Source of the DNA: Polytrichum commune
Taxonomy: Eukaryota; Streptophyta; Polytrichopsida; Polytrichales; Polytrichaceae
Direction: 5' to 3'
NCBI GenBank assembly: GCA_950295325.1
Contig: OX485807.1
Coordinates: 5,894,501 to 5,958,500, forward strand
Length of the DNA stretch: 64,000 nt
Shown: in pieces, positions 1-64,000 of the stretch
How positions within the stretch are numbered: position 1 is the first letter of the stretch
How the letters are laid out: each line of letters starts with the position of its first letter
The notes under the pieces: generated by a model
The model's input: the letters and a program-made list of their open reading frames with translations, nothing else
The model's database searches: none
Told to the model about the DNA's origin: nothing
Program-made: the position numbers and the translations under genes

Positions 1-2595
1 AATCAAGAAAGTATACATGTATGAAATGTTGTATGTGTGGATAGGAAAGCACAAGAGAATTGTTGAAAGTGATATCCACTTACATGAGCAACTTTGTCGA
101 AGCCTACTCATGAAATGAACTTGTAGGAGCAATGCATTATGCTACCTATCAACTCCATCGATATTGGTGCATTGTACCAATAGCGGGACATCCAACCTAG
201 GGAATATCCAATATGCTCCTGGACAAAACAAATTGAGTTATGTATGGATGAAATGCTATCTATATGGATAGAAAAAACGCACTAAAGTAGAAGTGCCTTA
301 AAGTAACACCTTTCTTTTGGCGACATCTAATATTCATCCTTAAATTGTCAACAAGTGAGTGTAATGGTGCCATCGAGTAAGTCATCCTATCATCGAGTAA
401 GTCATCCCATCGAGTAAGTTATCAATCATATGCGGCATAAAGTACAAAATAGCACCACTTTGGCCATTCGTAATAGCAATGTAAGAAGGATGCAATGATG
501 CTTTAAGAAGAGCATCAACTTTGGCCAATCGTAATGGCTAATCAAGAATCTATCCGCTTGCTAACGTGATGTAAGAATTGATCCACAAAAGAGGGACAAC
601 ACCTTCATCGAATGAGTGCAAGCATGGTAAAGTGGACCCAAACAATACTTCAGTATACTAAAACCATTTTCTTGGGTCAAATGCCTAAAAATAATAGCAA
701 AGTGTTATCTTAATTGGTTTTCTTCATGGTGACCTCAATTTTTGTGCTAAATACTCAAATATAGAATAACAAAATGAGATTTTCAAAACACATTTAAAGT
801 AATGTTGAAAAGCAAATAACACCATATTAATAATTTGGGGATTTTACGCTTAATTTGGGACTATGAATGGCTCCATAAGATCCAATAGAAACTATTGGGA
901 CTTAATGGGAACATATCGGGAATGTACTAGAATTTATTCATAAGAGATTGGGAACACACACATAACACATTGGGAACATGCATGAAATGCATTGGGAACG
1001 CATTGGCATTAAGAACATATTGGGACCGTGACTAGGAATGCTTTGAAAACAATGTCAAATTTCTCTCCATCTAAAGGAACATTTCATGTGTATTTGTTGT
1101 AGATGGCAAAAAGAAGCATGTGAAGGTTATGATGCAATGAAATCCTTATTCACACAACCGCAAAAGATTGAGGCCATAAAATACAACCTTTTTATAGATC
1201 TAGAGAAACATTTGCATACATATGAAGGCGGAATGAAAGCCATGCGGTTTAATTGTGGCATTGAATGGTGGGAGGGGACCCAAAAAATGTTATAACACTC
1301 TCAAACTACATTATTACATTTGTATCGCTCATCGGTTCAATAACACTTGGTGGCTTCTAAGGGAAACCTTGTCTTAGTCTAGGTTTTGGTTGAGGGTTTG
1401 GCAAGGTTAGCCAATCCAACATGCAACATCCTCTTGAAAAATGGCCAATTGTTTCTACAAAATAGCTTTGGTATTTGTGAGAAGACAAAGGGTGTGTGCT
1501 TGACAATGGAGTAGGTAGATGTGTTGAATATTCAAGAGTGGGGCAAATATTATGGTCAACACTTGAAAACATAATTAGAAATCTCTCTCTATATATATAT
1601 CTATATTGGTACATCTTGAATCATGCAAGTCATGGGAAAAATGGAAAAAAAAACTTAAGAACAATTTTGAAATGACCATAATAACACTTTCATGAGAGAT
1701 TAACCGATCACAAAATAAATTTTCCAAGGTAGAAACTCGATGTGGAGATTTAAAATGCACTCAACTAGGAGCATCAAAGGGCATGACAACTACATGATCT
1801 CCAAGAATGGTGAGGTGGGTTTTGGTGCCATAACATGATGTAATGAACGAGTTGCGGTGGGACAAACAAACGCAAAGCGCACAAACGTGGTCAATATATA
1901 TCCAACACAAAGAAACTAAAGACCGTGAAATTCAAACATGTTACATTACAAGAATTGGGTCAACAACATTACAAATTGTCATTGCATAATTATAAATGTG
2001 CATTCCACATTGAGTCAATAATTTAGGTCATTCCTAACTAACAGATACCTCTATATTCTATAGTTTGGGATTTGTCAATTCTTTGTGTCGTATTGCCATG
2101 ATGGTCATGATTCGTACTTAACATCATGACGGGTCTCCATACGGGAGAGGTTGTTGACCAAACCTATGCCGAATGACATAATTGTGTATGTCTTGCATTG
2201 GGGTGTTGAAGAGGTTGTTCAAAACGGTTGGAAAATCTTGGTGAGGTCAACGCCTGGGGGTTTGTTGGTTTGGAAGGGCTGGGGGAAAACGTTGTTCCAA
2301 TTTGGGTTGACGACATTCTTGTAAGGGTTGTTGTGTCTACAAGGCATGGGGGCCACCACAATGTGTTAAAGTTCTTTTGAAAAAGGAAGGAATGGATATT
2401 CTTTGGGCTCCTAATGGCCACTCCATTTTGGTTCCTATGAATGGACTAATGTCCCTTACTAAAATGTGAACGGGATTCTGCAAGCCACCACATTTCGGTT
2501 TTCCTGCAATATATTCCACATTTTTGTAGTGGCATGGGACCCGCAGTGACATCGTCCAGTGGTTTGGCCTCATGTTCCTTGTAGTGTAATGAGGG
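1..2595. other. AT-rich spacer, no gene recognised
   Basis: Only short open frames without recognisable protein features occur here. A short tandem repeat built on CATCGAGTAAGTCATCC (three partly degenerate units) lies at about 372-425. A run of loosely repeated ATTGGGAAC motifs lies at about 880-1030. No coding signal, RNA gene or complete transposon could be supported. Confidence 0.5.
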
Positions 2596-3112
2596 CCGCT
2601 TTACACCTAGAGGCCGGGCCAATTCGTTGTAAGAGGTTTGAAATCCTCACTTGTGATTGGCCAAAAGGCTGAAATCGGCCCCAACCCCTTTACACCTAGA
2701 GGCTGGGCCGATTTGGTGGTACGAATTTTTAATCAAATAATACATGGTATGACACGGCCCTAGCTCATTGAATTGGGTGCACCTGAAATGGAAGGCCAAT
2801 TCTTCGCCTTGGGGCCAATGCCAAATTTCAACAAATTTTTTATAGTAAAATACGATTTTTTTAGTGAACCATATCCATTGGATTATATGGAGCTATGAAC
2901 GGCTCTATGCTAGATTATGCTAGATTTGTTGGATTATGCTAGATTTATTGAATCGGCCTAACTTCTTGGCCCTAAGGTTTTTACATATGGGAAAATTGGC
3001 CCCATTATAATCTTATTATAATGTGTACTTGAGGCCGGCCTCCAACCCAAAAGGGGCTGAAATTTCATGTAATCGACCTCATGGGGAATTGGCCCGGCCT
3101 GTAGGTATGAGT
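2596..3112. mobile_element. Small non-autonomous TIR element, GGCCGGGCC ends
   Basis: The segment is bounded by inverted ends sharing AGGCCGGGCCAATTC: forward at about 2611-2625 and reverse complement at about 3086-3100. A partial extra copy of the left end, TTTACACCTAGAGGCTGGGCC, starts near 2690. About 515 bp long with no coding capacity, it looks like a deletion derivative of a DNA transposon. No clear target-site duplication was found, so the boundaries are approximate. Confidence 0.45.
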
Positions 3113-3850
3113 ATGGCTGAGTAGACTGCTATTTCACACAAGACAGGAAAGGATTGTTGTGGAACATGCTGTAAATTCAACTGCAATGCTGCACACATTA
3201 ATCTTTCACCAACGGTCTGCAGATCAAATGTAGCTGAAGGATGCATTAGGAGCCACTTCAACTAGACTATTTATGTTTATGCCTCTTGATTTGATCCATC
3301 ACTCTAAAGCATAGTACGTGATTCGAACAAAGTTGATGGCTATGGCTGAGCAGAGAGCTTTACCACACAAGGAATCAAGAGATTTTTTGAACAAAAACGT
3401 CTGGACAACATGCTGTAGAGTGTCTTGTAATCTTGAGACACATGTGGGATAGAATGTTTCATCAAACATTTTGCAGAAGGGCTCGAGCTTGGGCATTTCG
3501 ACCATAAATATGCGTACTTTCATAGTTATAACGATATGTCTCTGTGGGACACACTAAGTGATTCTAACACATACATGAGTAGCTAGAGCCAAGCGAAGAT
3601 CCTCACAAGAAGCTCAACGAATGTAGAAAAATATTAAATTTCTTTCTGGTTAAATGTTTGCAACGTTGTGCAGAACATCTCGACGGCAGATTCTTACTTG
3701 GCAAGCATCCCTGTCCACCATAAAATTCTTATTTATGGCCTTCCTGACTTGAATCTGTCTCTTTGGAAGACACTATACAGTATATGTGATTCGGACACAC
3801 AAGAGTATTGTGGGGAACCATCTTATTTGAGATTCCCTCCAAATATATAG
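3080..3850. repeat. Degenerate tandem repeats downstream of the GH71 gene
   Basis: Two or three diverged units can be aligned by eye. Around 3490-3580 and 3715-3800 both units read ACCATAAA..., a stretch encoding LSLW or MSLW, then GACACACT or GACACTAT..., then GTGATTC. The + strand translation of both resembles HHKxxIYxxxDLxLSLWxTL, but stops and frame changes separate the pieces. They may be remnants of a coding repeat. They sit on the 3' side of the minus-strand glucanase gene. I do not recognise a family. Confidence 0.35.
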
Positions 3851-3982
3851 TGCAGAATATACTCCGGTTACAATAGATATAGATGTAGAAGAAAGTATAG
3901 TAACTTAGACAACAGTCTTCCACGTATTTATCCTAAGATAAATTAGTAGGATTCTATAGGATATTTTATGAAATCCAATCAA

Positions 3983-5275
3983 TCATATGATAACTACATT
4001 TCCGTTATACTTCGTCGGACTTCCACTGATGCTTGGTCCTCCACTCTTCGTCACAAACGACGCGCCATTCCGACTCGCCTTCAAGCTCTGTGCTCCTAGG
4101 GTCCATGGAACGGCAGTCAGAGTAACGCCTGCTTGCGCAGTGAAAGAAGTGGTCTGACCTCCGCTCGTGACGGCGATGTCGGCAGCGCTGGCGAGGAATG
4201 ATGCCACGTAAACATCGTCTTTGAGGTACTGATAGTCTAGGGGAAGAGGAAGAGTATCCGAGGAGCCGTTCGTACCTCCCGGTTGGAGGCGGTAGAAGAG
4301 GTAGACTTGTTCAGCAGATGCGTCTATAGTGAGGCTTGTGGCGCCGGATTTGTATGCTTTGATGAAGAGGCTGGCAATGGTTAAGAAGCCCGAGTGGTCA
4401 AGAGTGTCCCAATAAGCAGTAGGGACAAGTTCCGTGGTATCTGCGGGGCCTAGGTAGCTGCTCTCGCCCCAGTCGTTCCAGGTGATGAGCTCGATGAAGT
4501 CTGGTTGGAGAGCGAGGAGATGCTGGAACCGGGAGATGAAGATGTCCTGGTCCTGTGCATGCGCCCAGTTGTCGTTGGCGTCAAACCGCTTGAAGTACCA
4601 GGGGGCTATGGCCGCCATCCATTTCTTGCCGTAGGTTGTTCGAGCGGAAGCGTAGTCTTCGTCCGTGGTTGATTCATCGCTGGCAATATTAGTCGGGTGA
4701 ATCCAGGTGAAAATGCCATCATACACCGTGTTAAAGATGCTGGAGGCAGCGTCAGACAGAGTGCCTGGGAGGAACATAGTTTGGACCGTGATCTTGTCAA
4801 GAACATCGGTTTTCCATGACCAGCTAGGATCATTGGTCTGGAAAGAGGATAATAGCATTTTGTTATCGACGTAGAGCTGTGCAGAGTTGGAGGCGTATTT
4901 GTTAGCAAGGTCGACACACATGGAGGCATTTGGGACAGACGTCGTGTCGAAGGAAATGAAAACCGAAAAATTATTAGCCTGCGCTGCCGAATAGATATCG
5001 GCAAGATAGCCTTGTTGCACGTTCCAATCGACGCCGTAGCCGCCATAGTTGAGCGCGAAGGCATCAATTCCAGCGGCCTTGGCGCTCGTAATGTCATTTG
5101 TGTAGTTGTTCCCGACAGGACGGGTCAGGACCATGTAGTGCGCGAAGACAAGACGGCTGGTTGAGCTCTGCATCAGCTGGCGTCCATGAAATTGAGATGA
5201 TAAAATTGGCCGTGCTAAAGAGACAAGTGGAGCACCAAACATCGCCAAGAGCACACAAAATATTTTCAACCTCAT
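3983..5275 (-). CDS. Secreted alpha-1,3-glucanase, glycoside hydrolase family 71 (fungal type)
   Basis: Single-exon gene encoding 430 residues. The frame stays open further upstream, but the ATG at 5275 begins a clean signal peptide (MRLKIFCVLL, then a hydrophobic core ending near VSLARP), so I prefer that start. GH71 hallmarks appear in order: FAHYMV (about 44-49), the segment AKAAGIDAFALN (65-76), VFISFD (105-110), QLYVDNK (133-139), APWYFKRF (224-231) and TWNDWGESSYLGP (265-277), followed by a C-terminal beta-rich region of about 130 residues. The family hydrolyses alpha-1,3-glucan, a fungal cell-wall polymer, and is known mainly from fungi. The enzyme should be secreted. The lack of introns, more GC-rich coding sequence and AT-rich plant-like flanks suggest an acquired gene. 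A role in defence against or interaction with fungi is inference. Family assignment is firm; origin and substrate are not tested. Confidence 0.9.
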   Translation of the reverse strand: MRLKIFCVLLAMFGAPLVSLARPILSSQFHGRQLMQSSTSRLVFAHYMVLTRPVGNNYTNDITSAKAAGIDAFALNYGGYGVDWNVQQGYLADIYSAAQANNFSVFISFDTTSVPNASMCVDLANKYASNSAQLYVDNKMLLSSFQTNDPSWSWKTDVLDKITVQTMFLPGTLSDAASSIFNTVYDGIFTWIHPTNIASDESTTDEDYASARTTYGKKWMAAIAPWYFKRFDANDNWAHAQDQDIFISRFQHLLALQPDFIELITWNDWGESSYLGPADTTELVPTAYWDTLDHSGFLTIASLFIKAYKSGATSLTIDASAEQVYLFYRLQPGGTNGSSDTLPLPLDYQYLKDDVYVASFLASAADIAVTSGGQTTSFTAQAGVTLTAVPWTLGAQSLKASRNGASFVTKSGGPSISGSPTKYNGNVVII

Positions 5276-5406
5276 CTTCCGTTCGTTGCCGTTAAGATCA
5301 AAAAAAATATGAAACACAATCTCCGAGTTTCGTAATGGTGCAGTGTAACTTAACACAGATTCAAGAACCACGAACTCATGTGTCTTATTGCACTGCTCTT
5401 GCCAGG

Positions 5407-5413
5407 TTTTATA
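5407..5413 (-). promoter_or_regulatory. Probable TATA box of the GH71 gene
   Basis: TATAAAA is read on the minus strand, about 132 bp upstream of the chosen ATG at 5275. A transcription start some 30 bp downstream would leave a 5' leader of about 100 nt without an intron. The position supports the 5275 start and suggests the gene has a working eukaryotic promoter. Confidence 0.5.
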
Positions 5414-5419
5414 TTCGAT

Positions 5420-6100
5420 AAGACCCCGATGAGGTAGGTGTCGAAACCGACGTGGTATGAGCTTCCAAAGTGCGCCCGAGCATGCCAGGAATGTTCGTGG
5501 TCAGCACCCTGTCGACAAAGCATAGTCTGCCGCTTGAATTTTCACATCAACAGGGCAGGTATGTACACTCCACCAACCTGCATCGATTGCAACATACACA
5601 TTTGACGATAGTTCAGACTAGTAGACTCTACTACTCTCCATTGCAACATGTAACCAACATCGCGATCAGCGTACAGCGTAGCTAACTCATGAAGCGCCTA
5701 AAACACGCCACAACTTAATTAGAACGTTGTGCTTACAAGAATGTTTTTGCAATTGTTGCATTGAGTCAATGAAGAGCACTCCCAGGAAGCTCCTACTGCC
5801 TAGTATTCTACTGCTACACTGATAATCCCAATTAGCGTGCGCGGTACTAATTCCTGAAACGCACACTGTTCTGCCAAGTATCAAAATTAGCAAGGGCTGA
5901 AGGTTTTCCCGGTCATGCTAAATTTTGTGAATTCATGCTCATTTACCATACATCTCAAGAAAACGAGTGCTGTCAAGGTGCTTGTTGAGTGATGAAAGAA
6001 TTATACACAAAGACATGCTTGTCAATGGATTGTGCCAGGATGAATAGTGCTAGTACTATCAACGAATAGTGCATCTATGCATAGTATTTTCAGTGCATAA
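5420..6100. other. Spacer upstream of the GH71 gene
   Basis: No gene recognised. The segment should contain the distal promoter of the minus-strand glucanase. No motif beyond the TATA box could be supported. Confidence 0.4.
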
Positions 6101-6401
6101 TAGAGTTATCCTTTAACTCAACCGGAGTTTTAGTAGGCAGTTGGTTGTTTCGCATGCATAACTTTCTATGTTCGGTAAGTTGTGGGTGCATGCTTGGAGT
6201 CAATGTGGAGGTTTGAACGAAGGACATTCCATATTGCGCCAAAATGAGTTTGATACCTAATGAACCAATATGGAATGTCCTTCGTTCAAACCTCCACATT
6301 GACTCCAAGCATGCACCCACAACTTACCGAACATAGAAAGTTATGCATGCGAAACAACCAACTCCCTACTAAAACTCCGGTTGAATTAAAGGATAACTCT
6401 A
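6101..6401. repeat. Near-perfect long inverted repeat (135-bp arms, 31-bp loop)
   Basis: The left arm at 6101-6235 and right arm at 6267-6401 are reverse complements over 135 positions. I can see two mismatches: one in TAGGCAG versus TAGGGAG, and one in TTTAACTC versus TTTAATTC. The loop at 6236-6266 is unrelated. Transcription in either direction would give an almost fully paired hairpin. Neither arm contains a credible gene, although open frames run through both. It could be a young foldback element, an inverted duplication or a small-RNA-producing hairpin locus. Confidence 0.9.
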
Positions 6402-6582
6402 ATGACGAGATGAACAATGTTCCCAGGTCTTTTGGTGGCACTAATTCCATAGTGGAAAGGAATTTAGTATCACCTTCACTAATTTCCCACACGCAGTATT
6501 AGCCCTCCGTCACTAATTGGGATAAGCAATGTACAGTCTAACCTCGACACATTTTTGCGCGACCAAACTTTTTAATTCAAAA

Positions 6583-7156
6583 CTCCCTCTTTTATACGAC
6601 TATGACACTCGATAATGCGACATTTAAAATCTCCGTTTTGTCATATGAAAGGGTTAGTTAATGCTAAAATGCCTTTCATCTATGTTATGTACATCTAAAA
6701 TATATCCATTTTCACTTGGGAACTTAATGATAATTAGAGTTACTAGTGTAGAATGGACATGGTTAGGGTTAGGAGTGGCATCCTGCCTAGTATGTTGCCT
6801 TGTACTCATGATGTTGTTCCACCTACAATAAAACTTAGTGATGCTAAACGTCATGCATCATTGTTGTCTAATGTCTTATTAGACAATTCTTTATGTTTTG
6901 ATGTTAATGAAATTATTAATTTTCACAAGTTAATAAAGAATTAGATAAGGTGACAGTTGCTAACTTGGGTAGGCAACACCAAAGATCTTTAGACTCCTAT
7001 ATATATATATATATAAATTAAGCTCATATTACTTATGATTTTGTATTCCCTCAATCATACGACAACTTTATACCATTGTCATGTTAATGAGAAGACGACA
7101 CCTCGATAATACGACATTTTTTTGTGTTTCCCAAACGTGTCATACTAAAGAGGGAG
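6583..7156. mobile_element. Deleted DNA transposon with Tigger/pogo-like transposase tail
   Basis: The ends are imperfect inverted repeats: CTCCCTCTTTTATACGAC at 6583, and the reverse complement CTCCCTCTTTAGTATGAC ending at 7156. Inside, on the + strand at about 6815-6990, a broken frame reads LSDAKRHASLLSNVLLDNS, then FDVNEIINFHKLI, and after a frame change LDKVTVANLGRQHQRSLDSY. The final QRSLDSY resembles the PCNA-binding tail found at the C-terminus of Tigger/pogo transposases. The stop at 6942 and the frame change show it is dead. No catalytic DDE region remains. Confidence 0.45.
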
Positions 7157-7171
7157 AACAGTAGTAGGTAT

Positions 7172-7271
7172 CATGGTGTCTGCTTTTGGTGGACATTAAG
7201 GTACAAAATCTCTCCAAGGTACATGGTGTCTGCTTTTAGTGGCCATTAAGGTACACAATCTCTCCACTGTA
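7172..7271. repeat. Tandem duplication, 50-bp unit
   Basis: Two adjacent copies begin CATGGTGTCTGCTTTTGGTG and CATGGTGTCTGCTTTTAGTG, at 7172 and 7222. They differ at a handful of positions. A third, short, diverged start follows at 7272. Confidence 0.8.
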
Positions 7272-7279
7272 CATGATGT

Positions 7280-10200
7280 TTTTGGAGTTCCATGTTTTTC
7301 CAATGTTTTGGTGTGGCCTTTGACACGGGGCCTTGTAGAAAAATAAGGGCATGTGCACTTGGACTCCGAGTGCATGCGAAGGCCTAAATTCCCACAAGGT
7401 CCTCAAGCAAGGGCCCCACTATTACGGAGAAAGTCAATCGTGTGCTTTGTGTGCTTTGGAATTTTCAAGTTTGCTTAAACTCTACTTCATTGTCATAGGG
7501 ACAGTTATCATTTTCAAGACCATCTGCAAAAGTTCAGTTGCAAGCTTGATTTCTCTAACATTCACGATACAAGTGTGATGACAAAAGTCATAGATGACTA
7601 TCGTGCAGTTGAATTTTCTCTATGTGTTCATGAGTTCTAGGCAAGCCATAACATTATTCAATTGCATGGTTGTGTTCCCTTCAATATTTAGCATCTGACG
7701 TGGGCCTCCACTATCTTATCTTCATGGGAAGCAACTTAGAAAATAAGGGCCTGCCCACTTCATACATGAGCCAAGAGATGTGACCTTGTAATGGTGAGGA
7801 CCCTTGACTCTCATCCAAAGGCCGTACCATGGGTGTTGGGAAAGCCATTTTATGTAGTCTTGGGCCCTCTTGCATATTTTGTTGGCGGGAAAAAGAGGGG
7901 AGGATTTGGTTTAATATAATATTTCTCAAACTTTATTAATTTAGGATAATTACTTGGTGGTGTTGCTTGTCCTAGAATCTATTTTGGAATCTATTATGGA
8001 ATATGCCCTGCAATCTGTCCTAAAATCTATCTTGCTGGAAAAAAATATTTAAAAAAAATCATGGACTCCCGGAATTTGCATCAGGCCCACCTCTTGGAGG
8101 TGGGTTTGACGCAAATTCCAGTACACCAAGCACCCTTATCCACAACATGCCATGTAGGACTCCACGTAGACTTTTCATCCACAAACTTTTCTTTGGGCCT
8201 TTAGGCCTTCACCTCCTAGTGTGAAGTGAGCTTGGACAGGCTCCGCCTTTTCGACTAATGAGAGCTCTTACATTGCCATGGTCAGGGGCCTTCAACCTTG
8301 TGTGTGAAGTGGCCCTACGAAGAAATTGTCATTGGTACGAATAATGAATAGTGCCAATATGAATACTAAGAATATTGTGAATGGTGTCGATATTTTCAAT
8401 AATATTGTTGCTATGAATAGTTATTACAGGGAATAATATTGGGGTGAACAATGATTTCTATGCATAGTGCTAGGAGTATAATTCCACCCAATCTTCCAAA
8501 TTTAGCTTGAATGTAGGAATATTAAAGGAATATTCCCGTATTGTTTGGAAGGCCGACGCACATGGCTGAATAATATTATGGCATTTTCAAAGTAAATGCG
8601 TTAGAATTTAGGTCTTTTGATTGTAATTTTTTTGTGGTTTCTATGCAATCACATGGATAATGTACACATCCTATCCAAAATAAAAGTGGTATATGTAGAA
8701 TTTCCAATGAATTATTGATTTCTAAGTGAATTGAAATTTGAAAAAAATCCAAAACAATACATGTGTGAATGTAGAAATAACTCTTCATGGAGAGTCCAAA
8801 ATTTAAGAATAGAAAGTTTGTGTTTTAAAATTGATAAAATGATTCCATTGGGGAGATAATTTTTTTGGTTGGGAGGTTGACTATGAGCACAGAGGAGGCA
8901 CGGAGAGAAGCAAAATAAAAAAATCATATTAATTACCACCCTTGATCCACTTCTTAAAGCATCAATTTTCAAGGGATCCGTGAGCATGACTACCCCCATG
9001 CGTATAAGGTCCCCCTATTGATGCTAAAGGGGTCCGAGTGATGGATCATGTGGTTGAAACCACACATTGGAGTCTTAAACAACTTCATTGGGCCAGTAAT
9101 GCTCATTTCAAACCTCGTATTTCAATTGTTTGCGGGGGTTCCAATTTATTCTTTTTCTTTCTTTAATGTCATGACACCAATCATCACAAATATGTTGCAC
9201 CCTTAGTGTCAAGAATCTTAGGAGTTTTCTTAATAATCAAACCTCACTTATGATGGGCCACCCTTGCAAAATTGAATAGTGCTCAACTTTAGTATTGTTG
9301 ATTTCACAATGATAGCCTGGTAGATGGGTGGAGCCAAAGTTTGGCAACCGGAGCATTGGGTATTATTGAAATAAACTATTCAAGCCCATTGGTTTGCTTC
9401 TAGGTAGTATACTAACATCAATGTTTAAGTCAGTGTTGTACCATTGCAACCAATCGAGAATCCGGGATCCAAAATGACATAAGGAGTCATGCAAAAATAA
9501 GTGGCCCATAAATCCATGCTAGGCCTACCCCCCCCCCTCTTCAAAAAGGGTGCCAAAGGGTAGGCTTAGTATTGTGATCATGTGTGCACGAAGTAAAACG
9601 ACCCACTAGGGGCCAAAAGCCCACCACTGGTGGGAGTAGAAGTCCGCAAGAAAATTGGCACGTAAGAAGTTGACAAATTTCAACCTTCATACTGAGTAAC
9701 CAAGTAAGACCTGCATATCTTATGTCGCGGATTAATTGACTGAAATTGCAGACATGTTGTCTGCCTTCATCAAATTCCTCTCTACAAAGATTATTTGACC
9801 TAGACAATCGCACTAAAGACTATTTCAACCACTAAACCAACCAAGAATCAAAGGACAGAAGGATGGAACCCTGAAAATCACCCATTTTCCTCATAATTAA
9901 GAAGCCACTTCTCGTAGGATGTGCAACACTCAAAGAGTGCATATAGCATATTGAAAAACCCAAATCATGGCCATGGCAATTATTGTAATTTTTCGAACTC
10001 TTACAAATATTTTATTCATTATCAACGTGAACAACAGGGTGGCCTGCTACATTCATTGCAAGAGGTGATCATGCTAACTCATGTCGATGCAATGAGATAT
10101 TCCAAATAAGGAATTACCAACTGCTCAAATAATCGATGCTACCCCTGTTCCAGCAACCCATGATTAAGTGAGCAGGGGCCCTTGACGTTCTGCAATAACT

Positions 10201-10370
10201 AGGGCTCGGTCGGAGACCTCGTTTCTATTTTATTTATCATATTTGATTCAATTTCATCCATATATATAACATGAACAATCTCCACTTCCATCAGCATACA
10301 AGTGTATCTAACACGATATATAATCTACATGTAGGAGAAAAAAATAGAACAACATGGTAGGAAGGAGACG
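7280..10370. other. Spacer without recognisable genes; holds one dispersed repeat
   Basis: No protein family was recognised. At about 8130-8325 there is a segment related to the insertion inside the LCAT4-like gene (about 31890-32050): both have CCATGTAG, then ATTTCATCCA or TTTTCATCCA, then GTGAACTTGGAC or GTGAGCTTGGAC, then AAGTGGCCCTA. This is a dispersed repeat family. A homopolymeric C run lies near 9531. Confidence 0.4.
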
Positions 10371-12120
10371 ATATTTTTATTATTTATTTGTAGATTTCCT
10401 CTTGAGCATCCAATACAAAGGGTTGGCCAACGGGCGGCCCCTCGTCATAATGTAGTTTCCGAAATGTTTGGATAGGTACATGCGTATTAGTTGTTTCTCC
10501 TTCCTATCAGCCATATATTTTCTTGTAGTGGTATAGACAACGTCCATATGAAAATATTGTGCAAATGGAACATATAGCTTAGTGTTGCCCCTCATCTTGA
10601 GAGGTGGGGACCAGACGTATTGATGTAGTCGCCTATATGGTGATATCGTTTGGCTTATGTACACTCGTCCATTGTCTCTGACATGAATTATGCAATATAA
10701 TGAGTATCTAGAGTTACACCCAAATTAATGATGAAGCACAAATGCGGAATTATAGACATGATAAATAAGGTGTATATGCAGGTTATAGTGTGGACGCTCA
10801 AGGATTGCGCTTCCTATTTTTGGATGGGAAGTTACTGTAGGAGGAGGAACCGGCGCATTAGTGGACACTGAAGTAAGGATTGAATTTGTAGTTGGGGGAA
10901 TAAAGGCCAATGGATCGATTTACCTCTAGATATCTTCGGCTTTAATTACGCGCAATATAGATTCTACACGGTTGAAGGAAAGATCGGACCATGCTATGGA
11001 ATCGGTGATTCCAAATTCATGGTACAAGCAAAACATTTGATGTAGTGTCAAATCTCCAGAGACAACGGTCTTAAGCAATGTCTTGGCTCTCCAAGCTGGA
11101 AGCGTGGCTTCAATGTTTACGTACTAGACATGAAATGCGTCCAGAAGCACATTCAAGTAACATGAGGAGGACATGCAATAAATACTCATAGTGGTAGTGA
11201 CATGTGTATAGAAGAAAATAATTTTTTTTTATAATAAAAAAATAGTAATGCATGATGCAATGAGTCTTTGAAACAATAAATATATCTGAACTAGAGGAAT
11301 GTACAATGTTGATGATGAGGTATTAAAAAATCCTTAAATCCAGCTAGATGAGTATAACCACTTTAGTTAAGTTTTGTAATTGGTTATGATCGTGTATCCA
11401 TCATATTAATTACCAGATTACAAACAGAATGACAAATATGATAATAATAGGATTTAGTTATATGAAAATGCATGATATAAGGTGCATACATGGACACGGC
11501 AGACCACCATAGATCTTCTTAAAATCCATCTAATATTCTGCATGTTTTATGACAAATTAATTACCCTCTCGCGCAGTGTCGAATCCATGTGGGTTCAAGA
11601 AATTTTTGTAGCCACAAATTTTCAAAATTCGTCGTTGCGCTTCGATTAGATATAACGTTTTTATATTGTGTAGTTTCTTTGGAACTGGTTCTGGCAAATC
11701 CGCTTTGAGTTTGTGAGCATGCGGAAATAGTTGATCGCATGACGACCATTGTTGGCATTAGCGGCCACCTTTATGATCACTACGCAATAAACGTAGATTT
11801 AAAGACATTTGTATTACCAAATTATAAAAGGTACAACAATAACTATGAACCTATAATGAAGAACTATATGGCGTTTTATAATGATGAAGGATCTCGGTTC
11901 GTTGAATCAATACAATGACATGTAGCCTTATTATTCCGGTGATCTTAAACCATCACTTCTCTATTGATAGCCCATCTAATTGACATATTTATTCATAATG
12001 GTTCTTTCAATGGAGACAACTAGGCCCGAGATGGAATACGAAATAGTATATGGACGATCGATGCAGTCGGAGATAGTCGCAAAGTTGCAGCCCCCGTACA
12101 TCAACGCATTGTAGCGCACA

Positions 12121-12780
12121 TCAACACATTTTTTGTGATAGTTGAAAGTATTGAGCCAAATATTTTACAAAAAATGTTTTGCCACTTCCAGGTGTACCAA
12201 TTAGAATGTGCAATCCTAAAGAATTATGAAGAATATTATTAAGTACATATTGTTGCTCATTTGAAAAAGTCATATCAGAAATGTGGATGCCCAAACAATG
12301 ATGTTCGTGTGGTATTCCTTGATACAATGCATGCATATATGATTCTATCAATGAAATTTCACGGTTTTGAATGAACAGTGGATCGAGAAATGAATAGTCT
12401 TGTAGCAATTGGTCAAGAATGAAAGATTGTTTTCTGTCTCAATAAGGTTTTTTTGTACGTATTCCAATATATGTTTTTGCATTGCTTGCACATCAGAAGG
12501 TATGCCCTAATTGTAACATTCCAAAATGTAGTTTGTGTTCGTATTTTGGTCTAATATAAACTCTCTTTCATCTCTAAAGCAAACATTATGAAGAAAAATG
12601 TTGAAGAAAAATGTTGAAGAAAAATTCCTTTGTAATATGCGTGGGATAAAAATCAGTAAACCTAGTTAGCTTCGATGTCTCATACAAATAAAATCCAAAC
12701 ATGTCAATCCCATAGCATTTGCCATTAGGCCTTTGTATTCTCTCCGGTTCACATCTCTCAAAATACAAAAAAATGTCATG
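12121..12780 (-). pseudogene. PIF1/Helitron-type helicase relic
   Basis: Two broken minus-strand frames belong together. The upstream one (12586-12768) reads YFERCEPERIQ and GIDMFGFYLYETSK. The downstream one (12121-12408) reads FSNEQQYVLNNIL and then the Walker A motif GTPGSGKTFFVKYLAQYF. Stops and frame changes separate them and the rest of the helicase core is missing. This order and wording match the helicase domain of plant Helitron/PIF1-like elements. Parts of the rest of 10.4-13.1 kb may belong to the same dead element, including the unassigned frame at 10380-10664, but I cannot recognise them. Confidence 0.6.
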
Positions 12781-13099
12781 TTCTCAAAATCAAGTGGTCT
12801 ATTGCAGTATGCATTAATAAAATGGAATCCTAGTACTATTGATTTTGTAACAATTATTGTTTGTAGAAAAGGGGGCTTTGAATTAATATATCGTACTGTT
12901 GTGCTCTTCTACACTATTGGAATGTAAAGGCAAGCCAACATAGCTTCTGCAGGCGAGATTGGCTTGGCTATTATAGGTGAAGATATCAAATTAATTGAGT
13001 GTCTGATGCTCCTTGAATGCCTTATCGTTCAACGTTGGTTTTGTCTAATTGTATCGCACCACGTGGCTCACATTTCATTGCATATTTGAGTAATAATAT

Positions 13100-14100
13100 G
13101 ACCAGTACGCAGTGTTGATCCTTTTGTATATTCATATGTACACCCCAAAGAAGCAAAATGGATGCATGGTATGGACCAACGTTTCGGTCCTCGGTACGGG
13201 GTCTATAATAATTCCATCTTCTTGATTATGTGTTATATGTTGTTTTTGCTTCTGTATGAGCAGGGAATGTGTTGCACACGTCTCTATGGATGCCCGAAAC
13301 ACCATAGATACTAGGGGGACCCCAAAGTGACACTTGGGACTTGTGGCGCGGTTGGTGAGAGGGCCCAAATGATCCTAGTGTGGGTGAGGGCCCCGGGCGT
13401 TGGGGACGCCTCCCACCCACGAAGACTAGGAGGCATAAGGATAAGGTCATCAACTATGCGTAGCTTATAGCGTGTAGATTCTAGAATGCTCAAGAACACC
13501 TCAATCGAAGGTGTGAGCTAGGAGTTATGGCAATTTGAGTGGGGCGTTGTCCCAGGACAACGCCATGGTACAACAGTGGTCTGGAAGTGGCTCCCGGGAC
13601 TGCTAAGGTTTGAATAGGTATAACTTCTTCAATACTTGTCCAAACAGGGGCGTCTACGTGAAGCGTAGATAAAGATGGAGTGGTCGTTTGTTAGCATCAG
13701 AGCTCATATAAAGAAGTTATGATGGTTTGAAGCTGCTAGGGGCTTCTAGACCCAGCGGCTAAGGAGAAATGTCTACTTGGCCCCAACTCTTGGTAGAGAG
13801 ACAAAAGGTTTCTTGAAGATGGGGTAGGGGCCCCGCCTAGAGACCTAGAGGTTTATATGGGTGAGGTGGTGTGGCCTCACCCACCCGAGGCCAAACGACA
13901 CGGCCTTCATGGGCTTTAGCCTAATGTGAGGGCATAGTTGCATAATATGGTTCAGGTTGTTGTAATGTTGCTTTGGCAATGCGATGATCAATATAAGATT
14001 GAACTTCCATGAATGGAAGTCCACATCTAAGAATTGGTTACCGATTAAGGGGCGAGTCCCGAAAGTAAAGTAGGAAGTTTGGCCATGTAAAAGTTAATGT
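13100..14100. other. GC-richer spacer block, possible old LTR
   Basis: This stretch is visibly richer in G and C than its surroundings (for example GAGGGCCCCGGGCGTTGGGG near 13387) and has no credible frame. It may be a remnant of an LTR retrotransposon, but no paired LTR, primer-binding site or gag-pol fragment could be identified. Confidence 0.25.
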
Positions 14101-14152
14101 AAAACATAAGATATTATGAAAAGAGCATTTTCTAGCCTTCATTTTTTGGATT

Positions 14153-14298
14153 GGGATTACATAACATTATTCAAATCCATAACAACGTTTTGTGGGACTA
14201 ACAGTCTAAATGTGGAGAATATCCAGAATTATTCCATGAAATAATGTCGATCTCACAAAACATTGTTATGCATATGAATAATGTTATGTAATGATCCC
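14153..14298. mobile_element. MITE with about 46-bp terminal inverted repeats
   Basis: The left end GGGATTACATAACATTATTC (14153) is matched by a right end ending near 14298 whose reverse complement begins GGGATCATTACATAACATTA. Pairing continues through CATAACAACGTTTTGTGGGA versus CATAACAATGTTTTGTGAGA. The centre is only about 50 bp. There is no coding capacity. Confidence 0.7.
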
Positions 14299-14309
14299 AT
14301 CTTTATTAT

Positions 14310-17300
14310 GAAACACATTTTCATGTGGACAATGTCACAACTACCATTTCAAAGCTTTTGAACACTCGGTTGATGATTCGCTAATGACTATGGCATGTTG
14401 AGCGGATTATGCAATAGTGGTCATAGACGTTAATTCCAAATGCATGGTATAACGGGCTTGGACGACACATGCCCAAACTACTCTTATTATGATGGGCATA
14501 TGGGTGCAAGCACAATAAAGTGGATAGCTCCTGATCCTTGCCTAGTGTTCAGTGAAAGTGATTCATAACTATACACTAACTTTGAATTTTGTGAAAAAAA
14601 AATTATAAACATTTTAAAAACATGTTGATCTACAAAGCCAAGCAAATTATGATGACAAAAAAAATTCCAAGAAAAATCTACATATTTTAGAAGACGATAC
14701 AAATGGTGTGCAAGTAGGTGATATTGAACAAGTGATTGTCTAAATTTTGTTTAAAGTACCATAAAATTACATTAAATTGATGATTTGCCACAATGTTTTG
14801 TGATGATGCCCTCAAGTAGGTAATGAATTCAAGGAATATGAAAGAAACTTCCAACTTCAAAATAGTTAAGGCCATGAAATTTACGTTCAAAACCAAACTC
14901 AACCATTTGCTTTTGAGCATCACTTTTAATAATAAATATTGAAGATCTCAACTTGATTTTCTACATTTGAGTATTCAACACAACAACAAAGGTCATCATG
15001 AAAAGAAATCCAATTTAAACAACGCTTTGCAACTACTTTTAGGCCTTTGACCAAAAGAATGGTGGTTTTAGTATACTGGAGCATTTTTTTGGTCCACTTT
15101 ACCATGCTTGCACCCATATGTATAGTGTGGCTTACCCTTCATGTCTTTATAGTGCAACCTACGCTATACACCTTCACACATGGAAAAGAATATGCAACGT
15201 TCAAGCACTCACTATGTTCTCATTGCACCCAAATGGCTAATAGTTAGGAGATGATCTTGGTATCTATAGCCTAAGAGCACATATACATATATATAGTCCT
15301 ATGATGATACATATATCGTACCAAAATCGGCATGTAAAATCTTGGACATCCTCCGATTGTTTTGTATTGTTTGGGTATACATCTCTCTCCACACTTGAGA
15401 GCACCGCACAATAGCGTACCATACATTAGGCACTATTTTCCTCAAGTCTTGGTGAGTAGTGATTATGCTTCGAAATCTCCCCAGACACTAGCACAATGAC
15501 CATAACTGATGCGTAGGAGGTCAATGCTTACCAAATTGTGTACAAGCTATTTTGTGTGTAAACGGTCATCAACAGTAAAATTGTTGAAATTATAACCAAA
15601 ATGAAACTCAAGATTGTCGTCACATCCAGAGCCAAGAAATTGAAGTGTGGCGTGGGCAAATCTAGGAGTATAAGTTGACAATATTTGAAATATCCAATCT
15701 AAATAGGTGTGGGCTTCAGGCGTTAGGGCAAATTTCGAATCAAGTAGAGAAATCAACAACTTCATAATTATAATATGTAGATCCAACAATCCCTTCAATC
15801 TCCACGTAAACCCAAAGACTCAAAAGTGCAACATATGTTTTGAAACCAAGGTTTAAAACAAACAACTTGAGTTCACTTAAGTCAACCCATTGATGAATTT
15901 ACCATGTACTCCCCGATCCCAAAGCAAATCCCAATGTGGGTCCCACCATGTGTGCTCATTAACTGCCTATGTTATATGACAAATTGACCTAAAAATATCA
16001 CATCACGAGCATTGTAGTCACAGTATCGGGGTAGATTAATACTATAAAGTTTAGTTAATAGGAAATGTGTCATATAATCAAGGTATTGTATCATCAGGGT
16101 TATACTTGTATTTGTAGCTAAATATATATATTGTAACTACACTTCTTGAAATGGTTGACATCCTGATGTTGTTAGAGCATCACCACCCATGATGAAGCCG
16201 AACTGCAAAACTTTAGGCACAAAATAGAGTTTCATCAGAGGTTAATTTGGGTAGGAGGCATATGCCCCACCCACAAGCTCGCTTTTCAATCCAACTTCAG
16301 CATTCACCTTGAAAGCATGTGAAAAATTAACATGTAAATGTTGTCATTAACACAGTAACAACTCCCAAACATTGTGCAGGAAGGTTTTTGGGCATAGTCG
16401 ATGGAGACTCTAGAGTTCCCAAATCCAACTAGCAACATGTTCACATCTTTTGGTTTTTCTTTTGTAATATAAAGTATATCCTCTAGATTATGGGATAATG
16501 TTCGGTAATTTTCCTGAAGTACTAAACTTCAATCGGATACTTCTGAAACACAACCAATTCATCCATAACTAGCTGTCGGTTCTCCCCTTTCATTAAATGC
16601 AATTTTTTTTGCAAGATAAATGTACTATTTCACTCACTTACATATAATATTGCTCACTTGCTATTTACAACCTCTATAAATTGCTATTTTTTGTCCAAAT
16701 TCAATCATCCATGGCCATATTTCATCACAAGTTTTAGGGCTTTCGAAGTATGTTCAAAAGTATGTGTATTATGGCCTCACAATTTCATGGACGCTCTTGG
16801 CTCCTGTGGGACCTCCACCTTGTGTATAGTAGATCTATTCATTTTTGTTTCAAGCTTTTGAATCCTGGAGTTCTGATTGATTCAAGTTTATGTATGGCAA
16901 CCTTGTTGAGCTCTTTGTTTGACATTATTTTTTTGGCTTGCACAAGGAAGTTGGTTTAGATTGTTTTACATCTCATCTATTGAATTCGTTGTGTGATGAA
17001 GGTTTAGGATAAATTCTTTAGATTTTTCTAAGATAATCGGTAATTCTCCTGAAGTTTCGACTCCAACCGGTTAATTCCTAAACTCAACCGGATCATCTAT
17101 AACTAACCGCCGGTTCTCCCTGGACCCTAATTTGGTTCGTTCAGAGGAGGAGAAAAAAAAACAAAAAAACAACAACATGGCAAAATCACCATCCCTTTTT
17201 TTTTTTTCTTGTGGTAAGTTTTTTCTCTCTTGTCTTATTCTCGTTTCGTTGCGGTTTAGGTTAGCTTGTCCATGCAAACTTGCTATGTTTTGTAGGACAT

Positions 17301-18140
17301 TCACTGCATTGAGGCAACCCTCGGTGTTTAGTTCATCCGTTTTACAAATGGGTGGGGCAATTCCAGACTAGACTACTACTCTACATCCTTTTTTTCCAGT
17401 TTAGTCTTCGATGGGTAGCAATGCTCTTAAATATTTACATTCATATACACAACATGAGTGCTCTTGGTGATAAAAGGTACGAAGTATACTTTGATCATGA
17501 ATGTCACATATAATATGTTTTATGTTTATCCTTGAGATAAGATCATGTGCTAAAGAAAGTTTCAAAACCCCAATTTAAAACAAAATAATTTCAAGACTTG
17601 GTGAAGCTCGTGAAATTTGTGTATATGTGTTGTACATTGAGATCTTAAATCCCCCATACGCTTTTGAAGCCCAAGTTGGGCCTTTCGGTACATACAATAT
17701 TTTGAAATTGTACAACATGACTACAAATTGTAACATGACTTTTTGGTAGATAATGATAGGTTGTTGTCTTGTAAGGTTATTCTTCCTTACACTTTGACAC
17801 AAAACAACTTGGAAAGAGTTTAATGAACATTTCACATCATCCAATTGAAATAGAGAATACAAAACTAGTATGAACATGCTAAGAAACATTTAGGGCCTAA
17901 GGGTTAACTTGATCACATTTGCCTTGATACCTTAGAGAAGCATTCATCCACTCATTCATCCATTCATCCATCCCAAAGATGGAGGGAGTCAATGGGAGAG
18001 ATTCTTGTTCCTTCGGCGAGCAGGGTGAGGCGACGAAGGCAAAGTTAGGGTTAGGCGCTCTGTGGGGATGGTGGAAGTGTGACTTGCAACTGGGGGTGCA
18101 TACGAAACGGTGAATCTCCATCTGATGCTGTGAACAACAA
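14310..18140. other. AT-rich spacer upstream of NAA10
   Basis: Short open frames on both strands show no family features. The last few hundred bases should hold the NAA10 promoter and 5' leader. TTAGGGTTAGG at about 18045 resembles, but does not match, the plant telo-box seen upstream of many translation-associated genes. Confidence 0.4.
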
Positions 18141-18217
18141 GAAACATTTCATTGCACGAAGACTTCAAGATTGCAGGTAATTTCACGCGGAAGCGGGGGT
18201 TTGAGAAGCCGACAGCC

Positions 18218-18712
18218 ATGGTGTGCATTCGGCAAGCAACCGTGGACGACCTCCTGGCGATGCAGAGCTGCAACTTGATGTGCTTACCGGAGAATTACCA
18301 GATGAAGTACTACTTCTACCACATCCTATCATGGCCGCAGCTTCTGTACGTGGCAGAGGATTATAACAAAAAGATTGTAGGTTACGTGTTGGCGAAGATG
18401 GAGGAGGACGCTGCAGAGACACATGGACACATCACATCCTTGGCAGTCCTAAGGACGCACCGCAAGTTAGGGTTAGCCACCAAGCTGATGACGGCCGCGC
18501 AGCAATGCATGCAAGAGGTTTTTGGAGCGGAATATGTGTCGTTGCATGTGAGGAAGAGCAATCGTGCCGCCTTCCATCTCTATACCGAGACTTTGGGATA
18601 TAAGATCACGGATGTTGAGGCCAAGTATTATGCAGATGGTGAGGATGCTTATGACATGCGTAAGAACTTGAAACCTAAGGCAGAGGACGCTGGACCTGAT
18701 GCTAAAGCTTAG
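18218..18712 (+). CDS. NAA10: N-alpha-acetyltransferase catalytic subunit NAA10 (NatA)
   Basis: Single-exon gene of 164 residues. The frame is open upstream, but family members begin MVCIRQAT or similar, so the ATG at 18218 is the start. This is a GNAT-fold enzyme that acetylates the N-termini of nascent proteins after methionine removal, working on the ribosome with the auxiliary subunit NAA15. Visible features are the substrate-loop motif LPENYQ (23-28), the [10 protein letters not shown] strand (39-48), the acetyl-CoA-binding signature RKLGLA (82-87, the R/Q-x-x-G-x-G/A type) and the conserved end [13 protein letters not shown] followed by [13 protein letters not shown]. The acidic/lysine tail is short. 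Length and motifs match plant and animal NAA10 closely. The absence of introns across the whole catalytic domain is unusual for a plant housekeeping gene and may mean a retrocopy that replaced the parent. Confidence 0.95.
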
Positions 18713-18893
18713 GTAAAATTTCGTAGGGTTTAGAGTATTAGGGTTTGTTTAGGAGTTGCAGTGAGATAGAATTCTAATTTCAAGTGTTTCCCTGTGTCAA
18801 GGATAGCTCTGATGTTTTCAGGGTTGATGCTCGGAACAGCATGTGGGCTTCAGGGCAGGGTTCTTCTGTGCGCATTAATTAGCGCCTGCGGTT

Positions 18894-19485
18894 GTGTATT
18901 TGTGCTATCTCTCACCTTCAGAGCTCAATCATTGACGTTGACGTCTTACATACCATCAGAATTGGTCACCAAAACTTGTATGTTACAATGTAGAGAATGC
19001 TTGTGGGCACCTTAGCATTGGACCGGAAGGAAATCCCAGTCTAATTCGCAGACCTCTGGTGTGGATTCTTGATTTGCATTTCTGGATGTGGGTCTGAAGG
19101 TGCTCTTCATTATGGTTATGTTGGACCTTTTGGTTTACAATTTGTTTTCCAGACATCATAGTTGGACAGGTTTTAGTTTTAGTTTTAGTTTGGAGGGTAT
19201 CCACTGTGTATTTGTGCTCGTTGACATTAACATACCGTCAGAATTGGTCACCAAAACTTGTACGTTGCGATATAAAGAGGATGCTTGTTGTCACCTTATT
19301 TACATTAGACCAGAAAGAAATCTTGGGCTAATCTGCGGGCCTCTTGGTGTGGATTCTTGAATTGTATTCCTGGATGTTAAGTATGAAAGTATTGTCCATT
19401 GTGGTCATGTTGAGAGCTTTTGGTCTACAATCACTTCATCATAATTGGACAGGTTTCAGATTTAGGGCGTTTTGAGGGTGTTGAC
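18894..19485. repeat. Tandem duplication downstream of NAA10, about 300-bp unit
   Basis: Unit 1 (18894-19205) and unit 2 (19206-about 19485) share GTGTATTTGTGCT, AGAATTGGTCACCAAAACTT, TGTGGATTCTTGA and ATAGTTGGACAGGTTT (ATAATTGGACAGGTTT in unit 2) in the same order. Divergence is moderate, with small deletions. The array starts about 180 bp after the NAA10 stop, so it probably lies in or beside the 3' UTR. No protein is conserved between the units. Confidence 0.75.
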
Positions 19486-19489
19486 AGGA

Positions 19490-21640
19490 GTTTCAATTGC
19501 TGCTTCTTGACAACAGGATTCTCATCACACTTTAAACCTAGGGCCCTTGAACACTGAGTTATTATATCAATACTCAAGAGTACAATCATGGTATTGGATA
19601 TCTTTTCTGTACAGATTTTGAATCCTTACATTTGTACCAATAACATTAGCAATACAATCTAGGGTTGAGGCTAAGTCTGGCTTTCGAGTAGTTTGAATTG
19701 AGTTGTTGTGCAAGTTATTTCAAAATTTGTATGTCATTTGGCCAAGAATTGACCCTGAATGCAAAGCTATTCATCGCTTCAGAGCACCCTGCAACTGTCT
19801 ACTGTTAGAATTCCTGGATGCTGTTGAAGCTTGGGCATTTCAAAAGCTCAGGACAGGGTCTAGGTTTTGTATGCGAATCTGGTCATGTTCCTCAGCAGAT
19901 ATAAGAGAAGTGCTGTCTTGCTCAGAGTAGGAGGCCACCTATATCTTGTGATGTGGTCCATTCATGTCAGGTTTTGTGGGAACAGTAGAAATTCTTCATG
20001 TGAAGTGAAATAGTACCTTTGAGATGGAGGTTTGGTAAGAGTGATGTTTTGAGAACAGGGCATCACAGCAGGAGGCTTGCCGAGATATGAGGGATCTCAG
20101 CATAGGAATCTTCCACATCTCTGATGTGCGGAGATTGAACTGTATGAGTAGCAAAATCCTGATTCTTGTCTCTGCTGTATTTGCAATCTATTTTCACATA
20201 CCGTATCAGGTACTGGTGATAACATGTATTCATTTCTCTTGCTTTGTGCTGTTCCATCCCCAGCCTGTTCCAGATCCACTTCCACTTGAATTCAAGATTG
20301 TAGTGTGCTGGTCACTGAAGTAGGTGTATATGCATTGTAGAAATTATGTGGAGAAGAGACAGAAATGTCCATTTTAGAGTTGGAAGCAGTTTTCATGGAG
20401 GAGCATCCTGTCAATCTGCACACTTATTTGTACCTTTCCTAGCTGTTTCCAACAGCTGGTGTATTCTGACCGTTTCTTATGAACAAGGAAGATTTCCTGA
20501 AAGCTTTGAAAATTGAGACATGTAGATTCAACATTATTGCAAGGTCCCTGCTAGCCTGGTGGAGGAAGAAACTGGATCAGGACTCTGTGACTTACATTTG
20601 CAGATTTTTACTCTTGTGGGACAGTCCAACGCTGTGATGTGTGGAGTGTGTGAGTGATTTTGAGAGTGGATCCTGGGGTCAAATGCAAACACACAGGAGG
20701 TTTGAAGGCAATGGACTATTTGGTATACTGCCCAAGGTATGTGGTCACTCTTCTTTCTTGGACACCTACATTGATTGGTAAATGACAAGGTTTCTAGTTA
20801 AGATGGGCACCAAAAACATTTGTGTTACAACAAATTGGACCAAATGCTTCAAATATAGACATTGGGAGGGCGTATGTGACCACTTGAAGAGACAGGACTT
20901 ATTTCACTCTATGTAGTTTCTTAACTCTGATTTTGAAACTTGAAATGATGCTCTATGTATTTTGTGATTGCTAAATAATATAGACATGCCTAAATCCAAC
21001 ACAAAAATAAATTTAAGTGGTATGTCGCTAGGCGCAGATCCAAGAATTGGCACCAAAAAGACATGTCTAGAAGAAACTGAATAATGTGCTAAAAAAATGC
21101 TAGTCTTTCTAAGGCTAAATATTCAACATGATTGGCTTGGACCTATAAGACCACTTAATGAGCACAGAGAATCTTCACTTCGATAATGAATAAGATATTC
21201 ATATAAGCTCTGAATTTTATGAGGCAAATAGCTATGGGCACAATTTGAATTTGCGAATCACCTCACACAAATCGTGTGTTTCATATTTACGAGACGTGGG
21301 TGCAGAGAGAAGTATCCATCTAAGGCACATCTCCCTGATGACCCTTTCCTAACCAACCCTTCCCTTTCGAAGAACATCATCATAGTGCACAAGGCATCAA
21401 CATTGAGAAGACTTTTTCCATCAAGCTCTCTACCTCTCTATGTAGTGTGAACGGGACCTTAGTATTTCAATCGTTGTCTTCTCCAATGGAGGGTAAAACC
21501 GAGATCCCCCAATCGAGGATTTTGATCCCTGAGCCAAATCCCACTCTCAAATGGAACCTATAATGTAATTTTCTAAAATGTAACATTTATTGATTTTCCA
21601 CTGAGTGCATTAGTCCAACTTTAGATCAAGGTGGACCCAT
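19490..21640. other. Spacer downstream of NAA10
   Basis: No gene recognised. The several short frames here are not conserved in any family I know. Parts near NAA10 could belong to an extended 3' transcript. Confidence 0.35.
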
Positions 21641-21644
21641 GCGA

Positions 21645-21880
21645 AGAGAGGGAATTATCACATACAAGTGTACCTCTCATTCATCCAACATGAAATCCCT
21701 GAAATAGTATGTTGTGATGATGTTACTTTTATTAGTTGATTTGACATTGGAAATAGCTTTAAAGATCCCGAATTACTGTACTTGAGGTCATTTGAGATAG
21801 ATCGACAACAAACCTAGAGGGGGTCAAGGTTTTATGTTGGATGGATGAGAGGTATGATTGTATACAATAATTTCCCCTCT
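21645..21880 (+). mobile_element. MITE family A, copy 1
   Basis: About 236 bp with long terminal inverted repeats: the left end runs GGGAATTATCACATACAAGT then ACCTCTCATTCATCCAACAT. The reverse complement of the right end runs GGGGAAATTATTGTATACAA then ACCTCTCATCCATCCAACAT. The interior carries the landmark ACAAACCTAGAGGGGGTCAA. Copies 2 and 3 lie at about 23505 and 41331. No coding capacity. Confidence 0.7.
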
Positions 21881-22059
21881 TAGATCCATCCCATGTAAGT
21901 GTGACAAGTGTACACTATAACATATTAGCTAAGCTTATGGGTCAAGACTTGTGATTGTCTCCCATACAAAGCTCACATAAATAAGTATTACACTCTAAAC
22001 TTTGTAATCTCAATCTTATTAATATGCCAACTCCTTCTCTTATATCTTGTAACCCTAGG

Positions 22060-22330
22060 GGATGAATGTTCTCAATTTAATCTCACTCCTTGTTAACACA
22101 TTTCCCTCCCATACATCACATGTTTTGAAATTAACATAAACCATTGAAGAATTCAAACCACACGCTCGCATGCATCACGTTGTCATCATTGTGATTATTG
22201 TTATTATTGCAATGTTGACTTTGTGTTATTCCATCACGTCTCATGCTACACTAATTCCCTTGTATTACGCAACCATGTTAACACTACATAGCACCTTCGT
22301 ATCTCGTGCACTTTGGTTGCCGCGAGCGTG
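22060..22330. repeat. Dispersed repeat, partner of 60195-60480
   Basis: This segment and 60195-60480 share, in order, GAATTCAAACCACA, GCATGCATCACGTTG or CATGCATCACGTTG, TTATTGCAATGTTG, GTTATTCCAT and GCACTTTGGTTGCC. They are in the same orientation. The copies are diverged and neither has coding capacity. Element type unknown. Confidence 0.65.
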
Positions 22331-23032
22331 ACTTTATGGAGTTTAGGGTGTATCAAATTCCATTATGTACTTTCGTCAGTAGAATTCATGCCAAAATAAC
22401 ATTTTTCATGTTGTTGGGAATTTGCGTGTATTCCTCCTACCCTAGACGTGATGACATGCCATATGTTAATCTATCCTTCTTCTTGAGAGACACTTCAATG
22501 TACGACATTCCTTCCAAGCCCACCATCTCGGTAACATCTCATTCCTCTCTTATCTACCTTCCGAGTTGGAAGGTTGACTAGAACCTCATGCATTCAAACC
22601 CTTGTGGAGGTGTACACAATACTTTACACCTAGATCTATCAAAGAGGTTGAGTGACTCCATCCAAGGCTACCTCAAGTTCAAAGTGGTCTGCAATTTATC
22701 CATAAATTATCCACCTTGTGTTTTTGACTTTTGTACACAATATAACATTTGGGCCTTGTTCCGTTTGGGGTTGTTAGTGTTGGGAACCCCACAAAAATTA
22801 CAAGTCTAATAGCAACAATGAATGAGAGCAAGGGGTCAATGAGGGGTAGGGAAGCTAAGGTTTAAATTAGGAGAATTGGATCATGTGCACTTTTTCTTGG
22901 ACAATTCCATTGAAATTGAATTGAAACATACATTGGGCAATCAAGGCCATGAATTTCCTTTTTAGCTTGTAGTTGTATGTTAGTTTTATCTTTATTTATT
23001 TATTTTGTTATTTGATTTTCATCGAAACACAA

Positions 23033-23081
23033 CATAACATTATTTTGTTTGATTTCATTTACGGATATGAATAATGTTATG
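23033..23081. repeat. Mini inverted repeat related to the 14.15-kb MITE
   Basis: CATAACATTATT at 23033 is matched by AATAATGTTATG ending at 23081. The same 12-bp core lies in both ends of the MITE at 14153-14298. It may be an internally deleted relative. Confidence 0.4.
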
Positions 23082-23504
23082 AAAATCATAGTCTTAGAGC
23101 TTACTTAAATGGAATGTACAAGGGAAGGCGCAAGGAATGCATAATGTTAAAAGCAAGGGAGAGAGAGAGGAGTGAATCACAAGAGAGGAGAAGATGAAGG
23201 AAACAAGGATGGGAGGAAGGGAAGCTAGATTTTACTATTGTAGTAGTCATCTTTTCAACGACATGGCATATCTTAACCATTCTCTTTCTTGGAACATTAT
23301 TGTGAGAATTGTTGGGCCATTGAGTGGACCCATTGGCCACTACCTATTTAACATAACACCCAACAACAAAGAGATTGAATGCATGACATCATTGAATTTT
23401 TTCATAAAACAATTTGCTAACTCACATGACATTTTCTAAATGAGGTGAATGTGTTTATATATATGGTCACTAGCATGGGAAACTTTTGGGTGGACACCAT
23501 GTAC

Positions 23505-23737
23505 CTAATTTATCACATATGAGCATATCTCTCATTCCATCCAACATAGAACCCTTGAAATAGTATGAATATGGGAGGTTATTATTTCTAGTGGATTTAA
23601 CACCAACATTACCATTAAAGACCCCAAATTATTCTAGAACAAGTTACCTCTAGTTGACACGACCACAAACCTATAAGGGGTAAAATTTTGATGTTGGATG
23701 AATGAGAGGTATGCTTGTATGCGATATGTCCCTCTCC
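23505..23737 (+). mobile_element. MITE family A, copy 2
   Basis: Same architecture and orientation as the copy at 21645: it opens with ATCACATATGAGCATATCTC then CATTCCATCCAACAT, carries the interior landmark ACAAACCTATAAGGGGTAAA, and closes with ATGTTGGATGAATGAGAGGT. Its ends are more diverged than those of copy 1. Confidence 0.65.
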
Positions 23738-24235
23738 CTTCAATTCACTTCCCAATGGAATTATCACACTCATAGCCAATTTTCTTGGAGTCTTGTTCAT
23801 GATGTGTCGGGCTTTCTAGTGGTATGTTTGGACAATGGTAATTACCCTCCTTCCTACCTACCCCTCATCTTCCTATTGCGTCAAGTAAACTAGTGTAAGA
23901 CTCCAAAAGTTGACTCGCTATGTCTGGTAAGGTAGGAGTACCTTAAACCAAGACATCACCCAAAACCAACACCTTCAAATCTACAATCATCCAATGTTTT
24001 TTACAAGGAATGACAAATAATGTTAGGTTAACATTTTGTGTTAGTGACACTACTCCAAGGTTTACAATTAGTATTGAGCAATACAATTAGAATTGGTGAC
24101 ACTAAATACCATATTTAGTGTAGTTTCCTGCATCACCCTATGCTACTTGGTGGGAAACCAACCCCACATTCATAGGTGGTAATTGGGCCTCATACACTGA
24201 TCATCTAATATGTGAAGGTGAAGATCTATAAGGTA

Positions 24236-24430
24236 GATGGGTCTTAGGTGGCTCGTTTCTTAATCGAACCCTTATTATTTGATTGGTATGTGGTTCAATG
24301 AGAATCAAAGAGCAAACATCATAAAGACCCATGTTTAAAAAAAATATTGGATTACATCTTCAAATATTTATAACTACTCTACACTCAATTGTGAATACCT
24401 TGGGAGGACTTACGTATCCATTTAAGAACC
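24236..24430. repeat. Dispersed repeat, partner of 61180-61370
   Basis: Shared landmarks with 61180-61370 in the same order are GTGGTTCAATGAGAATCAAA (there GTGGTTCGGTGAGGATCAAA), CATCATAAAGAC or TATCATAAAGAC, CTTCAAATAT, TACTCTACACTCAAT or TATTCTACACTCAAT, and GGGAGGACTT. No coding capacity. Element class unknown. Confidence 0.65.
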
Positions 24431-25164
24431 CGACAAACATGTATGAAAAATGAACCAAATAACACCCGTATACCTTACAAATCATTGTGTTGTTGTTATG
24501 TCACTTTGGCTTGACTAGCTCAACATGAAATTGGCCCCACATTATAGCCAATAATTGGTCCCCGTACACCAATCACCTAATACGCAAATATGGAAATCCA
24601 TACAATACAAGGTAAGAAATACACTCCCCTGTCACCTAGTAAACATGATCAGCGTAAGGAAGAACGGGCTCTCATTCACGTTGGTGCAAATAATAAACAT
24701 CAATGTTATTTTAATGTTATTTTAATTTTATCCATACAATCCATATTGCTGTTTGTTGCACTCTGGCTTGATGACTCAGTGTGCTAAGGGGAAAAAGATA
24801 AAAGAAAAGGAAAAAAGCAAAAGAAAAGCAAAAGGACAAAGGACAAAGGCAGGCAGCGGTGGATTGTGTATACGTGTCAAAGTAACAAATCAACAACACA
24901 AGTCTGACCTCACTTATTGATGTAAAAGTTTAGAGTTTCTCTTTCCTTTCCATTCCACCTTCAAAACTTCCCCACACTCTTCGGTCTGACCTAGGAGCAC
25001 ATGCCACGCAACGAAAGCTCACTCACCTTCCATCATCACCATATCACAGCAATTGTAAGTAAGTTAAGTTTAAGTTAGCCCATTGCCGCATTCCACGTGA
25101 ACTTTTGTGATCCAGGCGGCACGCTTTCCCCAAAGACTGGTTGCTACATCCTCGCCAAGTTACA

Positions 25165-26180
25165 ATTTCTTCTTCGAGGTTGCAAAGATTCCAGCAGTTA
25201 CGCAAAGGTCAGGTCCTTGGAGGGCTAGTCTGGTGTTTGGGTGATGTGTTTGAAGAGTTGAGTTTGAGTTTTATTGATGGGTTGTTAGTACATTTGCGTT
25301 GATGAAATCAGTAGAGCTTGGGGCGATTACCGACCCAGATCACTTATAGAGGTAAGCGAGGCCTTTTGGAGACTTGGTTGTGTGTGAATTGGAGCATGAT
25401 TGAAGATTCTGGAGGGTGGGGAAACATTGGGTTTGTAGAGGTAGCAGCCTGAGGAGAAGATTCATTGGTTTTTCTTGCATAGATTCCAGATTTTTGTGAA
25501 TTGTTAGTGGTGATGAATTCAATAGAGATTACTCAAGACTTGAGATTAGCGGCCGATAAGAGAAGCGAGGCCTTTGGAGATTGATTGTGTGCCAATTGGA
25601 GCCCGATTGAAGGTTGTGGGAGGTTGGGGAAAATTTGGGTTTGCAAAGATTCTTCTCGCAGTTCCGTCAAGGGCGGCAGCTTGAGGAGAATATTCACTGT
25701 TTTTTCCTTGCGTAGATTCAAGACTTTGCGAATAGTAGTGATGATGAATTCAGTAGCAATTAATCAAGATTTGAGATAACCGGCCGGCAAGAGAAGCGAT
25801 TCCTTTGGAGATAGATTGATTGTGTATCAGTTGGAGCCCACTTGAAAGTTGGGGGAAAAATTGGGTTTGCAAATATTCTTCCCGCAGTTACGCAAAGCCG
25901 GCAGCTTGAGGAGAATATACCCCTCTTTTTCCTTGCGTAGATTCAAGACTTTTGTGATTAGTTGTGGTGATGAATTCATTAGTAATTATCTAAGACTTGA
26001 GTTAACTGGCCGACAAGACAAGCGAGACCTTTGGAGATTGATTGATTGTGTGTCAATTGGAGCCCAATTAAAGGTTGGGGAATTGTTGGGTTTGCAAAGA
26101 TTCTTCTCGCAGTTCCGCAAAGGCGCAGCTTGAGGAGAAAATTCCCTTAAAAAAAAAGTAAATTTTTTGCATAGAGTTTC
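25165..26180. repeat. Tandem array in the 5' region of the LCAT4-like gene, about 207-230-bp unit
   Basis: Four clear units and a partial one share AAGCGAGGCCTTTTGGAGA or a variant (starting near 25356, 25563, 25793 and 26020), then TTGGAGC..GATTGAAG, then TTGGGTTTG, CAGTTC or CAGTTA CGCAAAG, GCTTGAGGAGAA and TTGATGAATTCA-like ends. The array lies 470-1480 bp upstream of the start codon and probably forms part of the 5' UTR, a 5' UTR intron or the promoter. Some units contain AGGTAAGC, a potential splice donor. Confidence 0.8.
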
Positions 26181-26645
26181 TAAAGGCAAGATTTTTGCGG
26201 TAGGACTTTGGTTCTGGGTGTGGAAATTGGTGAAGGTGACGTTGAGAGTTGAGAAAATTGTGGAACTTTTTCTAGCACACCGTCGTTGTGATGATGAGTA
26301 GAGTATTACAGTAGAACTTCGAGTTTACTCCAGTGCGAAAGCCCAGTTGTACTCGAGCTTCGAATTGAATTGAAGTGGGTGTAATAATCTGGAGCTTGAC
26401 AAGGTTATAGTAGAAACACTATCAAATCCACAAAGCAGAATCTCTAAGACCTAAAATGTTGAGTTTCATGTGCAGGCAAGTGACTGACTGATCCTTGGAC
26501 CGACAAGTTGGATTTGAATAAAAATCAGAATGTACAGAACTGGGCGGCCCCTGAGGAAAGAAGTATGAAGGATAGGCCAAGTTGTGTGTAGTACAATATC
26601 ACTCGAAGATTTGAAGGAAGTAGCAACCTAGCCTATTATTCCAAT

Positions 26646-29600
26646 ATGCGAATTGCTTACCACGACATCTTAGAGAAGATTGAAGACTGGTGGCCATGGC
26701 CCTGGTGGGGCGATGACGACGAAGAGGAAGATGAGAAAGTGAACCCCGACCTCAATCCGGTGCTGTTAGTACCGGGGATTGGAGGATCAATATTAAATGC
26801 AGTGAATGAGAAAGGGAAAAAGGAGCGCATATGGGTGCGCTTGTTTGCTGCGGATCACGAGTTTCGTTCCAAGCTTTTCTCTTTATACAATCCATTGACA
26901 GGTGAGTAGGAAGATGTTGTTTGTCTGAACTAGGTTTTTGTAGCTATGGAGTACGCCGTTTATGGTATTTAGTGTCCACATGCGGAATAGTGTCATTTAC
27001 CCTATTTTGAGGCCTATGCGAGGTTACACTGATGATTAACAACTTCACCATGAGTGTCACCTTATGACACTTGCCGATCAAGTGCACTCACTAATATCTT
27101 GGCACGAGTATGTTCAATAGTGTTATGAGGTGCATGCCTATGTTGCACAATGGTCTACAAGTTAACGAAAGTGTACGCAAATGACACTTGGCATTAGTAT
27201 GCTCAAGAATATCATCCTCTTGCATACTAAGATGTAAACACATGACACTTGGCATTAGTATGCTCAAGAATATCATCCTCTTGCATACTAAGATGTAAAC
27301 ACATGACACTTGCCATTAGTATGTTAAAAAAACATCTTTCCCTTGCATATTGAAATGCAAGACTATCATCTAAAGTATCCCAATGTGCTATTCTAAATGT
27401 CATAATGTAGATTTTTTTTCACTAAAATGAAGTTACTTATGTTAGACGAATGGAATCATATTGGCAATTAGTGGGCGTGACACTAAATACTATATACAGT
27501 GTACTAATCCAAGGTGTTTACTTTCATTAAGGTTCAGACGAATATGTCATATCGTGTGGAGATTATTGGTGGTCTCTTGAATAGGTTTCGTAAACTTTCT
27601 ACTTCACAGTTTTGGATCACCTATCTCTCTTGATTCTTCATTCTGTGGTTTACTGCAGTGTAGAGCAGGTATTAAAATTGGCAGCAAGCCCCCGCCAGTT
27701 ATCAGGGCGGTTCTTTGAATTTATAATTGTGGTTCCCAAATTTTCAAAAAACCGGACTTGATTCACAACCGTGGTTCTTAGAAATCCAAAACCCAGTCAA
27801 ATCACCTTCTAAAAAACCGCCAGGTCTTTGTCGGTTGTGTAATAAAAACCACTGTGTCTTTGAGTCTTTTCAAATAACTGGGACCAGAAGTTTTTAAAAT
27901 TGTAAAAACTTTCAACGCCCGGCAACTGAGGGTTCTTTGCTTCTAATTTGTCTTTGAAAACCGGAACCGGAGGTTATACCTGCCCAACATTGGTTTGCTG
28001 GTTACATTTATCAAAAGTGCTGTGTGAACCTTGAAATTTACAAGGATACGCGTGGTGGGTTTAATTGATGGCAGGGAAGACAGATTCTTTAGATCCGAAG
28101 ACAACGATTGAGGTGCCAGATGATCGGTTTGGGCTGTATAGCTGTGACATACTGGATCCAGATGTGGTAGGTAACCTTATAACCATACTCTGGCCTCATA
28201 ATTGTCCATTGCTTTCGTTTGGAACACTATCATCTAATGTGGTATCAGTGCAACAGACCTATGTCTGTTCACTCTCCATGGGATCTAGAATGAGAGTGCA
28301 AAAGTGGAGTGGCAGAATCTTGAATCAATTTCCAACTTGATTCTGATTCAAGTATGTAAAAAGGGAAGGAAGAGAGGGAACCTAACTGGGTTCAGAAATT
28401 GAACAAGCTTCATACTCTTAAGTAATATTATGTGTGAGCCCCAAGAAATTTTATCCATGAGGAAGTAGCCAGGCTTGTGAACTGGTGCAACCTCTTGGTA
28501 AGGGTGTGCTTACCATATAATCCTGAGATGATTAAGACACATAAACACTAAGACGAACTTCACTCAACGGTTTACTAAAAGGCCCTTTGGGCGATCTATG
28601 GATGATAGGGCTCTCCTCTTCTTGCTAGGTTTTGGTGAACAACTTAGTACATAACTGCCAAAAGGCCCTCTTTCTTCCCTTTATAACCTAATCGCCCTAA
28701 AAGGAAAGGAAAGGAAAATAAAGAAAATAAATATTGGTCTTTTCAGCAATGTGAATGCACAATGAACGGGGAGAACCAACCGAGAGTTACAAATGAACCG
28801 GGTAAGTCTAAGAAAAAACCGGTTGAAGTTCAAAACTCCAGGAAAATTACCAATCATTATAGAGGAATTTAGAGAATACACTTCAAAACCATAAAGAAAA
28901 AACCGAAAGATGTCAACACGTAACTGGTTGGACCTGGAAACACCAGGAACTCGACCGATTCTACCTAATAAAAACCCCAGGACACTGACCCTATCCTGTT
29001 CAAGAGTCCCCTTATTATATTTTAGAGTGTAGCACCTACTGTTTGGTACAAGGCCTAAAACGCGTGTGATGGTGCATCATGTTGGTGACAGCTATTGCGC
29101 ATGGATGCTGTCTATTACTTCCACGACTTGATCACACAAATGACAGATGAGTGGGGTTACAAAGAAGGTACCACGTTGTTCGGCTTTGGCTATGACTTCC
29201 GGCAAAGTAACAGGTAAAATTTCCAATGTCACTTTCGGGTCCTTGAATCATGTGCTTGGAGAGGTGGATGTTAGCAATCAAGCAGTTCCAAAAATTGAAC
29301 TGTGTCATCAAGTGCATTGTGTGAGAAACCAACCATAACTTCCCTATTTCTGGCGAGGCATTTGTGCATCGACTGTAGAGGGTGCTCTAGTTCATCTTTA
29401 CTACGTAGTGCTGGAATGTTGTATCATCATGGAATTCAAGTGGGTCTCAATTAATGTAGGAATGACACGTGGCACCATTGGAGGGTTTTTTTTAAAGAAT
29501 TTTTTTTTGGCTAGAGAGTCCTTTACGCCCATATCAACGGTAATCCAAAGTTGTAAAAGTGCCAAATGGCATTGTGCATAGCATGTTGCGAAGTGCATAC

Positions 29601-32600
29601 CTTTGTTTCAAAGCTGTTCCATGTTGTCTATTATATTTATATGTTTTCCTTATATGTTTGAAATGTGTGTGCAGGCTTGCAGAGCACATGGAGAAATTCA
29701 AAGTAAAGCTGGAGAGCATGTTCGAAGCATCAGGTGGCAAGAAAGCCAACATAGTTTCACATTCCATGGGCGGTATCCTCGTGAAGTCGTTTCTAGCTCT
29801 TCATCCCGATGTACGTCGACCAAAACCTATAGATTTGAGTTTTTCTTCCACGTCATTTTTGGGCATCACTTGAGTTGGTATGCTTGGGGGGGGGGGGGTG
29901 TTTGCACTTTTAAAGTTTTCTAAATGATGCGTAATCTAAGTATGGTGTATTTTGATCCATCGTTCAGCAAGCAAGATAACCTATTTAAGTTTCAAAAATA
30001 GTTGTTCGAAAGTATTCAAGGTTAAGGTAGTTATTTTAACAAAGAAACTGAAATCGCGTAAATTAATAAAGGTCTATGTATATTTCAGCACTCATATCTC
30101 TAAATAGGAAGTGAAACATATCCTCTGGACGCATGGGGTGTACTTGTTTCAAAGGAAGTGCACCCCCCAGGTGGAAATGTTAAATTGTGGATTTTCATGA
30201 ACGACCCAGCTCCACATGAGAATATGCTAACCTCTATCTGGGCTGTCAATCCGTGGAAGCAGATCTTTGAAAAATATGTAAATTCTTGGATCGCTGTGGC
30301 AGCCCCTTTCCAAGGTGATCACTGGGATTTTGTTACTGTTGTGTTTCTTTCTTGGTGGCAATGTGAAGTAGACTAGAAGTAAAGAGATCATCACCTTCAA
30401 ACTTCAAATGTAAATGTGGAAAATCCATGTTCACCATGACCACCTGGACTATTATTATTATTATTATTATTATTATTTTGTTTTTGGCATCTGTACAGCA
30501 CAAATTTGCGACAAATTTTTTTGACTCCGATTTTATTTAATTTCAAAATGCAGGTGCTCCAGGGTTCATTATGGACTGTCTACTCACAGGAGTTGAATTC
30601 GTGAAGGGTTGGCAACGTGAACTTTTTGTAGCCAAGTGGAGTATGCACCAACTTGTATGTGTCTCTTATCTCACTTGCCCCTTTAAAACCAAAAGTTTCA
30701 TATATCTAGCAGTTTTAGTTGATAAGCTCAAAACGTTTTTACAGTGAGTCATTTCAAGAGAATCATCAACACTCCACTTGTAGACTTATTGGTCACATTG
30801 AAGTTTTTGTATGGAGTCATTGAATTGCATGAACTAGAACTATGAAGGGCTACCAGACTCTACAACTATGATCCTTTGTTAGCTAAAAATTTGGATGTTT
30901 TTTCACACATGGAAAGTTTGTTGGGCCATGCCTTCAGGCACGTCATCTTTCTCGTCCACTTTCATGGTTGGCCCTTAGCCCTTAGCCCTTAGCATAATAC
31001 AATGCAATGAACCATGTGCGATAAAGGGTTATGTGCATATTCATGGGATATATCTTGACGATTGTTCTTGGAATATATACCTATTATATTCTCAAAACGA
31101 ATTTCTAGTACCCTATATTGATGTTAATTTCTTCATACACATCTTACCTTACAACGAGTGACCTCCCCGGGATTTATGTTTTGCAGCGTGGCCCTCATGT
31201 GTTAATACACTTTTGTTGGCAATGAAACTACTTTCAATGGTTTTATAATCGCACGGCTTTTTGTTTTCTTGTTGTTGCAGTTGATTGAATGTCCATCAGT
31301 GTATGAACTCCTGGCGTCCCCGGACTTTCCATGGAACGACCCACCCGAGCTGCGGCTATGGCGGAAACAGGAGGATGGCAAGTCTGTGAAGCTGGAACGA
31401 TATGGGCCCAAGGATTACATTGGTATCATGAACCAGGCACTCGAAGGAAACACGGTGTGATCCTTCGTCCCTCGCACATCAAAAATTTCGATCGGATGCC
31501 TCTTCAGAGTCTTACTTTATAGCATCTAGAATTCTACATCTGGTTATGTTATCAGTGGATAGGAAACTTAATCTGGTTACATTATGTCGCTTTTACACAC
31601 AGACCAAGAGCCGTGACCGTCAAAATCTCTATGGGCCCCTAAAAATCATCTACTGGCTGTACTGTGGGAGATAGGAGTCCAATTTTACAATTGATGGGCC
31701 CTCAAGCTTAGTGTAAAGTGGCAGTGGACCACGTTGGGGGACCACGACATACTTTTGGGTTCGGGTCCCAACATGGCAATTTTCTTGGTTGTCACAACTC
31801 CTAGGTTGACGTTAGACCCATGTCTTTTTGATGGGCCTATTGCAGTATCCAGTAGACCATGAAACATTATCCACTTGCTGCCATGGAGGACGCCATGTAG
31901 ATATTTCATCCATTCGAGTTTCTTTGGTCCCTTGTGACCTTCAAGGTCTAGTGGAAAGTGAACTTGGACTGTCTCCAGCTTCTCGGCTAATCACATAATT
32001 TGTATATCAGGGGTCAAGGGCCCTTGAGCTCTAGCGTAAAGTGGCCCTAGTTGAAGAAAACACGGTGTGATCCTTTGTCTCTCGTATTTACATTAATCAC
32101 ATTTGACACTTCTTTGTATTAATAATAGCTAAAATTTTCTATTCTCATTGGTGCAGATGAAATATAATGGAGCGGTCATACCAACGCCCATGAACAGGGA
32201 GATTCTCAAGTGGGCCAAGATGACTCAGCTCATCCTACAGGCTGCGCAAATGCCCGAGAGCGTCAAGTTCTATAACGTATTTGGCACCTCATTCGACACC
32301 CCGTTTCATACTTGGTGCGTCCTTTGTTGCGCCTGTTTAGAACCTAGAATTTAATGGTGTCGATGATATACGTTAGGTGAAGAGCCTTCCAGGGTCTTTA
32401 TATGTTACTTTGAAATGTTTCGATTGCAATCTTGCCAGGTGAAGCAACTGTGATATAATATAATGTAATTAATGGTTTTTTTTTAACACGAGTCTGTGTT
32501 GCAGTTATGGCAGTAAGAATAACCCCATTGACGAGCTAAGTAGCGTTCTTGATTTGGAGGTGTGTAACCGTACTCTCTATGATCACCACTTTCTTCTTGA

Positions 32601-34158
32601 GATGCGGGTGAAATTGATATATTCTGGAGAAAACATGTGGACCCTCGTTCCATTTGGGGTCATTAGTTTGGGGAGCCCCATAAATTTGAAGAAATTCAAT
32701 AGCAAGGGGGCAATGAGTAGTAAGGAAGCGAGGGGTAAGGGTAGAAGAGTTAGGTTATGTGGACATTCTTTGGACGATCGTGACCATTGAAAGTAAATTG
32801 AGGGATGCATTGAACAATCAAGGTCGTATATCAGGTCAAGGGAAGACCCCAAGGAACATAAGGTAGGAAGGGAGGGAGAGAGAGAGAGAGAGAGGAGGAG
32901 GAGGAGAAGGCAAGGAAGGACATTTATATTTTACTTGTTTTTGTTAGACTATATGTAGTTATCTGTCCAATGATGAGGCACCTCTCTAGAATGATTGTCC
33001 TCTAAATATTAACGGAATGTTGTTGAGGAAGGTCCACAATGCGAAGTAGAGGTATTAGAGGTGAAATAGGTGTTCAATGAATAAGTGGAGCGTTAACAAC
33101 GTCTCTCACCATTTGTATATTGTGATTTCAGGCAGATTTCTCCTTCGTCGATGGTGATGGGACTGTCCCTATTGAATCTTCTATGGTATGTTGTACCCAT
33201 TTTCCTTCTGGTTTTCAGAGCTTACATAAATATCTTATTCATTAGCAAAGTAAAGATTCTTTTCCTTCTGAAATGATCATAGAGATCGCCCCAATTATGT
33301 TGATTATTGAATCTAAGATAGTAAACAAATTTTAAGCACATGTCTTCTTGGTGTCCATTCTTAGATCCACACCTTTACCACACATCACTCAAATTTAGAT
33401 ATCTGATTATGAAAAGTAACCAAATTAGTGGCCCGGTTTCCTCAACCCTGTGTGCCCTTCTGTGTGCAGTCTGATGGCTTGAGGGCAGAGTTAAGGATCG
33501 GCATTCCCGGTGACCATCGCTGCATACTCAACGATGATCGTCTCTTTCGGATTCTGAAACATTTATTGAAAGCGGGTGACCCGGACCCTAATTATGATCC
33601 AGTCATTGACTTCGTCCTAGTAACAAGATTTGATTCCGAACTTAAAGGCGGCAGGGAGGATGTTGCAGTTACAACATCTGCAATTGAAAGCGATTGGGAG
33701 GTTGTATATGATGATTACAGTGTATCACTCCAGCACTCGCAAGAATCTGTAGTCACCACAACCAAAGGTACAAAAGATTGTTTTCCCCGGGCTTAGGGTC
33801 AGAATTTGAAATCATTAAAAACTTTTTTCCATCTTTTGATTTCATGGGAAAAGAAGTCAAGAGCAAACATTGGTATTGGATCTTAGCATTTGAGTGCTAT
33901 ATGTATTTTATTCAAAAGTTGATTTTCTGTTTGGTGGTGGCAGGTGGTGCTTTACACACGAAAGTCGAGGCACATACACAGATGGAAATACATTGTACTT
34001 ATGGAAATCCTTCAAGATTTGGAGGTGAAGAAGGGATTGCAAATATGAATTTGGTAAGTTTCGATGAGACTATGGTTGCAGCACCTAAGGATACAAGCAT
34101 ACCAGCCAATACAAGAAACCACAAGGTTGTGCAGAGAAAATCTTGGTTTTGGCGATAA
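26646..34158 (+). CDS. LCAT4: Cytosolic phospholipase A, lecithin:cholesterol acyltransferase-like 4
   Basis: Twelve exons: 26646-26901, 28075-28166, 29092-29213, 29675-29810, 30263-30314, 30554-30654, 31281-31454, 32157-32314, 32505-32559, 33132-33185, 33470-33767 and 33944-34158. All have GT-AG borders and join in frame to 570 residues (plant LCAT4 proteins are about 535). The family hydrolyses phosphatidylcholine-type lipids. Domain order fits: an N-terminal acidic WWPWPWW segment, NPVLLVPGIGGSILNA (oxyanion and lid region), FGFGYDFRQSNR, the nucleophile elbow SHSMGG, the catalytic aspartate in DGDGTVP and the histidine in PGDHRCILND. No signal peptide is seen, in line with the cytosolic LCAT4 branch rather than secreted LCAT. 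The C-terminal 90 residues are variable. Intron 7 holds a repeat insertion, and intron 1 holds a 61-bp tandem repeat. In the last exon an internal TTG|GTAAGT could act as an alternative donor. Confidence 0.93.
27181..27362. repeat. Tandem repeat, 61-bp unit, in LCAT4 intron 1
   Basis: Two virtually identical units begin ATGACACTTGGCATTAGTAT, at 27181 and 27242. A third diverged unit starts at 27303. Identity of the first two suggests a recent duplication. Confidence 0.9.
30450..30478. repeat. Microsatellite (ATT)n in LCAT4 intron 5
   Basis: An uninterrupted run of ATT trinucleotides, nearly ten units, lies in the intron before the exon that starts at 30554. Confidence 0.95.
31443..32084. repeat. 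Insertion in LCAT4 intron 7 flanked by 32-bp direct repeats
   Basis: The direct repeats at 31443-31474 and 32053-32084 read GAAGGAAACACGGTGTGATC... and GAAGAAAACACGGTGTGATC..., with three differences over 32 bp. The first copy contains the end of exon 7 and its splice donor (ACG|GTGTGA), so the donor is duplicated 610 bp downstream. The 578 bp between them is non-coding and related to a segment at about 8130-8325, marking a dispersed repeat. Exon 8 starts only 72 bp after the second copy. Confidence 0.75.
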
Positions 34159-34917
34159 GTAACTCGCTTTGAGAAGTGGAAAGTCAGAAATGCCAACTAT
34201 ACAAGTTTTTTACAATTTCACACATAATTTAGCTCAAACATGTGTTGAGCAAGAGGGATTGCTCACACAGATTTGAGTGCTATACAACATACATTCTTCA
34301 AGCAGCTGACGATGCTGGGTTGCTCAAACAGTACTTCCAACCCAAAAAGTATATGTCACAAAGCAACACATATTGAAGCTGCAAGGTTTAGTAGTCATGT
34401 CTAGGGTGGTTGGTAACAATTGCCAACCATCTACTTTCAATTCAAATTTGTACAGAACACTGCAATTGTACAAATGATTGTACATATAATTTGTATAAAA
34501 TATTTGAACCACTTGCATCTTCTTCTCTTGTACTTACCAAGCGTACTTATTTAGACATGCATGCAGTTTAGGATCTCTAAATTGATACATGATATATTAC
34601 ATACATAATACTCAATGCCAGTGAAAATTTTATAAAAACTGTGTTCCTTGTAGCCACTCAAGTGCTGGCAATAAGTGTGCTGGCAACATGCTTTAAATCC
34701 AACCCATGTTGTACAAACCTGAAGTTTACCCACTTTCACCACATTGAGATTGCCCAGACCACATTATTGACCAACTCATGCAACCACATGGAATAGTGAC
34801 TTACATTCAAATTCATGCTCAAAGACATGTGAACTGTATTAAAAGGCCATATACACATCAATAAGTAGGGGGAGTGCCCATCTGATTTGTAGTAGACATG
34901 AACAATTTTTTCGATAT

Positions 34918-37900
34918 CTATGCAACTGGAAGGTCTCCAACTAACTCCCAGATCTTCACCGTCCCATCATCACCTGCTGATGCCAGAAGTCGTTGTTCCT
35001 GACACAGTGACATGTCAAACAAATTATGCTCCATTTGCATGATAAACTTTGAATTTATGCTCAAGTGTCTCTGACAAAGGGGAAGAGAAACAGGCATATA
35101 TGATCAAGGGACACTCCCTAGGTGTATATAAACCCTCGTCAGTGTCAGCACAAGAACTGCTTCAAATGCTTGAAATATTGGAATTCAATATATGACTGGT
35201 CTATGTCTAATAAAATTCAGTCGTAAGAAATGTGGAGTATGTATACCTTAGGATGCCACTGTACACAATTGACATCAGCCCTGTGGGCTTTCTCCTGCTT
35301 CAACACCATCTCGTATGAAGGACTCACCTCCTGGATTCATTGACCACAATGAGAACAATCCAGAGTAGCAAGGGCAGTGTGATCTAGAATCACAAAGATG
35401 AAACCATTAGACTATGATATGCCATGACAAAGACTTTGATGAACCTTTGCAGCATCCTGGGTGACAGAAAACAAGAACCTTGAAGAACTTACTAATTTAC
35501 TCTCTTGAGTTTCACTGAATATGCGGATACAGTCGTCACCTGCTCCGCTAGCAATGAGGGCATTCAACCTGGAGGATGCAACACCAATTCAATAATTTCC
35601 AGAGACATGAAACTTGGATCTCAGCATGTTTTATGCTGATCCAAAAAGCAGGTGAGCACTAATACAATGACCTGGGATTTTCTGACGGTTTCATTCTGAT
35701 AGAATCCTAGCTACAGCTTGAGGCACGACTACCTTTTGAAGTGTCATGTCCTATTTTTGATCCAGCATCCACTTCAGGTCACTCAATCTTTTTCAAAGTT
35801 TGATAATACAGAAGACGCTAAGCTACACTCATCTATTTCAAAAAATAATAATAATAAGATCAATACAGATAAGTACAAGACTTTTGGAAATTAGTGAAAG
35901 AATGCTTCAACGTGATGTAGGTGTCATGGTGAGACAATGCAAATTTCAGACCAATCTACTAAATTGTTCCTCCTCACCTGGACCAATGAACTGAAAATAT
36001 TGTCCGGTCATGATACCCTGAAATGGTGGTGAGATGCTTCCTGCAAATAAGTACCTCACTCACATGAGTACAAAAACCACACACACAAAATCTGCTTGCA
36101 CCAAGACAAATCATGCTTCCAGACTTCATAATGCATGTTTCTAAGATGGAAATCCAGGCATCAAAAGACAATATCAGAATGAAGTACCATGGAGTAGAGC
36201 CATTGCCACTGGAATTTGACACGTCTGCACTTGTATCCCAGACCATGAGTGTTAAATCATCACTGCACACAGCAAGAGCATGTTGAAGATGATTTCCAGG
36301 AGAGAAGAAAATAGACGTATCAAACAAGATGCACTGTGATAGATCAGGATTCAGTGTTTCTATTGTTGAAGGATTTAAGAAAAGAATTAAACTAGAAATC
36401 AATTGATGGAGAAGAAGGCAAACAGTCCTAGATTGTGAAACTATCATGTGCTGCGTACCTGCAGGACACCATTCGGTCACCATCAGCATTGAAAGATACA
36501 GCCCAAACAGTTGATGTATGGCCCCTGCAACATGTTCAAAGCATTCATAGATTAGTCAATGATGATCTTAATTTGACATCATGTGACAAAATCATGTGTA
36601 ACAGATCCACAAAGTTCACAGATGTACCAACAGAGGATGTTTATCATGATCCATCAGGCAAGCAAAGACCTGATGATATTTTGTAGTACAAAACATATAG
36701 TATCTGATGATACAACTACAAGGATTTCCAACGCAAACCCAGGGCAGGTTTTTAATAGATAGCTTCCCATCAAACACCATCTCATTGACAACACTCTTGC
36801 TAATTTTCCAAGGCCAACGTGACTCATGGCCCTATGTAACTCTATTGTTTGAAGTAGAAAGAAATGATGTACCCTCCAGGAGCTGCTAAAGTCTGGGCGC
36901 ACTGCCAATCATCACCATCTCCATCTTCTGTCCACACCTGCACATACATGTTGTTGCTAAGTCTTATTATTGTATAGTTCAAAAACTTAGTATCCTAGAA
37001 ACAAAAGCAACTACACTGTTGACATGGATAAGTTCAGACCACAGAAAGTAGGAACCCACACTTTCACAAATTTAAAATCGTCCCAATTCTCTATTCCATC
37101 TCATAGGCCAACCACTCACCTAAATAACAGCTAAGCAGCTCATCTTCAGCAACTTGAGATAAGCACCACACAGTCATTAGATTATCAATCCTCTACATGG
37201 TTGAAATACATTTACATGATGTTCCATGATTTTCTCTAAGTGGCCTACACAGGAACATATCTGCATGCATTACCATACAGACATCCTTTAGGCTCTGCTA
37301 GACTTAAATGAGGAAATAAATTACTCCGTGTATTAAAAAAAGCATAAGCTACGCTTATATGGCCTGTTACCTTGATTGAGTTGTCATAGCTGGTGGATAC
37401 CAATATATCTAAAGAAGGATGCCACACAACCATCTTGACGTCCTGAGTATGTCCATTGAGAACTGACACGCACTCATACTCATTGCCTGGTAGCACCTCC
37501 CATATCCACACAGATTTGTCCCGACTGCATGATGCAAGTAGAGTGCCTGCTGAGTTCCATGCCACACTTTTCACCTCGTTTTCATGACCCTGTCGATAGA
37601 AAGATCAACAACAATACAATATTGATGAGATGCAGATGTACAGATGGCGACATATTAAAATCAGCACACACCCATATTGCTCCATACCCATAAGATTCTG
37701 CCTCAAAATAATGGACATAAATTATCAATCGAATTAAGCACTAAGGTCCCTTTCGCATGACCAGAAGATGATCGCAAGCTCCAGGCCAAGCACTACCACA
37801 AGGTGGCAGCCTTTTTGGCATGAAAATGTAAACATCTCCAATAGGATCATTTCCCTGTTGCCTGGAAGAGCTAGGTTCTTTCTTCCTTGCCAAGTCATCA

Positions 37901-39682
37901 CATAATGTGCCACATAGAATTCCGAACTTAACGCCTGACCTAAAAAGTGTGTATGACTCATCGTAGCCAATCCCTTGCCATTCCTCTCGTGTATTCAATG
38001 CTTGCATCTCAGAACCAATGAAATTTCTCTCTTTCTTTACCACATAGGAAGACTTACAGTGGTGTAAAAAGACCCAAAATAATGCTACAAAGACTCAAAT
38101 TAACAAAATCCATAACAACCAATCAATCTGATGACCTCTTCTCTACAATCACTTCTGAATATCACTATCTCTACCAAACATTTCCAGTATCAACCCCACT
38201 AGAGTAACAACAAATAACTGTACCTCAAATGATGCGATAAAAGAATAATCGCCCCCAACATTCTCCCACATCCCGATTGTGGAGTCAAAACTGGCAGTTG
38301 CTAGCATGTTGGCATTTGGAGACCAGGAACATTGCCGAACAGTGCGTGTATGGGATGAGTCCAAGACTGCCTATGCATCAAGCACCCCATGTCACAAGAA
38401 TTCATAACAAGAAGACATCTTATCCTAATTAAGAGAAGCTTCTTTGCATACATTTCCAGAAGACCTTGTGAAGACAACCCTAACTGCAACATATTACTAT
38501 CTACTTCAATTAATCACATTCAAATTTAAACCACCTTTGCAGGTGTAAAAGCACATCTTTTTCTTCTTCTTTTTTAAATTGTGGGCCAAAAGAAAGAGAC
38601 CTTGCAAACCCAAGTGGCTGAGGAAGGCGACGACCCTGGTGGCTGTTCCCAAATCCGGACAGTTTTATCTCCACTGCTTGAAGCTAGGACAGATCCACTA
38701 CCTGGTTTCCATGCTACACACCAAGCCCTGGCCCAATAGTTCCACAATTTGCAAGTATTAGAACTAGCCTTACAAAAGCTTCCTTGGATGCATGCCAAGG
38801 AATGTGTATCTTCCTTTCTGGGCAATAATCGTCGTTACATAGTAAACATGCTAGAACTGATCTCTAGCCACGGCACCTGATCTCTAGTACATTTAAATTT
38901 TCGGACACCTTTCCCGGGTACATGAATTAGGTCATCCTTGAGATGTGAAAGATATTTTCTCTAGCAATTCATGTAAAACCTGCTGTTATGTGCGTTGAAT
39001 TGCTGTCGTTGATATGTTGTTGTTATGTTGAGAACTCAAAAGTATCAAGAAGTCGTCTTGTCAACAACTTTTACATATTCACATCTCGGGTTAGTGCTTA
39101 GGTAAAGACCCACAACTCTTAAGGTGATAAACCCTAAGCCCTTAAGAATGGTCGATTATTTGCATCTGGTGCAAAACTACTGCAAATTTGGAGTGGAATT
39201 TGAGCTACTGCAGTTATGGTCGTTGTACAGGAACCAAGTCCTCGGAAGCTATAAGAGATGCAATGAATGAACACAAACTTAACCCATCCCATTCCATCGA
39301 ATGCACCTCCAAGGTTAACCGTCAGAGTTACACGTCTACGTAGCTGAGCTCGTCAATTTCCAAACAGCTTCTCTGGATTTATAAAAGAATCATAGCATCA
39401 CGCTTTCCGATGCTTGTCCGAAACTTCTCACCTTCCTTCCAAACCATACAAGTTTGCACCTCCGAAAGCTGGAAGGTAGAGAATGAGAATCAATCAAATT
39501 TTGCTCGAATTCTCTAATTTCATTGAAGAAGGTCCAAGAGGAGAGAATTGTGGAGACATCGAGCACCTGTCCTCGTGGCCCTCCAGCTCCTGCACCAGGC
39601 GCAACGACAAGCCTCCTGCAATCCGCTTCTCTCCTGTTGCCTCACTTGCAGGCGCATGCTGATCCTGCAAGCTCTCCGCCAT
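34918..39682 (-). CDS. CIA1: Cytosolic iron-sulfur assembly WD40 protein CIA1 (CIAO1)
   Basis: Eleven exons in transcript order: 39567-39682, 38601-38727, 38224-38370, 37371-37589, 36873-36937, 36459-36524, 36188-36262, 35978-36040, 35493-35568, 35247-35330 and 34918-34998. All have GT-AG borders and give 372 residues. CIA1 is a seven-bladed beta-propeller. It is part of the complex that hands cytosolic Fe-S clusters to target proteins such as DNA polymerases and helicases. WD repeats are visible in order: [45 protein letters not shown] with [60 protein letters not shown] and the last blade [14 protein letters not shown]. The start is the ATG at 39682; the N-terminal extension of about 30 residues before [11 protein letters not shown] is a little longer than in familiar homologues. 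Intron phases vary, yet the total is in frame, supporting the model. Confidence 0.95.
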
Positions 39683-39699
39683 CGCCTCGCGTTTTGAAA

Positions 39700-41320
39700 G
39701 TGGGTCCTGCAAAAAGGGTGGATTCCTTCACTCTTTCTGACAAGAAGCTCGATCGATAAACCAATGTCTCCCGTAATCGAGACAGTGAGAGATGAAGGTG
39801 TCTCCCTGTTGGGTAAGCAATGCACGAGCATTTTAGGGTTAACTCTTAAGTGTGTCCGCTTCGGTGCCTCGTGGCAAGACAGGATTGGACAGATTTCCTC
39901 TAGTTATTCATTCGCATTCATAACATTTAAGGCCCAAACCACATGACCGGAAGACAAAGGAGGTCTTCTTCCGCTAGGTTGGCAACCTTGTTGGCACATA
40001 AAAGTAAAGTGTCCAATGAAAACATGTTCTCTCTTTCAATTCCTATTCTTTCTTTCCATTTCTAGGATTTCTGGACACAATTATACTAGTGTTCATAAGT
40101 GTTTTAGTGTTGTTTCTTTGTCATATCATTTGTCTTTTTGTCACATGGGATTTTTGAACCTAATACCCAACCAGAGGAGTATCGATGACTCAATGAGGTC
40201 AAACCATTGCTCTTCTTTTCATGTGATAGTTACTTGCCCTTCTCAATGAATGAGAGGTGTTCCTTTTTGAAAACTTCTTGTCATGTGGTCTGGGCCTAAG
40301 AGACTCGTGATCCTTCCCCATTTCTAAATAAATCAAATGTCTTGTTTCATAGGCTTTTGTCACGGCACTAAGATCAAAGCTACCAAATGTTATGAATTAC
40401 AACATGTTTATTCATGGGCCTTGGCTAAATTATTCATGCCTAGGGTAAGTAGTAGGTGGAGCTTGGCAATGTATCAATCATCAACAACATCACTTTCTTG
40501 TATCTACTTTGGATATATAGGAAGGGACAAAGTGTCTTGATTGATGACCACCACATTTACGACAACTACTCTTATGGCACCCACGCTAAGGTCAGTCGTT
40601 GCTCCTTAGTAGGAGGAGGAGTCCCTCTTGACAGGGAAAGGTCATCTCTTTCCGAAATCCACTGCTATCAATGAAGAGTTTGTCCTACTCACAATAACCT
40701 CATTGGATGTAATGTCTTATAGTTTCACATGTTCACTTCACTGCATACAAGACATAACTCCTATCAAGATGGAAACTCTCTCACTATTGTGGGCCAATCA
40801 CTGGTCTTAAGTGTGGGCATGCTATTACTTCATCAACTATAACACAAAGCGTCGTTGAGAATGGTTGCAATGGTTGTAGGTTACTTTGTTTGGTTCTTTC
40901 TTTTGTTTGTAGTTACTAGATACGTGGCACCATGAGAGAACTTTAAGGCAAAAGAATGGGAAAAGGTTTGTAAAAGGTATAACTTGTAAGGGTTGTCCAA
41001 CACTACGATTGTAAGGGTTAAACTTTTGAGGAGCGATGTATCATTTCATATGTGTGACATATCTTTGTGGGACTAAAAATATTCTACAAAATATTCCCCT
41101 TTTGAATTGATCGGGATTCCATATACCCCATACCACGGATGGAAGTTACACCTGTGACCCTTTTCAATTTCTCATCCAAAGGTGGGATTCTTTCAAAAAA
41201 ATTGCAGTGAAAGGTACCCAGTATGGTTCTTTTCAGCAACCCCGGATCCTTTGAGGTACCTATTTGTCAGCTTTTACCAATCATGCCAGGTTTTACACTC
41301 CCTTTATCCTTCCCATGAGT
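39700..41320. other. Spacer upstream of CIA1
   Basis: The first few hundred bases should hold the CIA1 promoter. Short + strand frames (for example 40016-40249) have no recognisable features. Confidence 0.4.
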
Positions 41321-41330
41321 TTGGGGGGAA

Positions 41331-41566
41331 AGGAAATAATCGCACATAGCGTATCTTTCATCCATCCAACATAAGAACTTCACCCCTATATAGGTTTGTG
41401 GCCGATTCATCTCAAATGATGTATACTAGATTAATTTGGAGTCTTTAATATGAATTCTAGTGTCAATTTGACAAAATGCAGTAATATTCATGTTGCGTAT
41501 TATTTTAGGGTTTTTGTGTTGGATAAATGAGAGGTATACTCGTATGCAATAATTCCCTCTCTCCTA
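41331..41566 (-). mobile_element. MITE family A, copy 3 (inverted)
   Basis: The ends match copies 1 and 2 (left GGAAATAATCGCACATAGCG then CATCCATCCAACATAA; right GTTGGATAAATGAGAGGTAT then CAATAATTCCCTCTC). The interior landmark CCCCTATATAGGTTTGTGG is the reverse complement of the landmark in the other copies, so this copy is inverted. Confidence 0.65.
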
Positions 41567-41569
41567 AGT

Positions 41570-43575
41570 TAGGTTGTGCCCTCCTGCTGTAATTATAATG
41601 CTTCAGAGTCTAGACCAATGTTGGACCGATGAGACTTTATTCGATACCCATTCATGTATATAGAAGGAAACCCAAAAGGAATGTTGGTACTTTCACTGAC
41701 ATGAATATATGGGCATGTTAATTATCGTGTTCAAGAGCTTCCTTGATATTGATATCATTTGGGTGTGCATAACAAAGATTTTTCTTTTTTGGGAAATTCG
41801 TGGGGCATAGAGATTTGATTCTTAAAATAGATAAACTACTATTCGGATTACACCTACATCATCCAAGAACTTTCATATCTAGGTGGATGTACCCTAGTAT
41901 CAACATGGCGTTAGATTGACATCAACTCAAAGTATGGACTAGATAACTAGCGAGAGGAGAGTGATAGATGATTGTAGGAGCAACGAGTCTTCCACCTGTT
42001 ACTCGAGTTGGTTAATTAATCATAATTGATCAACTCATGGACAAAAAATTGGAAGAATAAATGACATTGAGCCTTCATCAATGACAACTTGTGACGACTT
42101 CTAATAACCCTTCAACTATTAGATGAGTGATTGGTGATGACTTATGTATAGATTGATTCTTTGATTTGTGATATTAGTACTTGATTGGTATTTATAAGTT
42201 TGAAAGCAAACCATGGCCACCCCTATGTAAGTTAGTGTGTGTAATCAACCCGAGAGACGTTCCATAACCAATCACTCATCCAAGAGAGAAAAAAAACTAT
42301 CATAACTCTCACATTTGTCATCCATGAAGATGCAATATCATCCATAAATTTCAAATTTCATCCATGATCTAATAAGTTATGACGGATAACCAACTCAAGT
42401 AGGTGGATGACTCGCCACTCCCACAACTTTTCATCTAATCTCCTTTCATTGGTTATTTAATTCGTAAAGGCCCATGTTGAATTCCCCTTTGTAATCGAAG
42501 GTACCCTTACTTTGCGTAAGATACCCAACATGTGCCACGACGCATTACATTTCTCCAACCAAGCAAAGTCATTGAAATCTATCCTTGGGCCTTTGCATTT
42601 AACACTACATTTGGGGAAGTGCACTATGGGGAACTTAGGGTGAATTTCCATGTAGACCACTTGCCCACTAGATTCTTGATAATATTGGGTTGGAGGTGTT
42701 CACATGTAGATAAGCACAAGCCGCCAACCAACGATATTTTGGTGGCACACTAGAATGTGGAGGGCCGTGGACACATGCTGCTAGACTTTCATGCACCCAC
42801 TAAAACACCTTTAAACCTACAAATGTTGGCCACCAAAGGATTGAAGACCAATTTTAGGAGGAGGAGGAGGAGGTTAATAGGTGGGCCCGGATTTGAGAAG
42901 ATGAGAGTAGCTAGTTGGCACATACGAACCCTACCCCACCATATTCCATCTAGAATACATTTGGTTAAGTTTGTCCTTATTCCCACTAGAATATGGTGGG
43001 AGAGCGGTCTACATGGAAACTCACCCTTATTCCCCCAATATATGAGACACATTTTATGGTATTGGCGGGGGGCACCATGCTAGACATAGTCGCTTGGCCA
43101 TAAATTGGATTGGTTGGGTGGAGGGGGGCTTGTTTTTAGATAAAGTAGGTGGTGGGGATGGTGATGTTGCCTCTACTAGTAGTGGTGGATGCTAGGTGTC
43201 CACTTTCAAATGGTGTACAAAAGAGGCATTGTTCAAGATTAAAAGCCCTCATATGAGTTCATTTTGAAGGGTTATCAAATTTCAGCCCTTTAATTGGAGG
43301 GTTGGTTCAAATGCAAGATGCTAATCCAAGAATATAGAAATGAAATACAAAACTCATATTAAACTTGTGCATGAATTATATGATACATGTTTCAATTACA
43401 ATGTGAAGAATTAAGAATCAACCATCTGACTCCATTTCTTGTAATGACAATGCCCTACGCTTGTTGGTTCTTGTGACGGGCATATTATATTGAGGACTTC
43501 AAGTGACGTCTTCATTTTCAATTTGGGATTGCGTTTTGAAGGGTTATTTTGAAGGGTCATTAACAAAAACTGATG
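41570..43575. other. Spacer, no gene recognised
   Basis: Two consecutive + strand frames at 42532-42753 and 42757-43083 are the longest candidates. Neither resembles a family I know, and a glycine/arginine-rich patch comes from a GGAGGAGGAGG run. I see no promoter or splice support. Confidence 0.35.
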
Positions 43576-43580
43576 GTAAA

Positions 43581-44510
43581 GCCCCCTCCCCACCTGACTT
43601 TAGCAAAAACTAGGTATTTACATTAAAACCCAACTTAATACCCAGAGCTTGGTTATTAGGGTCCACCACCTGGTTTGGTGGTAGATGTCAGGTGCGGGCC
43701 TAATACCCAGATTTGTCTTACCTTAACGACTCCAGAACCTTCTTAACTTTGTCGCTAAAACTTCGTGTAAAGGTGATGGGAGAACCCCGGCTCCCAAGTC
43801 TCCCGAAGGCCCCTAACGACACTGAAAGTTCAACTTCAAATGGCTTCCCAATCTCCACATGCAAGTCTCATGGTTGCAATCCTGAGGAAGCGCACGGCAG
43901 GGAGTCATGAGATGAGTGTTTATGATCAAGCACGCAATGCATCCCTAGGCACGGAGCTTCGTTGCAAATTTGGAGCTAGGTGGTGGCGTCGATGAATCTC
44001 AGTCTTCCTTCATCGCTCCCTCCGCTCATAGCGAAGAAAATATAAGTCGAGTCCATCCGTCCGTCGCCTGCATTCGATTCTTTGCTGGCTTTGGAGTAAT
44101 TTAGGGAGATTTAGGGAAGACATGTCCATATTTAAAATTCGACTAGAAAACCGTTGTTGGAGGAATTTTCGGTGGGTTCAAGTGGCAGTTAAGTGCCGTT
44201 GCAACCTTCGAGAAGCCCGTAGCTCATATTTACCGGTAATGTTGCTCAAGCATGCCATATAGCTAAGACCTGCTTGGGCCAATCCCACTTCGGCAGATGT
44301 GCAGGTTAGTGGCCCTACAAATCCTCCGCGGTGTTAGCAGAGGTCATCAACCTCGGCACTGAATCACTAGGATCGGGGAGTTTTAGTGCCTCCACCGTGG
44401 ACAACCAGCTCAGCTCGGGAGCTAATACTTGCCCAGGTGGAGAAGGGTGGTATTAAAGAAGTGGTATTAGGTTAAAACCAACCTCCCTAAAGTCAGGTGG
44501 GGAGGGGGGC
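43581..44510. mobile_element. Non-autonomous TIR element, about 0.93 kb
   Basis: GCCCCCTCCCCACCTGACTT at 43581 is mirrored at the right end, where CTAAAGTCAGGTGGGGAGGGGGGC ends at 44510 (paired over about 23 bases). Beyond it, ACTTAATACC on the left pairs loosely with GGTATTAGG-like sequence on the right. A third copy of the terminal motif, AAAGTCAGGTGGGGATGGG, lies near 44735, so a larger or nested element is possible. No transposase is visible. Confidence 0.5.
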
Positions 44511-45214
44511 ATAAGATAGGTGAGTAGTAAGGCATTTGGGGATGGGACAAAAACTACCCAAAATTCATTACTTGGTAGATAAAACAATGAACATGTGTGA
44601 AAGCTACTTAACTAAAAGCTACTTGGAAATCTCCGGAGCAAGTTCTTGTAGATGCATTGGGATAGCTGGATGCCTCTGCCATAACCAAGGGAACTTTACC
44701 TAGTTTTTAAGAAAGACTTTGGTTATTTGGTAAAGTCAGGTGGGGATGGGCCATTAGAGATGTCTCTTGTGATAAGGCCTTTTGAGGCACTATGCAAATA
44801 TTTCATTTTTTGAATAAAGTTTCCCTTAGGTTATGGAAAGCTGATGTGGCTTTTTCTGTGTCTTCTTTCTGGCTGGTTGGGACACCCCCTTTAATTAATT
44901 GAAATGCCAAAGGTTAGGTATATCAAAGTGTTTTGCATTCCCTCGTGTATTACCTATTACATTATCCTGTGGTTTCCACGTGGCAAGAAAGTCGAGGTGG
45001 CGTGGGACACCAGCCGAGTTGGCAACTGGGACCTGGGCTGCTCGGTTCTCTGTGGCAGACAGACAAGACAGACAGACAGTAACTTAATGGCTCTCGACGT
45101 GGATGCATCCCGAACGATGCATCCACTCACGAACTCCCAATTTTGTGCCACATAAAGAGCATCAATTTCACACAGCAATTGCTCACATACTTACACCTCT
45201 TGTGTTTTCCGTGT

Positions 45215-45660
45215 CTCATCTCAGCATTGAGGTTTTCGCAAGACATAGGCAGAGTACTGGGGGGAGTTTCACTCATAACGGGGTTGATTCGAGAGAGAAC
45301 GCATAGCAATCGCTAAATTACAGCTGGTCTGTTGCCAAAACCTTTGTTTTCTCTGTCTTATCAACTCAGCATTGGGGTTTTGGCGGGGGAGAGGCAGGGG
45401 GTTGATACGAGAGAACACACAGCAGTTGCTAAGTAATCTGTTGTCTGTGTCTCAGCTCAGCATTGTGGTTTAAGTAGGACAGAGGCAAAGTTTTGGGGTA
45501 TTTTCTCTCACATCTGGGTTGATACGAGAGACATCACACAGCAATTGCTAAGTTAGAGCTGGACTAGTGGGAACACGCCTCTGTTTCTGTTTTGTCTCAG
45601 TGAGGTTTTGGTAGATAGACAGCGTTTTGGGGAGAGTTTCGGGTGTGGGTTTGGGCAAGT
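45215..45660. repeat. Tandem array in the KDSA 5' leader, roughly 90-145-bp unit
   Basis: Four units share CTCAGCATTG[AGT]GGTTT (last unit CTCAGTGAGGTTTTGG), then GACA.AGGCA, GTTTTGGGG or similar, TTGATACGAGAG and CACAGCAATTGCTAA. They start near 45221, 45366, 45457 and 45595. The last unit runs up to the coding region, so the array forms the 5' UTR and core promoter area of KDSA. Confidence 0.7.
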
Positions 45661-45691
45661 GGTGGACTTCTTCGGAGTAAGTAAGGTAGCG

Positions 45692-46579
45692 ATGGCGGCC
45701 TCACCGAACTTCTCCGCGTTCTTCAAGGAGCTGACACTCGCGGAGCCCTTTTTCGTGATGGCAGGGCCGAATGTGATCGAATCCCCCGAGCATTGCCTAA
45801 AGATGGCACGCCAGATCAAGTCAGTCACCGACGAGCTCGGACTCAAGCTAATCTTCAAGTCGAGCTTCGACAAGGCGAATCGCACCTCAGCAGCCTCATT
45901 CCGGGGGCCAGGCATGGAGGAAGGGTTGAAGGTGTTAAGATTAGTGAAGGAGACATACAACATTCCCATCGTCACAGACGTGCACGAATCCTGGCAATGT
46001 GAGGCGGTGGGGGAAGTAGCTGACATAATTCAAATCCCTGCGTTCCTGTGCAGACAGACAGACCTTCTGGTCGCAGCTGCCAAGACAGGGAAGGTGATTA
46101 ACATTAAAAAGGGCCAGTTCTGTGCTTCCTCGGTGATGAAAAACTCTGCAGATAAGATCAGGCTTGCGGGGAACCCTAATGTGATGGTGTGTGAGAGAGG
46201 CACCATGTTTGGCTACAATGACCTAATTGTGGACCCGAGGAATTTGGAGTGGATGAGGGAGTCTGGTGCGCCTGTGGTGGCAGACATTACTCATTCCTTG
46301 CAACAACCTGCGGGGCAGAAGCTGGAAGGTGGGGGAGTTGCGAGCGGTGGATTGAGGGAGCTTATTCCTTGCATTGCTAGGACATGTGTGGTTGTTGGTG
46401 TGGATGGCATTTTTATGGAGGTTCATGATAACCCCGCGAATGCACCATGCGATGGACCCACGCAGTGGCCGCTGCGTAACCTCAAGAGCTTGCTTCAGGA
46501 GCTGATGGATATTGCGAGAGTCACAAAGGGCAAGGAGAAAATGCACATTGATCTTACTCCTGTTGAGGAAGACTTCTAA
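45692..46579 (+). CDS. KDSA: 3-deoxy-8-phosphooctulonate synthase (KDO-8-phosphate synthase)
   Basis: Single-exon gene of 295 residues. The enzyme condenses arabinose-5-phosphate with phosphoenolpyruvate to form KDO-8-phosphate, which plants need for the KDO of rhamnogalacturonan II. The TIM-barrel motifs are intact: FFVMAGPNVIES (20-31), FKSSFDKANRTS, SFRGPGM, PIVTDVHES, IIQIPAFLCRQTDLL, NIKKGQFCA, ERGTMFGYNDLIVD, VADITHSLQQP and GVDGIFMEVHDNP. Asn27 sits where metal-dependent bacterial enzymes carry a cysteine, so this is the metal-independent class usual for plants. The frame is open 28 codons further upstream, but the ATG at 45692 matches plant homologues (MAAS...) and the upstream part looks like repeat-derived leader. 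The absence of introns is notable because I recall the Arabidopsis genes as intron-rich. The end of the gene is copied twice downstream. Confidence 0.97.
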   Translation: MAASPNFSAFFKELTLAEPFFVMAGPNVIESPEHCLKMARQIKSVTDELGLKLIFKSSFDKANRTSAASFRGPGMEEGLKVLRLVKETYNIPIVTDVHESWQCEAVGEVADIIQIPAFLCRQTDLLVAAAKTGKVINIKKGQFCASSVMKNSADKIRLAGNPNVMVCERGTMFGYNDLIVDPRNLEWMRESGAPVVADITHSLQQPAGQKLEGGGVASGGLRELIPCIARTCVVVGVDGIFMEVHDNPANAPCDGPTQWPLRNLKSLLQELMDIARVTKGKEKMHIDLTPVEEDF

Positions 46580-47350
46580 TGAGTCACCACTTTCTCATCA
46601 ACACCATTGTACTATTACAGGAAGCCTCGTAGGTTGAGATGCAGATCAATGCCACCAATGCAGAGTTAGAGATTTCAATGACCTTAGTGTTGTAGAGCAT
46701 CCATATTCTTACTACATGCCAATTTTTTTCCATTTTGGAACAATGCGAGTCTGAATTCGGACTCCCTCAAGCAAAGTCGCAATGATTTCACTGTGTTTGT
46801 GCAAGGAGATAATGCACATCGACCTTACTTCTGTTGAGGCAGACTTCTAATTCATCACTTTTCCAACACCATTGTACCATTACATGAAACCTCTTATATC
46901 GAGATTGAGATTGCAACGGCAATCTGCAGATCAATGCCACCAGTGCAGATTTAGAGATTTCAATGATCTTAGTGTTGTGGTGCACCACCCACATTTCTTA
47001 CATGCCAATAATTTCCATTTTGGAACAATTGGAGTCTGTATTCGGACTCACACAAGCAAAGTTGCAATGATTCCACTATTTGGGCCACTGGGGTTTATTT
47101 GCCTACCTGGATCCAATGAAGACGTCTAATTGATTACTTACTCAACAACATTGTACTATTACATGAAGCTGCTTAGTAGATTGAGTTTGACACGGCAATC
47201 TGCAGATCAATGGCTTCAATACAGATATAGAACTAACGAGTTTAGTATAGAGCACCTACATTCTTGCATGCCCATTTTTCAGTCTGGAAAATCCAGTAGA
47301 ATCAAAGTTTGAATTCGGACTAAAAGCAAAGCCGTCATGATTTCATTGTG
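46531..47350. repeat. Tandem array copying the KDSA 3' end, about 270-bp unit
   Basis: Unit 1 (from 46531) contains the last 16 KDSA codons and the stop. Unit 2 (from 46802) repeats them with changes: it encodes KEIMHIDLTSVEADF and a stop where the gene has KEKMHIDLTPVEEDF. Unit 3 (about 47075-47350) retains only GAAGACGTCTAATTGATTAC from the coding part. All share ATTGTACTATTACA or a variant, GCAGATCAATGCCACCA, GCAAAG[TC].GCAATGATTTCA and TTTCCATTTTGGAACAAT or a variant. The units probably lie in the 3' UTR. Confidence 0.85.
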
Positions 47351-47359
47351 TTTGGGCTC

Positions 47360-49090
47360 CACCGGGATCCATCGTCTCATACTTTTTTTCTGGAACAGGA
47401 TGCCTGAAAATTCTTGCTGCATTGTACACGGAGCCCGCCTGTTTCTTGGTATACTGACTTGAAATGAAACGAAATCTTGAAGGGACTTTGTTGATTAAAA
47501 TAGGAGCTGGAGAGATAGGTTTCAAACACAAAGGGGTTTGTCTGTCCAGAAAACATTAACTGGATTAAGTTTGTGGACTCCAGCAACATAGCCGAGGGTC
47601 TTTGGGAACTTGGATGCATTCATATTCTTCAAAACACAGAACGGAGTACATAATGAGGTATCAGGCAATCCGAACAGCAACTAAATGCACTGGAACATAC
47701 CAAGATAAGCTCCCACAGATTAGGTCTGCAGTGCCAAAGTAGTATACCTCTACAACGAGTGCTATTTGCTGTTGCGAAAAGTGAAGGCTGCAGTACGTGA
47801 AGAGTATACTTACAAAGGTGGCCTTCCAAGCTGATTTTGATGTTTCTTTGCCCAGTGATTTTACCTACTCTCAAGTTCAAACTCGTCTGATAACACGTTC
47901 CTATACCAATCCACCCGCTTCTATTTCTCACATTGGGATGCACAAGAATCAATGCAGCGGAGGAGTAAAGGAGCACTCAGTAATGAAATCAAGGAGTCCT
48001 GAGGTCATTCCGCATGGTTGCAGCATCAAGCACATGATCTGGCATACAGCTAACTATGGCTCACGTGGACCCCTGTGGATTGCAAAGGGACTGGCAGATA
48101 ACCCAATCCAGTACCTGACCAGTGGGTTCAGCTGAAGAGAGACGGTTGGTGGTGACCAGTGGGGTTCAGGAGACACTGGGCCCAGCCCCCTGCAGAGACA
48201 CGCGCCCTCGGAGAGCTCCCTCAGAGCGATCTGCCATTGCTTATTTTCGTTTCGGAGCTCGATCAGCATCCTATCGACAAGACACTTGTTCTAAACCTTC
48301 AATTGAGGAGCTCAAATTGCTCAACCTGAAGGGTCAAATATCGGTATTGCAGGGACAAGGAGGTTAAGTCAGGGGACATGGAAGCGCAGGGAGAGCGTTT
48401 CACAATCATGTGCACAAATGCCATACAAGCACAAAAGCAACAAATGATATAAGAGGAAGACAGGCAGGTATATAATATGCGTTTTTCATCCTTCGTGGGG
48501 TTTTCTTCCTTTCCAACTTCATTGGGTGCTAACGTTTTTGAGCAGTTTTGTGCATTTGGGAGTTCAATGTGTGTTACGTAACTGCTTCTTGTATGTTTGC
48601 AGCGGGCTTTTAACCAGGCTGGGTAATCCCCTATTGCTCATCATGAGTTCGATGGGTCCATGCCGAATCCTTTTCAGCTACTGAGATGATCACTTGCCCT
48701 GAATGTGGTCTTCAATCTTTCCTGCAAATCGTGGATTTTGAAAATCCCCGAGAAGTTATAGGTTCACGATTGAGCGTAAGCCATTTCTAGGTAGACTTTT
48801 CGGTTTGAATCTTGATGCATTTTATTGGTCGACGACTTGTGTCCTCACACGAGGATATCGCGGAAATCGTTAACCTGGTTGCTCAACAGCGCAGATTGGT
48901 AGGATACTTCTAAGGATGACACCGGAAGAGTAATTGTAATGTCCAGAGATAGCCATGAATTTTTCATGTATGTTATCAGCGGCACATGCTGTCAGAATCA
49001 TCGATCATCAAACACCGTGTGGTCCTGACTATTGGAGTATCTTCTTGATGTCGTTCTAATGTGCTCCTGCAAGTCCAACTCAATATTGTC
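47360..49090. other. Spacer and probable 5' region of the LOTUS gene
   Basis: Overlapping frames at 47629-48367 on both strands have no recognisable family features. TGGGCCCAGCCCC near 48178 contains a TGGGCC (site II type) element, and GC content rises there, so the promoter and leader of the downstream gene may begin about 48.1-48.7 kb. Confidence 0.35.
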
Positions 49091-49092
49091 GA

Positions 49093-52000
49093 ATGCCAGG
49101 ATCACATGAGTCTGCAGAGCAGATAATAGCTCCAACCTTGACAGCAAGTATGTGGATGCAGGAGCCGGTAGGAGACGAAGAAGAAGAAGACGAGCATAGT
49201 GGCGTGATTGGTAGCACATTAGCAAAGTGGGAGACGAAATGGTTTACACGACAGGTATGCGAAGGAAGACGGAGACGCTCGACATACAGTCTTCCAGACT
49301 TCCTTCTCTCAAGGTCAGTGGCTCCCGAGTTGCGAGTGGAAAATTGAGGAGGAGCACTGTGCTGAGTGATGGAGCATCTGGTGCAGACAAAGTGAATGAG
49401 GTATCAGTGGTTGAGAGTAATGAAGCAGGTGATGGGAGTGACCAAGTTGATAGGGTTAAGAATCAGGGTGTTGCTAACCCTAGCATTGAAGGCCAGGAGA
49501 ATCATGTCGATCACAATGACAAAGGTGAAGCTTCTAGTGACCAAGGATCTGGGAAGGAAAAGCTCAGAAGCCTGCAGGAATCAAACCAAGGTGGGACATT
49601 CATTCCTGGCATGCTGCCAACATTTCATCAGAATGTCAGAATCTAAATTTGTACCCCACCATTTTTCCTATTTTTTGAGCTGATTCTTTGAGGAATTGCT
49701 TTGATCACAAGCAATTTGAGAAGGAACAATGATGTGGCTATGATGCAGAAGCAGGTGGTGGTATCTCCACAAGTAGAGAGCTATCCTTGGATGAGCTATG
49801 TCAAGAAAGCAATGACTCAGAGGCAGAAGCCAGTGCTCATGATGAAGGGAAGAATAATGCTGAAATGGATCCAAAAGCAGTCAAATTAGGAAACATTTTG
49901 GATCCTTGGGAGGATGAGTGCATGAAATATCTTGAGCGGGAGCCAGAAAGCCGGGCAAGGCTGCAGTACGAAGTTCGTGTGATTGTGATCTCACCTTTGT
50001 TTGAGCTCGGAGACCGGAAGGCATCATCGTTCACCACCCTGTACGAGAAGAAGTTCAAGAAGCCAGTGGAGAGCTCGGGATTTAGCAATGCAGCAAGGCT
50101 ATGTCGAGCTATGCCCCATGTCATCGAACGAACCCTTCTGAATGAGAGAGGCATGCTTCAGCTGGTGGATTCCTCCAAAAACCACAGAATTGTAGCAGGA
50201 ATTCGGTCTGGGCTAAGACGGGTGGTATATGATGTGTTGAAGCTGCATCCAGATGGCCTCACGTTTGATGAAGTTGAAGAAGAGTGTTCGAAGCTCTTAG
50301 GGTTACCCCTTGATGATGTTCTTCTGGAGAATGGATACGACACCCCCAATGTGCAAGGCATGCTGAGAGACATGATTGACATAGCTTTCATCAATGAGAC
50401 TGGCATGGATGATCGTGTCTTCTTGTCCAAGAGAGCTGAGGATCCAGCTCTCACAGATGGAGTGTGCATTGGGAGGTCGGAGAGGGTCATGTCTTCGTGT
50501 AAACCTGACTTCGACAAGTTGGGCGAACTCAGTGAAGTCCAACGACATCCAACGAGTGCCCCTGAAGGAGCGGAGCAGGATGTGAAAGATGGTATATATC
50601 TGAACCCACAACTCATTATTCTCCTGCTCATAAAATTTCTCAAAACTTCCATACCAGCTGTTTGCTCATCCTTGTAATTGCACATACCACCTGTAATTGC
50701 ACATCCTTGGAACTTGGATTTACTAGGACTAGTACCCCATGCGGAACTGGCACTAGTAGCCCGTGCCCAAAAGATTCAGCATCAGAAAATGAAAAAGGAA
50801 ACAAGGGATCCACGTCATGACAGAAGTGAAGTATGGCTCCAGTGCAAACTTGTGATAAAAGTGCAAAGGAGAAATCCTCTTGAGGAAGGTTGTTCTCTTA
50901 TGTGTGTATGCACACATACCTGCCTTCCATTTCTCAAGCATCTAAATAAGTGTTGCAGTGACTAACCTACTTGAAGGCCGCCTTCCGATCTCAAACATGT
51001 AACCTACTTGGGAATCATTTCTCCTACTCGCTATGGGCAACTATCCACATGTCGGTTCGAGGCACTTCCTCCCAGTGGTTCGCAAGGTTAAATGAACTGG
51101 CGTCCAATAGGAGATTAATTTTTGCTCCACTTTTAATGCCCCTATGCAGTAAAAAAGAACCATCTCTCACAATGGGACAACCATGGTGAACTGAAGCTGC
51201 AGAGTATTCCGAACATCAGCGTCACTGGAAAATAGCTTGAGTAAAAACAAAACCTGTGAATTCACGACAAATGTTGATGTGCATTTATAGGTTCTGGCAG
51301 GTCAGGACCAGGCGGGATGTCTTTTGATGAGCTAGCAGACCTACAAATATTGAGGGCATCAGAGGTGAGATTATTCAGTACCTCCCCACGATCAAGTGAA
51401 GCATTGGACAGTGAAGAAACTGAATTCCCATGGTCCGGTGAAGACTTAGCTCGACAAGTGAGGCTGCGTCTCCGATTGCTGTTGGCTCTCCACAATGAAG
51501 GGCAAGGTACAGAGCTTTCCAAGCTAACGTTAAGATACAAGATGATGTTTTCGCAGGCACTAGACTTACAAACACTCGGATTTGCCTCCATTGAAGCGAT
51601 GGCAAATTGCTGGGATGATGTTATCCAACAGAAGCCTGCCCAACCAGGATGGGCATTTTCAGTGGACACTGCCGAGAATCGCCGAGTTTTGAATACGGTA
51701 GCCACCGGATTACGGTCTGCCATTTTCACCATCTTGCTTGCCAAGTACCCAGATGGGCTAAGCCCTCTAGACCTTGTGCACACTTTGGAGCAATCTCTGT
51801 CATCCAAACTGTGGGAAATTCTGAGTGCAAATGCGTACCTGTTTGATGACGTGAACATGACTCAAGAGGTTCTGTCCAACGAGTCCAATGACTTTCAGCT
51901 GGCGGATTGCCGGGAACTCAAATTGCTCCTCCATGACATGGATGATTTTGTTCGCTACGGGTGTCGAGAAGATGGTACTTTGGTGGTGAAACTCCGAGAT

Positions 52001-53161
52001 GGAGATTTTCCTCTTCTGGATTTACTGGACTGTGATGCTGCTATTGCTCCTGGAGATGGCAATTCTCCTCCAGCTAATTCCTCCGAAGCATCCACATCGC
52101 AAGAAGTCAGTAGCAGGCTTGCAAGCTTGCTAACCCATCCCAAAACTGGTGACCCTGGTTCAAGCCCCTCGTGCACATCCGAAACCAACTCTCCCTTCAG
52201 CCGAAGACAATCCTATGATGTGCAAATCAAAGGTGAATCTGAGGAAATTGCACAAGCACCATTTGTGAGAAATGTTAAAAAATTACCCAGGTCATGGCTG
52301 CCTCCTCCAAGGCTGGAGCATGAGATCAGGCTTATACTGGGATCCCAAGATTTCACTGAACTTGGCGTGCCCATAGAAACTTTCCTGTCTGTGTACAAAC
52401 AGAAAACTGGACATGCTTTGGACATAGGCCAATACGAGACACTGCAAGTGCTTGCAGAAGCCTTACCGGAAGTCATCGACCAGGATGTGTTATCATCTCA
52501 AAATCGCATGAAGCTCGTGCAATCTCCCAAGAATATGCGGTTGCTGTCAACAACAAAAGCGGGGTTAAGGCAAGTTTTGTTCTGGGCGTTGCTAAAGAAC
52601 CCTGGAGGAATCTGGGCTGAGCTTCTTGAAGGCTGGTACCAGGATTTTGCAGGGACCACACTGTCCAGCACGCTCTCCAGACATGGATATGAGAAGAAAC
52701 AAAGCTCACCACTCTTTGCAGTTTTTCAATTTCTTCGTGACATGTCAGACATTCTGAAACCGCACCCTCAAGACCCCCGGATTAGTCTCTGGGATGGAAA
52801 TTTGGAAGATCCTGTCATTGAAGATGCCACATTGCTTAACCTCTCCCCCGAAACAATTCAGTACGACCCGTTACGAGAAGACTACGAAAATACAAGAAGT
52901 AGTGCCAACCTGAGCCTTCACATGGCCAGCAGTGGGTCCAGTGGAACCTTTGATGACGACGTCGACGAGGAACATTCAGATTGTGAGAAAGACTTAAACT
53001 CATCAAAAGATAATGGCAATACTAATGAGCATCTGAACTGTCCTAAGGACCATGCTTACTCTGCATCATTGGAGGATCTGTCAGACAATAGGAAAGAATG
53101 TGCAGTCTTAAGATGTATGGTAACCCCACATGCTAAAGTAACTGACGAGAAAGTTCTTTAG
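49093..53161 (+). CDS. Protein with repeated LOTUS/OST-HTH modules
   Basis: Proposed exons: 49093-49254, 49314-49590, 49755-50591 and 51291-53161, giving 1048 residues. The last two introns are solid: both are phase 1 and both resume in Gly/Ser-rich sequence (GGGISTSREL; GSGRSGPGGM). The first join uses a very short 59-nt intron and is uncertain, so the N-terminus may differ. Three similar modules of about 170 residues can be seen (about 215-385, 465-640 and 764-925). Each has a LOTUS-like winged helix (FTTLYEKKFKKPV; LTLRYKMMFSQAL; FLSVYKQKTGHAL) followed by a second one starting IRSGLRRVVYDVL, LRSAIFTILL or LRQVLFWALL. LOTUS domains bind RNA, including G-quadruplexes, or helicases. I see no NYN nuclease or zinc finger. 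Linkers are acidic and serine-rich. The family call is fairly sure; the biochemical role is unknown. Confidence 0.8.
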
Positions 53162-53169
53162 CTTTGGCC

Positions 53170-54100
53170 TTCCCATTTGCCTCTTGTCTCCAGTAATTCA
53201 AAATGGAGGAAAAGTACCTAATAGTTGAGGTGAGTCAAGGGATCAACCAATTCAAACTGTAAGGAGAGTCCACTAGTGAAAACCATAACATTATCATCAA
53301 ACAGATGCAACCTTCGAATATTAACATTGATCAGTACAACCTACCACCCCTTGTGTGTTTATATCTGCCGGTTGGCAAAATGGTGCAGAAAAACCCAATA
53401 TCTGTCGGCTCAATTTGTTGACTACAAATCGTTGAGCCTTTCCCAACACCAGTTCAGAGATTAGTGCAACAGAAGGCAAATTATAGTAACAATGAGCTCT
53501 AGGAATACCAAATGCCAATTCATAAATACTTCTAACTCTCTTCACATTCATAGATAGCTTCAATAGTGCTGTAGATATCTAACTTATAATGCAATCCCCA
53601 AACTGGTTCAGAATACAAAAAAGTGGTTAAACCATTGAAACTCAAGTTGATATGCGTCATTGATACTCAAGTTTTTATTGTTGGACTTTTTCTACTTCGA
53701 ATCGCACAGGTACCTTAATTCTCAAGCGTGCAAGATATTTGTGTGGAATCTTTTAGTACCACCTCAATGCGTGCACACATGTAACAACTCTAACTAGTTG
53801 CTATTTCTCTTCACAGAACTTCAAGAAGTATGATCTTCAGTACAGAAAAGTGCTCTATTAGAACCAAAGCACTAGTACCAGTTCACTGAACAGATTTATA
53901 GTATACAAACAAAGGAAGAGAATCCTGTGAAAGTTCTACCCTCCTATCACTGGAGAGATTCATGTATTGAATGGAGTTGTGTCACTGCTGTACAAAGACG
54001 TTGGCCTATTACAAAGGAACCACTACATGTGGCTGGATTCATTGGAGAAAACAGATCGATGTATGAAAGAATTTCTTGATGGGAATTTGACGTGAACACA
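53170..54100. other. Convergent spacer between the LOTUS gene and RPA2
   Basis: This gap separates two genes that end towards each other and should hold both 3' UTRs. No further gene is visible. Confidence 0.5.
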
Positions 54101-54104
54101 GGAT

Positions 54105-57100
54105 TTATCCCATTGTTGACCTATAGTGGTCATCATCTATAGTGGAGTATACGAAGCCCTCATTCACCAAGAACTCAACAGCATCCCTGCACAATACAGG
54201 TTCATCTATTAGGAATCCTGTGGATATAGGCATGAAGTGAGGTAATGGAAATGTTGGGGGAGATTCAAGTCTTGCATGATCAAAATAGTTTCTAATGCCC
54301 TATTACATACCTGACTTGCTGAGGGGAGTATCCAACCACTCTCTGGACAACCTCATTAACATGAAGCCCTTGCTTAATTTGACTGCAGAGAGAACAGCAA
54401 ATGTTCGAATTAAAAATCAATGTCAGGAAAACATTTGATTATTTGAACTTGTTGGCTGTTTGTGCATATTTCAATCCGCAACTTCAATGGCATTCATCCT
54501 AGTGTCCTACAATCGATGCATTTGCAAACATTCAAAAGCCAGGAGAGCTTATTAGTGTAATGAAATCCTAGGATCACATCTATCCTATGACATCCACATT
54601 CAATGCTCAAGAAGCTGATGCAACATCCACAGAAAATAACCAACAGGAAAGTAGGAATATTACAGGCTAAATGGTTCTTCAAATATAGCATGCACACGTC
54701 TTCGACAGTCATCCATGCTTCCACCACTTGCAACAGATGCAACATGTGGAGGTGGCATATACTGCATTAGTAAACATACCAAGACATATTAGTGAATAAG
54801 GACACCCTTTTCCAGTCCCAAAATCTCAGAAAGTCCTAAACCACAAGGCATAAGAAAGTATTGGATCTATGGTGGTGAATTTCCCAAAAAGGTAAGCTCA
54901 ATTTGATATGTTCCTTTATTGTAATACGATATTGTAATCGGGGTAAGGAAAGACATCTCCTTTTCCTTTTCAACTCCTCCAGACCTTCTCCCATCTAGAA
55001 ATAATGTGAATGTAATTGTGATGAATTTCAGGTTTGTGCGGTGAAAACTGACTAGCTGCTGGAAAATGTCACATAAAAAGCCTTTACGGGTTTTTATTTT
55101 GGTTGAGGAAACAACACCTGAATGTTGTTATTGAATCCAGTGTGCCGATAGGTACTCGTACCCACAGGTGTAGGTGGTCTTCCAATTGCTGGCATCTATG
55201 TCAAATATCAGAAATCATTCCATCAACATCCCATCTACTTCTAGCTGTAAGTAGATGTCCATCAAAGCTTGCAATCAAACTAAGTTCGATGTGATCAGCT
55301 ATATCGCATGAAAAGTTAGCCAGACCTCCTCCCATCTTAAATCAATGCGCATGTAATTATTTCATGTTTGTGCAGCGAAATTTGGCTAGCTTCTGGAAAA
55401 TGTCACACAAAAAGCCCTTAATGTTTTTTTTTGGTTGAAAAAACAACACCTGATTGTTGTTGTTAAATCCAGTTTGCCCATAGGTACTCATGCTCACAAA
55501 TGTAGGTGCTGGTCTGATTGCTGGCACCTATGTCACATATGACAAATCATTCCATCAACATCCCATCTACTTCCAGCTGCATTTCTTGTCCATCAAACCT
55601 TGCAAAAAACTAAGTTCGATATAATCAGCTATATTGGATGAAAAGCTAGTCAAACCTTCTCCTATCTAGCATTGATGCAAATGTAATTGATGATGAATTT
55701 CAGGTTTGAGCAGCCAAAAATGACTAGCTTCCGGAAAATGTCCCACAAAAAGCCCTAAATGGGTTTTTGGGGGCCCGAGGAAACAAATACCTGATTGTTG
55801 TTGTTAAATCCAGTTTGCTCATAGGTACTCATGCTCACAGGTGTAGGTGCTGGTCCCATTGCTGGCACCTATGTCAAATATGACAAATTTTTCATCAACA
55901 ACCCATCTATGTCCAGCTGTACTCTTTGATGCTTGCAAACAAACTAGCTTCAACATAATCAGCTATCCAATTCCAGAATATATCTACACCAAATCCAGCC
56001 AGGAGGTTAAGTAGTCACCCGTGTCTGCATGTTAGAAAGATGGACGTAGATTACTTCCAGAAAATGGAAGGTGAGCTCGTTAAAATTGGTGATGGGTCTG
56101 CAGACGAATCCATCATTATTAACCTCAGAAGTATGATCAACAGAGATCTTGCGTCATGTCAATTATCAGAAGTTTCGACTGTGTCAAATTCCTGGTTTAC
56201 TATACATGTGCAACAGCATTTAAGGGGTGAGATTTCAGAATATTTCTTGAAGTGCCACATCTGAATTCTCAATATTAGTCTACAGTTTAGTTGTGCAAAG
56301 AGGTAGCCAATACTTACTGGTACATGGTTTTTAATTGGAACTTGGAAAAACTCGAAGCAGATAAGTTGTTGAAGACTGACCTTACAGAAAATGCAACGAC
56401 ATGGAGCTTATTTTGAAATGTCCGAAGATGACCATGAACTCGAACATACATTCCATTCCTGGAGCGCAACCCAACAAGCTCTTTCATTATGCAACACTTT
56501 ATACAGAAAGTCATTACCGATCTCTACTCTAGAAAACAAATGATGCAGCTTATTGGACATGAATGAAAGGAATATACTGAATATACTGAACTGACATGGG
56601 TTGCACTATCCAAAAGACAATTTGGAAGTTGTACTCACTTCACGGCCTGCATCTCTGTGAACTCGTGTGAATCATGACCATCTATCCTGCACGAAGTACC
56701 ATGGACTTGTCAGCCAAAAGAATGAAATGAAAGAACAAGCAATTGGGTCACTCATCAGGTTACAAGAAATTGTGGAGAATGAGGACTATTATCAAAGTGC
56801 ATGAAGTTTACTACTACATGGCTCCTAGTAGTAAGTAACAATTAATGTGCCAATGGACAGTGGAGTTAAGAATGTATAGATAAATGAACTTCTATTATGC
56901 AATGATTAAACAGTTGAGGGTTCCAGAAAAAACTAACCATCTCTTGACCTGAATTCGACCAGTTGAGTCATCCAGAAAGAAAGATGTGTCTATATTTCTC
57001 TCTTCCTTGTTGTGGACCATTCCAACCAGAGTCACCTGGGCATTTGGGAAGAAAGAAAAATTAATGTCACTAGAGCTCTAATTGTTTGCCGTTCAACACA

Positions 57101-59196
57101 GGTCAGTAGATAGATAGATAGATAGCCTTTGAGACAATACTCAGATCAATATGGACACTCTAAATGAATTCACAACTCCTCAATTCAAAACTCAAAGTAA
57201 ATATATATATACTCTACTAATAGAAACTGGAGACTAAGCTTGCAATTTCTGATGGTGACAAGCAGCTAAGAGCTGGAAGGAGGGACAATATAATATCCAG
57301 TTTTACACACGTACATTATTCACATCAACTCCATCGATATAGAAAATGTCATCTCCAGGCCTTTGAGTGGCTTGACTAATCATTTTGACTGTCAATGGTT
57401 GCAGCCCACTATCTTGTGACCCTCCCCGCTGCAAAAATCAGAAATTAGCAGGTACATAATCTGCAGTCCTGTATATACATAACGAGGGAGTTGCAACTGC
57501 TTTGAACTTTTAATATCAAGTTCTGTACTCTCTGCATGGCCGTATTTCCTTACAAAAATTCATACAAGTCAATACACGGATTTTTTATGCAAGAGAATAA
57601 GAAAGATCTACCTACTAGGCATCAAGAATGCCCCTATTATCATGATTTTCTGGGTGATTGATTTTTTTTTGAGGACCTCTATTAACCGGATATCACTTCA
57701 ACATCAAATCGATAGCCTCTAACCAACTTTTACATACGACCCACTGAATGAGCGTTTATAATACGCTGTTGAGAATTTTGTGGTGCACCTAATCCCCAAA
57801 AGAACAATATATGATTCTATTGCCACCAATTGAGCTAACATGAGTGCACATCAGGTCGATCGAAGAAGCTGTAAAGAAAGGAATACTCCGGTATCTTCTG
57901 AAATGGTACTCAGGTGTTTTGCAAAATTTTTTGAGCAGAAACCTGGAGTTAACGAGTGGCCGTTTTCAGAGCGGCCTAGAATGTTGACGACATCCTTAAT
58001 CAACACATTAAATAAAACTTGCATATGACCCACTGAAGGAGCGTTTATTATATGCTATTGAGAATTTTTTGGTGTACCTAATATTCAAAAGAAGAATGCA
58101 AGATCCTCTTGCCACCAATTGAGCTAACATGAGTGCCGACACATCAGGTCGATCAAAGGAGCTGCAAAGAAGAGCATGCTTCAACATCTGCTGAAAACAC
58201 TACTCGGATGTATTGCAATTTCAGAGCAGAAATCAGAAAGACGTTTAAAACTCCCAAGAAGTTGACGACATCCTTACTGATTACCACATTACATACACTT
58301 ACATCTGACGCACTGAAGGAGCGTTTATTATACGGTATTGAGAATTTTGTGGTGTACTTAAAACCGAAAAGAAACATGTATGATTATTTTCCAGCCAATT
58401 TAGCTAATACAATTGCCAGCACATCATGTCGATCGAACGAGCTGCAAAAGAAGAGAATGCTCCAGTATCTCGAAAAATGGTACTCAGATGTTTGGAATTC
58501 CAGAGTGAAAACCTGGAAGAAGTTTAAAATTCCCAAGAAGTTGACGACATCCTTCATTACTAGATTACAAAGACTTACACATGACCCACCGAAGGAGCGT
58601 TTATTATGCGCTATTGAGAATCTAATGGTGTATCTAATCCCCAGAGAGAAAATTATATGACTCTCTTGCTACCAATTGAGCTGACATGAGTGCCGACACA
58701 TCAGGTCGAACGAAGGAGCTGCAAAGAGGAACGCAAAGAAGACCATCCTCCGACATCTTTTACAATGGTGCTCTTTGCAATTTCAGAACGGAAACCTCAA
58801 AGAAGCTTTCAATTCTAAAGAAGTTGATGACATCCTTAATTACCACATTACAAATACTTACAAATGGCCCACTACAAAGAAGAGAAGTGCTCCAGAATCT
58901 TCACCTTAACATGGTACTCAGATGTTTTGGAAATTCAGAGCAGAAACTTGAAAGAAACTTAAAAATCCAAGGAAGTTGACGACATCCTTACCAATACAAC
59001 CTTAATCACCACACTTCAAAAGCCAAAGACAATCTTTAAATTCACAATTTAGCATGAGGAGGAGAAAGAATTTCACAATTACCCCTGTTCCACCTCCAGA
59101 ATTAACGTCAGAAGATGGGATGGTCGCAGATTGCGTAGGCATGAACCCACCACCTGCGAACAACATGGATCCATCGCCTCCATGGTCGAAGTACAT
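54105..59196 (-). CDS. RPA2: Replication protein A 32-kDa subunit (RPA2) with a triplicated exon
   Basis: Exons in transcript order: 59083-59196, 57315-57428, 56938-57035, 56639-56686, 56381-56458, 56019-56097, then the cassette exon in three copies (55791-55868, 55449-55526, 55118-55195), then 54664-54761, 54311-54382 and 54105-54186. All have GT-AG borders. With one cassette the protein is 286 residues, close to plant RPA2; with all three it is 338. RPA2 is the middle subunit of the single-stranded-DNA-binding trimer used in replication and repair. Features are the Gly-rich N-terminus (AGGGFMPTQS), the OB fold (QPLTVKMISQATQ, IDGVDVNNVTLVGMV, FFLDDSTGRIQVKRW, NGMYVRVHGHL and VVAFSVRPITNFNELTFHF) and a C-terminal winged helix (IKQGLHVNEVVQRVVGYSPQQV ending in DDDHYRSTMG). 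The start ATG at 59196 gives the expected MYFDHGGDG opening. A GGCGGGA E2F-like core lies about 510 bp upstream. Confidence 0.95.
54960..55950 (-). repeat. Triple tandem repeat carrying an RPA2 exon, about 331-342-bp unit
   Basis: Each unit contains one 78-bp exon copy plus surrounding intron. The flanking text repeats too: AATGTCACATAAAAAGCC or a variant, ATTCCATCAACATCCCATCT, AAGTTCGATGTGATCAGCTA or a variant and ATGTAATTG. Exon copies start at 55791, 55449 and 55118 on the + axis, a spacing of 342 and 331 bp. Each encodes 26 residues: [VM]PAI or VPAM, then proline-rich sequence, a STY core and TGFNNN[NI][NI]Q-type ends. Confidence 0.95.
57680..58990. repeat. Tandem array in RPA2 intron 1, about 276-290-bp unit
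   Basis: At least four units share GACCCACTGAAGGAGCGTTT or a variant (starting near 57737, 58027, 58307 and 58583), CTATTGAGAATTTT, ACATCAGGTCGATC, GAGCTGCAAAGAAG and AAGTTGACGACATCCTTA. A partial fifth unit ends near 58990. On the + strand (antisense to RPA2) one frame stays open for 175 codons across two units (58133-58660). No family was recognised for it. Confidence 0.85.
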
Positions 59197-59644
59197 CACT
59201 ACAAAATCAAATTCCACCGCTACCTTGAGATTACTGTTTCTTCAAATTCCGATCGAACACTCTTTCTTCGCCCTCAATATTTCTTACCCCCAATCCCGCA
59301 ACATCCTGATCCAAAAACTTCCCAATTCAGTCTCGTCGCAATTCACTCTGTCACGTTCTTGCCAATTGGTAATCCCCTTGACTTGAAATTTTTTTGTTTC
59401 TCTCGCTGTCAATATCTCTCCCTCTCTCCCTCCCTCCGGTATGATTCTTGCTCCCAAATACAATCGATTTGAACTTCAGAATCGCTAGCTCAGCTCTTTC
59501 TTGCATGAATTGCAAGGCGAAATATACACACTCCTCCACCGGGCACTTTCTTAAGAGACTCTTGCAAAAACAAAAGGGGAAGGGAAAGAGAACAGGGGAG
59601 GGGATACAGAATGTACGCATATGGTACATGATAGAGGTGGGGTA

Positions 59645-59745
59645 GACGTGTAACGTAGATTCTGGGATCGGAGAAGGTGGGCCGTCGATTGGATCCATTT
59701 GACGATGGCGGGAGCTTGTTCAGGAAGAGCAGAGAGTTTGGCACA
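59645..59745. repeat. RPA2 upstream segment, duplicated at 61045-61150
   Basis: ACGTGTAACGTAGATTCTGG, GGGCC, CGATTGGATC and GATGGCGGGAGCTTGTTCAG here correspond to ACGTGTGACATAGATTTCGG, GGGCC, TGATTGTATC and TATGGCGGGGAGCTTGTTGA at 61045-61150, in the same orientation. The copy here lies about 0.5 kb upstream of the RPA2 start codon. Confidence 0.65.
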
Positions 59746-59804
59746 GTTGTCAATGCCACGTGGGCGTACAAATTACGATCTAGTACGATTAAGAATAACT
59801 AATA

Positions 59805-60094
59805 CTCCCTCCATCCCATAATGAATGTCCGTGTTTCTAAATTTGGCAAGATTAAGGCCTGCTGATCATTGACCGAGGAGTTGTAAGTATGACTCTTAAT
59901 TTTTTTTAAACAACAACTATTCCAAAACACCCCCGTGACTTACGGTGTCAAAAGACTTCCTGATATACTGTAGATTGTTGGTGCGAAGATGTTTGACTTT
60001 GAGTCTCAAATTTCTAGCCAGGTAGAGAAACCGGGCAATCATTTTGGGACCAAAAAATCCGGGAAGTAGGACAATCGTTTTGGGACGGAGGGAG
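59805..60094. mobile_element. Stowaway-like MITE with TA target duplication
   Basis: The 290-bp element opens CTCCCTCCATCCCATAATGA; the reverse complement of its right end opens CTCCCTCCGTCCCAAAACGA. Both ends are flanked by TA (59803-59804 and 60095-60096), as expected for Tc1/mariner-type transposition. The CTCCCTCCGT terminus is the Stowaway/plant-mariner signature. No coding capacity. Confidence 0.85.
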
Positions 60095-60194
60095 TACTAA
60101 AGTAGATTGGTCTTGATGAGGACATTGAATAGTCTTATTACAACTTAACCTCCGTAATGTCACCCCCTGTAATGTCACTCCCTCTCTTATACCC

Positions 60195-60491
60195 CAAAAC
60201 CCTTCGGAGCGGATGTGCTCGGTTTAAATCTCCCTCCTTTTTGTCAACATTTTTCTCTTATGTATCACGGGTTTTGACATTATAATATCCACCAAAGAAT
60301 TCAAACCACATAGTCACATGCATCACGTTGCCATTGGGGCAGTATTGTCATTATTGCAATGTTGGCTTTAAGTTATTCCATGATGTCACATGCTACATTA
60401 ATTCTCGATTATCACACGTCCATGTCACACATTGCACACCTCCTTAATATCACATGCACTTTGGTTGCCACATGCGTGATATTAAGGAGGT
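60195..60491. repeat. Dispersed repeat, partner of 22060-22330, ending in a 16-bp-stem hairpin
   Basis: Homologous to 22060-22330 over about 270 bp. At 60438-60491 the sequence ACCTCCTTAATATCAC is followed 22 bases later by its exact reverse complement. The hairpin is absent from the partner copy, where the left stem is missing. Confidence 0.65.
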
Positions 60492-60499
60492 TAAAGTGT

Positions 60500-63400
60500 A
60501 TTGCGGACCACACTAATTTTCTAGAGCCACACTAATTCTCATAATAGGAATGAATGTGGCCTCACTCTATATTCTTGGTAGAAAATTAGCGTGGGCCATA
60601 ATAATTGTTTTTCTAGAAAATGAATGGGAGTGATTATTTGTTCTTGTACTACTTTTGATGAAAAGTGACTTTCTTTTTATGTAAGGTGTTGGTCAGAAGT
60701 CTTCATGTAGACTTAGGGGAAGATCCAGGGATTTGGACCCATGGTAAGTCCACCTTGACTAGAAAACATTAATGTGACCCATGCTGATTTTTCACCCACA
60801 CTAATAGGACTATTTAATGTAGTTGTTTTTTTTTCTTTAATTTCCTAGTCCACTTCCAATTATAGGATATTGAATAGGTTGTTAGTACAAGATGATTAGC
60901 AAGCCTAATGAAGTTGTCGTGATTTTCTTCATCATTTTTGGAGCTCATAAGAATTCCAAATGATAGCAAAGACAATGGCAAGGAGAACACGGCCCATGAT
61001 CCAACATGTTCATATTAGGTACATAATGATCTTAGGTACATAATCGACGTGTGACATAGATTTCGGAGCCGGGCCAGAAGGCGGGCAATTGATTGTATCA
61101 TGTTGGCTATGGCGGGGAGCTTGTTGAGGAAGAGAAGAGATTTTTGTATAAGGTTAGCTAAGGTAGGTCGGTATTCGGTGGCTTGTTTTCTTAATTGCCC
61201 CCCTAGATTGATTGGTACGTGGTTCGGTGAGGATCAAAGAGTCAATATCATAAAGACACATGCTTGAAAGAGATTGGTCTACTTCTTCAAATATCAATAA
61301 CTATTCTACACTCAATGGTGAACACAATTGGGAGGACTTGTAAATCCAGTTAAGAAATCAATAACCATGCACTTCCAATATGCGTAACTAAATCAAGGGA
61401 GTATGATTTTCAATGTTGTTTTTTTGGCCACCAGAACTTGGATTGCAATCTTTTAAAAAACAAGGGGAATTGTGGCTTCAAGGGCCCTAACATCATTTGT
61501 AGATGTCCTTGAATATGGTGCAGTCCTCGTAGACAAATAATATCGCAAGTTTGGGCATCCCAACGAATAGATACTCCACCACAAAGTTGACAGTGGATTT
61601 TTTTATGAAAGACCATATGTAAACATGGAACATTATGGATATTGTAGATGGGTCATATTAAAGGAGGGGAGGGGGGGGGGGGGAGTTCATATTATGTAGA
61701 CATGTCTTATTAGAAGTGGTTATTTTTTCCAATTATTCCAATCCTTCAAAATATCAAGCAAGCAATTACAAGTTGTATTTTTGACAAACTTTTTGTAAGT
61801 TTTTTCATTTTTGACATGCAAAAACTCGCACAAAAATGCACGTCAATTGACACGCACAATTTAGAAGTTGACACGTACTGTAACTTGTGAAGAAAAATAA
61901 CACACATCAATTGACACGCTAGAAATTAAAATGACGCGTATTACTAGGCAACTTAAGTATTGTAAATTGTAGCTCAAGTATCTAGAGAACATAACCCATA
62001 ACAGTAGGAGAACTTCCTACACTTACTTACATGCTTAAGTTCAGCCTTGTTCTTGTAATTCCCTTTGTAATCGGGAAGGCTACACCGATTTTTTAGCTTG
62101 CAAATATTAGAGGTACCCTACTTTTCAAGGTTTTTTTTGTACAAGTTGATATATTTCATCACATTGCTAGAAGCCTATTCTGATGCAAATGAGATTTTGT
62201 GATTTTGTTTTAGGTTCATATCAACTCAAAGTAAACATATTTTTAGTTCGAATGAAATGAAAAAGATTGAATTTGAATTTGAATTCGTGAATTGAAAAGT
62301 GTTGTGGATTAAATTTATGCGAGAAATATGCTTGTGTTGGAATGAAGGCTTTTGGTTGCCCAAGGTGTATGTAAATGGCTCATTTGACTTAGAAACTTGT
62401 ATATTGCACAAAAAATTGCAACTGGTAACGTCCAATTATGTATAATTGCATAATACAATATCTCAAGTGAATTAGGTCTTGTTGAATTTATTTCACTATT
62501 TAGTTGGGTAGTGCAATTATCTTGTTAGACAATTTGTTTCTTGTCCAAGAATATGAACTTATGTATGCATATTTTTCAATGTAGCCTATCAGATTAGAGG
62601 CTTACACAATTTTGAACTAATATCAATTTCATACAAGGTTTTAAAATATTTTCACAATATTGTTCCAATATGCTAATTTGACTGGCATTCTTCTATAAAC
62701 TCGCACTATGTATTGAGAAGAATACATTACATCAAAGAGTCGCAAACAAAGATGATTCTCATGTGAATATTATATGAGTGCATATGAACATTCATCTCAT
62801 ACTATTTAGGAGACTTGGTACAATATGAGAAGTGACTTGTGTTTGCAGACATTACCAACGCATGAAAATGGTTATGTAAAAGACTTTGATGAAGAGCGGA
62901 AAGGCTCTATTGGACCAGTAGACAACCTAAAGCTTATTAACTAAAATCATACTTTGTATATACATGTTATTCAAGTGTAATCCTATTATATATGGTTTCT
63001 TCTATTTATTCATATAATGTGATGAAAGACAAAAAATTGGGTTCAATGTATTATTTTGTTTATTCTTTGTTTTTAAGAAGTAAATATATACTTATGTATG
63101 TATGTATACATATTGTGATGACAATTACTACTTCAAGCAAAGTAACAACCCACAAGATTGGCCAAATACTTACAAATGTACCTACATCTTACAATTAGCA
63201 TCTATGGCTAGCACCACCCTAGCCAACTTTCTCTAAAGTCTTAAGTTCAACATTCTTTGTTTGTTGTCCGTTAGATCAAACGGTCCTCATCCACCTCGAC
63301 TTCATCCACTCAACGGCTCATCCGCTTGACGCCTTATCCTCTCGACGTCGTGTCAATTTTCGCATGTTGTCTAATTATATTTATTAATTTAAGCACTAAT

Positions 63401-64000
63401 AATTATTTTCCTATTTTTAGTAGAGTTAGAGCTTTAAATCATATTGTGAGCGGTTTCGATGACGCAAGTATATAAATAAAATATTTATATATGAAGTGAA
63501 TGACATCATGAATATTTAAGTGATCTACTCATTTTCTTTCTTATGTTGTCATTGTTGGTAGTAGAACATTATTTTGCATTTGTATATTTGCATATGTTGT
63601 CTGAAACCTACTTTTCATATAAATGGAAGAAACATAATGAATTACTCTTATATATTGATAATATACTCTTCATTTCATAGAGATGAACTGAACTTTGTTG
63701 TATAATAGGTGTGAGAATTATTTCAAGTAAAATTTGGACACATTCATTCTATGTAGATCATTACATTTTTTTTAAATATCTATTAAATGAGTAGAACTGA
63801 TTTATTTCGCAAACATGACATATGGTTTCTAGAAATATCAACAATCATGGACAAACTTATCAACTCAATTTGAATGAGATGTATAATAGAAAAAATTAGT
63901 CATTTCAAATGAATTTCAAAGCTTGAACAATCTGAAAATTTTCCTCACAATATGGATAGTGAAAGTGAAATTGAATCAGATAAAGATGTTGGGAATGATG
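60500..64000. other. AT-rich spacer at the window end
   Basis: No gene recognised. The segment holds the dispersed repeat copy at 61180-61370, the duplicated RPA2 upstream segment at 61045-61150 and a poly-G run near 61670-61683. The last 1.5 kb is very AT-rich with no credible frame. Confidence 0.45.

Follow-up and report, generated by a model that had tools for sequence, protein, structure and literature searches.

A tandem exon duplication is not to be equated with mutually exclusive splicing (PMC9741552). For the fly X chromosome, 6 of 1705 genes were found to carry constitutive or differentially included neighbouring exons that share length, frame and homology, and predictions of mutual exclusivity in flies were, according to the authors, rarely overturned; the same text names intron retention, and not exon choice, as the commonest form of alternative splicing in plants (PMC3228551). 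If flies are a guide, these figures would make exclusivity likelier than we grade it below.

Here we describe a tandem exon array in Polytrichum commune, found in a window of 64,000 nucleotides (the whole stretch of DNA analysed). The array is far beyond chance. It lies in the gene for RPA2 (RPA32), a core subunit in replication and repair, and we confirm that this gene carries three copies of the exon for the linker between the two domains of its protein. As to what the copies do, a constitutively longer linker appears the most likely outcome, a variable one is possible, and a cluster of mutually exclusive exons appears the least likely of the three.

An RPA2 gene with a triplicated linker exon

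The identification of the gene as RPA2, made in an initial sequence-only reading, holds. The spliced model comprises twelve exons without a stop codon (Table 1), and its 338-aa product has Pfam matches above the cut-off to tRNA_anti-codon (OB fold; residues 77-153, 39.3 bits) and then to RPA_C (winged helix; residues 239-331, 51.7 bits), i.e., an OB fold followed by a C-terminal winged helix as in RPA2/RPA32. Both matches are also present in a 286-aa form with one linker exon. Searching PDB with phmmer yielded 12 distinct sequences with E of at most 0.001; apart from 4gnx, which is labelled uncharacterized protein, each is named RPA32 or an equivalent. In the alignment with 2pi2_A (E 7.9e-33; query, the 286-aa form), the segment encoded by exon 7 lies after the part aligned as OB fold and before the aligned winged helix, i.e., in the linker, where it had been placed before.

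Table 1. Coordinates of RPA2, its linker-exon array and the other long-period tandem arrays of the window
Feature	Position	Strand	Basis
RPA2 (RPA32) coding sequence, from the start codon in exon 1 through the stop codon	59196-54105	minus	stop-free spliced model, Pfam, PDB
RPA2 exon 1	59196-59083	minus	spliced model
RPA2 exon 2	57428-57315	minus	spliced model
RPA2 exon 3	57035-56938	minus	spliced model
RPA2 exon 4	56686-56639	minus	spliced model
RPA2 exon 5	56458-56381	minus	spliced model
RPA2 exon 6, end of OB fold, donor CGG/GTGACT (slash, splice junction)	56097-56019	minus	spliced model, RPA32 alignment
RPA2 linker exon 7a, 78 nt, phase 0/0	55868-55791	minus	spliced model
Intron 7a-7b, 263 nt, in-frame stops if retained	55790-55528	minus	spliced model
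RPA2 linker exon 7b, 78 nt, phase 0/0	55527-55450	minus	spliced model
Intron 7b-7c, 254 nt, in-frame stops if retained	55449-55196	minus	spliced model
RPA2 linker exon 7c, 78 nt, phase 0/0, most diverged of the copies	55195-55118	minus	spliced model, divergence
RPA2 exon 8, remaining linker and start of winged-helix region	54761-54664	minus	spliced model, PDB alignment
RPA2 exon 9	54382-54311	minus	spliced model
RPA2 exon 10	54186-54105	minus	spliced model
Tandem array, unit about 332 bp	54980-55966	minus	self-comparison, TRF
Non-coding tandem array in RPA2 intron 1, units about 280 bp	57730-58725	minus	TRF, DNA search, self-comparison
Tandem array, 226 bp x 3.1, 81% matches	25444-26146		TRF

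All three tandem exons of 78 nt that had been proposed were found on the minus strand. In the spliced model each of them has an AG acceptor and a CAG/GT donor, stands in phase 0 at both ends and is open, and the encoded peptides (VPAMGPAPTPVSMSTYEQTGFNNNNQ, VPAIRPAPTFVSMSTYGQTGFNNNNQ and MPAIGRPPTPVGTSTYRHTGFNNNIQ) differ from one another. The neighbouring boundaries given earlier, the end of exon 6 at 56019 and the start of exon 8 at 54761, are also correct; the middle copy had been started at 55526, one base away from its actual start at 55527. The frame is kept at any copy number, with 0, 1, 2 or 3 copies giving 260, 286, 312 or 338 aa. The earlier statement that one copy gives the normal length agrees with the only yardstick at hand, a paralog of 290 aa with a single linker exon.

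TRF delimits the array at 54979-55921 (period 332, 2.8 copies, 80% matches, score 1208). In each unit the exon is flanked by the 3' part of the intron before it and the 5' part of the intron after it, as is normal for a tandem exon duplication. The exons are adjacent, homologous and equal in phase and length, with intron duplicated alongside, and their derivation from a single ancestral exon is borne out by the one further RPA2 locus found in the assembly, which has just one exon there, in matching phase. A genome-wide DNA search with the middle unit gave 3 matches, all at the RPA2 locus. All introns around the copies are GT-AG, all four would bring in-frame stops if retained, and the two between copies are of ordinary length for this gene, whose introns other than intron 1 measure 124-356 nt.

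Tandem arrays are a usual place for assembly errors, and the extra copies could in principle be an artefact of this kind. We consider this exceedingly unlikely: differences between copies amount to 14.5-23% of aligned intron and 6-21% of exon, which exceeds read error or haplotype difference, and the array is embedded in a contig of 52.9 Mb. An intron divergence of 0.16-0.27 between copies likewise argues against a recent doubling in the assembly.

A paralog with a single linker exon

A protein search of the same assembly returned 19 matches, divided between this gene (12) and a single locus on contig C3 (7). The paralog there is split into ten exons whose phases match those of the triplicated gene, and its linker is encoded by one exon of 99 nt (phase 0/0) in the same place as exon 7; self-comparison of the paralog gene revealed no internal repeat. 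The two proteins agree at 64% of residues outside gaps, with synonymous change saturated. Identity reaches 74% in the OB fold and 67% in the winged-helix region and falls to 38% in the linker exon, so the linker is under loose constraint anyway. Common to all four linker peptides (three copies and paralog) are an N, the last Q and, within a TPVxxSTY-like stretch, T, V and STY; copy 7b reads TFV where the others read TPV. An RPA_C match at C3:7653175 was rejected as another RPA2, being below the cut-off (18.9 bits) and absent from the protein-search matches, with no evident RPA2 exon in the 801 of 3210 bases read.

Divergence and selection among the copies

Distances (K) between homologous introns are 0.257 for a-b, 0.273 for a-c and 0.161 for b-c; for the exon they are 0.068, 0.206 and 0.244, respectively. 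The introns thus group b with c, and the exon groups a with b. Sites at which a single copy differs are distributed in the same way (introns: 32 in a, 14 in b, 17 in c; exon: 1, 3 and 12; Fisher p 0.0003 for a versus c). Specifically, a and b differ at 5 of 78 exon sites versus 49 of 227 intron sites (Fisher p 0.0018), and none of the exon changes falls on the 16.8 synonymous sites, an outcome with a chance of about 0.027. We read this combination as 7a-7b gene conversion: homogenisation over about 100 bp would be the simplest account, the alternative being strong nucleotide-level constraint on both copies.

The intron distances of 0.16-0.27, set against the saturated dS between the paralogs, date the triplication to after the gene duplication and suggest that it is much younger than that split. 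If synonymous sites change at 5 to 9 x 10^-9 per site and year, the age of the copies would come to roughly 9 to 27 million years.

Comparing synonymous with nonsynonymous change (NG86), we counted 5 nonsynonymous and 0 synonymous differences for a-b, and obtained dN 0.199 and dS 0.228 for a-c and dN 0.221 and dS 0.304 for b-c. In two of the three pairs (a-c and b-c) dN is therefore close to dS, and purifying selection on the amino acids is not visible beyond the open frame, in a test to which 78 nt give little power. In simulations of neutral decay, all three copies stayed usable with p 0.025 on the intron tree, 0.16 with intron branches halved and 0.12 with exon distances. Given dN near dS and these moderate values, we rejected strong purifying selection on the linker exon copies. 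The evidence of selection for keeping three copies is weak at best, and depending on branch lengths the copies may persist by luck.

These results bear on the possibility that a single copy is routinely used while the others are fading relics of duplication, with frames open by chance. In addition to neutral survival being only moderately unlikely, the a-c and b-c dN values lie near dS and near intron K (0.273 and 0.161), and the one-copy form is close in length to the paralog. However, none of the three copies has a stop, a frameshift or a lost AG/GT, indels number 4-6 events per pair in aligned introns and zero in exons, and no single copy shows an obvious silencing defect. Considering this, we regard relics as rather unlikely.

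Splice sites and the choice between copies

The energies of donor duplexes with U1 are -7.2, -6.7 and -6.7 kcal/mol for 7a, 7b and 7c, compared with -0.9 to -8.0 kcal/mol for the other eight RPA2 donors and -8.3 for the linker-exon donor of the paralog. A branch-point-like YTNAY lies at -26/-27 upstream of each copy. By contrast with the remaining sites of the gene, the acceptors of all three copies read TAG (CAG in 8 of 8 others) and none of their donors has a G at +5 (5 of 8 others do), which makes skipping of individual copies plausible.

Such skipping could go further, with the copies acting as (semi-)independent cassettes and linkers of about 18, 44, 70 or 96 residues being made in appreciable amounts, in a mix that perhaps changes with tissue or stress. 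We see variable inclusion as possible but doubtful. Every combination of copies keeps the frame, the acceptors and donors are by these motifs weaker than most others in RPA2, and the copies differ in what they encode, all five a-b differences being nonsynonymous. On the other hand, alternative splicing in plants does not mainly take the form of exon skipping (PMC3228551), and the U1 energies of the copies are within the normal range of the gene.

The sequence-only reading had also likened the array to mutually exclusive exon clusters. The likeness stands for length, frame, homology and intact splice sites, but it does not extend to any feature that would enforce exclusivity: frame or NMD, steric spacing, a mix of U2 and U12 sites and competing structures were considered, and none was found. 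Frame-based exclusion was rejected because 78 = 3 x 26 is frame neutral, and steric exclusion because 263 and 254 nt between copies are ample spacing; no U12-type site was seen around the exon copies. For RNA structure, we scanned exon 6, the unique parts of introns 6 and 7, and exon 8 for one docking site that could pair at an equivalent position in each of the three units. The best energies (-12.5, -13.5, -12.8 and -12.7) were matched or beaten by 4, 2, 7 and 4 of 12 shuffles. Among 24 longer duplex comparisons, a weaker test given its single-base shuffles and long duplexes, the lowest z values (-3.0, -2.7, -2.4 and -2.3) belonged to different docks and copies, and none was low for all three. 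With no common site above shuffled controls, a docking-selector structure was rejected.

Use of exactly one of 7a, 7b and 7c, which would swap the sequence of the linker at constant length, is thus improbable in our judgement. Two copies together should carry no structural penalty in a disordered linker, which also speaks against it. In its favour, the homology of the three exons and their equal length and phase are the very features used for prediction in PMC3228551, duplication with adjacent intron is a proposed route to competing RNA structures (PMC6071210), and plants do have such pairs, e.g., MAF1/FLM (PMC3266260). A protein repressor is a possible mechanism of exclusion.

The reading that we favour, and in which we place about half of our confidence, is that all three copies are spliced into the main mRNA to give the 338-aa protein. 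Unequal tandem duplication, occurring at least twice, would have copied a segment of about 332 bp containing the linker exon and intron on both sides, so that each copy came with its own 3' and 5' splice sites and every intron between copies was normal and self-contained. Since the exon has 78 nt in phase 0/0 and encodes linker rather than a folded domain, added copies would break neither frame nor fold. AG/GT and frame are intact in 3 of 3 copies, and the three-copy form retains its RPA_C and OB matches, both in favour of full inclusion; occasional skipping would yield 312, 286 or 260 aa.

Possible consequences for the reach of the winged helix

Measured from the last OB residues to the winged-helix region, with ends chosen by eye from the PDB alignment, the tether would span about 96 residues with three copies instead of about 44 with one. 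A polymer estimate with an assumed 4-Å persistence length gives 54 Å versus 37 Å rms. The human winged helix is carried on a flexible linker of ~30 residues, which is thought to set the presentation of UNG2 near a junction (PMC8053108). Judging by the polymer estimate, a longer linker would alter the reach of the winged helix, widening it for repair partners. More tentatively, splicing of the three exons might vary both the length (about 18 to 96 residues) and the sequence of the tether, and in this way adjust the reach of RPA for repair proteins. If true, an RPA2 with a doubled or adjustable linker would offer a ready-made natural test of whether tether length matters. From the viewpoint of genome evolution, the array is an ordinary tandem duplication that landed by chance on a frame-neutral linker exon.

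Genome context and neighbouring genes

The assembly comprises 407.8 Mb, of which 406.1 Mb are in seven contigs. The window contains three tandem arrays with a period of 100 or more, and the RPA2 gene itself holds two separate ones; the unit of its intron 1 array has 4 matches genome-wide, all of them there. Twelve sampled 10-kb pieces of the genome contain three arrays of period at least 100, in 2 of the 12 pieces. With such arrays present elsewhere in the genome, an exon is expected to be caught in one now and then.

Several other observations were made in this assembly. An intronless 462-aa ORF at 3986-5371 (minus) matches Glyco_hydro_71 (E 1.9e-84), a mainly fungal family, and has 6 matches at 5 places in the assembly, one with several stops; a fungal gene transfer into the plant lineage is possible. 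Another intronless ORF (45608-46579, plus, 323 aa) belongs to the DAHP_synth_1 family and presumably resembles plant KDO-8-phosphate synthase, whose genes usually have introns. A 614-aa ORF at 51317-53161 (plus), with a weak OST-HTH/LOTUS match (24.2 bits), is convergent with RPA2 and ends about 0.9 kb from its stop codon. Elsewhere in the genome there are two LEAFY-type DNA-binding domains that differ by one residue in a short motif (MRHYVHC on contig C1, MRDYVHC on contig C7), at a position which we take to separate specificity types between land-plant groups.

Comparison with known systems

Among the matches listed for the RPA2/RPA32 literature (titles and starts of abstracts), no report of a duplicated RPA2 linker exon was found; the triplication is real and, among those matches, previously unlisted. 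Like Dscam-type docking-selector clusters (PMC6071210), it is an array of homologous exons with duplicated intron, but one of only three copies and with no common docking site above shuffles. The plant pair MAF1/FLM likewise consists of short, in-frame neighbouring exons, and in RPA2, too, a choice would alter a region of protein contact; exclusivity in MAF1/FLM, unlike that of the RPA2 copies, is supported by reads (PMC3266260). The C3 paralog shares the place of the linker exon, its phase 0/0 and the matching exon phases, and differs in having one 99-nt exon and no repeat. The array also corresponds to the tandem exon duplications of PMC9013439 and PMC9741552: here as there, adjacent homologous exons of equal length and phase are accompanied by flanking intron. 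What sets the RPA2 case, at this stage a genomic observation, apart from them is its setting in the disordered linker of a plant replication factor, with three copies in units that match at 80%.
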